This document shows, piece by piece, positions 1-64,000 of a DNA stretch of 64,000 nucleotides. The DNA is from Bradyrhizobium sp. AZCC 2262 (GTDB lineage: Bacteria; Pseudomonadota; Alphaproteobacteria; Rhizobiales; Xanthobacteraceae). The stretch is from the NCBI RefSeq assembly GCF_036924535.1, contig NZ_JAZHRT010000001.1, forward strand, positions 8,122,001 to 8,186,000. Direction: 5' to 3'. A program made the position numbers and the translations under genes. The number at the start of each line of letters is the position of its first letter. Position 1 is the stretch's first letter. Below the pieces are notes generated by a model. The model worked only from the letters and a program-made list of their open reading frames with translations, was not told the origin of the DNA and did not search any database.

Positions 1-863
1 AGGTTCGATCCGGCGTTGAAGCCGAACCAGCCGACCCAGAGCAGCGAAGCGCCGATCATGGTCATGGTCAGCGAGTGCGGAGCCATCAGCTCCTTGCCGT
101 AGCCGACGCGCTTGCCGATCAGCAGCGCACCGACGAGACCGGCGATACCGGCGTTGATGTGCACCACGGTGCCGCCGGCGAAGTCGATCGCGCCCTTCTT
201 GAAGATCCAGCCGGCGTCGGCGTTGATCTCGTCGAGCTTGGCCTGCGCCGCGGTCTTGGCGGCCCCGTCAGCCGCCGCGGCGAGCGCCTTGGCGGCATCC
301 TGGATCGCATCCGGACCGGGCCAGTACCAGACCATGTGCGCGATCGGGAAGTAGATCAGCGTCACCCAGAGCGGGATGAACAGCGCGATTGCCGCGAACT
401 TCATGCGCTCGGCAAAGGCGCCGACGATCAGCGCGGGCGTGATCGCCGCGAAGGTCATCTGGAAGCAGACATAGACCAGTTCCGAGATGTTGGCGTCGAC
501 CGAGAAGGTCGCTGCCTTCGAATCGGTAGTGATGCCCATCATGAAGGCTTTGGAGAAGCCGCCGATGAAGTCGGAACCGCCGGTGAAGGCGAGGCTGTAA
601 CCGTAGAGCGCCCAGAGCAGGGTGACGATGCAGACGGTGTAGAAAACCTGCATCAGCACCGAGAGCATGTTCTTGGAGCGGACGAGACCGCCATAGAACA
701 GCGCAAGGCCGGGGATGGTCATCAACAGCACCAGCACTGTCGACGTCAGCATCCAGGCGTTGTCGCCCTTGTTGACGGTTGGTTCGGCGTAGGCTGCGGT
801 CGCGGCGAACATGCCGACTGCGAGGGCCGCCAGTCCCGCGCTATAGGGACGTTTAAACGTCAT
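1..863 (-). CDS. amtB: Ammonium transporter AmtB (copy 1, 3' end outside window)
   Basis: Inner-membrane ammonium channel. The visible 287 residues start at ATG 863 with a cleavable signal-like segment ending near AYA, then the Amt fold: a gate phenylalanine in CFQMTFAAIT, the ammonium-site Asp in IDFAGG and the first pore histidine in VVHINAG. The second pore histidine lies beyond the window start. The loop before IDFAGG has an extra alanine-rich stretch of about 37 residues (plus-strand 180-330) that copy 2 lacks. It follows glnK by 38 bp, the usual glnK-amtB operon in which the PII protein plugs the channel when nitrogen is sufficient. Family assignment is firm; ammonium rather than other specificity is inferred. 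Confidence 0.95.
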   Translation of the reverse strand, partial: MTFKRPYSAGLAALAVGMFAATAAYAEPTVNKGDNAWMLTSTVLVLLMTIPGLALFYGGLVRSKNMLSVLMQVFYTVCIVTLLWALYGYSLAFTGGSDFIGGFSKAFMMGITTDSKAATFSVDANISELVYVCFQMTFAAITPALIVGAFAERMKFAAIALFIPLWVTLIYFPIAHMVWYWPGPDAIQDAAKALAAAADGAAKTAAQAKLDEINADAGWIFKKGAIDFAGGTVVHINAGIAGLVGALLIGKRVGYGKELMAPHSLTMTMIGASLLWVGWFGFNAGSN

Positions 864-901
864 TTGGTTTTACTCCTGAGTGGTAAGGTTTGAGCGCGAA
901 A

Positions 902-1240
902 TCAGAGGGCCGCGGCATCCGCCTCACCCGTGCGGATGCGTACCGCATGGTCGAGGTTGATGACGAAGATCTTGCCGTCGCCGATCTGGCCGGTTTTGGC
1001 AGCCGTGGTGATGGCGTCGATGGTCTTGTCGACCTGATCCGAGGCGACAGCGACCTCGATCTTGATCTTGGGCAGGAAGCTCACGGCGTATTCGGCGCCA
1101 CGATAGATTTCCGTATGGCCCTTCTGGCGGCCATAACCTTTGACTTCTGTCACCGTGAGACCATGAACGCCAATGGCGGTCAGGGCATCACGGACTTCTT
1201 CGAGCTTGAATGGCTTGATGATCGCCATAACAATTTTCAT
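902..1240 (-). CDS. glnK: PII nitrogen regulatory protein (copy 1)
   Basis: Trimeric PII signal protein of 112 residues, the standard family length. It opens with the typical [19 protein letters not shown] strand-helix and contains the T-loop motif [17 protein letters not shown], whose tyrosine is the uridylylation site, followed by the GDGKIFV B-loop. It binds ATP/ADP and 2-oxoglutarate and, by family knowledge, controls the cognate Amt channel encoded just downstream. ATG 1240 is preceded by an AGGA ribosome site. A sigma54-like element lies 108 bp upstream, consistent with NtrC control. It differs from copy 2 at several positions, so this is an old duplication. Confidence 0.97.
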   Translation of the reverse strand: MKIVMAIIKPFKLEEVRDALTAIGVHGLTVTEVKGYGRQKGHTEIYRGAEYAVSFLPKIKIEVAVASDQVDKTIDAITTAAKTGQIGDGKIFVINLDHAVRIRTGEADAAAL

Positions 1241-1347
1241 GGGTCCTATCCCCGCTTGGGCCCGGTTCAGACGAGGACCGGGCGTTCTCGACTGAGATTC
1301 ACCACGCGGAGATGTTCACTACGCGGGCACAGCCAGTACCCTTAGAA

Positions 1348-1362
1348 TCAAATGCCGTGCCA
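1348..1362 (-). promoter_or_regulatory. Candidate sigma54 (-24/-12) promoter of glnK-amtB copy 1
   Basis: Read on the minus strand the element is TGGCACG-GCAT-TTGA, against the consensus TGGCACG-N4-TTGC: the -24 half is perfect, the spacing is right, and the only mismatch is A for C in the -12 half. It lies in the 308-bp gap 1241-1548 between amtB copy 2 and glnK copy 1, 108 bp ahead of the glnK start. Only weak NtrC-like half sites (TGCAC near 1421 and 1469) were seen. Nothing else recognisable is in this gap. Confidence 0.6.
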
Positions 1363-1548
1363 GATCGGGACCGTTCCCTAAGAGATTATGAATCCGGCCC
1401 TTTTCGCCCTTTGCGGGAATTGCACGTTCCTGCGCCATTCGGTCGCGCCCAAAGCGTAGTCAGATTTGCACAAATCGTGAGCAGGCTTGGGCAGCGGCAC
1501 AAATCGCTGCCCAGAGGCAGTGCAAGAAAGTGGTGACGGGGTGGGCGC

Positions 1549-2856
1549 CTATTGCAGCGCTTCGCCGTGCTGGGAGATATCGAGGCCTTCCAGCTCCTGC
1601 TGCATCGACACCCGCAGCGGTGCGAACACGCCGACCAGCTTGAGCAGCGCAAAGGTGACGCCGCCGGACCACACGAAAGTAGCCGCGATGCCGTAGAGCT
1701 GGGTCAGCACCTGCTGTGGATTGCCCTCGATCAGGCCGGCCGTACCGCCGATCGCGTTCACCGCAAAGACGCCGGCGAGCAGCGTGCCGGTCAATCCGCC
1801 AATGCCGTGGACGCCGAACACGTCGAGCGAGTCGTCATATTTGAAGCGCTGCTTGAGCCAGGTGCAGGCCCAGAAACAAAGCGTTCCCGCTACGACGCCG
1901 ATGATGACGCCGTGCCACGGCGCGACGAATCCGGAGGCGGGTGTAATCGTTCCGAGGCCCGCGACCGCGCCTGATATCATGCCGAGCACCGACGGCTTGC
2001 GCCGGGTCGCCCATTCGATCGCGGCCCAGGTCAGTGCGCCGGCGCAAGCGGCCAGATGTGTCGCGGTGATCGCCATCACCGCGCGCGAGTTCGCGGCCAG
2101 CGCCGATCCGCCATTGAAGCCGAACCAGCCGACCCACAACAATCCGGTGCCGATCACGGCGAGCGACAGGTCGAACGGCGCGAGGTTCTCGCTGCCGTAG
2201 CCGTGACGCCGGCCGATCACCGTCGCGGCAACCAGGCCGCCGACGCCGGCGGAAAGATGCACGACCAGACCGCCGGCGAAATCCAGAACGCCCGCGGTTG
2301 CGAGGAAGCCGCCGCCCCATACCCAGTGTGCGAGCGGCACATAGACGAACATGAACCAGCCGACGGAGAACAGGAGATAGGCTGAAAACCGCATCCGGTC
2401 CGCCACCGCGCCCGCCACCAGCGCCACCGTGATGATCGCAAACGTCATCTGGTACAGCATGAAAAGCGCTTCCGGAATCGTCTTCGCCGCCGGGTTGACG
2501 CTCTCCATCGTCATGCCGATCAGGAACCAGCGATCGAGCGTGCCGATCCACGGACCATCGCCGACGAAGGCCAGCGAATAGCCGAACATCACCCACAGGA
2601 TCGAGATGATCGCAACGGCCGCAAGGCTCTGCGCCATCGTCGCCAGTACGTTCTTCTTGCGCACCATGCCGGAATAGAACAGCGCCAGGCCCGGTATCGT
2701 CATCATCAAGACCAGCGCGGTGGCGGCGATCATCCACGCGGTGTCGGCGGCATTGATGGTCGACGTCTCGGCGGCCAGGGCCGGCGTTGCGAGCGAGCTC
2801 GCCGCAAGCGTGACGAGCGCAGCCTTCCCCGCTGCACGATACGATGGTGCCCCCAT
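1549..2856 (-). CDS. amtB: Ammonium transporter AmtB (copy 2)
   Basis: Complete 435-residue Amt channel. A signal peptide ending at ALA-AET is followed by eleven hydrophobic segments. Diagnostic residues are the gate Phe in YQMTFAIIT, the Asp in LDFAGG, and the twin pore histidines in VVHLSAG and DVFGVHGIGG. ATG 2856 has a strong GGGGGAA ribosome site. It is encoded 81 bp after glnK copy 2 and presumably cotranscribed. It has the short loop before LDFAGG that is normal for the family, unlike copy 1. Role: ammonium uptake, gated by GlnK binding at the cytoplasmic face. Confidence 0.97.
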   Translation of the reverse strand: MGAPSYRAAGKAALVTLAASSLATPALAAETSTINAADTAWMIAATALVLMMTIPGLALFYSGMVRKKNVLATMAQSLAAVAIISILWVMFGYSLAFVGDGPWIGTLDRWFLIGMTMESVNPAAKTIPEALFMLYQMTFAIITVALVAGAVADRMRFSAYLLFSVGWFMFVYVPLAHWVWGGGFLATAGVLDFAGGLVVHLSAGVGGLVAATVIGRRHGYGSENLAPFDLSLAVIGTGLLWVGWFGFNGGSALAANSRAVMAITATHLAACAGALTWAAIEWATRRKPSVLGMISGAVAGLGTITPASGFVAPWHGVIIGVVAGTLCFWACTWLKQRFKYDDSLDVFGVHGIGGLTGTLLAGVFAVNAIGGTAGLIEGNPQQVLTQLYGIAATFVWSGGVTFALLKLVGVFAPLRVSMQQELEGLDISQHGEALQ

Positions 2857-2937
2857 GGAATTCCCCCGGCCTGTTGTTGTTTCTTGACTTCTCGCGTTCG
2901 GCGTCGTTGCCGCCGCGCCTTGAATTTTCGCGATGTC

Positions 2938-3429
<492 letters not shown>

Positions 3430-3523
3430 TCACTGTACAGGCGGTGGGATCGTCCGCCAAAATACGGGTTCACCGCCAGCCATCCCGCCGGCTTTCTCCC
3501 TCCCCACGGCTCAAGGGGCAAAA

Positions 3524-4408
3524 ATGTCGAACCGATCGTGGTTTTATGCATCCAGTGGCCAACAACAGGGCCCTTATCCGGAGGCCCAGCTGCGCGACCT
3601 CATTACCCGGGGCATGGTCACTGCGGACACGTTGGTCTGGACTGAGGGGATGTCGGGCTGGCAGCGAGCCGGAGAAATTCCCGGCCTGGTTCCCGGCGGA
3701 TCAAGCCCGCCGTCCGTCCCGCATCCCGGCGCGCCGCCAATGGCCGGGAGCTATAGCGGCGGTCCGCTGTCGATCGACTTCGGGATCCTGGAGTTCACGT
3801 GGCGCAGTATCGTGCTGCTGCTCGGTCTTATCTTCATCATCCCCGCACCGTGGGTCCTGGTCTGGTACATCAAGTGGATCGTCCCGTGCGTGCGCGTGCC
3901 TGGACGGCCGAACCTCAGCTTCGAGGGCCAGGCGATGACGCTCGTTCCCTGGTTTTTTGGCTTCGTCGTCCTCATGATTGGCGTTGGCTTTATCGGTAGC
4001 CAGTTGCTCAGCAATCTGATGATCCTCGTTCAGATGGCCCTGTACTGGTTGTTTCTCAAATGGTTCATCGCGAATCTTGCGTCCAACGGGCAGCCGCTCG
4101 AGCTCAGTTTCTCCGGCTCGGTCTGGGCTTACCTCGGTTGGGCCATTCTTGCGGCCATCTCGGTCATCACCATCATCGGCTGGGCCTGGGTTTACGTAGC
4201 CTGGCTGCGATGGTTTTGCCGCAATATCCAGGGCACGCGGCGCGAAGTCCTCTTCATCGGCAGCGGCCTGGAGTTTCTGTGGCGTGCAATCGTGGCGGCT
4301 CTCGTCAGCTTCTTCATCATCCCGATACCGTGGATGTATCGCTGGATGTCACAGTGGCTGGCGTCGCAGACTGTTTTGGCCGAGCGAGGCGCGCACGCGA
4401 ACGCCTAA
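3524..4408 (+). CDS. GYF_2-domain membrane protein with DUF898-like repeats
   Basis: A 294-residue protein of unknown role. Residues 1-60 form a GYF_2-type domain (WFYASSGQQQGPYPEAQLRDL, then GW at the end), a fold that elsewhere binds proline-rich peptides. After a proline/glycine linker (60-80) come four similar membrane hairpins; the first and last are clearly homologous (LEFTWRSIV..FIIPAPW and LEFLWRAIV..FIIPIPW) and each repeat ends in an F-x-G step. This resembles DUF898/YjgN membrane proteins. It stands alone, convergent with tesB. Function cannot be named from the sequence. Confidence 0.85.
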   Translation: MSNRSWFYASSGQQQGPYPEAQLRDLITRGMVTADTLVWTEGMSGWQRAGEIPGLVPGGSSPPSVPHPGAPPMAGSYSGGPLSIDFGILEFTWRSIVLLLGLIFIIPAPWVLVWYIKWIVPCVRVPGRPNLSFEGQAMTLVPWFFGFVVLMIGVGFIGSQLLSNLMILVQMALYWLFLKWFIANLASNGQPLELSFSGSVWAYLGWAILAAISVITIIGWAWVYVAWLRWFCRNIQGTRREVLFIGSGLEFLWRAIVAALVSFFIIPIPWMYRWMSQWLASQTVLAERGAHANA

Positions 4409-4411
4409 GCG

Positions 4412-5272
4412 TTACTTGCGCTGGCGCACAGAGCCTTCCTGGGCGACGGACGCCACCAGCGTGCCGTCGGGCTTGAAGATCAGGCCGCGGGTCAATCCGC
4501 GGCCGTCTTGCGCGCTCGGCGAGTCCTGCGCGTAGAGCAGCCATTCGTCGGCGCGGAACGGCCGGTGAAACCACATCGCGTGATCGAGGCTGGCCGGCAT
4601 CATGCGCTTGTCGAACAGCGTGCGGCCATAGCGCGCCATCACCGCATCGAGCAGCGAGAAATCCGACGCATAGGCCAGCGCGCACAAATGCAGCGCCGGA
4701 TCGTCGGGCAGCTTGGCGGCGGTGCGAATCCAGACATGGATGCGCCCGTCGTCGATCGTCTGGCCGAAGTAACGTCCGAGCTCGACCGGGCGCAGTTCGA
4801 TCGGGCGATCGGATTCATAATAGCGGCGGATGAACTCCGGCATCTCCTTGAACATCGGCTGCTTCGATACTTCCTCCGCCGTGAGTTTTTCCGGCGGCGG
4901 GACATCCGGCATCTTTTCCTGATGGTTGAACGCGCCTTCCTCTTCCGCATGGAACGACACCATGATCGAGAAGATGGCGTTGCCATGTTGGATCGCGGTG
5001 ACGCGACGGGTCGAATAGCTCTTGCCGTCGCGCAGGCGTTCGACCTGGTAGATGATCGGGATCTGCGGATCGCCGGGCAGGATGAAATAGCAATGGATTG
5101 AATGCGGCAGGCGGCCCTCGACGGTGCGGCATGCCGCCACCATGGCTTGCCCGATCACCTGGCCGCCGAACACCCGCTGCCAGCTCGTCTTCGGGCTGTT
5201 GCCTCGGAACAGGTTCACCTCGAGCTGTTCGAGATCGAGAATGGAAATCAGGTCAATCAAACCCTTGGACAT
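4412..5272 (-). CDS. tesB: Acyl-CoA thioesterase II
   Basis: Double hotdog-fold thioesterase of 286 residues, the length of E. coli TesB (286), hydrolysing medium- and long-chain acyl-CoA to free fatty acid and CoA. The N-terminal hotdog has VFGGQVIGQAMVAA; the C-terminal hotdog carries the conserved YASDFSLLDA (catalytic Asp) and SLDHAMWFHRPF segments. Its stop is 3 bp from the stop of the convergent GYF protein, with no room for a separate terminator. Family assignment is firm; the physiological substrate is not visible. Confidence 0.95.
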   Translation of the reverse strand: MSKGLIDLISILDLEQLEVNLFRGNSPKTSWQRVFGGQVIGQAMVAACRTVEGRLPHSIHCYFILPGDPQIPIIYQVERLRDGKSYSTRRVTAIQHGNAIFSIMVSFHAEEEGAFNHQEKMPDVPPPEKLTAEEVSKQPMFKEMPEFIRRYYESDRPIELRPVELGRYFGQTIDDGRIHVWIRTAAKLPDDPALHLCALAYASDFSLLDAVMARYGRTLFDKRMMPASLDHAMWFHRPFRADEWLLYAQDSPSAQDGRGLTRGLIFKPDGTLVASVAQEGSVRQRK

Positions 5273-5298
5273 GGGAGTGCTTTCGGTCGAACATTTTG

Positions 5299-5379
5299 CG
5301 TCATTCCGGGGCGATGCGAAGCATCAAACCCGGAATCTCAAGATTCCGGGTTCACGCTGGCGCGTGCCCCGGAATGACG
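5299..5379. repeat. Palindromic intergenic repeat, family B copy 1
   Basis: An imperfect 81-bp inverted repeat: CGTCATTCCGGGGCG at the left matches the reverse complement of the right end (CCCCGGAATGACG), with an inner palindrome of CCCGGAATCTCAAGATTCCGGG. Two further copies lie at 9018-9099 and 26632-26713. It resembles REP/BIME-type elements abundant between genes in Bradyrhizobium. It sits between the divergent tesB and ubiH-like genes. Confidence 0.85.
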
Positions 5380-5470
5380 GGGTGATATAAGCCTTGTTTC
5401 TCGGCTCTGTTTCGCCCAGCTATTATCAGGTAGCAAGCGTAGTCTGATGACGTAACCGGGCAAGGATCGC

Positions 5471-6691
5471 ATGGCGGCACAGCGAAGCATTGTCATCTGC
5501 GGCGGCGCCTTTGCCGGGCTGGCGCTGGCGCTGGCGTTCCGCCAGGGCCTCGGCGCGGATATTCCTGTCATTGTGGCCGATCCGGCCCTGGCGGTGCGGC
5601 CGAGCCGCGATCCGCGGGCGACCGCCATTGTGGCCGCGTGCCGGCGGTTGTTCGGGGCGCTCGGCGTCTGGGACCAGGTGGCCGCCGACTCCCAAGCCAT
5701 CCTCGACATGGTCGTCACCGATTCCAAACTGGAGGATGCCACCCGTCCGGTGTTCCTGACCTTTGCCGGCGATGTCGAACCTGGCGAACCCTTCGCCCAC
5801 ATGGTCGAAAACCGCCGTCTGATCGATGTGCTGGTTGCGCGTGCCGAGGCTGAAGGCATCGATCTCCGGGCTACGGCGGTTTCCACCTACGATTCACGTT
5901 CCGATGGCGTCACCGTGACGCTCGCGGACGGCAATGTCATCGAGGCGAGCCTGCTGGTCGCCGCTGACGGCGCGCGCTCAAAACTGCGCGAGCGGGCCGG
6001 CATCGCCACCCACGGCTGGGACTACGATCAATCCGGCATCGTCGTCACCGTGGGTCATGAGCGGGACCATCATGGCCGCGCTGAAGAGCATTTTCTCCCG
6101 GCGGGTCCGTTCGCGATCCTGCCGCTGACCGGAAAACGCTCGTCGCTGGTGTGGACCGAGAGCCGCGGCGAGGCCGCGCGCATCACCGCGCTCGGCGAAG
6201 CCGAGTTCCACGATGAACTCGAGAAGCGCTTCGGCCTGCACCTCGGCGAGATCAAGGCGCTCGACAAGCCGCGCGCGTTTCCGCTCGGCTATTTCGTCGC
6301 GCGTTCATTCATCGCCGAGCGGCTGGCGCTGGTCGGCGACGCCGCGCACGTCATTCATCCGATCGCTGGGCAGGGCCTCAACATGGGCCTGAAGGACGTC
6401 GCGGCGCTGGCCGAAGTGGTGGTCGATGCGGCGCGGCTCGGCATCGATCCCGGGCAGGCCGATGTGCTCGATCGCTACCAGCGTTGGCGGCGCTTCGACA
6501 CCATGGCGATGGGGCTTGCGACCAATTCGCTGAACTTCCTGTTCTCGAACGAATCGACCTTGTTGCGCACCGTGCGCGATATCGGGCTCGGCCTCGTCGA
6601 TCGCGCGCCGCCGCTCAAGAGCCTGTTCATCCGCCAGGCCGCGGGTTTGTCCGGCGAAGTGCCGCGGCTGTTGAAGGGCGAGGCGTTGTAG
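5471..6691 (+). CDS. UbiH/UbiF/COQ6-family FAD-dependent hydroxylase
   Basis: Flavoprotein monooxygenase of 406 residues, likely hydroxylating the ubiquinone ring precursor. It shows the N-terminal FAD fold (IVICGGAFAGLALALAF, residues 6-22), the middle LVAADGARSKLRERAG motif (DG box) and the C-terminal GDAAHVIHPIAGQGLNMGLKD FAD-ribityl motif typical of the UbiH group. The ATG has AAGGA 5 bp upstream. The TAG stop lies inside the left arm of a palindromic repeat. Which ring carbon it acts on (UbiH, UbiF, UbiI or UbiL type) cannot be settled by reading. Confidence 0.92.
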   Translation: MAAQRSIVICGGAFAGLALALAFRQGLGADIPVIVADPALAVRPSRDPRATAIVAACRRLFGALGVWDQVAADSQAILDMVVTDSKLEDATRPVFLTFAGDVEPGEPFAHMVENRRLIDVLVARAEAEGIDLRATAVSTYDSRSDGVTVTLADGNVIEASLLVAADGARSKLRERAGIATHGWDYDQSGIVVTVGHERDHHGRAEEHFLPAGPFAILPLTGKRSSLVWTESRGEAARITALGEAEFHDELEKRFGLHLGEIKALDKPRAFPLGYFVARSFIAERLALVGDAAHVIHPIAGQGLNMGLKDVAALAEVVVDAARLGIDPGQADVLDRYQRWRRFDTMAMGLATNSLNFLFSNESTLLRTVRDIGLGLVDRAPPLKSLFIRQAAGLSGEVPRLLKGEAL

Positions 6692-6746
6692 CCCGGATGT
6701 AGCCATCGGGCGCATTCGCGCGACCCGTTGGCTCCATCCGGGCTAC
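6688..6746. repeat. Palindromic repeat, family A copy 1 (GTAGCCCGGAT)
   Basis: Inverted repeat with arms GTAGCCCGGAT and ATCCGGGCTAC. Other copies are at 41109-41143 and 49348-49433. The left arm contains the TAG stop codon of the upstream hydroxylase (6689-6691), so the element abuts or has replaced the end of that gene. Confidence 0.85.
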
Positions 6747-6748
6747 GG

Positions 6749-6787
6749 GAAAACGAAAACGGCCCGCCAGATCATCCGACGGGCCGC
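6749..6787 (-). terminator. Rho-independent terminator of infC
   Basis: Read on the minus strand, a stem of GCGGCCCGTC pairs with GGCGGGCCGT around a 9-base loop and is followed by TTTTCGTTTT. It lies 22 bp after the infC stop and points away from it. Confidence 0.8.
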
Positions 6788-6808
6788 TCTCAATTCCAGT
6801 AACTCGTA

Positions 6809-7348
6809 TTAGCGCGGCGCCAGCACCATCACGACCTGGCGGCCTTCGAAACGTGCGTCCTGCTCGACCTTGGCGAACTCGGCGACGTCGGCCTTGACCT
6901 TGTCCAGAAGCTTGGTGCCGATTTCCTGGTGCGCCATTTCGCGGCCACGGTAGCGCAAGGTGATCTTGACCTTGTCGCCTTCCTCGAAGAACCGCTGCAT
7001 CGCGCGCATCTTCACGTCGTAATCGTGATCGTCGATCATCGGCCGCAGCTTGATCTCCTTGATCTCGACGATCTTCTGCTTCTTGCGCGCCTCGGCGGCT
7101 TTCTTCTGTGCCGAATACTTGAACTTCCCGTAGTCCATAATCTTGCAAACGGGAGGATTGTTGTTCGGCGAAATCTCGACGAGATCCATGCCCGCCTCAA
7201 GCGCCATCTTGATGGCCACCACGGTTTCGACTGTTCCGTGGTTGAGGCCGGTCTGATCGATCAGCTGGATCTGTGCGTTGCGGATATCATCATTGGTGCG
7301 CGGCCCGTCTTTGGTTGCAGCGGGCGGGGCTCTGTTGGGACGGCGAAT
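6809..7348 (-). CDS. infC: Translation initiation factor IF-3
   Basis: IF-3 of 179 residues, binding the 30S subunit and proofreading start codons. The N-terminal domain has [15 protein letters not shown] and the C-terminal domain has [17 protein letters not shown] and [13 protein letters not shown] motifs. The reading frame is open to an ATG at 7426, but family alignment begins at RRPNRAPP. The codon immediately before it is ATT (7346-7348), preceded by GGAG with an 8-base spacer. I therefore call an AUU start, as in E. coli infC, where it allows IF-3 to repress its own translation. The terminator downstream suggests a single-gene transcript on that side. Confidence 0.95.
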
Positions 7349-7570
7349 GGGTAGTTCTCCAAAGTTGTGAAAGGAAGGGCCGTAGTTTGAAGCAATATGC
7401 TGAATACAGCAAGCGAACTCGCTCACTGCGCCTGAAAACCGTCAAATGCGAGGCATTTCGGTCACTTCAGGCAAATATAGCTCGGCGGCCCGATGCGCAA
7501 GCAAAGTCCGGCCGTGCTTGACCGATGAAGTGCGACCACGGACAAAGCAGCCGGCGAGGGTGACAGATCC

Positions 7571-8362
7571 ATGACCAATTCAGCAACAATCGACCAGGAA
7601 CCGACCTTTATCGAGGTGGGGGAGGGCGATGCCCGCCGCAGGATTGCCGTGCGGGCCCGTGCCGGCTGCGGGCCCGGGCTGTTCTGGCTCGGTGGCTTCA
7701 ATTCCGATATGCGGGGCACCAAGGCCTTGGCGCTGGACGCCTGGGCTGCGGAACATGGCCGGGCCTGCACCAGGTTCGATTATTCCGGCCATGGCGAATC
7801 AGGCGGCGCGTTCATCGACGGCACCATCGGACGCTGGCTGGAAGAGGGTATCGCCGTGTTTGAGCAGTTCTGCCGGGGGCCGCAGGTCGTGATCGGCTCG
7901 TCGATGGGCGGCTGGATGGCGCTGCTGCTGGCGCGCGCGATCGCCAACCGCGAGGCGGCGGCTGCGCTCGCCGGCCTGGTCCTGATCGCGCCGGCGCCCG
8001 ACTTCACCGAGCTCTTGATGTGGAACGCATTCTCCGACGAGGTCCGCGAGGAGATCAGGACCCAGGGCGTGTGGATGCGGCCGTCGGAGTATGGCGACGG
8101 CGCGCCCTATCCGATCACGCGCGCGCTGATCGAGGAGGGTCGCAACCATCTCCTGCTCGGCAGCGCCATCGAAGTCGGATGCCCGGTGCGCATCCTGCAG
8201 GGCGCGCAGGACCCCGACGTGCCCTGGCAGCACGCTTTCGCGCTGGCGCACCGCCTGCCGGCCGAGGACGTGGTGCTGACCATGATCCAGGACGGCGACC
8301 ACCGCCTGTCGCGCCCGCAGGATATCGCGAGGATTATGGCGGCGGTGGCGGAGATGGGGTGA
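7571..8362 (+). CDS. Alpha/beta hydrolase
   Basis: Serine hydrolase of 263 residues with an alpha/beta fold: GFNSDMRGT after the oxyanion strand, the nucleophile elbow GSSMGGW (Ser111), an acid in GAQDPDVPW and the catalytic His in DGDHRLSRPQD near the C-terminus. The DYSGHGESGG stretch is typical of the family. A GAGG ribosome site lies 10 bp before ATG 7571. It stands alone between infC (divergent) and a SnoaL-like gene. Substrate unknown; similarity to ABHD10/palmitoyl-thioesterase-like proteins is an impression only. Confidence 0.85.
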   Translation: MTNSATIDQEPTFIEVGEGDARRRIAVRARAGCGPGLFWLGGFNSDMRGTKALALDAWAAEHGRACTRFDYSGHGESGGAFIDGTIGRWLEEGIAVFEQFCRGPQVVIGSSMGGWMALLLARAIANREAAAALAGLVLIAPAPDFTELLMWNAFSDEVREEIRTQGVWMRPSEYGDGAPYPITRALIEEGRNHLLLGSAIEVGCPVRILQGAQDPDVPWQHAFALAHRLPAEDVVLTMIQDGDHRLSRPQDIARIMAAVAEMG

Positions 8363-8370
8363 TCTTTCTT

Positions 8371-8509
8371 CCTTCTCCCCTTGTGGGAGAAGGTGCCCTC
8401 GCAAGAGCGAGGGCAGATGAGGGGTCTCTATCCGCGGAGACAGACCCCTCACCCGTCTCGAATGAGCTGACGCTCATTCGATCCACCCTCTCCCACAAGG
8501 GGAGAGGGA
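8371..8509. repeat. Large inverted repeat, family C
   Basis: A 139-bp compound palindrome. The outer arms CCTTCTCCCCTTGTGGGAGA and CTCTCCCACAAGGGGAGAGG are near complements, with inner palindromes GCCCTCGCAAGAGCGAGGGC, GAGGGGTCTC..GAGACAGACCCCTC and AATGAGCTGACGCTCATT. It lies 9 bp after the alpha/beta hydrolase stop and could act as a transcript end or RNA-processing site. This layout is common in Bradyrhizobium intergenic DNA. Confidence 0.8.
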
Positions 8510-8537
8510 AAGAAAATGCGACCGGGGAGACAACGCC

Positions 8538-9008
8538 ATGAACCCATCCACCATGCTCCGCGCCTTCTGCGACGCCGTCGAACAGCGCAACGGCAAGGCT
8601 TTCTCGGAACTGTTCACCGAGGACGGCGTCTATCACGACGTGTTCTACGGCGCGTTCGAGGGCCGCGCGAAAATCGCCGGGATGATCGAGGACTGGTTCT
8701 ATCGCACGGCCACCGATTTTCGCTGGGACATGCACGGTCCCGTCAGCGACGGCGAGACGCTCTATGCGCGCTACACCTTCAGCTACCGTTCGACGCTGCC
8801 GGAGGCGGAAGGGGCGCGCGCGATGTTCGAAGGTGTTGCGATCATGCGGCTGCGCGACGGCAAGATCACGGAGTACCACGAGGTCGCCAACACTGCGCCG
8901 GCCTTCGTCGACATCAAGTTTGCGCCGGCGCGTATTGCCAAGATCGTTGCCAAGCAGGGCGCGGCGCTGAAGGCGCGGCCGGAGATGAAGCGGCATCTGG
9001 CGGAGTGA
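8538..9008 (+). CDS. SnoaL-like / NTF2-superfamily protein
   Basis: A 156-residue cone-shaped alpha+beta barrel protein of the SnoaL/NTF2 type: an N-terminal helix (MLRAFCDAVEQRNGKAFSELF), then EDGVYHDVFYGAFEGRAKIAGMI, and paired strands ending with RLRDGKITEYHEVANTAPAF. Members are small ligand-binding proteins or isomerase/hydrolase-like enzymes; nothing here fixes a substrate. ATG 8538 has GGGGAG upstream. It is separated from the preceding hydrolase by a repeat, so operon membership is doubtful. Confidence 0.8.
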   Translation: MNPSTMLRAFCDAVEQRNGKAFSELFTEDGVYHDVFYGAFEGRAKIAGMIEDWFYRTATDFRWDMHGPVSDGETLYARYTFSYRSTLPEAEGARAMFEGVAIMRLRDGKITEYHEVANTAPAFVDIKFAPARIAKIVAKQGAALKARPEMKRHLAE

Positions 9009-9017
9009 CGGCGCAGC

Positions 9018-9099
9018 CGTCATTCCGGGGCGATGCAAAGCATCGAACCCGGAATCTCGAGGTTCCGGGTTCATCGCTGCGCGATGCCCCGGAACGACG
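9018..9099. repeat. Palindromic intergenic repeat, family B copy 2
   Basis: Same architecture as the element at 5299-5379: CGTCATTCCGGGGCG at the left, CCCGGAATCTCGAGGTTCCGGG in the middle, CCCCGGAACGACG at the right. It sits between convergent genes and may serve as a shared transcript end. Confidence 0.85.
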
Positions 9100-9107
9100 C
9101 GAAGAAA

Positions 9108-9914
9108 TTACGGCGGCGGCACGTTGGTCATCGGCTTGCGCTGCGCGAGCGCCGCCACCGTGGAGGTCCCGATCGGGCCTTGTTCATCATAGAGCCAGCA
9201 TTCGCCGATGGCGATGCCGTCGGTGGCGTGGTGGTTGACCACGTCGAAGCCGACCCATGGCGTCACCGGAAGCCGGTGCAGATAGAGCGTGACGTCGCTG
9301 TTGATGTAGCCGAGCCCCTGATCGCCGGCATTGGCGAAGGGGCTGGCGAAATCCGCGCCGGTGGCGACATGCACGAAGGGCGACATCGGGATGCCCTCGA
9401 CCAGTGCGCGCACCTCGCTCATCCACAGCCGGCGGGGCCCGAGCGCGCCCATGTGGCCTGTGATCGGCCGCGTGGTCCATTTGCCGTTCATGCCAAGCCG
9501 GGGATCGGTCGGCTTTGGAATGTCCGACGGTTTCGGCACGTCCCAGTTCGGCGGCGACCAGACATTGCCCGGCGCGTTTTCCGTCTTGCGCAATAACTGG
9601 CAGGAAGCGCGCGCCATGCTGGTGCCGCCACTGATGAACTCGGCCTCCACCACCTTGATGCGCTTGCCGTCGCGCACGAGTTTTGTCGTAACCTCGATCA
9701 GCATCGTGGTGTTGGGCAGGCGGAACATGTCGACGGTGAGCCGCGCCGGCACGAAATCGTCGGAGCCGTGGCGCTGCTCGATCACGTGGGCGAGCAGGCC
9801 GATGACGACGCGGCCGTGCAGCGAATTCAGGTCCCACGGGCCGTTGGAGACGGGCGTGGGCATGAAAGTATCTCTGTCGCGGTCGTGGGTGAAGAACGGC
9901 TGGTTTTTTGTCAT
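9108..9914 (-). CDS. Acyl-CoA thioesterase domain protein (TesB-like)
   Basis: A 268-residue double-hotdog protein. The N-terminal half carries NSLHGRVVIGLLAHVIEQRHG and FRLPNTTMLIEVTTKLVRDGKRIKVVEAEF, the classic 'thioesterase-like' pattern; the C-terminal half has YINSDVTLYLHRLPVTPWVGFDVVNHHATDGIAIGECWLYDEQGPIG. This belongs to the TesB-like family common in actinobacteria and rhizobia, distinct from the tesB at 4412. The role is probably release of an acyl group from CoA; substrate unknown. It converges with the SnoaL-like gene. Confidence 0.8.
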   Translation of the reverse strand: MTKNQPFFTHDRDRDTFMPTPVSNGPWDLNSLHGRVVIGLLAHVIEQRHGSDDFVPARLTVDMFRLPNTTMLIEVTTKLVRDGKRIKVVEAEFISGGTSMARASCQLLRKTENAPGNVWSPPNWDVPKPSDIPKPTDPRLGMNGKWTTRPITGHMGALGPRRLWMSEVRALVEGIPMSPFVHVATGADFASPFANAGDQGLGYINSDVTLYLHRLPVTPWVGFDVVNHHATDGIAIGECWLYDEQGPIGTSTVAALAQRKPMTNVPPP

Positions 9915-9967
9915 GGCGGGCGACCATGACGGATTTGGATGCGTGAAATCAAGGGCAGGAGATGTGT

Positions 9968-10076
9968 GGATTCCTCATGGTGAGGAGGCGCAAAGCGCCG
10001 TCTCGAACCATGCGGCGCGGCTAGTGGCCTCGTCCTTCGAGAAGCCTGCTGCGCAGGCTCCTCAGGATGAGGGTCT
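9968..10076. repeat. Dispersed palindromic repeat, family E copy 1
   Basis: Contains CCTCATGGTGAGG, CGTCTCGAACCATG, TCGTCCTTCGAGAAG and GCCTGCTGCGCAGGCTCCTCAGGATGAGG in palindromic arrangement. A related but diverged element is at 24724-24850. It ends at the queG 3' end (stop at 10062-10064), so it overlaps the last codons. Confidence 0.6.
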
Positions 10077-11258
10077 AGCAACGTGCCACTCCGCGCGCAC
10101 GTCGTCATCCGTCTCGCTGCCCGTCGCCTTTGCAGCCAGCGCGTCAAATTGCTCCCGCTCGACCAACTGCGACAGCGCCCATACGGCCGCGCCGCGCACC
10201 AGCGGGCTTGCATCGTCCAGCAATCGTTCGGCCGCCGGCGCCAGCGATGCATCGTCGGCGTTGCCAATCGCGATCAGCACGTTGCGGACAAAGCGGTCGC
10301 GGCCGATGCGCTTGACCGGCGATTTCGAAAACAGCGCGCGGAACGCGGCGTCGTCGAGCCGCGCCAGCTCGGAAAGCGAAGGCGCCTGCAATTCCGCACG
10401 TGCGGCCAGCTTTGCTTCGCGGCCTTCCTGCGCAAATTTGTTCCACGGGCATACGGCGAGACAATCGTCGCAGCCATAGATGCGGTTGCCGATACCCTTG
10501 CGGAATTCGTGCGGAATAGGTCCCTTGTTCTCGATGGTCAGGTACGAGATGCAGCGCCGCGCATCGAGCTTGTAGGGCGCGGGGAACGCCGCGGTCGGGC
10601 AGATCTCCTGGCAGGCATTGCAGGAGCCGCAGTGGTCAGCGTCAGCCGCGTCGCGCGGCAGGTCGGATGCGGAAAAGATCGCGCCGAGAAACAGCCACGA
10701 GCCGAATTCGCGCGAGACCAGATTAGTGTGCTTGCCTTGCCAGCCGAGGCCCGCCGCCTGTGCCAGCGGCTTTTCCATCACGGCTGCGGTATCGATGAAC
10801 ACTTTTACTTCTTCGCCTGACGCCGCCACCAGCCACCGCGCCAGCGCCTTCAAACGCTTCTTGATGACGTCGTGGTAGTCGTCGCCCTGCGCGTAGGCGG
10901 AGATCGCGCCGCGCGTTCGCTTCGCAAGAAGCGCGAGCGGATTTTCGGCCGGGCCGTAGTTGACGCCGAGCATGATGATCGAGCGCACGCCGGGCCACAG
11001 CACGCGCGGATCCATCCGCCGTTCCGGCTGCGCCGCGAGCCAGTCCATGTCGCCATGCGCGCCGGCCTCGAGGAATTCGCGAAAATATTTTCCGGCGTTG
11101 CCGACCGCGTCGGGATCGGTCACCCCGAGGCAATCGAACCCGAGCGTCTCCGCTTCGCGTGCGAGCGCGGCCTTCAGATCGGTGCCGGAGAGTTTGACCG
11201 CCTCGTTCAGAAGTCGAGGTCCACATAGGTGCGCGAGGCCGGCACGCCCGCCAGCCAT
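10062..11258 (-). CDS. queG: Epoxyqueuosine reductase
   Basis: Cobalamin- and Fe-S-dependent enzyme making queuosine-34 in tRNAs from epoxyqueuosine. The two 4Fe-4S motifs are visible: [14 protein letters not shown] and [14 protein letters not shown]; a HEAT-like C-terminal tail follows. Family alignment starts near [13 protein letters not shown], whose first codon is CTG (11208-11210) overlapping the GST stop as CTGA; the nearest ATG is 11258, used here (398 residues, overlapping the GST gene by 52 bp). From CTG the length would be 382, closer to the family. It is translated after, and probably coupled to, the GST-like gene. Confidence 0.9.
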
Positions 11259-11899
11259 TCGCTGAGCAGCGGGCGGAACGACGGGCGGGATTTCACCCGC
11301 GCGTACCACGCCTTTGCCGCCTCGTCCTCGTGCCATGGCACATCGCCCAGATAGTCGATCGCCGAAAGATGCGCCGCGGCGGCGAGATCCGCGTAGGTCA
11401 GCCGGTCGCCGGCGAGGAAATTCCGGGTCTGCGCCAGCCAGCCGATATAAGCCAGATGATAGCGCACATTGACCTTGGCCGCGCGGATAACGTCGGTCGA
11501 CGGCGCCCCGCCGCCATTCTCCTCGCTCATGAAGCGCTTGTAGATGCGCTCGGTCACCAGCGGGTTCGACACCTCTTCGAAGAATTTCTCGTTGAACCAC
11601 GCCATCAGCCGGCGCACCTCGACACGTTCAGCCATCGAGGCCGGCAACAGCCGCCGCTCGCCCGCCTCCAGGCCGTGCGTCTCGTCGAGATATTCGGCGA
11701 TGATCCCGGCGCCCGGGATCGGCGGAAAGCCCTCGGCCATCAAGACCGGCGTGGCGGCCGCGGGATTGAGCACGAGAAACCCTTCACGCCGCTCCCAGGA
11801 CCGCTCTTCCACCAGGCGCAGGTCGAGGCCGTGTTCGCCCAGCGCGAGGCGAATGAAGCGCGAATGCGGGCAGAACGGATGATGATAGAGCGTGTACAT
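11207..11899 (-). CDS. Glutathione S-transferase family protein
   Basis: A 230-residue GST-fold protein starting at [20 protein letters not shown] (ATG 11899). The thioredoxin-like N-domain has a CPHS motif in the CxxC/S position and the conserved ATPVLMAEG with cis-Pro; the all-helical C-domain follows (residues 85-230, with [21 protein letters not shown]). Reading from the further upstream ATG 11941 adds a non-family extension. It overlaps queG, an arrangement suggesting cotranscription. Role: conjugation or reduction of electrophiles using glutathione; substrate unknown. Confidence 0.88.
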
Positions 11900-12076
11900 G
11901 AAATCCCAGGGTAAAATCGCGGCGACCAAAGGAACCCTCAAACCGCGTCAAGCGAATCGGGACACTAGCCAAGCAAACGCGCGAGACAATGGTGTTCTGA
12001 CGTTTTTTTGCGATTGCGGCATGGGGGCGAATAGGCGAGAAGAGCGCGGCTTTTCCAGTCAAAATGGACCAACACC

Positions 12077-12883
12077 ATGATGTCGGATGCAGTGAAAGCG
12101 GTGATTCTCGGCATCATCGAGGGTATCACGGAATTTCTACCCGTTTCCTCCACCGGCCACATGCTGCTGGCGCAGCGCTTCTTCGGCCTTGGCGAGGGCG
12201 CCTTCTGGCAGAGCTTTGTGATCCTGATTCAGCTCGGCGCGATCCTTGCCATCGTCGTGCTGTATTTCGGCAAGCTGTGGCGCGTGGCGCTCGGCATGTT
12301 CACCAACCCCGACGACCGCCGGTTCGTGATCGGCGTTCTGGTGGCGTTCCTGCCGGCGGTCGTCGTTGGCCTGGCTGTCGGCAAATACATCAAGGAGCTG
12401 CTGTTCAATCCGTGGGTGGTGTGTTTCACGCTGATCGTCGGCGGTGCGATCCTGCTGTGGGTCGATCAGCTCGATCTCAAGCCGCACGAGGACGACGCCA
12501 CGCGCTATCCGCTGCTGATGTATCTGTGGATCGGCATCGCGCAATGCGTCGCGATGATCCCCGGCGTGTCGCGCTCCGGCGCCAGCATCGTGGCGGCGAT
12601 GCTGCTCGGCGCCGACAAGCGATCGGCGGCGGAGTTCTCGTTCTTTCTCGCGATCCCCACGATGATTGGCGCATTCGCCTATGATTTCTACAAGAACCGC
12701 GGCGAGATGACGATCGACCACATCGGCGTCATCGCGATCGGATTCGTGGTGTCGTTCATCACGGCAATCATCGTGGTGAGGACGTTCCTGAACTACGTCA
12801 CACGCCACGGGTTCACGTTCTTTGCGTGGTGGCGCGTCATCATCGGCACGCTCGGCCTGATCGCGCTGGCGCTGGGGCGATAA
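12077..12883 (+). CDS. uppP: Undecaprenyl-diphosphatase
   Basis: Integral membrane phosphatase (BacA/UppP) of 268 residues that recycles undecaprenyl pyrophosphate to the monophosphate carrier used for peptidoglycan and polysaccharide export. Signatures: the first motif IIEGITEFLPVSSTGHMLLAQ with both acidic residues and the second motif PGVSRSGASIVAAML. Multiple hydrophobic helices span the sequence. It starts at ATG 12077 (a second ATG follows at 12080). It is convergent with the NDUFA9-like gene across a strong inverted repeat. Confidence 0.97.
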   Translation: MMSDAVKAVILGIIEGITEFLPVSSTGHMLLAQRFFGLGEGAFWQSFVILIQLGAILAIVVLYFGKLWRVALGMFTNPDDRRFVIGVLVAFLPAVVVGLAVGKYIKELLFNPWVVCFTLIVGGAILLWVDQLDLKPHEDDATRYPLLMYLWIGIAQCVAMIPGVSRSGASIVAAMLLGADKRSAAEFSFFLAIPTMIGAFAYDFYKNRGEMTIDHIGVIAIGFVVSFITAIIVVRTFLNYVTRHGFTFFAWWRVIIGTLGLIALALGR

Positions 12884-12889
12884 AGTTTC

Positions 12890-12940
12890 GCTTTCGTCGT
12901 CCCTGTCTGTTGCGCGCCGCTTAGCCGGGACGACGAAAGC
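12890..12940. terminator. Bidirectional inverted repeat between uppP and NDUFA9-like gene
   Basis: Perfect 14-bp arms GCTTTCGTCGTCCC (12890-12903) and GGGACGACGAAAGC (12927-12940) surround 23 bases. It lies between two convergent genes, touching the downstream stop codon. There is no long T-tract, so it may act as a bidirectional transcript end or processing stem; the CGTCCC/GGGACG core relates it to repeat family D. Confidence 0.6.
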
Positions 12941-13908
12941 TAAGCGCTCTTCCTTTGAAACTGCCCGGCGGCGCGGAAGCGCCAGAGATATTGCGGGGCG
13001 ATCGCCTGCATCGATTCCGGCGTGATGCCGAGCCCCTCCAGCGTCAGGCCCGCGGCCTTGGCGGCGTCAGACACCACATTGTCCGCCTGCAGCAGCGCCA
13101 CCTGGTCCGGCGTCAGCTTCAACGGTCCCGGCGCGAACTGCAAAAACACTGCCTGCAGCCTTGCCAGTCCCCACGGCAACGAAATCAGCATCCGCTTGCG
13201 CTCGGTGATCTTGAGAATGATTTCCATGATCTCGCGCATGGTCAGCACTTCCGGGCCGCCGAGCTCGTAAGTTGCGCCGGGTTTCGTCTTGCCGTCGACG
13301 GCATCGGCAACCGCGGCGGCGACGTCGGCGACGTAGGCCGGCTGCATCCGGGTGACCCCGCCGCCGATCAGCGGCAGGAAGGGCGATATCCGGGCGAGTG
13401 ATGCGAAGCGGTTGGTGAATTGATCCTCGGGGCCGAACAATAGCGACGGCCGCAGGATGGTGGCCGATGGCACGGCCACCAGCACGGCCTGCTCACCGGC
13501 CGCCTTGGCGCGGCTATAGGCCGAGGGCGAGTTCTCGTCGGCGCCGATGGCGGATACATGCACCATCCGCGCGCCGGTAGCGGCGGCAGTCCTGGCGATC
13601 GTCTCGGCCCCTTTGGCCTGTACGGCGTCAAACGTCTGCGCGCCGCTTTCGGTCAGGGTGCCGACCAGGTTGATCGCGACGTGGGAATCGCGCATCGCCG
13701 CCTCGACGGAAGCCGGATAGCGCAAATTGGCCTGCACGGCGTGGATCTGGCCAACCCGGCCGAGCGGCTGCAGGTGCCCGGCCAGTTCCGGCCGCCGCAC
13801 CGCCACCCTGATCCGGTACTCGCGCTTGGCCAGCGCCCGCACCACGTTTCGTCCCAGAAAACCCGATCCGCCAAAAACCGTGACGAGCGTTTCCAGGTTC
13901 GATGCCAT
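12940..13908 (-). CDS. Complex I NDUFA9-family NAD(P)-binding protein
   Basis: A 322-residue atypical short-chain dehydrogenase/epimerase beginning MASNLETLVTVFGGSGFLGRNVVRAL, with the Rossmann motif GGSGFLG at 13-19. YSRAKAAGEQAVL carries the YxxxK pair. The length and the C-terminal AFLQFAPGPLKLTPDQVALLQADNVV pattern match the 'complex I NDUFA9 subunit family' of alphaproteobacteria, homologous to the mitochondrial accessory subunit. Whether it binds complex I here is inference. ATG 13908 is chosen because upstream in-frame residues are not family-like. Confidence 0.88.
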   Translation of the reverse strand: MASNLETLVTVFGGSGFLGRNVVRALAKREYRIRVAVRRPELAGHLQPLGRVGQIHAVQANLRYPASVEAAMRDSHVAINLVGTLTESGAQTFDAVQAKGAETIARTAAATGARMVHVSAIGADENSPSAYSRAKAAGEQAVLVAVPSATILRPSLLFGPEDQFTNRFASLARISPFLPLIGGGVTRMQPAYVADVAAAVADAVDGKTKPGATYELGGPEVLTMREIMEIILKITERKRMLISLPWGLARLQAVFLQFAPGPLKLTPDQVALLQADNVVSDAAKAAGLTLEGLGITPESMQAIAPQYLWRFRAAGQFQRKSA

Positions 13909-14056
13909 GGTCAATTCCTGCGCGGGTCGAATTCGAGAGATATCGGTTGGATTTAGCGGATTCGCGATACGCCAACACGGCTTCGCTGTACAGCGTATTT
14001 GGGTGGCATTGAAGCGATTTGACAAGCGCGTGACCGATCCTTACTAACCCGCCCGG

Positions 14057-14143
<87 letters not shown>

Positions 14144-14265
14144 TGCCCATGCCCAAACCAGTGAGATGCCGCCTGGCGGCGATGCCGGGCGCGCGGCGCG
14201 GAAGCTTTCTTCTTTTAAAGTGCGAACGGGCCGCGACCGCGACGCTGCGAAAATGATCGCCGACC

Positions 14266-14511
14266 CTAAGCCGCCGTCTCCGGATCGGAGCCGGACGTAT
14301 GTCCATCCGGACTGCGGCTGAACACGCCGTAGTTGCTGGATTTCATCCGGCCGCCGCCGTCGGTCGCAAGGACCGTTAGTCCCAGCTTCAACAGCTCACG
14401 CACGGCGGCCGCCCGCGTCGGCATCCGGTGCTTGAAGCGGAAATCGTCGACTGCTGTCAGCTCCTCGGGCGACAGCATCACCTGTAACCGTTCACCGCGC
14501 ATATCAGACAT
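14266..14511 (-). CDS. Small ribbon-helix-helix-like protein
   Basis: An 81-residue protein. Residues 1-50 (RGERLQVMLSPEELTAVDDF.. then RAAAVRELLKLGL) match the strand-helix-helix pattern of CopG/MetJ-type DNA binders; the C-terminal 30 residues look disordered. No toxin gene is adjacent. The neighbours are tRNA-Leu and a small open frame on the opposite strand. It is likely a dimeric DNA-binding protein with an unknown target. Start at ATG 14511; ATG 14502 is also possible. Confidence 0.65.
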   Translation of the reverse strand: MSDMRGERLQVMLSPEELTAVDDFRFKHRMPTRAAAVRELLKLGLTVLATDGGGRMKSSNYGVFSRSPDGHTSGSDPETAA

Positions 14512-14702
14512 CGGAATGATCCAGATTGTCAGAACGACCCAAAATGAGATGATTGAGTAGTTTACTCAACGCTTGCCCTTGGCGCTGGTTCCTCCAGACG
14601 CGATTCCAGCACCAATTTAGCTAAATACCGTAGTAAAAACAATGTGTTAATGGTTGATTTACGGTCTGCGCGGGCGCATAATCTCCAGCATGGAGCACGG
14701 CC

Positions 14703-14861
14703 ATGACCGAGAACATCAAGCTGCCACGCAAGCTGTCCGAAGAGCAGAAACCGCCGCCTCCCCGGCGGCCGAGCCACGCCAACGTCATCGAAAACCTCGA
14801 CCGCTGGGCGAATAGCCCGGGGCTTCAGCCGCCGAAATCATCCGAAGAGAAGACGGCCTGA
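14703..14861 (+). CDS. Small hypothetical protein (52 aa)
   Basis: A short frame from ATG 14703 to TGA 14861 with GGAG 5 bases before the start. The product is hydrophilic and proline-rich (MTENIKLPRKLSEEQKPPPP), with a second half NVIENLDRWANSPGLQPP resembling a short amphipathic helix. No family is recognised. The ribosome site, coding-like third positions and position between two genes support it moderately. Cellular role unknown. Confidence 0.5.
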   Translation: MTENIKLPRKLSEEQKPPPPRRPSHANVIENLDRWANSPGLQPPKSSEEKTA

Positions 14862-14929
14862 GCGTCGCGGGCCATTACTTCAAGCGCCCAATGAAATTTC
14901 ATTGGTTCGATGCCAAACAATCGCGGGAT

Positions 14930-15514
14930 TCAGTTCGCGCTTTGTGTTGCGCGCGCCAGCAGCTTCACCGCTTCCTCTGCGCGCTGGATCGGCGCCAGGC
15001 TGCGATAGGTTCGCGCCAGTAACAGCGCGCCTTCGAGCTGGCTGAGGACCATCGTGGCGACCAGATCGGCGTCGCCCGAAGTCAGGCCGAAGCGGAATAG
15101 CCCGCGTTTGATCTCCAGTTCCCATTTCTGGAATGCGGTGCGGGTTGCAGCGCCCAGCACTTCGGATTGCGCCGCGGTTTCGAGTGCCGTGGTCGCGATT
15201 GGGCAACCTTCCCTATAGTCGGAACGTTCAAGATCCGACGCCATGCCGCGGACGATGCGGACCAGAAAGCTTTCGGCGTTGTCGGATTTTTCGACGGCCT
15301 GGACGATGGCCTGACGCACGGCTTCACCGATGAGCGACAGTGCGGCTGCGCCAATCTCCTCCTTGCCCTTCGGGAAATGAAAATACAGCGACCCGCGCGG
15401 CGCCCCTCCGGCCGCCAGGATGTCGTGCAGCGCGGTGCCGTGATAGCCCTGCTGGCGAAACAGCTTGACCGCAGCGGTCAGTGTTTTCGCTTTGGAATCA
15501 GTAGCTTTTGTCAT
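14930..15514 (-). CDS. TetR/AcrR-family transcriptional regulator
   Basis: A 194-residue repressor starting at MTKATDSKAKTLTAAVKLFRQQG. The N-terminal HTH is classic: GYHGTALHDILAAGGAPRGSLYFHFPKGKEE (recognition helix followed by LYxHFxxKEE). The C-terminal ligand domain contains EGCPIATTALETAAQSEVL, the LmrA/YxaF-like 'GCPI' pattern of a TetR subgroup. It is divergent from a DUF4267 membrane protein; the shared gap contains an ATATGT-N6-ACATAT palindrome that is a good operator candidate. The ligand is not predictable. Confidence 0.93.
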   Translation of the reverse strand: MTKATDSKAKTLTAAVKLFRQQGYHGTALHDILAAGGAPRGSLYFHFPKGKEEIGAAALSLIGEAVRQAIVQAVEKSDNAESFLVRIVRGMASDLERSDYREGCPIATTALETAAQSEVLGAATRTAFQKWELEIKRGLFRFGLTSGDADLVATMVLSQLEGALLLARTYRSLAPIQRAEEAVKLLARATQSAN

Positions 15515-15556
15515 GCGTAAAAATATCAATTGCAAATAAGTATGTCGACCTTCATA

Positions 15557-15574
15557 ATATGTAGGTTAACATAT
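15557..15574. promoter_or_regulatory. Candidate TetR operator between tetR and DUF4267 genes
   Basis: Perfect inverted repeat ATATGT-AGGTTA-ACATAT, 18 bp, in an unusually AT-rich divergent promoter region (15515-15643). It lies 43 bp from the regulator's start and 70 bp from the DUF4267 gene start, a normal place for an autoregulatory TetR site. Binding is inferred from position and symmetry only. Confidence 0.5.
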
Positions 15575-15643
15575 ATATTTCGAAAACCGTTGATCCATCC
15601 GTGGCTTCAGCGATTTTCCGAGCGCCGAGTGGGAGGGGTCTCG

Positions 15644-16033
15644 ATGAAGAGGTCGCTGGACGTTGCGGCAATTGTTGCGACCGCACTGCTGTTACTGGCC
15701 TTCGCGGCCCTGTCATTGCGTGGCTTGATCGCGCCGGAACAGGCGTCAGCCCGCTTCGGCGCGCCGGTTGTCGATGCCGCCGGCAGCCTGTTCTATCGTG
15801 TCTACCTGTCGCGCAATCTCGTCATCGTCATCACCGGCGCGATATTCCTGCTCACGCGGCAATGGACCCCGCTCGCCATCCTCCTGACCGTGACGGCGGC
15901 CCTGCCGGTGTTCGATATGACGGTGCTGTCTTCGAGTGGCGTAACCCCGCCGGTCTTTCACCCGCTTGCGCTGGTGCTGATCGCCGTCACCGCCGCGCTG
16001 GCGTGGCGACGGGTGGCCGCGGGCAGGAGCTAG
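15644..16033 (+). CDS. DUF4267-family membrane protein
   Basis: A 129-residue protein with four hydrophobic segments (about 7-26, 50-66, 72-92, 104-120). It matches the DUF4267 pattern, including RFGAPV and FYRVYLSRNLVIVITGAIFLL. GGGAGGGG at 15631-15638 fixes the start at ATG 15644, although the frame is open further upstream. It is divergently paired with a TetR regulator and probably is its target. Function unknown; such proteins often occur beside TetR regulators. Confidence 0.78.
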   Translation: MKRSLDVAAIVATALLLLAFAALSLRGLIAPEQASARFGAPVVDAAGSLFYRVYLSRNLVIVITGAIFLLTRQWTPLAILLTVTAALPVFDMTVLSSSGVTPPVFHPLALVLIAVTAALAWRRVAAGRS

Positions 16034-16203
16034 TTCATGCGCGATCCGAAAGCGCTTCGCGCAAAACAGCCATCCGCCTGAGGCCAAAAAACCGCTGCGA
16101 AAAGCCCTTCTTCGCGGCTTTGGCGGCAGCCAGCCGCTCGCCTCGCGCGGGTTTGGGCGCTAGTGTTTCCGTCGAATCGACCTGAGACACGAGGCTTTCC
16201 TTC

Positions 16204-16818
16204 ATGACCATCCGCCTGCATCGTGGCGATCTGCCCGATTTGTCCCGCTATAAGGATTCGGTGGCGATCGATACCGAGACCATGGGGCTCAACCCGCATC
16301 GCGACCGGCTCTGCGTGGTGCAAATGTCGAACGGCGACGGCAGCGCCGATGTCATCCAGATTCCCAAGGGCCACACCGATGCGCCGAACCTGAAGGCGCT
16401 GCTGGCCAATCCTGCCATCACGAAGATCTTTCACTTCGCGCGCTTCGATCTCGCCGCGCTCTACAACACCTTTGGCGTGATGCCGCAGCCGGTTTATTGC
16501 ACCAAGATCGCCTCACGGCTGACCCGCACCTATACCGACCGGCACGGCCTGAAGGACCTGGTGCGCGAGGTCCTCAACATCGACCTGTCGAAGCAGCAGC
16601 AGTCGAGCGACTGGGGGTCGTCGAGCCTCAGCGAGGCGCAGCTTGCCTATGCCGCGTCCGACGTGCTGCATCTGCATGCCTTGCGCGAGCGGCTCGACGC
16701 CATGCTCGCGCGCGAAGGCCGCAACGAGCTGGCGCAGGCCTGTTTCGACTTCCTGCCGGCCCGGGCCAAGCTCGATCTCGGCGGCTGGGAGGCCGAGGAC
16801 ATCTTCGCGCATTCGTGA
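16204..16818 (+). CDS. rnd: Ribonuclease D (short alphaproteobacterial form)
   Basis: A DEDDy 3'-5' exoribonuclease of 204 residues. ExoI is DTETMGLNPHRDRLCVVQ; ExoII is IFHFARFDLAAL (catalytic Asp); ExoIII is YAASDVLHLHAL (Tyr and Asp). E. coli RNase D (about 375 residues) has C-terminal HRDC domains that are absent here, which is normal for the short alphaproteobacterial form. Role: trimming tRNA and other small RNA 3' ends. A stand-alone gene ahead of lptC. Confidence 0.92.
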   Translation: MTIRLHRGDLPDLSRYKDSVAIDTETMGLNPHRDRLCVVQMSNGDGSADVIQIPKGHTDAPNLKALLANPAITKIFHFARFDLAALYNTFGVMPQPVYCTKIASRLTRTYTDRHGLKDLVREVLNIDLSKQQQSSDWGSSSLSEAQLAYAASDVLHLHALRERLDAMLAREGRNELAQACFDFLPARAKLDLGGWEAEDIFAHS

Positions 16819-16948
16819 CCGGGACCATTTGAAGCGCCGGGGTGCCTGCCTCCGCCCCGTTTCGGTCACACTCATAGCGCGTGTCCAGGCTGCATAATCC
16901 CGCGATTGCGGGTAGAATGGCGCTGTCTTTGGCGTTCCTGGAGCCGCG

Positions 16949-17680
16949 GTGAACTCGATACAGAACCCTGCCTATGCCACCGGAATGGAGGCCCGCTTTG
17001 CCGCGGCCGCCCGCCACAGCCGGATGGTGCGGGTGCTGCGGATCGCGGTCCCGGGGGCCGTGCTGCTGGCGCTGGCCAGTATCGTCCTGATCCAGGTCTT
17101 CTTGAACCCGTTTCAGACTGCGCTGGCGAAGCTGCCCGTCGACATGAGCAATCTCGTGGTCTCCGGTACCAAGATCACCATGGAAACGCCGCATCTCGCG
17201 GGTTTCTCGACCGATCAGCGTCCTTACGAATTGTGGGCCAAGGCCGCGGTCCAGGATCTGACCGACCCCGATCACGTCGAGCTCAAGACGCTGCGGGCCA
17301 AGGTCATGATGGAGGACAAGAGCACCGTGACGATGGATGCGCGCACGGGATTTTTCGACAGCAAGCAGCAGCTGCTGGACCTGCGAAAGGACATCTTCCT
17401 GCAATCCTCTACCGGCTACGAGGCCACGCTTTCGCAGGCCTATGTCGACATCAACAAGGGAACGGTGACGTCGGACGAGCATGTCGACGTCAAATTGCTG
17501 AATGGCACGCTCACCGCAGACCGGCTCAGGATCATCAACAGCGGCGAGATCGTGCGCTTCGAAGGCAACGTCGTGATGAACCTGATCATGGAAAGTCCGC
17601 CGGCGCCCGAGCCAGAGCCTGAACCGCCGCCGCCACCAAGGACGCGGTCCGTCTCCGGCAAGTCCGCCAACACGAAATGA
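16949..17680 (+). CDS. lptC: LPS export system protein LptC
   Basis: A 243-residue bitopic protein: one transmembrane helix (about residues 28-48, VLRIAVPGAVLLALASIVLIQVF) followed by a periplasmic beta-jellyroll that receives LPS from LptBFG and passes it to LptA. The C-terminus ends in a proline/glutamate-rich tail (PAPEPEPEPPPPP). It starts at GTG 16949 with GGAG upstream and overlaps lptA as ATGA, so translation is coupled. The lptC-lptA-lptB-rpoN order is the conserved proteobacterial cluster. Confidence 0.93.
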   Translation: MNSIQNPAYATGMEARFAAAARHSRMVRVLRIAVPGAVLLALASIVLIQVFLNPFQTALAKLPVDMSNLVVSGTKITMETPHLAGFSTDQRPYELWAKAAVQDLTDPDHVELKTLRAKVMMEDKSTVTMDARTGFFDSKQQLLDLRKDIFLQSSTGYEATLSQAYVDINKGTVTSDEHVDVKLLNGTLTADRLRIINSGEIVRFEGNVVMNLIMESPPAPEPEPEPPPPPRTRSVSGKSANTK

Positions 17681-18378
17681 AATTCATGACGCAGTTCTCC
17701 TCGCGCAGTTTTGCGGCCGCAGCGCTTGCGCTCGCGTTGATCGTCTCCAGTGACGCCTTGGCGCAGGGCGCCATGTCGGGCGTGCCGAATGCGATGCAGG
17801 GCTTTTCGCAAAACCGCGACCAGCCGATTCAGATCGAGGCGGCGTCGCTCGAAATGCGCGACAAGAAAAAGGAAGCGACTTTCTCCGGAAATGTGAAGGT
17901 CGTGCAGGGCGACACCACCATGACCTCGAAAACGCTGGTGGTGTTCTACGATTCCGGCCCGGCGCCCGCCTCGCCACAGCCCGCTTCGCCGCCGCCCGCC
18001 GCGCCGAAGGGATCGAAATCCGGGTCGATGCAGTCGGCGACCCCCGGGCCTGGCGGCAGTTCGTCGATCCGCCGGCTGGAAGCCAAGGGCTCGGTCGTGG
18101 TCACGCAGAAGGATCAGGTGGTGACAGGCGAGACCGCGATCTTCGACACGCGGGCCAACCTCATCACCATGGTGGGCGGGGTCGTGCTCACCCAGTGCAA
18201 GAACGTGCTCAAGGGCGACCGCCTCAAGGTCGACATGACGACCGGCGTGTCCCGCGTCGAATCCGACAGCGGCAAGGTGCAGGGCATGTTCATACAGGGA
18301 GAGAATTGCGGGTCCGGTTCGGGCGGCTCGAAGCCGGCTCCCGTCGCCATACCGTCGCTGATACCCGGTAAAAAATAA
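17677..18378 (+). CDS. lptA: LPS transport periplasmic protein LptA
   Basis: A 233-residue secreted protein with signal peptide (FAAAALALALIVSSDALA). The OstA/LptA jellyroll is split: residues 48-90 (QPIQIEAASLEMRDKKKEATFSGNVKVVQGD) and 128-200 (RRLEAKGSVVVTQKDQVVTGETAIFD..), separated by a low-complexity Pro/Ala/Ser linker (about 95-125) not found in E. coli LptA. It forms the periplasmic bridge for lipopolysaccharide transport. Overlaps lptC by 4 bp. Confidence 0.93.
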   Translation: MKFMTQFSSRSFAAAALALALIVSSDALAQGAMSGVPNAMQGFSQNRDQPIQIEAASLEMRDKKKEATFSGNVKVVQGDTTMTSKTLVVFYDSGPAPASPQPASPPPAAPKGSKSGSMQSATPGPGGSSSIRRLEAKGSVVVTQKDQVVTGETAIFDTRANLITMVGGVVLTQCKNVLKGDRLKVDMTTGVSRVESDSGKVQGMFIQGENCGSGSGGSKPAPVAIPSLIPGKK

Positions 18379-18573
18379 TTGTAGATCAATGCCTTGAAGA
18401 TTATTTAGGGCGGCTACGGTTGAAGCCGGTGGCGCGAGCCTGTATTTACTGGGCAGGGCGCACGGCGGGGTGTTTCGCTGGGCAGGGGACATCCACTCAT
18501 CATGGTTCGCCAGCGAAGCGATTCGCCGGCGGATGCGTCGCGGAATCACCGTGAAAGGCGTAAGCGAAGCGGG

Positions 18574-19585
18574 ATGGTGGATTTACTCGGCATGTTCCGT
18601 CGACGCCCCGCGAAGCGCGGCGCCCCCGGGTTTGCGCGTTCGCGCGACGACATCACCGCGCTCGGCGATTCCTTCGGCGACATGCTGACAAGCCCGGTGC
18701 GCGATGCGCCGCCAAGGGCTCGTTCGGCTTCGCTGCCCGGGCTGGACCTGCCGCAGCCGCAGCCCGCCGCAGAGCCGCCGCGCGATGACCGACCGCGTCC
18801 CCGTGCGCAACAACCCCGTCCCAAGGCCAATGGCGGCGAAGCGCCGCGCCCGACCAAGCGGCCCGGCTTCCTCGCCGTGCACAGCGTGGAAAAAAGTTTC
18901 GGCACGCGGCAAGTGGTGCGCGGCGTCAGCATCTATGTCCGCCGTGGCGAGGCGGTCGGCCTGCTCGGTCCGAACGGCCGCCGGCAAGACCACCGTGTTC
19001 TACATGATCACTGGCCTGATCAAGGCGGATCGTGGCGCCATCGAACTGGACGGCCACGACGTCACCAAGCTGCCGATGTATCAGCGCGCGCGACTCGGCA
19101 TCGGCTATCTGCCGCAGGAAGCCTCGATCTTTCGCGGCCTCACGGTGGAGCAGAATATTCGCGCCGTGCTCGAGGTGGTCGAGCCCAGTCGCAAGAAGCG
19201 CGAGGCCGAACTCAATTCGCTGCTCGATGAATTCAACATCACGCGGTTGCGCAAATCGCCTTCGATCGCGCTGTCCGGCGGCGAACGCCGCCGCGTCGAA
19301 ATCGCGCGCGCGCTGGCGACGCGTCCGAACTACATGCTGCTCGACGAACCCTTTGCCGGCATCGATCCGATCGCGGTCGGCGACATTCAGGACCTGGTCC
19401 GCCACCTCACCAACCGCGGCATCGGCGTCCTGATCACCGATCACAACGTGCGCGAAACGCTCGGCCTGACCGACCGCGCCTATATCGTCTATGCCGGGCA
19501 GATCTTGACCGAGGGCAGTCCGGAAGAAATTGTCAACGATCCAGATGTACGCCGTCTTTACCTTGGCGAGGAATTCCGGCTTTAG
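18574..19585 (+). pseudogene. lptB: LptB, LPS export ATPase, interrupted by a 1-base frameshift
   Basis: ATP-binding subunit that powers LPS extraction with LptFG. From ATG 18574 (MVDLLGMFRRR) a disordered leader of about 85 residues precedes the ABC domain. The frame runs VGLLGPNG and then breaks; the sequence resumes one frame over as AGKTTVFYM. One extra base in the GGCCGCCGGC run (18976-18985, expected GGCGCCGGC) explains it exactly. Downstream motifs are intact: LPQEASIF (Q-loop), LSGGERRR signature, [11 protein letters not shown] (Walker B) and the switch ITDHN. Repaired length is about 336 residues. LptB is essential, so a sequencing error is likelier than a true null. Confidence 0.9.
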
Positions 19586-19793
19586 CGCACCCGGCGCCAT
19601 AGGGGCGTGCGGTTTGGCGATAAGGTATTGCACTCACTTGGGAATTTCTGGCGCGCCGGGGCCCAATACCGGCTCCCATTTTTGCGGGACCGCGCTATAG
19701 TCCAATTTTTGCATCCGTCAAGCCGTGTACAAGGGCCTGGGACTAATATAAGCAAGAATCGGACCAACTTTCAGTGGATCGGTTCTTGGCCTC

Positions 19794-21449
19794 ATGGCGC
19801 TGACGCAAAGATTAGAGTTCCGCCAGTCGCAGTCGCTGGTGATGACGCCGCAATTGATGCAGGCGATCAAGCTGCTGCAATTGTCGAATCTCGACTTGTC
19901 GGCCTTCGTCGAGGAGGAACTGGAGCGGAATCCGCTGCTGGAACGCGCCAGCGACGGTCCCGAAGCCCCGGTGGCGGGCGAGCCGGCCACTGAGCGTGCC
20001 GAGTTCTCCGATTCGGGCGATTCCGGCAGCTATGGCGAGGAGGGCGGCGATGCCTCCGATATGGCGTCGGGCCCCGCTGGCGAGGCCTTCGAACCCGGCC
20101 AGGAGGACTGGCTGAACCGCGACCTCGGCAGCCGCACCGAGATCGAGCAGACGCTGGACACCCCGCTCGACAACGTCTTTTCCGAAGAGCCGGCCGAAGC
20201 CGCCGCCCGCGTGGCGCAGGATGCGGCACCGACCGCCTACACCGAATGGGGTGGCGGCGCCTCCAACGACGACGACTACAATCTGGAAGCCTTCGTCGCT
20301 GCCGAGGTGACGCTCGGCAGCCACCTCGCCGAACAGCTCGCGGTGGCGTTCAGCGGACCGGCGCAGCGCATGATCGGGCAGTATCTGATCGATCTGGTCG
20401 ACGATGCCGGCTATCTGCCGCCGGATCTGGGGCAGGCCGCCGAACGGCTTGGCGCCTCGCAAGGGGATGTCGATGCGGTGCTGACGGTGCTGCAGAAGTT
20501 CGATCCGCCCGGTGTCTGTGCCCGGAACTTGAGCGAGTGCCTCGCGATCCAGCTCCGCGAACTCAACCGCTACGATCCCGCCATGCAGGCGCTGGTGGAA
20601 AATCTCGATCTCCTGGCCAAGCGCGACATTGCCGCGTTGCGCAAATTGTGCGGCGTCGACGACGAAGACATTACCGACATGATCGGTGAAATCCGCCGTC
20701 TCGATCCCAAGCCCGGCCTGAAGTTCGGCTCGGCGCGCACGCAGACCATGGTGCCTGATGTCTATGTGCGGCCCGGCCCGGACGGTGGCTGGCATGTCGA
20801 ACTCAACAGCGACACGTTGCCGCGCGTGCTGGTCAACCAGATCTATTATACCGAGCTGTCGAAGACGATCCGCAAGGACGGCGACAAATCCTATTTCACC
20901 GATTGCCTGCAGAATGCGACCTGGCTGGTTCGCGCGCTCGATCAGCGCGCCCGCACCATCCTGAAGGTCGCGACCGAAATCGTGCGCCAGCAGGACGGCT
21001 TCTTCACCCACGGCGTTGCGCATTTGCGGCCGCTGAATCTGAAGGCTGTGGCGGATGCGATCCAGATGCACGAATCGACGGTGTCACGGGTTACCGCCAA
21101 CAAATATATGGCGACCAATCGCGGCAGCTTCGAACTAAAATATTTCTTTACCGCCTCGATCGCGTCGGCCGACGGCGGCGAGGCGCATTCGGCCGAGGCG
21201 GTCCGCCACCACATCAAGCAGCTGATCGATGCGGAAGCACCAAGCGCGATCCTCTCCGACGATACCATCGTGGAACGATTGCGCGAATCCGGCATTGATA
21301 TTGCCCGCCGCACGGTCGCGAAATACCGCGAAGCGATGCGCATTCCTTCCTCGGTGCAACGGCGCCGCGACAAACAGAGCATGCTCGGTAACGCACTCTC
21401 CGCCCCTCCCACCTCCTCCGACCGGTCCCGCGATACGGCCCCGGCCTGA
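19794..21449 (+). CDS. rpoN: RNA polymerase sigma-54 factor
   Basis: Sigma54 of 551 residues, directing transcription from -24/-12 promoters with enhancer-binding activators. Region I is MALTQRLEFRQSQSLVMTPQLMQAIKLLQL with the downstream LSAFVEEELERNPLLE; an acidic variable region II covers about 50-150; the core-binding domain follows; the C-terminus has the HTH (HESTVSRVTANKYM) and the RpoN box ARRTVAKYRE at 504-513, which reads the -24 element. Its presence fits the sigma54-like promoter ahead of glnK copy 1. A 208-bp gap separates it from lptB. Confidence 0.98.
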   Translation: MALTQRLEFRQSQSLVMTPQLMQAIKLLQLSNLDLSAFVEEELERNPLLERASDGPEAPVAGEPATERAEFSDSGDSGSYGEEGGDASDMASGPAGEAFEPGQEDWLNRDLGSRTEIEQTLDTPLDNVFSEEPAEAAARVAQDAAPTAYTEWGGGASNDDDYNLEAFVAAEVTLGSHLAEQLAVAFSGPAQRMIGQYLIDLVDDAGYLPPDLGQAAERLGASQGDVDAVLTVLQKFDPPGVCARNLSECLAIQLRELNRYDPAMQALVENLDLLAKRDIAALRKLCGVDDEDITDMIGEIRRLDPKPGLKFGSARTQTMVPDVYVRPGPDGGWHVELNSDTLPRVLVNQIYYTELSKTIRKDGDKSYFTDCLQNATWLVRALDQRARTILKVATEIVRQQDGFFTHGVAHLRPLNLKAVADAIQMHESTVSRVTANKYMATNRGSFELKYFFTASIASADGGEAHSAEAVRHHIKQLIDAEAPSAILSDDTIVERLRESGIDIARRTVAKYREAMRIPSSVQRRRDKQSMLGNALSAPPTSSDRSRDTAPA

Positions 21450-21578
21450 TTGCGTTCGCGTCAAATCGCGATAGTGTCGGTTCCCCGCCTCAGCAGGAAA
21501 GGGACGCCGGTTCATCGAAAGGACTCACCCTCCAGCATCGAAATACCAGAATGGTCGAGGCATCAAGTGAGGCACCAA

Positions 21579-22181
21579 ATGACCCTTCGAATCTCCGGGA
21601 AAAGCATCAGTGTCGGCGAGGCGCTTCGTTCGCGCGTCAGCGAGCGCACCGATGAGGTCCTGAGAAAATATTTCGACGGCAACTATTCCGGTCACATCAC
21701 GCTGAGCAAGGACGGCTTCGGCTTCCGCACCGATTGCGCGCTGCACCTGGATTCCGGGATCACGCTCGAGGCCGATTCCAACGCCACCGATGCCTATGCC
21801 AGCGCCGATCAGGCGCTGCTGATGATCGAGAAGCGCCTGCGCCGCTACAAGAGCCGGCTGAAGGACCGTTCGGCCCGCAAGACCTATGCTGCCAATGCGG
21901 CGCTGGCGGAGATCGACACCCCGGTGCTCGATGCGCCGAGCTATGTGATCGAGGCGCCGGCCGAGGGCGACGAGGAGGTTACGTCCTATAGCCCGGTCAT
22001 CATTGCCGAAGCGACCACGTCGCTGAAGCGGCTCTCGGTCAGCGAGGCGGTCATGGAACTGGACCTGACGGGGGCCGCCTGCATCGTGTTCCAGCATGGG
22101 TCCAGCGGCCGGGTGAACATCATTTACCGCCGGACGGACGGCAATGTCGGCTGGGTCGATCCCCCCTCGGTTACCCCATGA
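21579..22181 (+). CDS. hpf: Ribosome hibernation promoting factor, long form
   Basis: A 200-residue long HPF. Residues 1-100 are the S30AE domain (MTLRISGKSISVGEALRSRV.. LRRYKSRLKDR), which blocks the decoding centre; the C-terminal domain (145-200, LKRLSVSEAVMELDLTGAACIVFQH.. VNIIYRRTDGNVGWVDP) mediates dimerisation into 100S ribosomes. The start is placed at ATG 21579 with a GTGAGG site; the frame upstream to 21450 is not family-like. It lies between rpoN and ptsN as in many proteobacteria. It acts in stationary phase or starvation. Confidence 0.95.
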   Translation: MTLRISGKSISVGEALRSRVSERTDEVLRKYFDGNYSGHITLSKDGFGFRTDCALHLDSGITLEADSNATDAYASADQALLMIEKRLRRYKSRLKDRSARKTYAANAALAEIDTPVLDAPSYVIEAPAEGDEEVTSYSPVIIAEATTSLKRLSVSEAVMELDLTGAACIVFQHGSSGRVNIIYRRTDGNVGWVDPPSVTP

Positions 22182-22411
22182 GATATATGGCTAACCGCAT
22201 TGACGCCCCCGACCGCCCTCCCTATGGTCCGCGGCCCCCAGCGATGGTAGTGCAGGAACCCGCATCCGGGAGTTGGCACCGGCCAAGCGTTGGAGTAGAA
22301 GCCCAGCAAATCGGGACCCGGGCTAAGCCCGCCTCCCGTCTCATCTTCTTGATGCCCCGGTTCTACAACCTATCTCGCAACCTGACGGTTTAATTCACCT
22401 CGGAACGCCCA

Positions 22412-22873
22412 ATGACGATTACCGATCTGGTCGCACCCGAGGCGATTCTCCCCGCTTTGAAGGTCATCAGCAAGAAGCAGGCGCTGCAGGAACTGGCGGC
22501 GCGCGCCTCCGCCTTGACCGGCCAGAACGAACGCTCGGTGTTCGAGGTGCTGTTGCAGCGGGAGAAACTGGGCACCACTGCCGTCGGCTACGGCGTCGCC
22601 ATTCCGCACGGCAAACTGCCGAAACTGGAAAAGCTGTTCGGGTTTTTTGCCCGGCTGGAACGCCCGATCGATTTCGAGGCGATGGACGGCCAGCCGGTCG
22701 ACCTGATCTTCCTGCTGCTCGCGCCGGAAGGCGCCGGCGCCGATCACCTGAAGGCGCTGGCGCGAATCGCGCGCCTGTTGCGCGACCAGGACGTCGCCAA
22801 GAAGCTGCGCGCCTCCCGCGACGCCCAGGCGATCTATTCGGTGCTCGCCCTGCCGCCGGCAAGCGCGGCCTAG
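22412..22873 (+). CDS. ptsN: Nitrogen PTS EIIA component
   Basis: A 153-residue EIIA-Ntr protein of the regulatory nitrogen phosphotransferase system. The phosphorylated histidine is His66 in GYGVAIPHGKL; the surrounding TAVGYG and the FFARLERPIDFEAMDGQPVDLIFLLLAP segment are typical of the fructose/mannitol EIIA fold. Without sugar transport it relays PtsP/NPr phosphorylation to potassium, carbon and nitrogen control proteins. Linked to rpoN and hpf, the conserved rpoN cluster. The 230-bp gap before it (22182-22411) holds no recognisable gene. Confidence 0.96.
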   Translation: MTITDLVAPEAILPALKVISKKQALQELAARASALTGQNERSVFEVLLQREKLGTTAVGYGVAIPHGKLPKLEKLFGFFARLERPIDFEAMDGQPVDLIFLLLAPEGAGADHLKALARIARLLRDQDVAKKLRASRDAQAIYSVLALPPASAA

Positions 22874-22996
22874 AGCCGCTCCCCGAGTTCCCTGGGGAGG
22901 CTCCACGCGCTGAACCCAAGCTGGTTAAACGCAATTTTAAGCTAAATAGCAGTTATTTCGTGCGCGCGATTTTTTCCGCGCCCGGAGAACATTGCC

Positions 22997-24685
22997 ATGA
23001 CGCTGCGGCTGACGATTTCGCGCGCGATATTGATTTTTGGATTGGTCACCGCATTGGGTCTCGGTGCCGTGATTGCCACCAGCGTTTACGGGCTGTCGCA
23101 GCTCAAGGTCGGTGGCCCCCTCTACAACCAGCTCAAGCTCGGCAACGACCTCATCGCCGACATTCTGCCTCCGCCGGAATACGTCATCGAAGCCTATCTC
23201 GAGTCGACCCTCGTGCTGCACGATCCGGCGCAGCTTTCGGCGCATCGCGACAGGCTTGCACAGCTCAAGAAGGAATATGACGAGCGGTGGGATTTCTGGG
23301 TCAAGTCCGATCTCGATCCGGTGCTCAAGGCCAAGCTGGTGGAGAAATCCGACAGCGAGGTGCGCCGCTTCTGGACCGCGATCCAGGACGGTCTGCTGCC
23401 CGCACTCGCCAAGGGCGACAGCGCCGCGGCGACGAAATCCTATGCTGAAATCACCGCGCGCTATACTGCGCACCGCGCCATCATCGACGACATCGTCAAG
23501 CAGACCAACGACCAGAACGCAGCGACGGAAGTCGCGGCGACGGGACGCGTCAGCACCTTCACGTGGGTCCTGTGGGGTGTTTCTGCGGTGGTGTTTCTTA
23601 TCATCGGTGCGGGCATCTTCGGCGTGGCATTCGGCGTCATTCGCCCGATCGCTGCAATGACCGACGTGATGAAGGGGCTTGCCGGCGGCGACCTCAATGT
23701 CTCGGTCCCGGCGCTCAGCCGCGGCGATGAAGTCGGCGCCATGGCGCGTGCGGTCCAGGTCTTCAAGGACAACGCGCTCCGCGTTCAGTCGATGGAACAG
23801 GAGCAGGCCGGCCTGAAGCTGAAGGCGGAAGGCGACCGCAAAGCCGCGATGCTGCAGATGGCCGACGGCTTCGATTCCGCGATCGGAAAGATCATCCAGA
23901 CCGTATCAACCGCTTCCTCCGAACTCGAATCATCGGCCGGACAGCTGACCAAGACCGCCGAAGTGACCCAGGTGCTCTCGGCAACGGTCGCCTCCGCATC
24001 GGAGCAGTCCTCGGCCAACGCGCAATCCGCTGCCGCGGCCGCGGAAGAGATGGCCTCATCGGTGTCGGAGATCAGCCGCCAGGTCCAGGATTCGCACAAG
24101 ATTTCGCGCGAAGCGGTGAGCCAGGTCGAGCAGACCAATGCACGCATCGCCGATCTCGCCCAGTCCGCCAGCCGGATCGGTGAAGTGGTCAAGATGATCA
24201 GCGCGGTCGCCGAGCAGACCAATTTGCTGGCGCTGAACGCTACGATCGAGGCGGCGCGCGCCGGCGAGGCGGGACGGGGATTTGCCGTCGTCGCATCCGA
24301 GGTCAAGGCGCTTGCCGCGCAGACGGCGAAAGCGACCGAGGAAATCTCAGAGCAGATCGGCCAGATGCAATCGGCGACCAATCAGTCGGTGTCGGCGATC
24401 CAGGAAATCGGCGGCACGATCGGCCGCATTGCGGAAATCTCTCAGGCGATCGCGGCAGCCGTGGAAGAGCAGGGCGCCACGACCCAGGAAATCTCGCGCA
24501 ACGTGCAGCAGGCCGCGCAGGGAGCTACCCAGGTCGCGGGCAGCATCACCAACGTCAACCGCGGCGCGACCGATACCGGCGCGGCATCGACGCATGTGCA
24601 TGGGCTGGCCCGGTCGCTGCTCGGACAGAGCAATCATCTCAAGGGTGAGGTGGAGAAATTCCTCTCGACCGTGCGCGCGGCGTGA
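22997..24685 (+). CDS. Methyl-accepting chemotaxis protein
   Basis: A 562-residue transmembrane chemoreceptor: TM1 about 10-32, a periplasmic four-helix-type sensor (about 33-187), TM2 about 188-213, HAMP 214-267 ([45 protein letters not shown]) and a cytoplasmic signalling rod whose tip is [35 protein letters not shown], the CheA/CheW contact. No C-terminal NWETF-like tether for CheR is seen. No che genes are nearby, so it feeds a pathway encoded elsewhere. The ligand is unknown. Confidence 0.96.
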
Positions 24686-24723
24686 GACGAGGCTGGCGCC
24701 TCATGAAGCAAGCTTGAATCAAT

Positions 24724-24850
24724 GTGATCCGTCACCCTGAGGTGGCCGTGCGCAGCACGGACCTCGAAGGGCGACGGCCACGGGCCGCTCATCCTTCGAG
24801 GCTCACTTCGCTCGCACCTCCAGCGACAACGGCGAAGCCGTTGCGCGGGG
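24724..24850. repeat. Dispersed palindromic repeat, family E copy 2
   Basis: Composite of short palindromes: GTGGCCGTGCGCAGCACGGACCT, CTCATCCTTCGAGG and ACAACGGCGAAGCCGTTG. It is related in part to 9968-10076 (shared CATCCTTCGAG). It occupies most of the gap between the convergent chemoreceptor and GNAT genes and is a possible transcript end. Confidence 0.55.
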
Positions 24851-24883
24851 ATGATGGAGACAGTGCGAGCACGTTGCTTCGAC

Positions 24884-25399
24884 CTAGCGCTCGGGCGGCG
24901 TGCGCGACAGGTAACGAACCGTTCGGCTGCCGCCATGGACGCTGGCGGTGCCGACCTCGACAAAACCCAGCGCCGCATGAAACGCATCGGATGCCGGGTT
25001 TGGAGGTGTCTTGTTGACCTCGCAGACAATGCGGTCGTGTCCGGCGCGAACGGCGTGTTCGAACAGGTCGTCATAGAGCCGTCGCGCGCAACCGCGTCCG
25101 CGCGCCGATGGCGCGACCACGATGCGGTCGACATACACAAAGCGCGGATAGCGGGCGCGGAACCAGATGAAATTCGGGCTGTCGTATCGGGCGTCCTGAT
25201 CGAACGCGAGCAGGAAGGCGTCTAGCCGGCCAATCCGTCTTGCCAGGAACGCTTCGCCGATCAGGTATTCGAGCCGTTCCGCCTCCAGCCAAGACAGCTC
25301 CTGCGCATGTGCGTTGTTGAGCGCCAGAAGGGCCTTTCCGAGCGCCTCGTCCCGCAACATGTCGGCCGCATCAACCGATCTCGGCTCTGAATCATTCAT
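24884..25399 (-). CDS. GNAT-family N-acetyltransferase
   Basis: A 171-residue GNAT-fold enzyme. Motif A, the acetyl-CoA pyrophosphate loop, is VDRIVVAPSARGRGCARRLYDDLFEHA (about 92-118: strand beta4 and R-x-x-G-x-G/A-like RGRGCA); motif B follows as ASDAFHAALGFVEVGT. The substrate is unknown; the closest visible type is a generic 'GNAT family' cytosolic acetyltransferase. It starts at ATG 25399, beside a large block of palindromic repeats, and has no functional neighbour. Confidence 0.88.
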   Translation of the reverse strand: MNDSEPRSVDAADMLRDEALGKALLALNNAHAQELSWLEAERLEYLIGEAFLARRIGRLDAFLLAFDQDARYDSPNFIWFRARYPRFVYVDRIVVAPSARGRGCARRLYDDLFEHAVRAGHDRIVCEVNKTPPNPASDAFHAALGFVEVGTASVHGGSRTVRYLSRTPPER

Positions 25400-25423
25400 C
25401 GATCTCCGTGCCCGATTGGAGAC

Positions 25424-25525
25424 TAGAGCGGGATGACTCTTCTTCGAATCGTCATCCCGCTCTATCTCTTTGATTTGAGCATGATCTTTTCGGAAAACCG
25501 GTGCCCACTTTTCCGGATCATGCTC
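25424..25525. repeat. Two adjacent cruciform repeats
   Basis: First palindrome: TAGAGCGGGATGAC and GTCATCCCGCTCTA (perfect 14-bp arms, 25424-25464). Second: GAGCATGATC and GATCATGCTC outer arms (25477-25525) with inner arms CGGAAAA/TTTTCCG. These sequences are familiar to me as repeats dispersed in Rhizobiales genomes. They lie in the 331-bp gap 25400-25730 between the GNAT gene and DUF1150; the rest of this gap has the palindrome-like ATACGCGAGCC..GCCCGCGTAT (25571-25604) and a 24-bp tandem repeat. Confidence 0.8.
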
Positions 25526-25680
25526 TCTGCATCTCCGTATCCAAAGCAGGGTGCGTCCTGAAGCGCAAAAAAATACGCGAGCCGATCCCGAGGATCGTGC
25601 CCGCGTATGATGAACTCTCGTTGCGGCCTCAATCGACCGTCAAATCAGCAACTGCAGCGCTGATGAAGCAGCAAACGCCG

Positions 25681-25736
25681 CGTCAGTGACAGCAGCAAGT
25701 GCTGCGTCAGTGACAGCAGCAAGTGCTGCGTCAGTG
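25681..25736. repeat. 24-bp tandem repeat overlapping the DUF1150 stop
   Basis: Two exact copies of a 24-bp unit (25681-25704 and 25705-25728, starting CGTCAGTGACAGC) and an 8-base third start (25729-25736). The unit is eight codons long in the DUF1150 frame and includes that gene's TGA, so the stop codon is itself repeated in frame in every copy. Confidence 0.9.
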
Positions 25737-25997
25737 CACGCTGACGGCCTGAAGCTCATTGCTCCATGCGTTGGCGACCGCCGCTTCACGGCTGTCGGTC
25801 AGCATGATCGGGGTGCCGTCGGCGGCATGCAGCGCGAACAGTTTCAGCCCTGGCGCGATTTTCGGCGCCTGCGGAAACAGCCCCGGCACATCCTCGGAAC
25901 GGACCTGCTTCACGTAGGCGATGTGGCCTTCACCAAGATGGGCCAATGCCTCGACGGAAACTTTTTCGGGTTCGAAGGTCACACTCACGTCACTCAT
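25731..25997 (-). CDS. DUF1150 family protein
   Basis: An 88-residue protein of the alphaproteobacterial DUF1150 family (VSVEALAHLGEGHIAYVKQVRSEDV.. and AADGTPIMLTDSREAAVANAWSNEL). The family typically sits beside small heat-shock proteins, as here: it lies 50 bp downstream of hsp20 on the same strand and is likely cotranscribed from the RpoH promoter. Biochemical role unknown. The stop codon falls in a 24-bp tandem repeat. Confidence 0.92.
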   Translation of the reverse strand: MSDVSVTFEPEKVSVEALAHLGEGHIAYVKQVRSEDVPGLFPQAPKIAPGLKLFALHAADGTPIMLTDSREAAVANAWSNELQAVSVH

Positions 25998-26047
25998 GGT
26001 CTCGACTCCTCTGTAAGATTAAGCGGTCGAGTCCGCTCCTTGTTCCA

Positions 26048-26473
26048 TTATTCGTGCTCATTGATAGCAATTGTCTTAACGACCCTTTCAGGCTCCGGCC
26101 TGGCAAGGTCTATCGACAACAGCCCGTTTTTCAGATCCGCGCCCAGCACGTGCATCCCCTCCGCCAGCACGAAGGTGCGCTGGAAGTGGCGCGCGGCGAT
26201 GCCGCGATGGATGTATTGCCGGGCCTTGTCGTCCTGCTGGCGGCCCCGGATCACGAGCTGGTTTTCCTCAATGGTCACATCGAGTTGGTCGCGGGTAAAA
26301 CCCGCCACCGCCAACGTGATGCGCAGGCGTTCGGGTTGGCCGTTGGCACGGTCACACCGCTCGATGTTGTAGGGAGGATAACCGTCGGCGCCTTTGACGA
26401 CGCGATCGAGCGCACGCTCGATTTCGTCGAACCCAAGCAGGAACGGACTGGATAACGAAGGAACACGAGACAT
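26048..26473 (-). CDS. Small heat-shock protein, Hsp20/IbpA family
   Basis: A 141-residue alpha-crystallin-type holdase. N-terminal arm MSRVPSLSSPFLLGFDEIERALDRV; alpha-crystallin domain about 35-125 with LRITLAVAGFTRDQLDVTIEENQLVIRGRQ and IHRGIAARHFQRTFVLAEGM; C-terminal signature GLLSIDLARPEPE, where the usual A-x-x-x-NG-x-L is KNGLL. The start is ATG 26473, two bases past a ROSE hairpin that hides its ribosome site. A consensus RpoH promoter lies 87 bp upstream. This is class A of the rhizobial Hsp20s by similarity. It binds unfolding proteins upon heat shock. Confidence 0.97.
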   Translation of the reverse strand: MSRVPSLSSPFLLGFDEIERALDRVVKGADGYPPYNIERCDRANGQPERLRITLAVAGFTRDQLDVTIEENQLVIRGRQQDDKARQYIHRGIAARHFQRTFVLAEGMHVLGADLKNGLLSIDLARPEPERVVKTIAINEHE

Positions 26474-26553
26474 TACAAAGTCCTCTCGAAGCGACTTTGA
26501 GGGGCCCTTGCGGCGCCCCATTCAACCGGCCGGCCGACTTGCCGTCCGGTCAA
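26474..26553 (-). promoter_or_regulatory. ROSE-type RNA thermometer in hsp20 5' leader
   Basis: The last hairpin of the leader (minus strand) is CAAAGUC..GACUUUG, with the inner pairing of 5'-UCGCU against the ribosome site 5'-AGGA, one G bulged, loop UCGAG. This is the U(U/C)GCU signature of ROSE elements. A second hairpin upstream is GGGGCGCC-GCAA-GGGCCCC, and a GC-rich CCGG stem precedes it. Leader length (about 80 nt) fits known ROSE elements, which melt at heat-shock temperature to free the ribosome site. Confidence 0.92.
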
Positions 26554-26559
26554 GGAACA

Positions 26560-26587
26560 ATATGGGGTGATTCGGGGTGGGTTCAAG
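26560..26587 (-). promoter_or_regulatory. RpoH (sigma32) promoter of hsp20-DUF1150
   Basis: Minus strand: CTTGAA (26582-26587), 14-base spacer, CCCCATAT (26560-26567). This matches the heat-shock consensus CTTGAA-N13/15-CCCCATnT essentially perfectly. The predicted start is near 26553, giving the 80-nt ROSE leader. Confidence 0.92.
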
Positions 26588-26631
26588 CGCCTCTGAAAGC
26601 TGCGTAAATCGGCCGCGGCGGGTTACAAAAC

Positions 26632-26713
26632 CGTCATTCCGGGGCGGCGCGAAGCGTCGAACCCGGAATCTCGAGATTCCGGGTCTGGTCCTTCGGACCA
26701 TCCCGGAATGACC
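26632..26713. repeat. Palindromic intergenic repeat, family B copy 3
   Basis: CGTCATTCCGGGGCG at the left, ACCCGGAATCTCGAGATTCCGGGT in the middle, CCCGGAATGAC at the right; same layout as 5299-5379 and 9018-9099. It lies between the hsp20 promoter and the end of ugpC. Confidence 0.85.
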
Positions 26714-26716
26714 GAA

Positions 26717-27808
<1,092 letters not shown>

Positions 27809-27815
27809 GAATACC

Positions 27816-28664
27816 TTATTTCTCCGTCTCGACCAGGCCGCGTACGAACAGCCGCTGCATGAACACCACCACCGCGACCGGCGGCAGCATCGCGAGAATG
27901 GCGGTGGCCATCGCGAGCTGCCATTCGGCCAGCTCGTCGGTCGTGTACAGCATCTTCTTGATGCCGGTGACGATGGTCTGCATCGAATCCTGCGTGGTGA
28001 TCAAAAGAGGCCACAGATACTGATTCCAGCCATAGATGAACTGGATCACGAACAGCGCGGCGATGGTCGTGATCGACAGCGGCAGCAGCGTATCCCAGAA
28101 GAAACGGAACGGGCCGGCGCCGTCGATCCGCGACGCTTCCAGGAGTTCTTCGGGGATGGTCATGAAGAACTGCCGGAACAGCAATGTCCCCGTGGCGGAT
28201 GCGATCAGCGGCATGATCAGCCCGGCATAGGTGTCGAGCATCTTCAGGTCGGCGATCACCTTGTAAGTCGGATAGATGCGGACCTCGACCGGCAGCATCA
28301 GCGTGACGAAGATGATCCAGAACGCGGTCTTGCGGAAGGGAAAGCGGAAATACACCACGGCGTAGGCCGACAGGATCGAGATGAAGATCTTGCCGATCGC
28401 GATGCCGATCGCCGAGATGAACGAGTTCATCAGCATCTGCCCGACCGGCTCGCGGATGGCGCGCGAACCGCCGACGATGATGGCGCGGTAGTAGTTGTCC
28501 AGCATATGGCCGCCCGGCGTCAGCGGCATGTTGCCGCCGACCACGGTGGCGGCGTCATGGGTGGAAGCGATAAGCGCCAGATAGACCGGAAAGGCGACGA
28601 CGAAGATGCCGAGCGTCAGGATCGTGTAGGCGATAATGTCGCTGAGCGGGCGGTGCTCGACCAT
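27816..28664 (-). CDS. ugpE: sn-Glycerol-3-phosphate ABC transporter, permease UgpE
   Basis: A 282-residue inner-membrane permease with six transmembrane helices, starting at [23 protein letters not shown] (ATG 28664). The EAA loop is [26 protein letters not shown], contacting the ATPase. The start overlaps the ugpA stop by one base (TGATG), implying translational coupling. Reading further upstream in this frame would run through ugpA and is discarded. It pairs with UgpA to form the channel. Confidence 0.94.
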
Positions 28665-29545
28665 CAGTACTGCACCTTGCGCTCGACATATTTGAACTGG
28701 ACCGCGGTCAGCGCGATCACGATCACCATCAGCACCACCGATTGCGCGGCCGAGCCGCCGAGATCGCCTCCCAGGCGCCCGTCTGCAAACACCTTGTAGA
28801 CCATCGTGGTGGTGGCGCCGGCCGGGCCGCCGCCGGTCACGGCATCGATGATGCCGAATGTGTCGAAGAAGACGTAGACGATATTGACAACCAAAAGGAA
28901 GAACGTGGTCGGCGACAGCAGCGGAAAGGTGATGGTCCAGAACCGCCGCATCGGGCCCGCGCCGTCGATCGCGCCGGCTTCCAGCACGCTCTTGGGGATC
29001 GATTGCAGGCCCGCCAGGAAGAACAGGAAATTGTAGGAAATCTGTTTCCACACCGCCGCCATCACCACCAGGGTCATGGCGTGGTTGCCGTTCAACATTG
29101 GATTCCAGTCGAAATTCATCCAGCGCAGCGGCCGCGCCAGGGTCCCGAGGGTCGGATGGAACATGAAGATCCACAACACGCCGGCGACCGCGGGCGCCAC
29201 CGCATAGGGCCAGATCATCAGCGTCTTGTAGGCACCGGCGGCTTTCAGGTTCTTGTCGGCCTGGGTCGCAAACAGCAAGGCAATCGAAAGCGACAATGCG
29301 GCGACCAGCGAGGAGAAGATCACCGTCGTCAGCATCGCTTTGTAATAGCCGGGATCGGCGAACAGGCCCTGGTAATTTTCCAGCCCGACAAATTCGGAAT
29401 TAAGTCCGAACGCGTCCTCGCGCAGAAAGGATTGCCAGACCGCCTGGCTCGCCGGCCAATAGAAGAAAACGAATGTGATGATGAGCTGCGGCACGAGCAG
29501 CAAATAGGGCAGCAGCCTGTTGTTGAAGACGACCGACTTTTCCAT
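28664..29545 (-). CDS. ugpA: sn-Glycerol-3-phosphate ABC transporter, permease UgpA
   Basis: A 293-residue permease, [32 protein letters not shown] at the N-terminus, a typical UgpA start. The EAA motif [29 protein letters not shown] lies near 195-223. Six or so membrane helices. It is separated from ugpB by 81 bp containing a stem-loop (29586-29614) and precedes ugpE with one-base overlap. Partner of UgpE. Confidence 0.94.
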
Positions 29546-29585
29546 CTAGGGCGCTTTACAGCCTTCCGCGCTTAGGTGGCAGACC

Positions 29586-29614
29586 GGCTCCCCTTCCGGC
29601 GCGGAGGGGGAGCC
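29586..29614 (-). terminator. Intercistronic stem-loop between ugpB and ugpA
   Basis: Arms GGCTCCCC and GGGGAGCC enclose a 13-base loop; no T-tract follows. Such stems after binding-protein genes (as between malE and malF) stabilise the upstream message, giving more binding protein than permease. The function here is inferred from position. Confidence 0.6.
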
Positions 29615-29626
29615 AATGCCGATTGT

Positions 29627-30940
29627 CTACTTTGCCGTCTTTTCGAACGTTCGCAACATCGCATTGCCTTTGGCGACGGCATCATCAAGCGCCTGCTGCG
29701 CGGTTTTTTGTCCGGCGAGGGCCGCTTCGATCTGCTCGGCCCAGACGTCGCGCATCTGCACCATGTTGCCGAAGCGCAGGCCGCGCGAATTCTCGGTCGG
29801 CTCCTTGTTGGTGAGCTCCTTTAGCGGAGTCTCCGGTACCGGGTTTTTCTGGTAGAAACCGTCGGCCTTGGTCTTCTCATAGGCAGCCTTGGTGATCGGC
29901 AGATAGCCGGATTCCTGGTGCAGCCTGGCCTGACGGTTGGTGTCGGACAGGAAGGTGAAGAATTTCGCCACGCCCTTGTATTCATCGGGCTTCTTGCCAC
30001 CCATCACCCACAGCGATGCACCGCCGATAATCGAGTTCTGCGGTGCGCCCGCGACATCCGGATAATAGGGCATCGGTGCCGAGGTGAAGTCGAACTTGGC
30101 GGTGCTCTTGGCGGTGGCGTAGTAGCCCGACGAGGTCAGGAAGATTGCGCATTCGCCCGAAGCGAAGCGGGCTTCGCTCTTATTTTCTCGGCCGGAATAA
30201 TCGTAGGTCTTGTCCTTCTGCAGGTCGATCAGGTTCTGCAAATGCTTCACATGTAGCGGCGAGTTGAAGGTCAGAACCGTGTCGAAACCATCGAGGCCGT
30301 TGGCCTTGGTTCCGATCGGCACGTTGTGCCATGCCGAAAATTGTTCGATGTGCGCCCACGTTGCCCAGGCATTGGAGAAGCCGCAGGTCTCGTGTCCGGC
30401 GGCCTTAAGCTTCTTCGCGGCAGCAAACACTTCCGGCCAGGTTTTTGGAATTTCGGCCACACCTGCCTTCTTCAATTCGTCCTTGTTGATCCACATCACC
30501 ATCGACGAGGAATTGAAGGGGAACGACAGCATGTCGCCCTTGGCGGTCGAGTAGTAGCCGGTGATGGTCGGCAGATAGGCCTTGGGGTCGAATGGTTCGT
30601 TGGCATCCTTCATCAACTGGTAGACCGGCTTGATGGCGCCGGTGGCGCTCATCATGGTGGCGGTGCCGACTTCGAACACCTGAATGATGTGCGGCGCGGT
30701 GCCGGCGCGGAACGCGGCGATGCCGGCATTCATGGTGTCGGGATAGCTGCCCTTGAAGGTCGGAACAACCTTGTAGTCGGACTGGCTGGCGTTGAATTCC
30801 TCGGCGAGCTTGTTGACGATGTCGTTGTTGCCGCCGGTCATGGCGTGCCACCACTGGATCTCGGTCACAGCATGGGCAGGCGTGGCGAGCGCCAGCGCAA
30901 CAGTCACTGCCGCCGCTGCGCCGAATTGTCGAAGTGCCAT
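29627..30940 (-). CDS. ugpB: sn-Glycerol-3-phosphate-binding periplasmic protein UgpB
   Basis: A 437-residue solute-binding protein (family 1). Signal peptide MALRQFGAAAAVTVALALATPAHA, then VTEIQWWHAMTGGNNDIVNKLAEEFN, the UgpB hallmark. ATG 30940 has a GGAGGAATT ribosome site; the frame is open further upstream but that part is not family-like. First gene of ugpBAEC, behind a Pho-box-like element, so induction by phosphate starvation is expected. It delivers glycerol-3-phosphate to UgpAE. Confidence 0.95.
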   Translation of the reverse strand: MALRQFGAAAAVTVALALATPAHAVTEIQWWHAMTGGNNDIVNKLAEEFNASQSDYKVVPTFKGSYPDTMNAGIAAFRAGTAPHIIQVFEVGTATMMSATGAIKPVYQLMKDANEPFDPKAYLPTITGYYSTAKGDMLSFPFNSSSMVMWINKDELKKAGVAEIPKTWPEVFAAAKKLKAAGHETCGFSNAWATWAHIEQFSAWHNVPIGTKANGLDGFDTVLTFNSPLHVKHLQNLIDLQKDKTYDYSGRENKSEARFASGECAIFLTSSGYYATAKSTAKFDFTSAPMPYYPDVAGAPQNSIIGGASLWVMGGKKPDEYKGVAKFFTFLSDTNRQARLHQESGYLPITKAAYEKTKADGFYQKNPVPETPLKELTNKEPTENSRGLRFGNMVQMRDVWAEQIEAALAGQKTAQQALDDAVAKGNAMLRTFEKTAK

Positions 30941-30981
30941 GGAATTCCTCCGGGTTGGGGTCGTCACCTTCGTTTCGCGCG

Positions 30982-31012
30982 ATAACAGCGCCGGATGACG
31001 TGCAAATGACCG
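30982..31012 (-). promoter_or_regulatory. Candidate Pho box and -10 of the ugp operon
   Basis: Minus strand: CGGTCAT-TTGC-ACGTCAT (31012-30995), two 7-bp direct repeats close to CTGTCAT at the correct 11-bp period. It is followed 7 bp later by TGTTAT (30987-30982) as a -10. It lies 42-72 bp before the ugpB start. This fits PhoB control of ugp known from enterics and rhizobia. Confidence 0.7.
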
Positions 31013-31081
31013 TATAAGCGAAAGGATGGTATCGGGGAAGCGGGCTTGGAGGGAAGCCGGAAAATAGGCGAAGGCCGCGTT

Positions 31082-31219
31082 GTCGTCCCTGCCTAGTGCG
31101 CAATTGCGCACGGGAGCAGGGACCCATAACCACAGGGGGCTGTGATAGCAGCAAGGCGACTGCTACAGCGCAGAAAAACAGAGCCGCGGCGTATGGGCCC
31201 CTGCTGTCGCAGGGGCGAC
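31082..31219. repeat. Palindromic repeat, family D copy 1
   Basis: CGTCCCTGC..GCAGGGACCCATAACCAC, then GCGGCGTATGGGCCCCTGCTGTCGCAGGGGCGACC: a nested inverted repeat of about 138 bp with an internal GTGCGCAATTGCGCAC palindrome. A related copy is at 56655-56788. It fills the gap between ugpB and the CoA-transferase gene. Confidence 0.75.
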
Positions 31220-31225
31220 CAAAGG

Positions 31226-32431
31226 TTACCGCTTGCGTTCGGCGCCGCAGACCGCGCCCTTGGCGACCAGCGCCTCGATCTCGCTCTTGGAATAGCCGAA
31301 CTCGCCCAGCACCTCCGATGTGTGCTGGCTGAATTTCGGCGGCGTCCGGCGCAGGCTCGGCTTGGTCCGCTCGAGCCGGATCGGGGAGGCGACGCCCTTG
31401 TACCAATCCTTCTCAATGATATCGCCGCGATGCAACGTATGCGGATTGGTCAGCGCCTGGTCGATCTTCTGTACCGGGCCTGCGGGCAGTCCTGCCGCCA
31501 GCAGGCGATTACAGAGCGGCTCAGCCTCATGCTGGCTGAACACGGCGGCAAGCTCGGCGCGCAGCGCGTCGCGGTTGGCGATGCGGTCCTTGTTGCGGGC
31601 AAAGCGCGGATCGGTGCCGAGTTCGGACTTGCCGATCTCCTTGGCGAGCTTGCGGAAGGTGCCGTCATTGCCGACGCCGATGAAGATGTTGTCAGTCTTG
31701 GTCGGAAAGATCGCGTAGGGCACGAGATTGGGATGCTCATTGCCGGTCAGGCCCGGCGGCTTGCCATGCATGAAATAATTCGCGGTGTGCGGATGCATGA
31801 TCGCAAGGCCGGTTTCATACAGCGTCGTTTCGAGAAACTGCCCCAAACCAGAACGCTGCCGCTCCGACAGCGCCATCAAAATGCCGATCGCCGCATACAG
31901 CCCGGTGGTGATGTCGACCAGGGGTACGCCGATCCGCATCGGACCGCTTTCCGGCGAGCCGGTCGCCGCGATCATGCCGGTCATGGCCTGGATGATGGCG
32001 TCATAGCCGGGATTGCCGCCGCGCGGGCCGTCCGCGCCGAAGCCGGAAATCCGGCAATGCACGAGCTTTGGGAATTTTTCGCGCAACGCGTCGTTGCCGA
32101 TGCCCCATTTGTCGAGCGTGCCCGGCTTGAAATTCTCGATCAGGACGTCGGCCGTCTCCAGCATCTTCAAGAGCACGGCGCGCCCGCCTTCGGAGGCGAG
32201 GTCGAGTCCGATCGAGCGCTTGTTGCGGTTGATGCCGACGAAATAGGCCGCGTCTTCCTCGTGGAACGGAGGGCCCCAGTCGCGCACTTCGTCGCCGGCA
32301 GGCGGTTCGACCTTGATGACGTCGGCGCCGTGGTCGGCGAGGATTTGCGTGCAGTAAGGGCCGCCGAGCACGCGCGTGAGATCGACGACGCGCAGGCCGG
32401 TCATTGCACCGGGAGCGGCTACAGAACTCAT
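31226..32431 (-). CDS. CaiB/BaiF family (type III) CoA-transferase
   Basis: A 401-residue family III CoA-transferase. MTGLRVVDLTRVLGGPYCTQILADHGADVIKVEPP is the classic N-terminus; the catalytic Asp is in GYDAIIQAMTGMIAATG; the C-terminal lobe has SQHTSEVLGEFGYSKSEIEALVAKGAV. It moves CoA between carboxylic acids through a glutamyl/aspartyl-anhydride mechanism. The start is taken at ATG 32431 (a TTG at 32452 also fits). No pathway genes adjoin, so substrates (formyl, succinyl, carnitine-like or other) cannot be named. Confidence 0.9.
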   Translation of the reverse strand: MSSVAAPGAMTGLRVVDLTRVLGGPYCTQILADHGADVIKVEPPAGDEVRDWGPPFHEEDAAYFVGINRNKRSIGLDLASEGGRAVLLKMLETADVLIENFKPGTLDKWGIGNDALREKFPKLVHCRISGFGADGPRGGNPGYDAIIQAMTGMIAATGSPESGPMRIGVPLVDITTGLYAAIGILMALSERQRSGLGQFLETTLYETGLAIMHPHTANYFMHGKPPGLTGNEHPNLVPYAIFPTKTDNIFIGVGNDGTFRKLAKEIGKSELGTDPRFARNKDRIANRDALRAELAAVFSQHEAEPLCNRLLAAGLPAGPVQKIDQALTNPHTLHRGDIIEKDWYKGVASPIRLERTKPSLRRTPPKFSQHTSEVLGEFGYSKSEIEALVAKGAVCGAERKR

Positions 32432-32571
32432 GGGATAAGAACCTTCGCTCAAGGAGAAAATCGAAGTCTTGAGCTAGCGGTCTTCAGGCGCGGCGGCAAT
32501 GGCGTCTCGCGCACAGGCGCATGACGTGGCGGCCATAGCAAACTCTCGGAAAATTCCGTGAGGCGTGCGAA

Positions 32572-32598
32572 TGGCCCGCCGACATCAGCGGCGGGCCA
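32572..32598 (-). terminator. Hairpin downstream of ohr
   Basis: Perfect 10-bp stem TGGCCCGCCG/CGGCGGGCCA with a 7-base loop, about 32 bp beyond the ohr stop. No clear T-run follows on the minus strand, so it may be a weak terminator. Confidence 0.5.
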
Positions 32599-32629
32599 CT
32601 CGGGCGTCATCTCATACAACCGCCGGTCG

Positions 32630-33055
32630 TTACACGACCGTCAGGCGCACATCCACATTGCCGCGAGTGGCGTTGGAGTACGGGCACACCTGGTGCGCTT
32701 TCGCGACAAGGGCTTCCGCTTCCGCCTTGGGAACACCGGGCAGTGAGACGGCGAGGTCGATATCGAGGCCAAAGCCGCCCTCCGAACGCGGGCCGATGCC
32801 GACGGTGGAGGTGACGGTGGCGTCCGCGGGCACCTTCGGACCGCCCTGCGAAGCGACAAATTTCATCGCGCCGATGAAGCAGGCGGCATACCCGGCCGCA
32901 AACAGCTGTTCGGGATTGTTGCCGGCGCCACCGCCGCCGCCGAGTTCTTTCGGGGTCGCGAGCTTGACGTCGAGTGCGCCGTCGAGGGTCGCGGCGGTGC
33001 CGTCACGGCCACCGGTGGCCTTGGCGCTGGTCTTGTAGAGCACGTTCACAGACAT
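32630..33055 (-). CDS. ohr: Organic hydroperoxide resistance protein Ohr
   Basis: A 141-residue thiol peroxidase reducing organic (lipid) hydroperoxides with lipoylated-protein electrons. The redox cysteines are Cys59 in [15 protein letters not shown] and Cys124 in [12 protein letters not shown], and the conserved catalytic Arg/Glu region is present (TGGRDGTA). Family name by strong similarity. It is divergent from the MarR-type regulator ohrR, with two palindromes in between. Confidence 0.97.
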
Positions 33056-33097
33056 ATCGGTCTCCCTTGGGTTTGCCGTTTCGATGAAAGATATACT

Positions 33098-33167
33098 GCA
33101 CGCAATTAGATTGTGCGCAATATAAATTATTGCAGGCTGCGCGATTTAATTGTATGCAATTGAAATC
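33098..33167. promoter_or_regulatory. Two candidate OhrR operators in the ohr-ohrR intergenic region
   Basis: Site 1 (33098-33118): imperfect palindrome GCACGCAAT-TAG-ATTGTGCGC. Site 2 (33143-33167): GATTT-AATTG-TATG-CAATT-GAAATC. Both centre on the CAATT/AATTG core of known OhrR boxes (TACAATT-N-AATTGTA) and lie 45 bp apart between the two divergent starts. Confidence 0.65.
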
Positions 33168-33220
33168 AAGCGCTTAGCCACCATATCAGTGTCTGGGCGC
33201 GGCTCGTTGACGAGGACGTG

Positions 33221-33679
33221 ATGGCCAGGAAATCTTCAGCGGACTTTCCGCTCCGGCTCGACAATCAAATTTGCTTCGCGGTGTATTCGACCGCGCACGC
33301 GTTCAACCGCGTCTACAAGCCGCTGCTCGACAAACTCGGTCTGACCTATCCGCAATATCTCGTCATGCTGGTACTGTGGGAGCGCGACGGCGTACCGGTG
33401 AAGGACATCGGTGAGCGCCTGTTCCTGGATTCCGGCACGCTGACGCCGCTGCTCAAGCGGCTGGAGACAGCCGAACTCATCAAGCGCACCCGCAGCACCG
33501 AGGACGAACGGCAGGTGCTGATTGCGCTGACGTCCAAGGGCGAGACGCTGCGGGAGAAAGCGAGAGCGGTGCCGCAATCGATTCTCGCGGCGTCAGCCTG
33601 CTCGGTCGGCGAACTCGTGGCGATGAAGAACGAGATCGTCGCACTTCGCGATCGGTTGAATGCGGTGTTGGGGGAGTAG
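33221..33679 (+). CDS. ohrR: MarR-family organic hydroperoxide sensor OhrR
   Basis: A 152-residue winged-helix repressor of ohr. The peroxide-sensing Cys18 is in LRLDNQICFAVYSTAHAF; a second cysteine, Cys127 in LAASACSVGE, matches the two-cysteine Xanthomonas-type OhrR that forms an intersubunit disulphide. HTH/wing: LFLDSGTLTPLLKRLETAELIKRTRSTEDERQ. GAGG lies 5 bases before ATG 33221; GTG 33218 is an alternative start. Divergent from ohr. Confidence 0.96.
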   Translation: MARKSSADFPLRLDNQICFAVYSTAHAFNRVYKPLLDKLGLTYPQYLVMLVLWERDGVPVKDIGERLFLDSGTLTPLLKRLETAELIKRTRSTEDERQVLIALTSKGETLREKARAVPQSILAASACSVGELVAMKNEIVALRDRLNAVLGE

Positions 33680-33704
33680 GGGGGCTGATGCCCCGTGCGG
33701 AGGC

Positions 33705-33941
33705 TCAGAAATGCTTCTTCGCAAATGCCCTGCCGGAGCCTGACTTTAGGTATTTCTCGAATGCACGGGCGCATTTCTCGTCGCTGAATGCGATGTAGGT
33801 CCTTAACCGCCAAGGTCCATATTTCGAAGTATGAGGAACTTCCCCCGCATTATGCTTCGTTAAGCGGGCGCGTAGATCTTCCGTGATGCCGACATAGAAG
33901 TGCTCGGAATCGAGACTCTCCAAGATGTAGACGTATTTCAT
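33705..33941 (-). CDS. GIY-YIG domain protein
   Basis: A 78-residue minimal GIY-YIG nuclease-fold protein: the first motif is YVYILESLDSEHFYVGITEDLRARLTKHN (Y-x-Y/I and YVG), with conserved Arg in LRARL and a C-terminal AFEKYLKSGSGRAFAKKHF. This is the compact YhbQ/excinuclease-like subgroup with no other domain. Cellular role unclear; possibly DNA repair or an orphan. It converges with ohrR, 25 bp apart. Confidence 0.87.
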   Translation of the reverse strand: MKYVYILESLDSEHFYVGITEDLRARLTKHNAGEVPHTSKYGPWRLRTYIAFSDEKCARAFEKYLKSGSGRAFAKKHF

Positions 33942-34141
33942 GTGACTACCTGCGTTGGGGAAAAACCGCAGGATATCGCGTTTCTGGTCTGAGAGAGCCC
34001 GCCCAGCTATAGATCGCGAATTGAGTACTGCAGATAGAGCCCGCCGTCGCCCTTCGGGCTATGGCGTGGCAGCCTTCGCTCACTTCGCTACGAAGGACTT
34101 CCCGGGCCTGCCCAGCCGAAGCTCGCGAAGCGAGCGAAGGC

Positions 34142-34217
<76 letters not shown>

Positions 34218-34308
34218 GTCACAGTCAGGGCACGGTCTCTTCCGACCATGCTCCCGCAAGCCTTGGGCGACTTGCGGGGGAGACCCAGAACACAGTTCTG
34301 GGCCGATC

Positions 34309-34734
34309 TCAAGTCTCTTCGTCGCCTCCGACATCACCGATGATGTCGGTGACGTCCTCATCGCCCTCTTCCTCGTCGGGAATGAAGGTGGAATCGTCGT
34401 CGTCATCGCCTTCGATGGTCTCGTCGATCTCGATGTCGTCTTCCGATTCGGGAACAACAGCCTTGACCTTGCCGGTGTTCTCCTCGGCGTCGGCTTCCTC
34501 GAGCGAGACCAACTCTTCGGCCTCGGCGGCTTCCGGCATATCGGCAGCGGCGGTGGCCGAAGCGGCAGCCGCGGCGCGTGCGGCATCGCCACGGGCGGCC
34601 CGCGGTGGCGCAATCGGCGCAATCGGCACGACCTCGCCGGTGTAGGGCGAGATCACCGGGTTCTTGTTCAGATCGTAGAATTTCTTACCCGTCGTCGGGC
34701 AAATGCGTTTGGTTCCGAGATCGGATTTGGCCAC
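34309..34734 (-). CDS. TIGR02300 (FYDLN_acid) family protein
   Basis: A 141-residue alphaproteobacterial protein. The first 40 residues are conserved (MAKSDLGTKRICPTTGKKFYDLNKNPVISPYTGE: a CxxxGxxFYDL motif, possibly a degenerate zinc ribbon with only one cysteine), followed by an Ala-rich section and a long acidic, disordered tail (DETIEGDDDDDSTFIPDEEE). The family occurs upstream of aroA in rhizobia. Function unknown. It is divergent from aroA. Confidence 0.93.
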   Translation of the reverse strand: MAKSDLGTKRICPTTGKKFYDLNKNPVISPYTGEVVPIAPIAPPRAARGDAARAAAAASATAAADMPEAAEAEELVSLEEADAEENTGKVKAVVPESEDDIEIDETIEGDDDDDSTFIPDEEEGDEDVTDIIGDVGGDEET

Positions 34735-34877
34735 GTGTGGATCCTGGGAAATTCTGAAAAACGGTGCTTCACTTGGCTAGTTGAGAGGCCGGTGTCAATA
34801 GCGGTTTATCGCATTTGACGGCCGCGTGACGCCGTGGGGGCCATGTGGTACTGCCGCCCTCGCAGAGGACCCCAATC

Positions 34878-36227
34878 TTGACCCATTCAACCACCCAAAC
34901 CCCGCTGGAATCACGCACAAGCGGCCCTTTGAGCGGCAAAGTTCGCGTTCCCGGCGACAAGTCGATTTCGCACCGTGCCCTCATCCTGGGGGCGCTTTCG
35001 GTCGGTGAAACCAGGATTTCCGGCCTGCTCGAGGGCGAAGACGTCCTCAACACCGCAAAATCGATGCAGGCGCTAGGCGCTAGGGTCGAGCGGACGGGGC
35101 CGTTTGCCTGGAAGGTCGCCGGCGTGGGGGTAGCGGGTTTTGCGGAGCCAGGTTCCCCGCTCGATTTCGGCAATTCCGGTACCGGCTGCCGGTTGGTGAT
35201 GGGGGCGGTCGCGGGGTGCCCGATCACGGCCGTGTTCGACGGCGACGCCTCGCTGCGGTCCCGCCCGATGCGCCGGATCCTCGATCCGCTGGAACTGATG
35301 GGGGCCAAAGCCGGTGAGTGCAAGGAAGGTGGCCGCCTGCCGCTGACGCTGCACGGCGCCCGCGATCCCGTGCCGATCCTCTACCGGACTCCCGTGGCCT
35401 CGGCCCAGATCAAGTCGGCGGTGCTGCTGGCGGGACTTGCCGCGCCGGGCGTTACCACGGTCATCGAACAGGAAGCCAGCCGCGACCACACCGAGCTGAT
35501 GCTGAAACATTTCGGCGCCGAGATCGTCTCCGTCAATGAAGGCATCCACGGCCGCAAGATCGCGCTCACGGGCCAGCCCGAGCTGCATGGCGCTGATGTC
35601 GTGGTGCCCGCCGATCCGTCCTCGGCCGCATTCCCGATCGTGGCGGCGCTGATTGTAGATGGCTCCGACGTGACTTTTTCCGACGTCATGACCAATCCGC
35701 TGCGCACCGGCCTGTTCACGACGCTGCGCGAAATGGGCGCGTCCATCGAAGAAAGCGAAGTCCGCGGCGATGCCGGCGAACCGATGGCCCGCTTGCGCGT
35801 GCGCGCCTCCAAACTGCGCGGCGTCGAGGTGCCGCCGGAGCGCGCGCCCTCGATGATCGACGAATATCTGGTGCTGGCGGTGGCAGCCTCCTTCGCCGAA
35901 GGCACCACCATCATGCGCGGCCTGCAGGAGCTGCGCGTCAAGGAATCCGACCGGCTGGAGGCGACTGCCGCCATGCTGCGCTCCACCATGCGCGTCAACG
36001 GCGTCAAGGTCGAGATCGCGGGCGACGATCTGATCGTCGAGGGCCGCGGCCATGTGCCCGGCGGCGGCCTTGTCGCCACCCACATGGATCACCGCATCGC
36101 GATGTCCGCGCTGGTGATGGGGCTCGCTGCCGACAAGCCGGTCAAGGTCGACGACACCGCCTTCATCGCCACCAGCTTTCCGGATTTCCTCCCGATGATG
36201 CGCTCGCTGGGGGCTGAGTTCTCATGA
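34878..36227 (+). CDS. aroA: 3-Phosphoshikimate 1-carboxyvinyltransferase (EPSP synthase, class II)
   Basis: The sixth shikimate-pathway enzyme, joining PEP and shikimate-3-phosphate. TTG 34878 with AGAGG upstream gives 449 residues. [52 protein letters not shown] and [16 protein letters not shown] are all present; the pattern SAQxK and RDHTE marks the class II type (CP4-like). At the position equal to CP4 Ala100 this protein has Gly101, so glyphosate tolerance of the CP4 kind is not assured. GTG 34845 would add 11 residues. Confidence 0.96.
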
Positions 36228-36237
36228 GGCGGGCGCG

Positions 36238-36843
36238 ATGAGTGCAACCTTCGACCGCGACGCGCTCCTCGACGCCTTTGACAGGATTGGACGCGCGGCG
36301 GTCGACGCCGGAACGAAGCTGCAAATCGCCGTGTATGGTGGGTCCGCGCTGATGCTGGCGAGCAATTTTCGGTTTGCAACGGAAGACGTCGACGTATCCA
36401 AACTCGACCATCCGCTGCCAGACTGGTTGGCAACCGTTGTGCAAGAACTCGCCGACCAGAACCATTGGCAGAAGGACTGGTTCAACGACGGAGTGGCGTT
36501 TCACCTCAGCCCGCTCGCAGGCAGTGCCGCCGACCATCTTGAGTTCGGGACTTTTCCTCGCGATGGTACGCCGGCAGGGCTCGTGGTTTCGGTTCCGTCG
36601 GCAGAGTATTTGCTAGCGCTTAAATTGAAGGCGTTCAGGATCATGGATCCGATTCGCGGCGAAACCGAGCGGTTGGACATACTGAATTTGATGCGCGTTG
36701 TCGGGATATCGACGGTGGACGAAGCCATCGCCCTGCTGGGTCGATATTTCCCCCTCAGCGCCGCCTCTTCGGAGAAGCAACAGTTCTTGCTGAGGCACAT
36801 GAATCGCGAGGGAGTGGCCGATGCGCCCGAATACCCTCGCTGA
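36238..36843 (+). CDS. Nucleotidyltransferase-fold protein (DUF6036/AbiEii-like)
   Basis: A 201-residue protein with a minimal nucleotidyltransferase signature: VYGGSALMLAS (helix-loop GGS) and, about 15 residues on, FATEDVDVSKLD (paired carboxylates). The C-terminal part SAEYLLALKLKAFRIMD.. RLDILNLMRVVG resembles AbiEii/MenT-type toxins. It begins 11 bp after aroA (GAGG ribosome site) and overlaps the next gene by 23 bp, an arrangement typical of two-gene modules. Role as toxin of a type IV-like system, or a nucleotide-transferring regulator, is inference. Codon use is less GC-rich than its neighbours. Confidence 0.75.
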   Translation: MSATFDRDALLDAFDRIGRAAVDAGTKLQIAVYGGSALMLASNFRFATEDVDVSKLDHPLPDWLATVVQELADQNHWQKDWFNDGVAFHLSPLAGSAADHLEFGTFPRDGTPAGLVVSVPSAEYLLALKLKAFRIMDPIRGETERLDILNLMRVVGISTVDEAIALLGRYFPLSAASSEKQQFLLRHMNREGVADAPEYPR

Positions 36844-37228
36844 AGCCGTCCAAACCATTCAGGCCGGTTCGGCGCGCGAAACGGTATTGGCCGAATTCGT
36901 GGATAGTTTCGACTCAGCGCAAACCGATCAGGATCGCTACGCGTCGATCGAGGAAGAGCCGGAACTGACTGGTGACGACCAGCTCGACGCCCTCGTGGGT
37001 GCTATCGCCGAATATCTGGCCAAGCAGCGCAGATTGGGGCGAGTTCCGCATTGGGTCTGCGATCCTGCGCGCCGTCTGGAAAAGCCCTGGTTTACGGTGA
37101 CGAGTCCGTCCGATTCCATGCGCGAATATCTGACCTTCAGCAGTCCTGCCGAATTTGCGTCGCGCAACATTTTTACCGAAGAGCGACCGTTACGGCGTGC
37201 ACGCGGCCCGCATCCGTCAGAGCAATAG
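36821..37228 (+). CDS. Conserved hypothetical protein, partner of the nucleotidyltransferase
   Basis: A 135-residue soluble protein of unknown family. An acidic helical N-terminus (residues 1-65) is followed by a compact motif VPHWVCDPARRLEKPWF and then LTFSSPAEFASRNIFTEERPLRRARG. The WxxDPxRxLxxPWF...SPaxFxxRNIF pattern is one I associate with genes beside DUF6036-type nucleotidyltransferases. GGAG lies 7 bases before ATG 36821, inside the upstream gene. Likely the cognate partner (antitoxin or substrate-binding); no HTH is apparent. Confidence 0.65.
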   Translation: MRPNTLAEAVQTIQAGSARETVLAEFVDSFDSAQTDQDRYASIEEEPELTGDDQLDALVGAIAEYLAKQRRLGRVPHWVCDPARRLEKPWFTVTSPSDSMREYLTFSSPAEFASRNIFTEERPLRRARGPHPSEQ

Positions 37229-37246
37229 AGCACGCGCCCGCGCGGC

Positions 37247-37847
37247 TCAGGAGGGCGCGAGCCCGAGGCTGGTCACCGCCTCGAGCCAGATCGGCGATTC
37301 TTCCTTGTAGAGTTTCTGCGTCTGCTCGAACGTCATCGCGGTATCGTCGACGCCGAATGATTTCATGAGCTGCAGCACCTTCTCGTTCTTGCCGCCGGCG
37401 ACCAGGAGTTTTGACAGCTTTTGAATGACGGCTGCCGGCGTGCCCATCGGCACCGCGCAGCACTGGAAGCCGGTCAGCTTGAAAATGGGCGATGTCGTGC
37501 CCTGCTCGGCAAAAGAAGGAACGTCGGGCAAGGTCGACATGCGCTTGCGCGAGACAGCGACCGGACGGCCGCGGCCGCTTTGTAACACGGACAACGCCGC
37601 GGAATAGCTGCCGTGGGCGCCGTCGATAAATCCGCCGGCGAGATCGGTCCACATCGGGGCTTCGCCGCATAGTGCACGGCTTCCATCCTGAGACCATACT
37701 GCTTGTTCATTTCGGCGACCGCCATGTGCGCGTATGAGCCGGCGCCATAGGCCAGTCGGTCTGCGCGTGGGCCGAGGACCCGATCAGGGGGATCGCCGAG
37801 GTGGCCGCGGCGCTGCCGATAAAACGACGTCGTGAAATGGCGCTCAT
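37247..37847 (-). pseudogene. Decayed TctC/Bug-family periplasmic receptor
   Basis: Fragments of a tripartite tricarboxylate transporter binding protein. The N-terminus MSAISRRRFIGSAAATSAIPLIGSSAHAQ (Tat-type signal, ATG 37847, GGAGGG site) is intact. It jumps directly to LAYGAGSYAHMAVAEMNKQYGL, implying loss of about 100 internal residues, then loses one base near 37667-37672, and continues in another frame as MWTDLAGGFIDGAHGSYSAALSVL..PDVPSFAEQG to the C-terminus. Total 601 bp against about 1 kb for an intact gene. Non-functional; a relic in the aroA-cmk gap. Confidence 0.85.
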
Positions 37848-38004
37848 CGTATCCCTCCGGCCGGTGCTATTTCTGCAGATCCTTGGATGGAATTCCGGGC
37901 AGGTCTCAGAATAGGGACGGTCGACGGCCTGGGCGAGGAACATTTGGACGCACCTGCGTCTCCACGGCCTTGACCACATGGCCGCTCTGTCGCACATGGC
38001 TCTG

Positions 38005-38646
38005 ATGATCATCGCCATCGACGGACCGGCGGCATCCGGCAAGGGCACGCTCGGCAAACGCCTCGCCCACCATTACGGCTATCGCCATCTCGACACCGGC
38101 GTGATCTATCGCGCGGTCGCGAAAGCGCTGCTGGATGAGGGGTTTGACCTCACCGACGAGGCGCGGGCGGTGGCGGTTGCCATGGAGCTCGATCCCGAAA
38201 GGTTCGGCCATCCCGAGTTGAAGACGCAGCGCATCGGCGATGCCGCCTCTGTCGTGTCGGCAATACCCAGCGTGCGCGAGGCGCTGGTCAATTTTCAGCG
38301 CCAGTTCGCGGCCGATCCGCCGGGCGCCGTGCTCGACGGGCGCGACATCGGAACCGTGATCTGCCCGAATGCCGATGTGAAGATTTTCGTGGTCGCCGAC
38401 CCGCATGTGCGTGCCCGCCGCCGCACGCTGGAGGCGCTGGCGCGCGGCGAAGCCGCCGACGAGGCGCTGGTTCTGGCCGATATTCTCAAGCGCGATGAAC
38501 GGGACAAGAACCGCGCAGCCGCCCCCCTGAAGGCCGCCGAGGACGCCCATATCCTGGATAATTCCAATCTCGACATCGAAGGCGGCGTTCGCGCCGCCAT
38601 TGCGATCGTCGAGGCGGTCCGCGCCGGGCGGGGAAGCTCTCGCTAG
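38005..38646 (+). CDS. cmk: Cytidylate kinase
   Basis: A 213-residue CMP/dCMP kinase starting [21 protein letters not shown] (Walker [10 protein letters not shown]). The hinge TGVIYRAVA, the CMP-binding [17 protein letters not shown] and the lid region [10 protein letters not shown] are as in the family. In-frame ATGs at 37978 and 37996 are possible; 38005 fits family alignment. In rhizobia cmk normally follows aroA directly and precedes rpsA; here the module described above intervenes. Confidence 0.94.
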
Positions 38647-38664
38647 TTGGGTCCGAAACGCGTG

Positions 38665-38835
38665 TCAGTTCTTGGAGCGTGCGCGATCGAAGGGCAATTG
38701 CTGTTCGGCCATCATGACGGGCTTCGATTTGGCAGCGGCAATCGCCTTGTCGGTCGCAAAGGCACCCGGCTTGCCGGCAACGGCCGTGGCGACGGTAAAG
38801 GCGGCGATGGCGGTCAGAGCAATCAGGCTCTTCAT
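38665..38835 (-). CDS. Small exported hypothetical protein
   Basis: A 56-residue product with a clear signal peptide (MKSLIALTAIAAFTVATAVA) and a short mature part KPGAFATDKAIAAAKSKPVM.. . ATG 38835 has AGGGG about 6 bases upstream. It lies on the strand opposite cmk and rpsA, in the gap between them. No family recognised; the signal and ribosome site support a real gene. Role unknown. Confidence 0.6.
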   Translation of the reverse strand: MKSLIALTAIAAFTVATAVAGKPGAFATDKAIAAAKSKPVMMAEQQLPFDRARSKN

Positions 38836-39010
38836 GGGGGCACCCCTGTTTTTGGACGGCGCCATCGTATGAGGCCGCGATTAAGGTCGGGTTCCAGCCC
38901 ACCCAAGGCCCGCGGACCTTTCGCGTCATGCGGTCAATAAGGCGTTGAAAGCGCGGGACCATGGTTAGCGTCCGTCAGCCTTAAGGGCCCGTAAATCGGG
39001 CATTTCCGGC

Positions 39011-39323
39011 TTGCCGAAAATGGCCCTTGGGGCTATATCCACGCCCATCCGGGCCGCCATCGATAAGATCAGGGCTGTCCGAGCGGGCCGGCGGGAGGTT
39101 TGAACCCCTGCTGTCATTGGAGGAAAGCCCGCTCCAGGTTCTTGAAGTCGATACGCTCGTTTCAGGCTCCGGATAAATCAAACGTACCGAACGTGCAGGC
39201 ATGCTGCCGGCCCGCTTTTGCGCCTCCCGCAAACAGCGGTCGTTGGGATTTGCGGACCCCGACACTTCACGCGCGATACGCCCCTTAACCCGAATGGCCG
39301 GCAATACCGCATCTGGAGAACAT
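39011..39323 (+). promoter_or_regulatory. rpsA promoter and long structured leader
   Basis: The 488-bp gap 38836-39323 has no gene. A candidate promoter is TTGCCG (39011-39016), 17-bp spacer, TATATC (39034-39039). That would give a leader of about 275 nt with a stem GAGCGGGC/GCCCGCTC (39081-39088 with 39127-39134), ending in CTGGAGAA before the rpsA ATG. Autogenous control by S1 protein, known for E. coli rpsA, is a plausible role for such a leader but is not shown. Confidence 0.5.
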
Positions 39324-41024
39324 ATGGCTTCGACTGCTGCTTCTTATAATCCTACCCGTGACGATTTCGCTGCAATGCTGGACGAGTCCTTCGCCGGCGG
39401 CAATCTGCAGGAAAGCTCCGTCATCAAGGGCAAGGTAGTTGCAATTGAAAAGGACATGGCCGTCATCGACGTCGGCCTGAAGACCGAAGGCCGCGTGGCG
39501 CTGCGCGAATTCGCCGGCCCCGGCCGCGAAAGCGATCTCAAGGTTGGCGACGAGGTCGAGGTGTTCCTCGATCGGATCGAAAATGCGCTCGGCGAAGCCG
39601 TGCTGTCGCGCGACAAGGCGCGCCGCGAGGAAAGCTGGGGCAAGCTCGAGAAGGCCTTCAACAACAACGAGAAGGTTCACGGCGTCATCTTCAACCAGGT
39701 CAAGGGCGGCTTCACCGTCGACCTCGACGGCGCTGTCGCCTTCCTGCCGCGCTCGCAGGTCGACATCCGCCCGATCCGCGACGTTGCGCCGCTGATGAAC
39801 AACTCGCAGCCGTTCCAGATCCTCAAGATGGATCGCCGCCGCGGCAACATCGTGGTGTCGCGCCGCACGGTTCTTGAAGAGACCCGCGCCGAGCAGCGCC
39901 AGGAACTGGTGCAGAACCTCGAAGAAGGTCAGGTGATCGACGGCGTGGTCAAGAACATCACCGATTACGGTGCGTTCGTTGATCTCGGCGGCATCGACGG
40001 CCTGCTTCACGTCACCGATATCGCCTGGCGCCGGGTCAACCACCCGACCGAGGTGCTCACCATCGGCCAGACCGTGAAGGTCAAGATCATCAAGATCAAC
40101 CACGAGACCCACCGCATTTCGCTCGGCATGAAGCAGTTGCTGGACGATCCGTGGCAGGGCATCGAGGCGAAGTATCCGCTGAACGCGCGCTTCACCGGCC
40201 GCGTCACCAACATCACCGACTACGGCGCGTTCGTCGAACTGGAGCCGGGTATCGAAGGCCTGATCCACGTCTCGGAAATGTCGTGGACCAAGAAGAACAT
40301 GCACCCCGGCAAGATCGTTTCGACCTCGCAGGAAGTCGAAGTGCAGGTCCTGGAAGTCGATTCGGTCAAGCGCCGCATCTCGCTCGGCCTCAAGCAGACC
40401 ATGCGCAACCCCTGGGAAGTCTTCGTCGAGAAGTTCCCGGTCGGTTCGACCGTCGAAGGCGAAGTCAAGAACAAGACCGAGTTCGGTCTGTTCCTCGGTC
40501 TCGACGGCGACGTCGACGGCATGGTCCATCTGTCCGACCTCGACTGGAAGCTTCCGGGCGAGCAGGTCATCGACAACTTCAAGAAGGGCGACATGGTCAA
40601 GGCCGTGGTGCTCGACGTCGATGTCGAAAAGGAGCGCATCTCGCTCGGCGTCAAGCAGCTCGAAGGCGACCCCTTCGCAGAACCTGGCGACGTCAAGAAG
40701 GGCGCGGTCGTGACCTGCGAAGTGCTCGAAGTGAAGGAAGCCGGCATCGAGGTGAAGATCTCGGGCACCGACTTCACCACCTTCATCAAGCGCTCCGAAC
40801 TCGCCCGTGACCGCAACGATCAGCGCGCCGAACGTTTCGCCGTCGGCGAGAAGGTCGATGCCCGCGTGATCCAGTTCGACAAGAAGGCCCGCAAGGTGCA
40901 GGTCTCGATCAAGGCGCTGGAAGTTGCCGAAGAGAAGGAAGCCATCGCGCAATACGGCTCCTCTGATTCGGGAGCGACGCTGGGCGACATTCTCGGCACC
41001 GCGCTCAAGAACCGAGACAAGTAA
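39324..41024 (+). CDS. rpsA: 30S ribosomal protein S1
   Basis: A 566-residue S1 with six S1 (OB-fold) repeats: two less-conserved N-terminal domains that dock on S2, and four RNA-binding ones (VDGVVKNITDYGAFVDLGGIDGLLHVTD.., RFTGRVTNITDYGAFVELEPGIEGLIHVSEMSW.., VEGEVKNKTEFGLFLGLDGDVDGMVHLSDLDW.. and a degenerate sixth). It recruits and unfolds mRNA for the 30S subunit. GGAG precedes ATG 39324; the frame open to 39201 is not family-like. A strong terminator follows 28 bp later. Confidence 0.98.
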   Translation: MASTAASYNPTRDDFAAMLDESFAGGNLQESSVIKGKVVAIEKDMAVIDVGLKTEGRVALREFAGPGRESDLKVGDEVEVFLDRIENALGEAVLSRDKARREESWGKLEKAFNNNEKVHGVIFNQVKGGFTVDLDGAVAFLPRSQVDIRPIRDVAPLMNNSQPFQILKMDRRRGNIVVSRRTVLEETRAEQRQELVQNLEEGQVIDGVVKNITDYGAFVDLGGIDGLLHVTDIAWRRVNHPTEVLTIGQTVKVKIIKINHETHRISLGMKQLLDDPWQGIEAKYPLNARFTGRVTNITDYGAFVELEPGIEGLIHVSEMSWTKKNMHPGKIVSTSQEVEVQVLEVDSVKRRISLGLKQTMRNPWEVFVEKFPVGSTVEGEVKNKTEFGLFLGLDGDVDGMVHLSDLDWKLPGEQVIDNFKKGDMVKAVVLDVDVEKERISLGVKQLEGDPFAEPGDVKKGAVVTCEVLEVKEAGIEVKISGTDFTTFIKRSELARDRNDQRAERFAVGEKVDARVIQFDKKARKVQVSIKALEVAEEKEAIAQYGSSDSGATLGDILGTALKNRDK

Positions 41025-41052
41025 GCGCTTAGCTTATCTGTCTGTGACATCA

Positions 41053-41080
41053 GGCCCCGGTTTCGACCGGGGCCTTTTTT
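41053..41080 (+). terminator. Rho-independent terminator of rpsA
   Basis: Perfect 9-bp stem GGCCCCGGT/ACCGGGGCC with a UUCG tetraloop and T6. A textbook intrinsic terminator. Confidence 0.97.
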
Positions 41081-41108
41081 CGTTTGAGCCGTCATCCCGG
41101 CGGCGCCC

Positions 41109-41143
41109 GTAGCCCGGATTTCGCTTCGCTCCATCCGGGCTAC
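41109..41143. repeat. Palindromic repeat, family A copy 2
   Basis: GTAGCCCGGAT..ATCCGGGCTAC, a compact 35-bp version of the element at 6688-6746, between the rpsA terminator and sppA. Confidence 0.85.
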
Positions 41144-41252
41144 AATTGCAGGGGTCTTGTTTTCTTCATATTGCACCGCAATTGATATAATCAGGTAACG
41201 CTTAGCTCACGCTGCGAGCGCAAAACGCGCTGATTATTTCAGGAGAAATTCG

Positions 41253-42233
41253 ATGTCGCTCGATTCGGACGTGATCGTCGATCGCCGCAGGATCCGCCGC
41301 AAGCTGACCTTCTGGCGTGTCGCGGCTGGCCTGGTTGCCATCGCGGCGATCGTCACCGTCGGCGCGATCGCGACAAAGATCGGGCCGGCTGCGCTCTCGG
41401 CATCGGGATCGATCGCGCGGGTCAACATCGAAGGCCTGATCCGCAGCGACCAGCAACGGGTCGAGGCGCTGGAGCGGCTGGAGAAATCGAGCCACGTCGC
41501 CGTCATCGTCCACATCAACTCGCCGGGCGGCACCACGGCCGGCTCCGAGCAGCTCTATGATTCGCTGGTGCGCGTGAAGGCCAAGAAGCCGCTGGTGGTG
41601 GTGGTCGAGGGGCTGGCCGCGTCGGGCGGTTACATCACGGCGATCGCAGCCGATCATATCGTCGCCCGCCAGAGCTCGCTGGTCGGCTCGATCGGCGTGC
41701 TGTTCCAGTTTCCGAATTTCACTGACCTGATGAAGACCGTGGGCGTCAAGGTCGAGGAGGTGAAATCCTCGCCGTTGAAGGCTGCGCCCAACGGTTTCGA
41801 GCCGACCAGCCCGGAGGCGCGCGCCGCGCTCGACGCGCTGGTGAAGGATTCCTATGCCTGGTTCCGCGGCCTGGTGAAGGAGCGGCGCGGCATGGACGAC
41901 GCGCTACTCGAAAAGGTTGCGGACGGACGGGTCTTCACTGGTCGTCAGGCGGTCGAATTGAAGCTTATCGATCAGCTTGGTGATGAAAAAGCAGCCATTG
42001 CCTGGCTGGTTGCCGAAAAGAAGATCAAGAGCGATCTGCCAGTGCGCGATTACAAGCTGACCCCGCAGTTCGGCGACCTGACGTTCCTGCGCGCGGCGGC
42101 TTCTGTCACGTTCGATGCGCTCGGCCTGAGTTCCATCGCGCGCCAGATCGAGCAGGCCGGCGTTGCCCAGGCGGTCGATCAGCTCTCGCTTGGCGGCATG
42201 TTGGCGTTGTGGCGCCCCGCAGCCACCAACTGA
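41253..42233 (+). CDS. sppA: Signal peptide peptidase SppA (short form)
   Basis: A 326-residue S49 serine protease: an N-terminal membrane anchor (about 26-48), then the catalytic core. INSPGGTTAGSEQLYDSL is the oxyanion segment; the nucleophile is the Ser in GLAASGGYITAIAAD; the Lys base is in VEEVKSSPLKAAPNGFEP. This is the single-domain (36K) form, half the length of E. coli SppA, probably working as an octamer to degrade cleaved signal peptides. AGGAGAAA lies before ATG 41253. Confidence 0.95.
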   Translation: MSLDSDVIVDRRRIRRKLTFWRVAAGLVAIAAIVTVGAIATKIGPAALSASGSIARVNIEGLIRSDQQRVEALERLEKSSHVAVIVHINSPGGTTAGSEQLYDSLVRVKAKKPLVVVVEGLAASGGYITAIAADHIVARQSSLVGSIGVLFQFPNFTDLMKTVGVKVEEVKSSPLKAAPNGFEPTSPEARAALDALVKDSYAWFRGLVKERRGMDDALLEKVADGRVFTGRQAVELKLIDQLGDEKAAIAWLVAEKKIKSDLPVRDYKLTPQFGDLTFLRAAASVTFDALGLSSIARQIEQAGVAQAVDQLSLGGMLALWRPAATN

Positions 42234-42343
42234 GCCGCACCGGCTGCGGTTCGTCACATTCTCCCGCACTGCGGGTGTCGTCACAAACCCCCTCCGGGTC
42301 GTTTGTCACGTGCTTTCGCGCTGCCCAAAAGTGATTTAGCGAC

Positions 42344-42371
42344 TTGACAGTGCAAGGCATTTTCACGGAAA
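42344..42371 (+). promoter_or_regulatory. Candidate ihfB promoter
   Basis: A perfect -35 TTGACA (42344-42349) lies 56 bp before the ihfB start; the -10 about 17 bp on is poor (GGAAAT-like), so it may need an activator or be coincidental. The intergenic region 42234-42404 holds nothing else recognised. Confidence 0.3.
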
Positions 42372-42404
42372 TGGTTATCCGCACGGTCCCGGATCCCAAC
42401 TTCG

Positions 42405-42710
42405 ATGATCAAATCCGAACTTGTTCAGCGCATCGCCGAGCACAACCCGCACCTCTACCAGCGGGATGTGGAGAACATTGTGAATGCGATCCTCGATGAG
42501 ATCGTCGCTGCGCTAGCGCGCGGCGACCGTGTCGAGCTGCGCGGTTTCGGCGCTTTCTCGGTCAAGCATCGCCCGGCGCGCGCGGGGCGCAATCCACGCA
42601 CCGGCGCGCATGTGCCGGTCGACCAGAAGAGCGTGCCGTTCTTCAAGACCGGCAAGGAAATGCGCGAGCGGCTGAATCGCGAGGATGGCTCGCCCGAGGC
42701 CGGCGCGTAG
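42405..42710 (+). CDS. ihfB: Integration host factor subunit beta
   Basis: A 101-residue DNA-bending protein (HU/IHF fold): [86 protein letters not shown]. The intercalating Pro of the beta arm is in GRNPRTG, and the RGFGAF core is standard. IHF-beta rather than HU is suggested by IVNAILDEI and by linkage to sppA and rpsA, the conserved rpsA-ihfB neighbourhood. It assists sigma54 promoters, recombination and nucleoid structure. Confidence 0.94.
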
Positions 42711-42791
42711 GCGCTTTTCGAGTTTAACTAGATGTAGCCGTGTTGCAGGGTTTCATCCCCGCCTTTCTCCGATCACTACGAGCGGATGGTC

Positions 42792-43184
42792 ATGCGAAAG
42801 TTCTTCACGGCGCTGGTCGTCATTCCCCTAGGGCTCATCTTTATCGTCTTCGCGGTCGCCAACCGCCATTTCGTGACGGTATCGTTCGATCCCTTCAATT
42901 CGACCGATCCGGCGATTGCGGTGTCGATGCCGCTATTCGCCGTAATCATTGCGGTGGCTATTCTGGGGGTGGCGGCGGGCGGCATGGCGACCTGGTTCCG
43001 CCAGCGCCACTGGCGCCGCGCGGCACGCCAGCATGAGGCGGATGCCCGCCGGGCGAGGGCTGAGACCGCCGATTTAAGGGCCGCAGCGGCGGTTTCCCGG
43101 GCCGATCAGCAGCGGCTTCCGGCGCCCTCCCAGTACGGCATCTACGGGGCTACAGGGCGAGACAAGCAGGGCGCGACGTTGTAG
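42792..43184 (+). CDS. LapA-domain (DUF1049) membrane protein
   Basis: A 130-residue protein with two transmembrane helices (about 5-26 and 45-66) and a cytosolic Arg/Ala-rich coiled-coil tail (RQRHWRRAARQHEADARRARAETADLRAA). This is the lipopolysaccharide assembly protein A domain layout (LapA/YciS). ATG 42792 has GAGCGG 6 bases before; ATG 42786 is an alternative. It lies between ihfB and trpF, as in other alphaproteobacteria. By LapA analogy it may regulate LpxC turnover with LapB. Confidence 0.85.
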   Translation: MRKFFTALVVIPLGLIFIVFAVANRHFVTVSFDPFNSTDPAIAVSMPLFAVIIAVAILGVAAGGMATWFRQRHWRRAARQHEADARRARAETADLRAAAAVSRADQQRLPAPSQYGIYGATGRDKQGATL

Positions 43185-43246
43185 AACCCGCCCCGTCAGC
43201 CCTGTTCCAGCCGGTTACGGGGCTCGAAATCCGTACCCGAGAAACC

Positions 43247-43902
43247 ATGTCCCTGCTCGTCAAAATTTGCGGCCTGTCCACCCGCGAGACGCTCGACACA
43301 GCGCTTGCGGCTGGCGCCGACATGGTTGGCTTCGTGTTTTTTCCACCGTCGCCGCGCCATCTCAGTCTCGAGACCGCGCGGGAACTCGGCAGGCAGGCCA
43401 CGGGCCGCGCGACCAAGGTGGCGCTGACCGTCGATGCGGACGACGCGACGCTCGAAAATATCGTCGAGACGCTGCGTCCGGACCTGCTGCAGCTGCACGG
43501 CAAGGAAACCACCGCGCGCGTACGCGACATCAAGGCGAAGTTCGCACTGCCGGTCATGAAGGTGATAGCGGTCGAGACGTCGACCGATCTCGCGGCGCTG
43601 CCGGGCTATGCCAGCGTCGCCGACCGCATCCTGTTCGACGCCCGCGCGCCCAAGGGCGCCACCCGCCCCGGCGGGCTGGGGGCCGTGTTCGACTGGCACG
43701 TTTTGGAAAAGCTCGATCTCCAGCTGCCCTTCATGGTCTCGGGCGGGCTTTCCGCCGACAACGTCGCGGAGGCGGTCCGCGTCACCCGCGCCGGCGGCGT
43801 CGATGTATCCTCCGGCGTGGAAAGCGCGCCCGGTGTCAAGGATCCCGAGATGATCCGTAATTTCATTCGCGCCGCGCGCGCCACCGAAGAACTGATGGCC
43901 CG

Positions 43903-43906
<4 letters not shown>
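43247..43906 (+). CDS. trpF: Phosphoribosylanthranilate isomerase
   Basis: A 219-residue TIM-barrel enzyme of tryptophan synthesis, catalysing the Amadori rearrangement of PRA to CdRP. The catalytic Cys is in [16 protein letters not shown]; the catalytic Asp is in [10 protein letters not shown]; the phosphate site is in [16 protein letters not shown]. It overlaps trpB by 4 bp (ATGA), first gene of trpFBA. Standard for Rhizobiales, where trpF-B-A is separate from trpE and trpDC. Confidence 0.97.
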
Positions 43907-45116
<1,210 letters not shown>

Positions 45117-45120
<4 letters not shown>

Positions 45121-45953
45121 CCACCCGCATCGATGCTCGTTTCGCCGACCTCGCCAGGCAGGGTCGCTCGGCGTTCGTCACCTTCCTGATGGCCGGCGAT
45201 CCCGATCCAAAAACGTCGCTCGACATCATCAAGGCGCTGCCGAAGGCCGGCGCCGACATCATCGAGATCGGCATGCCCTTTACCGATCCGATGGCGGATG
45301 GGCCGTCGATCCAGGCGGCGGGCCTGCGCGCGCTCAAAGCCGGCATGACCCTGAGGAAGACGCTGGAGTTGGTCCGCGGCTTCCGCAAGGACGACGACGC
45401 CACGCCGCTGGTGCTGATGGGCTACTACAATCCGATCTATATTTACGGCGTCGATAAATTCCTCGCCGATGCCAGGACCGCCGGCGTCGACGGCCTGATC
45501 ATCGTCGACCTGCCGCCGGAGGAAGACACCGAGCTTTGCATTCCGGCGATGAAGGCGGGGCTCAATTTCATCCGTCTGGCGACGCCGACCACCGACGACA
45601 AGCGCCTGCCGGCGGTGCTCGCGAATACGTCGGGCTTTGTCTATTACGTCGCCATCACCGGGATCACCGGCAGCGCCAGCGCCGATTCCACGGTGGTCGG
45701 CGAGGCCGTCGCCCGCATCAAGCGTCATACCAAACTGCCGGTTTGCGTCGGCTTCGGCATCCGCACGCCGGACGCGGCGCGCGCGATTGCGGAGAATGCC
45801 AACGGCGCCGTGGTTGGCACCGCGCTGGTCGATGCGCTCCGCGCCAGCCTGGATTCCGAGGGCCGCGCGACCCCTAAAACCGTCGGTGCCGTCGCCGATC
45901 TGGTGTCCGCGCTGGCACAGGGCGTAAGAGGCGCGAAACAGGCCGCAGAATAA
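45117..45953 (+). CDS. trpA: Tryptophan synthase alpha subunit
   Basis: A 278-residue TIM-barrel subunit cleaving indole-3-glycerol phosphate. The catalytic Glu is in [22 protein letters not shown] and the Asp in [15 protein letters not shown]; the phosphate loop is [15 protein letters not shown]. It starts at GTG 45117 overlapping the trpB stop. The indole product is channelled to TrpB. Confidence 0.98.
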
Positions 45954-46052
45954 GCCATAATTGCGTGGAATAGGCGTGAGTCGCGGCTTGTTGGGCTGAG
46001 CCTGGGTCGCCATATTCCAGTCAATGCGCTTAACCGCATTTCGGAGCGAAAC

Positions 46053-46994
46053 ATGAATTGGCTCACCAATGTCGTCCGGCCAAAAATCCGCAACATCCTG
46101 CGCCGCGAGACGCCGGAGAATTTGTGGATCAAGTGTCCGGATTCCGGGCAGCTCGTGTTCTACAAGGACGTGGAGGCCAACCAGTTCGTCATTCCCGGCT
46201 CGAACTACCACATGCGCATGGGCGCGGTGGCGCGGCTGAAGTCGATCTTCGACAACGAGACCTGGTACGACATCGCGTTGCCGGAAGTGACGGCCGATCC
46301 GCTGAAATTTCGCGACGAGCGCAAATATGTCGACCGCATCAAGGACGCGCGCGCCAAAACGGGACTGAACGACGCCATCAAGGTCGGCTACGGCAAGCTG
46401 GAGGGCGCCGGCGTCGTCATCGCGGTGCAGGATTTTGATTTCATGGGCGGCTCGCTCGGCATGGCCGCGGGCGAGGCGATCGTGCGCGGGCTCGAACTCG
46501 CGGTGGAGAAGAAGTCGCCATTCATCGTGTTCGCGGCCTCCGGCGGCGCGCGGATGCAGGAAGGCATCCTGTCGCTGATGCAGATGCCGCGTACCACCGT
46601 CGGCGTGCAGATGCTGCGGGAAGCGAAGCTGCCCTACATCGTGGTGCTGACCAATCCGACCACCGGCGGCGTCACCGCCTCCTACGCCATGCTGGGCGAC
46701 GTGCAGATCGCCGAGCCCGGCGCGCTGATCGGCTTCGCCGGTGCGCGCGTGATCGAACAGACCATCCGCGAAAAACTGCCGGAAGGATTCCAGCGCGCCG
46801 AATATCTGCTCGACCACGGCATGGTCGACATGGTGGTGCATCGCCACCAGATGCGTCCGACGCTGGCGCGGCTGTGCCGGCTGCTGACGAAATCCCCGGC
46901 GCTCGAAGCCGCCTCAAAACCTGCGCAGCAGGTTACCGATCCGGCGCAGATCGTATCGGCGCCGGAAGTCGTGCCGGCTGCGCCCCACGCGTGA
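46053..46994 (+). CDS. accD: Acetyl-CoA carboxylase carboxyltransferase subunit beta
   Basis: A 313-residue beta subunit transferring the carboxyl from carboxybiotin to acetyl-CoA, the first step of fatty-acid synthesis. [20 protein letters not shown] and [18 protein letters not shown] are the family signature. The N-terminal zinc finger (CxxC..CxxC in E. coli) is degenerate: only Cys28 (IKCPDSG) remains, the others being Ser, Val and Gly. It overlaps folC by 4 bp (GTGA); accD-folC is a conserved pair. Confidence 0.97.
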
Positions 46995-48331
46995 ATCTAC
47001 CTGCCGCCAAACCCCAGCCGCTCGGTGAATTGATCGCGCGGCTGTCTGCCTTGCATCCGAAGCGCATCGATCTCAGCCTCGATCGCATGCACCGCCTGCT
47101 GGCGCGGCTCGATCATCCGGAAGCCACGCTGCCCCCGGTGATCCATATCGCGGGCACCAACGGCAAGGGCTCCACCATCGCCTATCTGCGCGCGATCCTC
47201 GAGGCCGCAGGCCTGCGCGTGCACGTCTACACCTCGCCCTACCTGGTGCGGATCAACGAATGCTTCCGCATCGGCGAGAAGGGCGGCGGCCAGTTGGCAA
47301 GCGATGCCGAGTTGCGCCGGGTGCTGGAGCACTGCGAACAGGTCAATGCGGGCGAGCCGATCACGATTTTCGAGATGGAGACCGCGGCCGCGTTCTGCCT
47401 GTTTGCGGAGCACGAGGCCGATGTCGTGCTGCTGGAGACTGGCCTCGGCGGCCGGCTCGATGCCACCAACGTGATCGACAGGCCGATCGCGACCGTCATC
47501 ACGCGCGTCAGCATGGACCACACCGAATTCCTCGGCAGCACGCTCACCGCCATCGCGGGTGAGAAGGCCGCCATCATCAAGCGCAGCGCGCCGGTGATCT
47601 GCGCCGAGCAGGCGCCGGAGGCGATGTCGGTGATCGAGGCGCAGGCAAAGCGCATGCGCGCGCCGCTGCATGCGGCGGGACAGCAATGGCATGTCGGCGT
47701 CGAGCGCGGCCGACTGGTCTATCAGGACGAGCGCGGCCTGATGGACCTCGCAGCGCCAAAGCTGTTCGGGCGGCATCAATTCGACAATGCCGGTCTTGCG
47801 ATCGCAACGTTGCGAGCGATCGAGGCGTTCAAGATCGGGATGCCGGCATTCGAGGCCGGCATCGTTGGCGCCGAGTGGCCGGCGCGGATGCAGCGGCTGG
47901 TCGCAGGCGCGCTGGTTGATCAGGGGCCGAAGGGGTGCGAGATCTGGCTCGATGGCGCGCACAATGCGGAAGGCGGACGCGTCACGGCGGCGGCGCTCGG
48001 CGATCTCGAGGAGCGCGTGTCGCGCCCGCTGGTGGTAATCGCCGGCATGATGGCGAACAAGGATGCGGGCGCATTCCTCGCCAATTTCGCCGGCCTGACA
48101 CGGCACATCGTCACCGTGCCGATTCCCGGCCGCGACAATGCGATGCCGCCGGATCGGTTGGCCGATGCGGCGCGCGCGCTCGGCATGCGCGTGGAAAATG
48201 CTGCGAGCGTCGAAGCTGCGCTACATGCGCTGTCGCGCCTCGCTTACGAAGTGCCGCCACGCATCCTGATCACCGGCTCGCTCTATCTCGCCGGTCATGT
48301 GCTTGCGATCAACGGCACGCCGCCGGGGTAA
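46991..48331 (+). CDS. folC: Bifunctional folylpolyglutamate/dihydrofolate synthase
   Basis: A 446-residue Mur-ligase-like enzyme adding glutamates to folates. The P-loop is [17 protein letters not shown]; the omega loop is [12 protein letters not shown]; the second nucleotide site is ARMQRLVAG; and the C-domain has [11 protein letters not shown]. It starts at GTG 46991 in the accD stop; residues in the frame upstream are not family-like. The gene is convergent with nothing nearby and ends before a perfect hairpin (48364-48389). Confidence 0.96.
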
Positions 48332-48363
48332 CGTCCGAAGAAAATTAATCCGAAAAATCAAAT

Positions 48364-48389
48364 GGCCGCTGAAATTGCTTTCAGCGGCC
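48364..48389. terminator. Perfect hairpin downstream of folC
   Basis: An 11-bp stem GGCCGCTGAAA/TTTCAGCGGCC with a TTGC loop, 32 bp after folC. On the plus strand no T-run follows; on the minus strand it would be followed by ATTTGATTTTT. It may terminate by stem alone. The remainder of the gap 48332-48600 has no gene. Confidence 0.6.
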
Positions 48390-48600
48390 GCCCGGGTAGA
48401 AATATTGATTATTTATGAACTAGCCAGCCCCGGTCTTTGTAAAGACTAGCCAAAACGTCCGCGAACTGCGAGTCGGAACGCGGGTTCCGCCTTTATAACA
48501 AAGGATGATGTTGCAGGCTGGTCTCACCCAAATGAGTTAAATGCCCTAACAACGTTTTTGCACGGTCGTACAACCACAGCTGCCGAAAGTTGAAATTCCC

Positions 48601-49341
48601 ATGCGCTTTGCCGCGATTGCCGACGTGCACGGAAACTATCTCGCGCTGGAAGCCGTGCTGGCCGACATCCGCGCCCAAGGCATTGGCGAGATCGTCAATC
48701 TCGGCGACATGGCGAGCGACCCGCTTGATGCGCGGCGAACCATGGACGCGCTGATGGCGCTCGATGCCGTTCACGTGCTCGGCAATCATGATCGCTATCT
48801 GATCGATCGGCCGCCGGAAAAGATGGGATCATGGGATCGCCCCGCCCATGCGCAGCTCGAAGTGCGCCATCTCGATTGGCTGCGCGCGGTGCCAAAGACG
48901 GCCGTGTTTCGCGATCAGGTGTTTCTCTGTCACGCGACGCCTGACCATGACGAGATCTACTGGCTGGAGACGGTCTTGCCCGACGGCACGGTGCGGATGT
49001 CAGCGCTGGATGCAATCGAGAAACACGCACAAGGCATCACGCAGTCCTTGATCCTCTGCGCGCATACCCATCTCGCCCGTGCGGTCAGGCTTCGCGATGG
49101 CCGATTGATCGTCAATCCCGGCAGCGTCGGTTCACCCGGCTATCGCGATACTCATCCGTTTCCGCATGTCATCGAGGCCGGCACGCCGGATGCGCGTTAC
49201 GCGATCCTCGAACTCGTCGACGGCAGCTGGCGCATCGCGTTCCGGCATGTGCCGTATGATCACGAGGCGATGGCGACGCTCGCGCGACAGAACGGCCAGG
49301 CCGAACTGGCGTCAGCGCTGGAGACGGGTTGGATGGGCTAA
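48601..49341 (+). CDS. Metallophosphoesterase (YfcE-like)
   Basis: A 246-residue calcineurin-like phosphoesterase with the metal motifs in order: ADVHGN (D-x-H), LGDMASDP (GD), LGNHDRYL (GNHD), CHATPDHD (H), and CAHTHLAR with NPGSVGSPG (GHxH equivalents). The binuclear centre hydrolyses phosphodiesters or phosphoproteins; YfcE, its best-known relative, has broad activity. Substrate unknown. It is in tandem after folC, 269 bp away. Confidence 0.9.
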   Translation: MRFAAIADVHGNYLALEAVLADIRAQGIGEIVNLGDMASDPLDARRTMDALMALDAVHVLGNHDRYLIDRPPEKMGSWDRPAHAQLEVRHLDWLRAVPKTAVFRDQVFLCHATPDHDEIYWLETVLPDGTVRMSALDAIEKHAQGITQSLILCAHTHLARAVRLRDGRLIVNPGSVGSPGYRDTHPFPHVIEAGTPDARYAILELVDGSWRIAFRHVPYDHEAMATLARQNGQAELASALETGWMG

Positions 49342-49347
49342 AGATTC

Positions 49348-49433
49348 GTAGCCCGGATGGAGCGAAGCGCAATCCGGGAGGATCGCGCCGCGAAGGTAGC
49401 GCCCCGGGTTTTGCTTCGCTCCACCCGGGCTAC
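49348..49433. repeat. Palindromic repeat, family A copy 3
   Basis: GTAGCCCGGAT..ACCCGGGCTAC, with an inner AGCGAAGC/GCTTCGCT stem. Longest copy (86 bp). It sits between the converging phosphoesterase and trxA genes. Confidence 0.85.
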
Positions 49434-49455
49434 GAGATCATTCGCCGCAAAAACA

Positions 49456-49482
49456 AAACGGCCGGCTATTCGCCGGCCGTTT
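49456..49482 (-). terminator. Rho-independent terminator of trxA operon
   Basis: Minus strand: AAACGGCCGGC-GAATA-GCCGGCCGTTT, followed by TGTTTTTG. An 11-bp perfect stem 24 bp after the trxA stop. Confidence 0.9.
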
Positions 49483-49506
49483 CACAATCAGCAAATAGAA
49501 AGCCGA

Positions 49507-49827
49507 TCAGACCGCAGCAGTGATCCACTGCTGCAGCTTCGCCTTCGGCGCGGCGCCGACCTGGCGGGAGGCCATCTCGCCGCCCTTGAAGATCATCAGG
49601 GTCGGGATCGACATCACGCCGTATTTCGAGGCCGTCTTCGGGCTCTCGTCGACGTTCAGCTTCACGATCTTGACCTTGTCGCCCATCGCGCCGGAAATCT
49701 CGTCGAGGGCGGGGGCGATCATGCGGCAGGGGCCGCACCACTCGGCCCAGAAATCGACGACCACCGGCCCGGTCGCCTTGAGCACTTCGGCTTCGAAATC
49801 GGCGTCAGAAACCTTGCCAACGGCCAT
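49507..49827 (-). CDS. trxA: Thioredoxin
   Basis: A 106-residue thioredoxin, the usual length. The redox pair is Cys31/Cys34 in [14 protein letters not shown]; the cis-Pro is in [11 protein letters not shown]. It reduces cytoplasmic disulphides with NADPH via thioredoxin reductase. It ends the divL-addAB transcription unit, 105 bp after addA, and probably also has a promoter of its own. Confidence 0.97.
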
Positions 49828-49932
49828 GGGAATTACCTCGTTCAGTTAGGAATTAAGCGGCGCAGGATGAGAATCGCGCCCGGGATGATAGCGTCAAACC
49901 TATGAACGCGATCCTGCCGGGTCAAGCACGGG

Positions 49933-52900
49933 TCACGCCGAGATGATGGATGCCAGCTCGGCCTCCAGCGCGGGGGCTGAAATCTCCATTAATTCAGCGG
50001 TTTCGGTCCAAAGCAGCGCCGCTCGGACCATCCGCTGGGGATAAAGCTTGCCAAGCACCGCCCGGTACAGCGCGAGCTGGCGGACATAGCCCCTCGGCGC
50101 CTCGTCAGGCCGGCTCGGCGGGGCGTGGTTGGTCTTGAAATCGACGATCAGGACCTCGCTGTCGGTGACGACCAAACGGTCGATCTGCCCGGATACCAGC
50201 GCCGGCCGGCCGCCTGGCCGCTCCAGCCGCCCGACGATCGAGACTTCGGCGCGGCTGCCGGGGGCAAACACGGCCGCGAAGCGCGCATCCGCAATCAACG
50301 CCAGCGTGCTTTCGGCCAGCGCCTGCCGTTCCTCCTCGATCCAGCCATCGGCATTGCGGACGAGATAGGCCAGCGCGGCCTCGCGGCGGCGCGGGGCCGC
50401 GATATCGGGCAGCGATTGCAGGAGCCGGTGCACCAGCGTCCCGCGCTGCAGGGCGCGGGCGCGTTGCGTGAGCGATTCGGCCGTCCGTACCTTGTGGCTA
50501 TCGTCATCTGCGGGGTCGGATGGCCGCACAAAACTTTCTGCTGAAATTTCCGGCTGCGCCGGGGTCAGCAGCCAGTTGGGCAGCACCGTCGACGCCGGCG
50601 GGGACGCCGCAGCAGCGGGAGCGGCCGACGGCGCGGTCTCCCCCGCTCGGGTATAGCGCTTCACCCGGCCTACCGCGGTTTCGAGCTCCTGAAGCTGCAA
50701 GGTGGAACCGGCGAGACCCTTGGTGATCAGATCGTACCAGGACAGCGGCCGCACGCTCTTCATGTTGCCGGGCAGGCAGCCGCCGACGATCAACCTGTCC
50801 GCGGCGCGCGTCATCGCGACATAGAGCAGGCGGCGGTACTCATCTTCGGTATCGTCGATCATCGCCGCGCGGGCCGCGACGACGGCCGGTGGATCCTCGG
50901 CCTTGCGGCCGGCCCAGACCACCACGCCCGGCGCATGCGGATCGGCATTGCCTTGCGGCAGGTTGATGAGTTTTAGCCGCTGCGTATCCGAGGGCGACGT
51001 CGTGGTGTCCACCAGGAAAACGACGGAAGCCTCCAGTCCCTTGGCGCCGTGCACGGTCATGACGCGAACCTCGTCGCGCGAGATTTCCATGTCGCGCTTC
51101 ACCTCGAGATCGGCGGTGCGCAGCCACGCCATAAAGCCCTGCAACGAGGCCGGCGCCTTGCGTTCGTAATTCAGCGCCAGCTCCAGAAACTCATCCAGCG
51201 CGTCGTTCGCTTCGTGTCCGAGCCGCCGCAGGATTCGCGCGCGTCCGCCGTCACCGCCCAGCAGCCAGGCATAGAACGCAAAAGGCGTCTCGCGGGCAAA
51301 GCGGCGTTCGCATTGTTCGAGCCGCCACAGCGCATCCCTCAACCGGCCATCAGCCGAAGCGCGCTCGGCCAGTGTCGCGCGCAACGATCCCTTGCGCTGC
51401 CAGGCGATCTTGAACAGGTCGTCGTCGGATAACCCGAACAGCGGGCTCTTCAGCGCTACCGCCAGCGCCAGATCATCCTGCGGCAGCAGCAGCGCGTCGG
51501 CGAGGTTCATCAGGTCGATGATCGCGATATGCTCGGTCAGCTTGAGGCGGTCGGCGCCAGCCACCGGGATGCCGGCGTGCTTCAGCGCCTGGATCACGGC
51601 GTCGAACGCGTTGCCGCGCCGCCGCACCAGCACCAGCATGTCGCCAAAGCGCAGCGGCCGTCGGGCATTCCTGCTGCCGGTCATCACGCCGCTGCCGACC
51701 AACGTCTTGATCTCGGCCTGGATGCGCCGGGCAAGCTTCACTTCGGGGCTGGTCGCGGCAACGCCGTCGAACGGCGCCCGCCAGCCTTCGATGTCCTGCC
51801 GGTCGTCGGCTTCCGCCAATTCCCAAAGGTCGATCTGGCCGGGCCCTGCGTCGGCCAGCGCATGATGGATCGGATTTCCGATATCGACCGCATGAATGCT
51901 GCGAAAGATATCCTGCTCGCGAAACACCTGATCGACCGCATGCAGGATCTCCGGTCCCGACCGGAACGAATAGGTAAACGACACCGGATCGAACTTCAGT
52001 CCGGCGCCCTCGAACTTCCGCTGCAAGGCGCGGCGGCGCAGGTCGAACTCGCGTGGGGCTGCGCCCTGGAACGAAAAAATCGACTGCTTCTCGTCGCCAA
52101 CCGCGAACACCGTTCGCACCACGCCATCACGCGCGCCCGCGCCCGAAGTGAATTCGGAGATGATGTGCGCGACGATGTCCCATTGCCGCGGGCTGGTGTC
52201 CTGCGCCTCGTCGATCAGCACATGGTCGACGCCGCGGTCGAGCTTGTAGTGCACCCAGCCGGAGGAGACGCGGTCAAGCATCTCCAGCGTCTTGTCGATC
52301 AGATCGTCATAGTCGAGCAGCCCGCGTTCCTGCTTCTCACGCCGGTAATTGGCCGCCGCTGCGGTCGCGATATGAAGAAGCGCCTCAGTGCGGTCGCGCG
52401 CGATTACGGCGCGGCGCTTCGCGATCAGGGGCGCGAGGCGATCAATCTCGGATTCGAACAGGCGTCCAACCGCAGGATTGTCCCGCGCAAAGTTCTTTGT
52501 AACGACAGATTTACGCGGCGTGCGATCGGCGTCGGTGAGAAACACGCAGAGATACTCGTCCACCTGGGCTGCACCGGAAAACGCCAACGCGGCGCGAAGC
52601 TGCGCGGCCTGGCCCTGATCGGTCTTGCTCCCGGTATCGAGGACCTGGGCGATTTCCTGCCAGTGCGACCGCGGCAGGTTCGGTCCATCCAATATCTCGC
52701 GCTCGACGTCTTCAATGCGATCATCGGGCTCGACGCCGAGCGCGGCGGAAGTTTGCGCGGCGGCCGCCTGCGCGCTGCCGGCGGCGTCTGTCCAGGCCAT
52801 GAAATGATCGCGGCTGAGACAGGCCTCGCGCACCACGTCCTTGAAGGTGGCGTCGGCCGCGCTCGCCATCGCCGTCATCAGCGCGCGGCCCGTCGCGCTG

Positions 52901-53430
52901 TCGGGGTTGCGCGACGCTTCGAGGAAAACGCCGAGATTGGCGCGCTCCATCATCTCGTTCTGGTCACGATCGTCGAGCACGGCAAACCGCGCCGGCACAT
53001 TCGCCTCGAACGGGAATTGCTGCAGCAGCCGCGTGCATAGTGCGTGAATCGTCTGCACCTTCAGCCCGCCCGGCGTCTCCAGCGCGCAGGCGAACAGTTT
53101 GCGCGCTGACTTCCTTAGGCGCGCACTGGGATGGGGAATGCCGGCATCGCGGATCGCCGCATCCAGCGCGTCGTCGTCAAGCGTCACCCAATGGCCGAGG
53201 GTGGTGAAGACGCGCTCCGCCATGTTGGCCGCGGCGGCTTTTGTAAAAGTGATGCAGAGGATTTTTTCCGGCGCGACATCGTCGAGCAGCAGCCGGATCA
53301 CCCGCTGCACCAGCACATGGGTCTTCCCCGAGCCGGCGTTGGCCGAGACGAAGGCGGAAGCCGCCGGATCGGATGCACGCGCCTGGGTGGCGCGAACGGC
53401 ATCGGGAATGACGCGCGCAGTCTTCACCAT
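49933..53430 (-). CDS. addA: AddA, ATP-dependent helicase-nuclease subunit A
   Basis: A 1165-residue UvrD-type helicase and nuclease for double-strand-break repair (the RecBCD substitute). Motif I is SANAGSGKTHVLVQRVI; motif II is VLIDEAQDTSPRQWDI; motif III is GDEKQSIFSFQGA; a motif V/VI equivalent is MTVHGAKGLEASVVFL; the C-terminal nuclease is SGQIDRLVVTDSEVLIVDFKTNHAP. The start at ATG 53430 overlaps the end of addB by 7 bp. Unwinds and resects DNA ends to load RecA. Confidence 0.97.
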   Translation of the reverse strand: MVKTARVIPDAVRATQARASDPAASAFVSANAGSGKTHVLVQRVIRLLLDDVAPEKILCITFTKAAAANMAERVFTTLGHWVTLDDDALDAAIRDAGIPHPSARLRKSARKLFACALETPGGLKVQTIHALCTRLLQQFPFEANVPARFAVLDDRDQNEMMERANLGVFLEASRNPDSATGRALMTAMASAADATFKDVVREACLSRDHFMAWTDAAGSAQAAAAQTSAALGVEPDDRIEDVEREILDGPNLPRSHWQEIAQVLDTGSKTDQGQAAQLRAALAFSGAAQVDEYLCVFLTDADRTPRKSVVTKNFARDNPAVGRLFESEIDRLAPLIAKRRAVIARDRTEALLHIATAAAANYRREKQERGLLDYDDLIDKTLEMLDRVSSGWVHYKLDRGVDHVLIDEAQDTSPRQWDIVAHIISEFTSGAGARDGVVRTVFAVGDEKQSIFSFQGAAPREFDLRRRALQRKFEGAGLKFDPVSFTYSFRSGPEILHAVDQVFREQDIFRSIHAVDIGNPIHHALADAGPGQIDLWELAEADDRQDIEGWRAPFDGVAATSPEVKLARRIQAEIKTLVGSGVMTGSRNARRPLRFGDMLVLVRRRGNAFDAVIQALKHAGIPVAGADRLKLTEHIAIIDLMNLADALLLPQDDLALAVALKSPLFGLSDDDLFKIAWQRKGSLRATLAERASADGRLRDALWRLEQCERRFARETPFAFYAWLLGGDGGRARILRRLGHEANDALDEFLELALNYERKAPASLQGFMAWLRTADLEVKRDMEISRDEVRVMTVHGAKGLEASVVFLVDTTTSPSDTQRLKLINLPQGNADPHAPGVVVWAGRKAEDPPAVVAARAAMIDDTEDEYRRLLYVAMTRAADRLIVGGCLPGNMKSVRPLSWYDLITKGLAGSTLQLQELETAVGRVKRYTRAGETAPSAAPAAAASPPASTVLPNWLLTPAQPEISAESFVRPSDPADDDSHKVRTAESLTQRARALQRGTLVHRLLQSLPDIAAPRRREAALAYLVRNADGWIEEERQALAESTLALIADARFAAVFAPGSRAEVSIVGRLERPGGRPALVSGQIDRLVVTDSEVLIVDFKTNHAPPSRPDEAPRGYVRQLALYRAVLGKLYPQRMVRAALLWTETAELMEISAPALEAELASIISA

Positions 53431-56400
53431 TCCTCGATCCCCAGTCCGCCGGCCGCTGACCATTCCTTGATCCGGGCGAGATCGTCATAGGCGCCGTAGC
53501 GGTTCGACCACATCGACAGGTTAAGCGACGTGTAGGCGGTCTCCTCGTTCTCGAATTTGCGGATCAGCGCTTCTAGCTGTTCGAGCGCGTAGTCGGCCGC
53601 CTCGTCCGGCCGCTGCGGCGTATCGTTGTTCCTGATCTTCAGTTCCAGCGAGCGCTGTTCGCCTGGCGGATTGTTGCCGCTGAGCCTGACATAGACGAGT
53701 TCGCCGACGGATGAACCGGCGTGAGTATTCTCAAAGCCGCCCTCGCGCAGGATCGCAGCCTCCAGCGTCAATTGCGGTGACAGGCCCATGCGAACCTGTT
53801 TTCCCGTCGGCGGCTGGCCGGTCTTGTAATCGAGGATCGCAAAGCTGCCGTCATGGCGCTGCTCGATCCGGTCGGCGCGCGCGGACAGCGTGAAGATGCG
53901 TTCGTTGTCGAGCGGAATTTTGATCTCGCCTCTGATCTCGGCGGCAATTTTCTCAATATCGTCGCGCCGCGCCTCTTCCCAATCCGCAAACCACGCGGCG
54001 ATGCGCTGGAATCGCGGCCACCACAGCGCGCGCGCCTCCGGCCGTTCCATCAGCGGCGCGAAAAATTTCTCGCCGATACCTCGCAGCACCAGCGCGGGCT
54101 GGGCGGGGAGGGCGTCCGCGAACTTTTGCGTGAATTCGCCGAGCGCGTCATGGATCGCCGAGCCGCGGTCGGCCGCCGACAGCGGCATGTCGACGGGGTC
54201 GAGCGGATCGAGCCGCAAAATATATTTCGCGTAGATCGTATAGGGATCGCGTAGCCAGTCCTCGATCGCCGTGACCGACAGTTTTAGCGGACGCGTCGCG
54301 ACCGGCGGTTTTGGCGCAGGCTGCGCAATCGGTTCAACCGCGTCGGGCTGGTCCAACTCGCCGGCGAAGCGGACATAATTTTCACCGGCGCTCTTGGCCT
54401 CGTCCCAGCGCGCTTCGCCGGCGACGGCCTCCAACCGGTGCAGAAAGCGCGAGGCGACAGCCGGCGCGCCGCCGACCTTGGCAGAATGGGTCAGGATCAC
54501 ATCGTCCGTTCCCAGCAATTGCGCGAAGTCATGCGCGGAAAGGCCGATGCGCCGCTCCGGCAAATCGAGGCCGAGTTCATGGCGCATCGGCCGGCTCAGC
54601 CAGGGATCGACCCGCGGCGCCGGCGGCCACACGCCTTCGACCAGCCCGCCGAGGATGGCGCGGTCGGATTCGGTCAGCCGCGCTTCGAGCTGGCCGTAGA
54701 TGTGCAGATGCGCGCTCGCCGATTCCGGCCGCCGCACCATGCGATCGGCATAGGCGGTCTGGAAAACATCAGGGTAATCGCCGAGCTGGACCATCAGGCC
54801 ACTCGGCTTCTGTTCGGCGAGCAGGTCGTCGAACGCCGCTGACAGCGCAGCGCCTTGCGCTTCCTCGAAGGCGATTGCAACGCCGTTTTGATCCGAGGAT
54901 AGCGCGATCAGCGTTTCGCGGTGGCGTTGCGCCAGTTCGGCGAAATCGAATGGTTTTGACGAGCCCATGACTTCCAGCGGCGCCAGCGCTTTTTGCAGCG
55001 CCGCGATCAGCGTCTGCGCCTGGTCGAGTTCGTCATCCCTCAATTTCGCGCGCGGCTCGGAGGCGTGAAGCGAGGAGATCTCGTGGCTCCTGAGCTTCCT
55101 GAGCTCGACGCGGAAACGATCGAAGTCGCGCGCCAATCCGGCCGTTCCCGCCTGCGGCCGGGTGCCGCGCAGCAGCGCCAGTTCGAGGATTTCGATGGCG
55201 TGCTTGAACGTGCCGGACGCGTGGCCTAGCCGAAACAGCGGATGTTTCAGCAGTGCGAGCAAAGTCGGCGGCTCCAGCCCCTTGCTGGTAGCTTCCGCGG
55301 CAAGGCGGGCAAAAATGCCGCCTGGTGTATCCATCAGCGCATCGCCGCCGGAATCGTCGAATTCGAGATTCCAGCGGGTCAGCGCCGCCATCACCCGCCG
55401 CGCCAGCGCGCGATCGGGCGTCACCAGCGCCGCCGATTTGTTCAGGTGCCGCGCCTCGCGCATCGCCACCGCAATTGCCAGCGCCTCCATTTCCGAATTG
55501 GGCGCTTCGACGACGGCTAGCTTCGCGATGCCGCCTTCGATCCTTCGCGCGACTTCCGGTTGGACCAGACGATCGTGCCATTGTTCGGTCGCGCTCGAGG
55601 GGCGCATCGTCTCGGAGACCAGTATCTCGCGTCCCTGCGGACCTGGCGTGCCGAGAATTTCGACGTCGCTTCGCTTGATGCCGAAGCGATCCAGCAGACC
55701 GTGCATCGCGAATTGCGGATGGTTCGAGGAGGGCTGCGTGGTGAATTTACCCTGCGCGTCTCTGACGCCGCCGATCGTCTGCCAGGCTTCCTCGTCGAGA
55801 TCGGTGTCGAGCCCCGGCAGCACCACCGCGCCCAACTTCAAGCCGGCCACGGCGGTCAGGAATTTTGCGGTCGCCGGCATCGAACCGGTCGAGCCGGCTG
55901 CAACCACCGGCCCCTCATGATGTGCGGTCAGGCGGGCGGCTTCGGCCTCTATCAGGCGGTCGCGCCGTTCGGCGGGTTCGATCCGGCCGATTTCCTTCAG
56001 ATGCTCCGGCCACGCCTTGCGCGCGATGCGCAGGAATTCGAGCGAGTGCTGCCAGTATTTGTCGAACTGGTCGGGGACAAGTTTGTCGAGCGCTTCCCAG
56101 GCGACGCCGCGCGTCACCATGTCGTCCATCAGCCGCGCCAGGTCGCCGGCCAGCGCCAATGTCGAGGCCGGGCCGCCAACCACGAGCGGCGCCGACACCG
56201 GACTTTTCGCCCATGCCGCGACCAGATGCGCCAGCGTCAGGCGGCGCTCCAGCTCGCCGAGTCTCGGCGGAACGTCGAGCGGTGCCACGCCGCCGAATTG
56301 TTCGGAGCCTTCCGCAAACGCCAGCTCGTCCTCGTCGATGTCGCCGAGCGCCACGATGCGCGGCAGGATCGCAGCGTCGGTCTTCAGCTCATCGAGAAAG

Positions 56401-56570
56401 ATTTCCCGCGCCAGCCGGCCGGCGCGCCGGGTCGGCAAATAGAGCGTCGCCGTTGCGAGATTGAGCGGATCCCTGCGCGCCTCGAATCCCTCGACCAGCC
56501 GACCGTCGACCAGCGCCGCGATGACGGTGCGCAGGAAAGGGACGGATACGGGAACGCTGAAAACGCGCAT
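53424..56570 (-). CDS. addB: AddB, double-strand break repair nuclease subunit
   Basis: A 1048-residue partner of AddA. A degenerate helicase-like N-terminus with no P-loop (LYLPTRRAGRLAREIF) and a C-terminal RecB-type nuclease: GSAIHDALGEF.. and FAILDYKTGQPPTGKQVRMGLSPQLTLEA (D-x-K and Q motif). I could find no cysteine anywhere in the protein, so the Fe-S cluster of the Bacillus AddB type is absent, a feature known as an alphaproteobacterial variant. Overlaps addA. Confidence 0.95.
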   Translation of the reverse strand: MRVFSVPVSVPFLRTVIAALVDGRLVEGFEARRDPLNLATATLYLPTRRAGRLAREIFLDELKTDAAILPRIVALGDIDEDELAFAEGSEQFGGVAPLDVPPRLGELERRLTLAHLVAAWAKSPVSAPLVVGGPASTLALAGDLARLMDDMVTRGVAWEALDKLVPDQFDKYWQHSLEFLRIARKAWPEHLKEIGRIEPAERRDRLIEAEAARLTAHHEGPVVAAGSTGSMPATAKFLTAVAGLKLGAVVLPGLDTDLDEEAWQTIGGVRDAQGKFTTQPSSNHPQFAMHGLLDRFGIKRSDVEILGTPGPQGREILVSETMRPSSATEQWHDRLVQPEVARRIEGGIAKLAVVEAPNSEMEALAIAVAMREARHLNKSAALVTPDRALARRVMAALTRWNLEFDDSGGDALMDTPGGIFARLAAEATSKGLEPPTLLALLKHPLFRLGHASGTFKHAIEILELALLRGTRPQAGTAGLARDFDRFRVELRKLRSHEISSLHASEPRAKLRDDELDQAQTLIAALQKALAPLEVMGSSKPFDFAELAQRHRETLIALSSDQNGVAIAFEEAQGAALSAAFDDLLAEQKPSGLMVQLGDYPDVFQTAYADRMVRRPESASAHLHIYGQLEARLTESDRAILGGLVEGVWPPAPRVDPWLSRPMRHELGLDLPERRIGLSAHDFAQLLGTDDVILTHSAKVGGAPAVASRFLHRLEAVAGEARWDEAKSAGENYVRFAGELDQPDAVEPIAQPAPKPPVATRPLKLSVTAIEDWLRDPYTIYAKYILRLDPLDPVDMPLSAADRGSAIHDALGEFTQKFADALPAQPALVLRGIGEKFFAPLMERPEARALWWPRFQRIAAWFADWEEARRDDIEKIAAEIRGEIKIPLDNERIFTLSARADRIEQRHDGSFAILDYKTGQPPTGKQVRMGLSPQLTLEAAILREGGFENTHAGSSVGELVYVRLSGNNPPGEQRSLELKIRNNDTPQRPDEAADYALEQLEALIRKFENEETAYTSLNLSMWSNRYGAYDDLARIKEWSAAGGLGIEEW

Positions 56571-56654
56571 GGGCTTCCTGATTCGAGGTCAGGCGCCAAT
56601 ATAGGGAGGTATTGGGAGGAGGTCATGGGTGAGGGTGAGGATGCCCACCTCTCT

Positions 56655-56788
56655 GTCGTCCCGGCCAAGCGAAGCGCGAGCCGGGACCCATACCGCGTTG
56701 TGCCCTCGGCTCAAGGCGAGATGGCGGACGTTCGTCGCAACAAATGAGGGCCGGTGGTTATGGGTCCCTGCCTTCGCAGGGACGACGA
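56655..56788. repeat. Palindromic repeat, family D copy 2
   Basis: CGTCCCGGCC..GCCGGGACCCAT and GGTTATGGGTCCCTGCCTTCGCAGGGACGACG. Outer arms and the CATAACC motif match the element at 31082-31219. It fills the 230-bp gap between murU and addB. Confidence 0.75.
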
Positions 56789-56800
56789 TAGTTGGGCGAC

Positions 56801-57523
56801 TCAAGCCACGCTTTCCAGAAACGCCTCTTCCGCGGCCTGCACCGCGTCGGGGGTTCCGACGTGCATCCAGACGCCGTCGAGCCGCAAGCCGAATAGCCGT
56901 TCTTGCTCGTTGGCGCGGTCGAACATTTTTGTCAGCGAAAACTCGCCGGCGGGCGCGTCGGCAAACAGCGAGGGCGACATGATTGCCGCGCCCGCATAGA
57001 CGAACGGCACCACCTGGTGTTCACGCCGCTTGCGCAACGCGCCGTCCGGCAGCATGGCGTAGTCGCCGCGTCCGGCATAGCCGATGCTGCTTGTGGTCGG
57101 CGCCATCAGGAGCAGGATGTCCATCCGGTCGGGATCGAAGGTTTCGGCGAGCCGCGCCAGATTGGGCCGCACGCCGTCGATCCACATCGTGTCGGCGTTG
57201 AGGTGGAAGAACGGCTCCTTGCCGAGCAGGGGCAGCGCCCTCACGACAGCGCCGCCGGTGCCAAGCACGACGTCGCGTTCGTCGGAAATGATGATGCGGG
57301 GCCGGACGCGGCTCGCGGTGTGCCGGATGATCTGGTCGGGCAGGTAATGCACGTTGACCACGGCCTCGCTGACACCGGCGTTGGCGAGCTTGTCCAGCAC
57401 GTGATCGAGCAGCGGCTGGCCGGCCACGCTCACCAGTGGCTTCGGCATGTGGTCGGTCAACGGGCGCATGCGCAAACCGAGACCGGCGGCAAGAACCATG
57501 GCTTTGGTGGGCGTAACGGACAT
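56801..57523 (-). CDS. murU: N-acetylmuramate-1-phosphate uridylyltransferase (MurU-like)
   Basis: A 240-residue nucleotidyltransferase: KAMVLAAGLGLRMRPLTDHMPKPLVSVAGQPLLDHVLDKL is the G-x-G-x-R..PKP signature; FHLNADTMW carries the metal-binding Asp. It converts MurNAc-1-phosphate to UDP-MurNAc in cell-wall recycling. The neighbouring AmgK-like kinase supports MurU over GDP-mannose or glucose-1-phosphate enzymes, which cannot be excluded by motif alone. Start at ATG 57523. Confidence 0.88.
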   Translation of the reverse strand: MSVTPTKAMVLAAGLGLRMRPLTDHMPKPLVSVAGQPLLDHVLDKLANAGVSEAVVNVHYLPDQIIRHTASRVRPRIIISDERDVVLGTGGAVVRALPLLGKEPFFHLNADTMWIDGVRPNLARLAETFDPDRMDILLLMAPTTSSIGYAGRGDYAMLPDGALRKRREHQVVPFVYAGAAIMSPSLFADAPAGEFSLTKMFDRANEQERLFGLRLDGVWMHVGTPDAVQAAEEAFLESVA

Positions 57524-57650
57524 TTTTGGAATTTCTCGAACCATCAAATCGCGCCGCGGATCATACCACGGCGAGGAGCTTGAACCAGCAACCATGAGGC
57601 CTTAGTTGCCGCACATGACGGCCGTACGACGGCCGCCGGGGGGCCAAACC

Positions 57651-57974
57651 TCAGACCTCAGCGTCCTCGGCCCCGCGCCTGGCTGCCTTCTTCTTCTTGT
57701 CGCCCTGCTTCAGGAAGTTGACGCCGATCTGATCGCCGTTGACCCAGGCCAGCTCGCAGCGCCGATAGGCAAGCCCGGTGGACGACAGCAGCAGGAAGAA
57801 TTCCTTTAAGTGCAGGCCCTCGACCGACCCTTCGACCGTCAGCTTGGCGCCGGTCTCGGAGACGTCTTCCATCACGCAGTCACGCCGCCAGGTGCCGTCG
57901 ATGCCCATCATGTGCGCCGCAAAGCCGCGCTCGAATACGATCCGATCTCCCTTGCGACGTTCCGCCCCCGCCAT
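57651..57974 (-). CDS. PilZ-domain protein
   Basis: A 107-residue single-domain PilZ protein. The c-di-GMP motifs are partly present: RRKGDRIVFER (RxxxR-like) and EDVSETGAKLTVEG (D/N-x-S-x-x-G). It ends with a Lys-rich tail (KQGDKKKKAARR). It probably senses c-di-GMP or is a degenerate relative; downstream target unknown. It lies between tsaE-amgK and murU on the same strand, 127 bp before murU. Confidence 0.85.
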   Translation of the reverse strand: MAGAERRKGDRIVFERGFAAHMMGIDGTWRRDCVMEDVSETGAKLTVEGSVEGLHLKEFFLLLSSTGLAYRRCELAWVNGDQIGVNFLKQGDKKKKAARRGAEDAEV

Positions 57975-58063
57975 GGCCGTCTTCCCGTGTCAAACTGAAT
58001 GCGCCGTGCCTCCGCGGCATGGCCTGTTCCAGAATAAGTGCGAGGTGGCTAACAGGAGGTAAA

Positions 58064-59584
58064 TCAGGGAAGCGGCGGCGGTACGTTGGCGGCATACCAT
58101 TCGCGAAACGCCGCCAGCGCCGGGTGCGCCAGCGAGCGGTTCAGGTAGGTCCAGATCCGGGGCTGGTGGCGCAGATATTGCGGCTTGCCGTCGCGCCGGT
58201 TGAGCCGGGCGAAGGTGCCGAGCAGGCGGGTATTCCGCTGCGCCGACATGATGGCGTAAAGTTCGGCGAAACTGGCCGGGTCGAACTGAGCATCGGCGGC
58301 GCGGCGCGCCTTGATGTAGCGGGTCAGAAGCGTCAATTCGAGTTGCTCGGCAACGTCGATCCGCGCGTCCTGCAGCAGCGACACCAGATCGTAGGCGGCG
58401 GGGCCAAGCACGGCATCCTGGAAGTCGATGATCCCGACACGCAAGATCCCCGTACGGTCGCCGAGCCAGATGATGTTGGGCGAATGAAAATCCCGCATCA
58501 CCCAGGTTCGCGGCGCAGCCGCCGGCTTTTCCAGCAACGTTCGCCACATCGTGACGAATTCGTCGCGCTGTTGCTGGCTGACTTCGGCGCCGCGATCCGG
58601 CAGATACCATTCCAGCATCAGGCTGATTTCGACCAGCCATGTGTCGATATCGTAGACCGGAATTCTGTATGGGCCCTGCGGCTCCAGCGGCGCGGTTTCG
58701 GGCAGGGCTTTGCGATGCAGCTCCGCCAGCATGTCGGTCGCCACCTCGTAGCGCTCGACGATCGGTCGCGGCGGGTCGCCTTCGATGACGCCGGCGCTGC
58801 CAAAATCCTCGGTGATCAGGAAACCGGAATTCAGATCGGAATGCCGGATCGCGGGCGCAGAAAAACCGTGCGCGCGCAGGCCATTGTCGATGGCGACGAA
58901 CGGCTTGACATCTTCGGCCAGATGAACGGCCGCGCTGTAGGATTTTCCCTCATAGATCGCAGGACCATCCGGCCGGCGCGGCGAATTCATCAGGATCGAC
59001 GTGCTGTCGTCGCGGACCAGCCGCGCATAGGAGCGCGTCGAGGCGTCGCCCGGCATGCGCTGGCGCTCCGCATCCAGGAAGCCGGAATCGCTGAGAAACT
59101 TTCGCAAGCTCGTCAATCGCGTCACCTGGGCGGCCGCTTTTCCATAGCCGGTGATTTCGGCGGCGCGCGCGGTGGACCCGAGCGCCGGGCGATGGCTGAA
59201 GGCGATGTCGATGCGATCTTCGGGCATCGCATCGGGTGCGCGTTCCGGCCATTCGATCAGCGCCAGCGTGCCCTCCGGCAGCGGCGACAATCCGATTTCC
59301 TCCAGCTCGCTCGAATCAGTGATGCGATAGAGATCGGCGTGAAGAAGCGGAAACGGCAAATCGTAGCTCTGCGCCAGCGTGAATGTCGGGCTTGGCACTT
59401 CGAGTGCGGCATCGTTGGCGAGATAGCGGATCATCGCCCGGGCTGCGGCCGTCTTGCCGGCGCCGAGATCGCCGGAAAGCGTGATGACGTCACCCGGACC
59501 GACCAGCAGCGCGAGGTCGGTCATCAGATGCGCCGTCGCCGTCTCGTTCGCCAGCGCGACCGTGAATGTCGCTGATACTGTCAT
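58064..59584 (-). CDS. TsaE-AmgK fusion (tRNA t6A ATPase plus sugar kinase)
   Basis: A 506-residue fusion. Residues 1-150 are TsaE: GDLGAGKTAAARAMIRYL (Walker A) and PSPTFTLAQSYD..LLHADLYRI, needed for tRNA N6-threonylcarbamoyladenosine. Residues 170-506 are an APH-fold kinase like AmgK: catalytic loop VMRDFHSPNIIWL and metal site VGIIDFQDAVLGP. AmgK phosphorylates MurNAc at C1 for MurU. The kinase and MurU genes sit in the same unit. The start overlaps the divL stop by 4 bp (ATGA). Fusion is known in rhizobia. Confidence 0.94.
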   Translation of the reverse strand: MTVSATFTVALANETATAHLMTDLALLVGPGDVITLSGDLGAGKTAAARAMIRYLANDAALEVPSPTFTLAQSYDLPFPLLHADLYRITDSSELEEIGLSPLPEGTLALIEWPERAPDAMPEDRIDIAFSHRPALGSTARAAEITGYGKAAAQVTRLTSLRKFLSDSGFLDAERQRMPGDASTRSYARLVRDDSTSILMNSPRRPDGPAIYEGKSYSAAVHLAEDVKPFVAIDNGLRAHGFSAPAIRHSDLNSGFLITEDFGSAGVIEGDPPRPIVERYEVATDMLAELHRKALPETAPLEPQGPYRIPVYDIDTWLVEISLMLEWYLPDRGAEVSQQQRDEFVTMWRTLLEKPAAAPRTWVMRDFHSPNIIWLGDRTGILRVGIIDFQDAVLGPAAYDLVSLLQDARIDVAEQLELTLLTRYIKARRAADAQFDPASFAELYAIMSAQRNTRLLGTFARLNRRDGKPQYLRHQPRIWTYLNRSLAHPALAAFREWYAANVPPPLP

Positions 59585-62112
59585 TCGGCGGCGTTGCGAT
59601 GTGCGTTCTGATCGATCGGAAAGTCGCAGGTGACCGTGGTGCCCTTGCCGACCACCGAATCGACGCGCACCTTGCCGCCGTGCAGTTCGACAAAGGAGCG
59701 CACCAGCGACAGGCCGAGGCCGGCGCCGCGATGACGCGAGCCGTGGGAGTGGCTCTCGAACCAGTCGAACACCTTGTCCTTCACCTCAGCCGGAATGCCA
59801 GGGCCGGAATCGCTGACGGTGAAGATCACGCGATGCTCGGTACGCCGCGCGCTGATCGTGACTGCGGCATCGTGCGGCGAGAATCCGACGGCGTTGGCGA
59901 GCAAATTATAAAGCACCTGCACCACGCGCCGCTCGTCGCCGGTGAAGTTGCCGATATTGGAATCGATGTCGACCTTGAGTTCGATGCGGTCGGTCGCCAG
60001 CCGATCCTGAATGCCTTCGGCGGCAGCCCGGATCGCTTTCTCGATATTGACCGGGCCGAGCTCGAGCTTCATGGCGCCGGCATCGATGGTGGCGAGATCG
60101 AGGATGTTGTTGGTGAGCGCGAGCAGCGCGTTGGTCGATTTGGTGACGTAATCGAGATATTCGGCCTGCTTCGTCGTCAGCGGGCCAGTGGAGGGATCGC
60201 TGAGGAAATGCGCAAAGCCGATGATGGTGGTGAGGGGCGCGCGCAGTTCGTAGGACACGTGGTGGACGAAATCGACCTTCATCTGGTCGGCGGCTTCCAG
60301 CGCCTCGTTGCGTTCGCGCAGCGCCCGCTCGACATTCTCGGTGTCGGTGATGTCCTGGAAGGTCAGCATGGTCGCGCCGTCCGGCAGCGGCATGGTCATG
60401 CAGTCCAGCACGCTGCCGTCCTTGCGCTCGAGTTTCAGCGCCACCTGCGCCCGGTTCTCGATTCCCGTGATCGCTTCGCGCAGCGCCCGCCAGGTGAGCG
60501 CGTCGTCGAACAGCGGCTTGCACCACGCTTCGACGGTCTCGATGTGGGGTTGCTCCTTCAGCGATTCCGCCGACAGCTTCCACATTTTCTCGAAAGCGGG
60601 ATTGAACAATTCGACCCGACCATTGCTGCCGAACACCGCGACCGCTTCAGCCAGATTGTCGAGCGTCTCATGCTGGACCCGGGTCAGCCGGTCGTAGCGG
60701 CGTGCAAGATCGAGGCTCTCGGTGACATTGTCGAATAGATAGGTGACGCCGCCTTCGAGGTTCGGCGTAGTGACGACGCTGACGGCGCGCCCATCGGGCA
60801 GGAACCAGGTGTAGTTCTCGGGCTCCAAGGCGCGATAGGCTTCGTGCAGCTTGGCCTTCCAGGCCCGGAAGTCGGGCTGTTCGGGTAGCTTGCGCGCCGC
60901 GCGCAGCCGGTCGAGCACGCTCGAATCGTCCGGATTGGAATCGAGGAAGGCCTGGTCGAGGCCCCACAGCCGCCGGTAGGATTCATTGTAGAACGCAAGC
61001 CGCCGCTGGCTGTCGAACACGGCGACGCCCGATGACAATTGATCGAGGGTGCGGCGATGGGCTTCCGCCATCCGCTCCATGGCGTCGCGCAACGCGGTCG
61101 CCTCGCTGGCGTCGATGGCGATGCCGGCGCTGCCGCCGCTAAGTCTGAGTGCCTGCACGTCATAGATGCGCCGCTCGCCGCCGACCACGATCGGCAGCCG
61201 CGCACTGAAAGTGGCATTGTCGTTCAGCATCCGGCCCATTTCGGCGCGCTGGTCGTTCTCCAGGAGCTCGAGGTTGCGGTAGATGGCATCCGCGACGCTG
61301 GCGCCCTCGGTGGCCCGCACATAGGCTGTGTTGGCGTAGCGCAGATTGCCCTCGCCGCTCTTGGCCCAGATCGGCCAGGGTGCCGCGGCGGCGAAGTCGC
61401 GCAGCAGCTCGGTCTCTTCGACAAACGTCCTGTAACGGAGATTGGATTCGGCGAGTTCCCGGCGCAATCCCCCGAGTTCGCGAATCCGCACAACGGCTTG
61501 CCCCCCGATGGCACGGCCCATCGCTTCGATGGCGCGGCCGTTCGAGGTGGAGAGATTGAGCAGAAAGCCTTCGCCAGCCTCGCGCAGCGCGTCGACCGCA
61601 TGATCCATCTGCAGCGCCGGTTCCGGTGGCAGCCAGGTTCCAAAGGCGAGGATGCGTTGCGGTGAATTGGACAGCGCGTCCTGCGAGATCAGAAGCGAGG
61701 TGTCGCCGCTGATCTGGGGCCGGTTGTCGCCCGCCGCCCAGGCGATCAGGATCTGGGGTTCGGCGAACAGGAGCGCGCGCAGCCGGTCGGCCTGCACCTG
61801 CAGGTCGGCGATGTCGGAGCGCAGGTTGAGTTCCACCCGGCTGGCCCGAATGCGCGTGCGCATCAGCAGGATCGCAGCCACCACGGTAAAGCCGAGCAGC
61901 GACAGCGCTGTCGTCAGTGCCGCAAATTCCTGGTGATTGAGGTCGAGCAGGGCGGAAATCGCCTGTGGGATGGTCAAGTCCGCGGCCAGCGCGGGTTCCG
62001 GCGAGACGGAGAGGGCGGTGGCGAGCGCAATCACGCCGTTGCGCGCCAGTGAGGTGCACGACAGCAGGGTTCGACGCATTCCCGCGACTACGCCCGACAT
62101 TATTTGCCCCAA
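59581..62112 (-). CDS. divL: DivL-type PAS sensor kinase with tyrosine H-box
   Basis: An 843-residue membrane kinase: signal-like start (residues 20-44), a TM helix near 62-85, then PAS domains (about 240-330, 345-455 and 475-590), a dimerisation domain and an ATPase domain (NLLANAVGFSP, DSGPGIP, GAGLGLSLVRS). The H-box reads FVHHVSYELRAPLTTI with Tyr621 where kinases have His. In Caulobacter, DivL has the same change and regulates CckA-CtrA. Five GANTC sites precede the gene. It begins the divL-tsaE/amgK-pilZ-murU-addB-addA run. Confidence 0.9.
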   Translation of the reverse strand: MGQIMSGVVAGMRRTLLSCTSLARNGVIALATALSVSPEPALAADLTIPQAISALLDLNHQEFAALTTALSLLGFTVVAAILLMRTRIRASRVELNLRSDIADLQVQADRLRALLFAEPQILIAWAAGDNRPQISGDTSLLISQDALSNSPQRILAFGTWLPPEPALQMDHAVDALREAGEGFLLNLSTSNGRAIEAMGRAIGGQAVVRIRELGGLRRELAESNLRYRTFVEETELLRDFAAAAPWPIWAKSGEGNLRYANTAYVRATEGASVADAIYRNLELLENDQRAEMGRMLNDNATFSARLPIVVGGERRIYDVQALRLSGGSAGIAIDASEATALRDAMERMAEAHRRTLDQLSSGVAVFDSQRRLAFYNESYRRLWGLDQAFLDSNPDDSSVLDRLRAARKLPEQPDFRAWKAKLHEAYRALEPENYTWFLPDGRAVSVVTTPNLEGGVTYLFDNVTESLDLARRYDRLTRVQHETLDNLAEAVAVFGSNGRVELFNPAFEKMWKLSAESLKEQPHIETVEAWCKPLFDDALTWRALREAITGIENRAQVALKLERKDGSVLDCMTMPLPDGATMLTFQDITDTENVERALRERNEALEAADQMKVDFVHHVSYELRAPLTTIIGFAHFLSDPSTGPLTTKQAEYLDYVTKSTNALLALTNNILDLATIDAGAMKLELGPVNIEKAIRAAAEGIQDRLATDRIELKVDIDSNIGNFTGDERRVVQVLYNLLANAVGFSPHDAAVTISARRTEHRVIFTVSDSGPGIPAEVKDKVFDWFESHSHGSRHRGAGLGLSLVRSFVELHGGKVRVDSVVGKGTTVTCDFPIDQNAHRNAAE

Positions 62113-62153
62113 AAACGCACGACTGCAGGCCCGGCGCTACCCCCGCCGAACAC

Positions 62154-62273
62154 GAATCGGGCTGAGAGTATCCCCTTCACGAGTCGAGCGGTAAGAGTCC
62201 AGACCGTGAACTCAAATTTGGCTGTGAAAAATTCAGCTAGTTACCGTTGAGAGTCGTCTTTACTAGACGATTC
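62154..62273. promoter_or_regulatory. Cluster of five GANTC (CcrM) sites in the divL promoter region
   Basis: GAATC at 62154, GAGTC at 62181, 62195 and 62251, GATTC at 62269. All lie within 160 bp before divL (ATG 62112); the last overlaps the dut stop. About 0.5 sites would be expected in 120 bp by chance. In alphaproteobacteria GANTC is methylated by CcrM and read by GcrA. Regulatory effect is inferred. Confidence 0.6.
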
Positions 62274-62730
62274 AGCGTCCAGTCGAGCCGAAACCGCCAC
62301 TGCCGCGATCGGTTGCTGAAAGCGACACCACCGGAACCAGTTGCGCCTGCACAACCGGCGCAATCACCATCTGCGCGATGCGCTCGCCGCGCCGGATCGG
62401 GAACGGCGTATCGCCGTGATTGATCAGGAGGACGTTGATCTCGCCGCGATAATCCGCGTCCACCGTGCCCGGCGAATTCAAGACGGTAACACCATGCTTG
62501 GCGGCAAGCCCGGAACGCGGCCGCACCTGCGCTTCAAAGCCGGAAGGCAGGGCTATTGTGAGCGCGGTCGGCACCATCGCGTATCTGCCCGGTGGCAGGA
62601 TCAGCGGCGTGTCCGCGGGAACTGCGGCCAGCAGGTCGAGCCCGGCGGCATCCGCGCTCTGATAGGCTGGCAGCGCGAGACCTTCGCCGTGCGGCAATTG
62701 GTGGATATCGACCTTCACTGTCGCGCTCAC
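62272..62730 (-). CDS. dut: dUTP diphosphatase
   Basis: A 152-residue trimeric dUTPase hydrolysing dUTP to dUMP and PPi. Motif 1 is AGLDLLA; motif 2 is [11 protein letters not shown]; motif 3 is [17 protein letters not shown]; motif 4 is [12 protein letters not shown]; motif 5 is [10 protein letters not shown] at the C-terminus. Starts at GTG 62730 overlapping coaBC (GTGA). The coaBC-dut pair is conserved. Confidence 0.98.
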
Positions 62731-64000
62731 GAATTCTTCTCCACGGTTTTCGCAATCTTCGCCACCAGTTCGGCTGCGACCTGCTCCTTGGTCATCACCG
62801 GCCAGGACTCCACCTCGATGCTGTTGGCGTTGGTCTCCTTGCCGTCGCGCGTCAGCAGGTGAACGGTGTTGCGGTCGCCGCCCATCACGCCGGTTGCGGG
62901 CGAAACGTCATTGGCGACGATCCAGTCGCAGCCCTTGCGCGCGATCTTGGCCTTGGCGTTGTCGATCAGATGCTCGGTCTCGGCGGCAAATCCGATCACC
63001 AGCGGCGGACGCCTGTCTGTCAATTTCGAGATCTTCGCGAGAATGTCGGGGTTTTCCACCAGTTGCAGCGGCGGCATGCCGGCTGCGGTCTTTTTCAGTT
63101 TCTGCTCGCCTTCGTTGGCGACGCGCCAGTCGGCTACGGCGGCTGCGAAGATCGCGATATCGGCCGGCAAGGCGGCCTCCACCCGATGCAGCATGTCGCG
63201 CGCCGATTCCACCCGGATCACCGTGACGCCCGCCGGATCGCGCAATTCGACCGGGCCGGAGACCAGCGTGACGTCGGCGCCTGCGGCTTGTGCGGCGGCG
63301 GCGATGGCAAAGCCCTGCTTGCCGGAGGAGCGGTTGGCGATATAGCGCACGGGATCGATCGCCTCATGCGTCGGTCCCGCCGTGATCAGCACGCGCTTGC
63401 CTGCGAGCGGACGCGGTCGCGGCGGACGAAGGATGTCGACGGCGGCGGCTGCGATTTCAATCGCCTCCGACATCCGCCCGACGCCGGCTTCGCCTGACTC
63501 AGCCATCTCGCCGGCGTTGGGGCCGATCATGTGGACGCCGTCGCGCCGAAGCTGCAGCACATTGCGGCGGGTGGCGGCGTTGTTCCACATCAAGGGATTC
63601 ATGGCGGGCGCCAGCAGGATCGGCCGGTCGGCGGCCAGCAGGATCGCGCTGGCGAGATCGTCGGCATGGCCTTGCGCCATCTTCGCCATCAGGTCGGCGG
63701 TTGCCGGCGCCACCACGATCAGATCGCATTCGCGGGCGAGGCGAATATGGCCGGCGTCGAATTCGCTGCCGGGGTCGAACAGATCCGTATAGACGCGCTC
63801 ATGCGACAGCGCGCTGGCGGAAAGCGGCGTCACGAATTGCTGTGCGGCCCTGGTCAGCACGCAGCGGACGTGAACGTGACGCTCTTTCAGCCGCCGGATC
63901 AGTTCCAGCGACTTGAAGGCGGCGATGCCGCCGCCGATGATCAGGGTGACGCTCCGTTCGCTGGCGGTGCTGATGCGCTGCGGGGCTTGTGCGGGGCCCT
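62727..64000 (-). CDS. coaBC: CoaBC bifunctional enzyme (5' end outside window)
   Basis: Phosphopantothenoylcysteine synthetase/decarboxylase of coenzyme A synthesis, 423 residues visible. CoaC part: [19 protein letters not shown], the active-site His in [28 protein letters not shown]. CoaB part: [33 protein letters not shown] and AAVADWRV. The decarboxylase Cys158 equivalent (ACGxxGxGR) is replaced: the segment reads [14 protein letters not shown], so no Cys. The start codon lies beyond 64000. Confidence 0.96.

Follow-up and report, generated by a model that had tools for sequence, protein, structure and literature searches.

Several Caulobacter promoters that depend on GcrA and CcrM carry GANTC sites within the promoter, among them mipZ, podJ, pleC, flaY and tipF, with a weaker dependence for ctrA P1. 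Mutation of GANTC cripples the mipZ, podJ, flaY and pleC promoters but not one at CCNA_00697 (PMC3667746). Start sites with GANTC between the -10 and -35 elements are activated at 40-60 min, the interval in which cell-cycle start sites with GANTC outside these elements reach their minimum (PMC4287350). More than one GANTC in the 50 bp upstream is seen at 11 of 96 cell-cycle start sites (PMC3667746, PMC4287350). The promoters activated by GcrA have been assigned an extended motif, YGAKTCG (PMC7987155). In Brucella abortus the ChIP peaks of GcrA are enriched in GANTC (PMC6813329), and in the Rhizobiales GANTC is found in 50% of ctrA promoters (PMC8116508). The latter study counted upstream GANTC by order and, like the present work, concerns a gene of the CtrA pathway in the Rhizobiales; its counts are for ctrA, and we met no such count for divL in its accessible parts. 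For C. crescentus and B. subvibrioides, divL has been reported as a member of the GcrA regulon (PMC7987155), the same gene and the same proposed regulator as in the locus described here. A survey in that paper, which took one genome per order and ignored the position of the site, found divL likely to be regulated in only a few of 13 species. The text names none of these species outside the Caulobacterales, and its Rhizobiales representative could be one of them. GcrA targets are described there as quickly rewired, and divL is counted among the auxiliary genes (PMC7987155). In contrast to one genome per order, we compared 70 loci of a single order for both the site and its spacing.

The stretch of DNA analysed, referred to as the window, covers 64,000 nucleotides of Bradyrhizobium sp. 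AZCC 2262, the genome of which is one contig of 9,475,967 bases. We identified divL as the longest open reading frame at 59581..62112 on the minus strand, which encodes a PAS-HisKA-HATPase protein (Pfam). The H-box reads SYELRAPL, placing a tyrosine at the position of the phospho-accepting histidine, a replacement that we take to be the mark of DivL. Among the best 80 of 293 matches, the closest named DivL proteins are from Bradyrhizobium, order Hyphomicrobiales, with identities of up to 96%. The longest frame begins with a TTG codon at 62112; the ATG at 62100, which follows GGGG, appears the likelier start. The gene for dUTP diphosphatase, dut (62272..62730, minus strand; NCBIfam), is transcribed in the same direction and leaves a gap of 159 bp between the two genes. 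Downstream of divL, further genes on the same strand occupy 49507..59584, as judged by Pfam and ORF positions. They encode in order a TsaE-APH fusion, which overlaps divL by 4 bp, a PilZ protein, a nucleotidyltransferase, a PD-(D/E)XK nuclease, a UvrD-like helicase/nuclease and a thioredoxin. The PD-(D/E)XK nuclease is probably AddB-like and the UvrD-like protein AddA-like, and if the downstream genes are co-transcribed the divL promoter could reach recombination genes too.

The dut-divL gap contains five GANTC sites in 120 bp, as the initial annotation had stated. Numbered from the divL side they are C (62154-62158), B (62181-62185), A (62195-62199), D (62251-62255) and E (62269-62273), the last of which shares two bases with the dut stop codon. 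The annotation had put the excess at roughly ten times chance. We sampled the same genome, taking the window and 20 further segments of 20 kb each (464 kb in all, from 9.48 Mb) and separating coding from non-coding DNA by a simple home-made ORF rule. GANTC occurred in this sample at 1.69 per kb of coding and 3.14 per kb of non-coding DNA, so that a density of five sites per 120 bp exceeds the non-coding rate about 13-fold. Equal density in other intergenic DNA, which the annotation had named as evidence against a special role, was not observed, the sampled non-coding density being much lower. Over the whole window we counted 150 GANTC, where dinucleotide shuffles predict 331, and the motif is thus depleted across the window overall.

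What matters at this locus is the placement of three of the sites around the predicted promoter and not the number five. Reading along the divL strand one meets first GTTCACGRTCTGGACTCTTACC, next site B, then TANNNT and finally YGATTCG. Site A (GGACTCT; 62195..62199, minus strand) adjoins a -35-like hexamer, TTACCG (62189..62194), to which we would assign the -35 role and which stands 18 bp from the predicted -10, TACTCT (62165..62170), a match to a TANNNT that is conserved before C. Site B (62181..62185) lies in the predicted spacer between these elements, and site C (62154..62158), which reads CGATTCG on the divL strand and fits YGAKTCG, sits at the predicted +1. With TANNNT as the -10 (62170-62165), A would extend over about -41/-37, B over -27/-23 and C over -1/+4. 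Site A is held within a conserved 22-mer, GTTCACGGTCTGGACTCTTACC, of near-invariant columns (62190..62211), and upstream of this lies a conserved run of T (62228..62231; 0 to 3 changes per column) that may be an UP-like element. The distal sites D (62251..62255) and E (62269..62273) complete the set, all of these features being on the minus strand. A plain sigma-70 consensus scan for TTGACA/TATAAT-like elements over 62050-62350 returned 0 promoters, and the assignment of the -35 and -10 elements therefore rests on conservation.

The predicted position of B is close to that of the GANTC in two Caulobacter promoters, ctrA P1 at -29 and podJ P2 at -24 (PMC4287350), while C fits the extended motif of GcrA-activated promoters (PMC7987155). 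The number of sites differs, with one described at ctrA P1, two described at mipZ and three at divL here, spaced by 13-14 and 26-28 bp. Unlike those Caulobacter promoters, the divL promoter has one site at the predicted +1, and the layout is kept in the Bradyrhizobium group and in other families. The literature that we covered on GANTC, CcrM, GcrA, divL and the Rhizobiales, mostly titles, the beginnings of abstracts and passages, with few subscription journals, gave no description of a rigid three-site array at divL. The array is best read as a variant of the known CcrM/GcrA type of promoter, at a gene for which a link to GcrA has been reported in other bacteria.

We compared the window with the best 80 of 293 loci at the level of the genus; of these 81 sequences all but L018 include DNA upstream of divL, which leaves 80. 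Counting the window, site A is kept in 79 of the 80, B in 75 and C in all 80, with all three present in 74. Site A is missing in L009, which reads GAACTC, and B in L003-L006 and L077. The distance between A and B is 14 in the loci of the Bradyrhizobium group, and that between B and C is 26 in 64 of the 80 loci, 27 in 14 and 28 in 2, the value for loci without B being derived from site A. Conservation in relatives, which the initial annotation had made a test of its reading, therefore extends to A, B and C and fails for the two distal sites: among the anchored loci, window included, a GANTC is found at about the distance of D in 6 and within a 7-bp range at the distance of E in 15. Site C matches YGAKTCG in 80 of 80 loci, the same motif accounting for 147 of the 907 GANTC in the own-genome sample, and among 77 anchored loci A matches it in 0 and B in 2. 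In 38 anchored loci of the group we also observed an extra GANTC 18-21 bases upstream of A that is absent from the window.

To follow the individual letters we built a tree from divL DNA (FastTree, midpoint-rooted) for 77 loci, four of the 81 having been dropped by the anchor rule (L009, L010, L018 and L047), and counted parsimony changes for each column. Sites A and C show 0 changes in all five letters. At B the letters change 1, 2, 12, 0 and 1 times, giving 4 changes in total for the four fixed bases and at least 12 for the free centre base. The fixed letters of B hold while its centre shifts between C and G, which indicates that the site is kept as GANTC. For comparison, columns of the neighbouring spacer change 8 to 16 times, and those 40 to 50 bases before A change 24 to 32 times. 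The TTAC columns of the -35-like hexamer have 0 to 2 changes each, the columns of the 22-mer 0 to 3 save for one with 11, and TANNNT precedes C in 76 of the 77 anchored loci. In 30 of the 80 loci C is separated from the divL start used by over 100 bases, exceeding the distance in the window by about 100 (for example L003:3850-4015); the length of the leader varies among loci while the promoter array stays constant.

We considered what else the conserved block might be. An RNA leader was rejected on the grounds of 0 matches to Rfam over 61900-62500 at E up to 1, together with the position of most of the block upstream of the predicted start. A small coding ORF in the gap is not favoured, because close relatives do not share a constant B-C distance, the difference being one or two bases. 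Nor did the searches point to a wider regulon of the block: with up to 3 mismatches allowed, the 22-mer matches the genome once, at the divL promoter itself. An order-level sequence model (R1) run against the same genome returned the divL promoter with E 6.3e-7, and two partial matches with E 0.59 and 1.7.

Of 199 genomes of the order, 191 gave a DivL hit, and from these we assembled 70 loci of 36 families, consisting of the 30 best hits and 40 hand-picked for family spread, and so not a random sample. A pair of GANTC at the B-C or A-C distance is present in 44 of the 70 loci, representing 17 families; 24 of the 26 loci without a pair have YGAKTCG. Among the 63 loci outside the own family, pairs accumulate at distances of 13 (11 pairs), 26 (16), 27 (7) and 39-41 (22) bases, and the other distances up to 60 occur 1 to 4 times where at all. 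Taking one locus per family (35), we counted 12 pairs at 26-27 against 0.77 expected, a number reached in 0 of 5000 permutations, and 5 pairs at 13-14 against 0.82 expected, reached in 10 of 5000. When the null was made harsher by crowding the sites, no more than four per locus, into 200 bp, the result for 26-27 was again 0 of 5000. The extended motif lies within 520 bases upstream of divL in 68 of the 70 loci, all except L099 and L145, where about 15 would be expected from the background in far-upstream DNA (0.45 per kb). Outside the own family 38 loci have a pair, and in 37 of them YGAKTCG stands at the C-type site and, likewise in 37, TANNNT precedes it.

Three control genes from the window, rpsA, rpoN and uppP (named by NCBIfam; 30 best loci each), were treated in the same way. 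The extended motif was found upstream of divL in 29 of the 30 best loci compared with 1 for rpsA, 9 for rpoN and 14 for uppP, and a GANTC pair in 21 compared with 0, 1 and 1. Any GANTC at all was seen upstream of rpsA in 17 loci, one flank being short (L249); in 8 of the 30 rpsA alignments there were stops near the start, which shifted the window examined there. The uppP motif count exceeds the background estimate, which makes the presence of the motif a weaker sign than the spacing. Outside the order we took 40 divL-like loci from 84 genomes of the class with a hit (L178-L180 left out), a set that may include kinases other than DivL and in which few loci could be aligned, so that the gene was placed by coordinates. 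YGAKTCG was near the start in 8 of these 40 against about 9 expected, which is no enrichment, and conservation of the array across the class was not found in these loci.

The genome contains predicted genes of both the CcrM and the GcrA type. An ORF of 377 residues carries N6_N4_Mtase and RAMA domains, the latter (PF18755) matching once in the genome, and its best-matching model is NF050803 (CcrM), at 611 bits against a cut-off of 830. The GcrA family (PF07750) gave five matches over the cut-off (L081, L082, L083, L084 and L085), three of them nearly full length in frames of 183-202 residues. From the sequence evidence we consider that the dut-divL gap probably contains a CcrM/GcrA-dependent promoter of the sigma-70 type that serves divL and perhaps also the genes behind it. 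CcrM would methylate A, B and C, and GcrA together with RNA polymerase would open the promoter through these sites in their methylated form, chiefly through C. Passage of the replication fork would leave the promoter hemimethylated and so tie transcription to replication of the divL locus, and the DivL produced in this way would feed into CckA-CtrA control. The occurrence of the same layout in many relatives of the order suggests that expression of divL may be tied to DNA replication via methylation there also. The initial annotation had judged a switch of divL expression coupled to methylation to be plausible, and this proposal gains support from the retention of A, B and C, the layout in many families of the order and the predicted CcrM- and GcrA-type genes. 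If the layout is kept across many sampled families of one order, divL would be a stable target of GcrA in that order; the conserved layout would connect replication with the CckA-CtrA pathway at the point where DivL enters it, and would supply a natural series of promoters in which the position of the site could be tested against the effect of methylation. A more elaborate version, which we put forward tentatively and think doubtful, is a composite replication sensor in which GcrA and the polymerase read the three sites jointly, with B as the activating site and the off state determined by A and C, such that fork passage sets the timing of a divL pulse, which might include the AddAB-like genes, in much of the Hyphomicrobiales.

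The conserved block could also arise if the promoter were bound by another regulator, the GANTC letters belonging to the site of that protein, for example a GTTC-N7-GGAC dyad overlapping A, and methylation being incidental. Site A speaks for this reading, being invariant including its centre base and flanks and lying within the nearly invariant 22-mer. In addition, GTTC is found at A-12 in 6 of 6 loci of the own family; among the 20 others that have an A-like site, 6 carry GTTC there and 4 more carry GTAC. However, B holds the fixed letters of GANTC while its centre and flanks vary, and the C-type motif is present in families without the GTTC box, and we regard this explanation as unlikely. 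General enrichment of GANTC in intergenic DNA, with no special role at divL, would agree with the non-coding density of 1.9 times the coding value measured here and with the intergenic bias reported for the class (PMC3973325). This reading is contradicted by the conservation, the spacing and the control genes, and we give it practically no credence; the tree and the control-gene tests rule out chance and plain intergenic enrichment as the source of the array.

It is conceivable, if improbable, that methylation represses the promoter. Sites A and C are outside the -35/-10 spacer, and full methylation would then keep the promoter low until the fork had passed, in line with the Caulobacter start sites that have GANTC outside the -10/-35 region and are lowest at 40-60 min (PMC4287350). 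The position of B points the other way, since start sites with GANTC in the spacer, where B is predicted to lie, are those activated at 40-60 min (PMC4287350), and C carries the extended motif that has been tied to activation (PMC7987155). Repression of this kind is also a methylation switch, and differs from the GcrA-activated promoter that we favour in its sign.

The count of five sites at the dut-divL gap is rare in this genome, not unique, and it is the position and the conservation of three of them that stand out. Windows of 120 bp with five GANTC were found at three places in the 464-kb sample, the dut-divL gap, L120:1195-1259 and L132:2720-2780. At L132 the five sites follow an exact 15-bp spacing, which stems from a coding repeat (SRGHE) close to the end of a DEAD-box-helicase-like ORF. 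Those at L120 are apparently non-coding and lie upstream of an ORF that we named by eye as alpha/beta-hydrolase-like. Elsewhere in the window, a small protein is predicted (ORF 26048-26521, minus strand) that has four GANTC in the 200 bp upstream of it (26522-26721).
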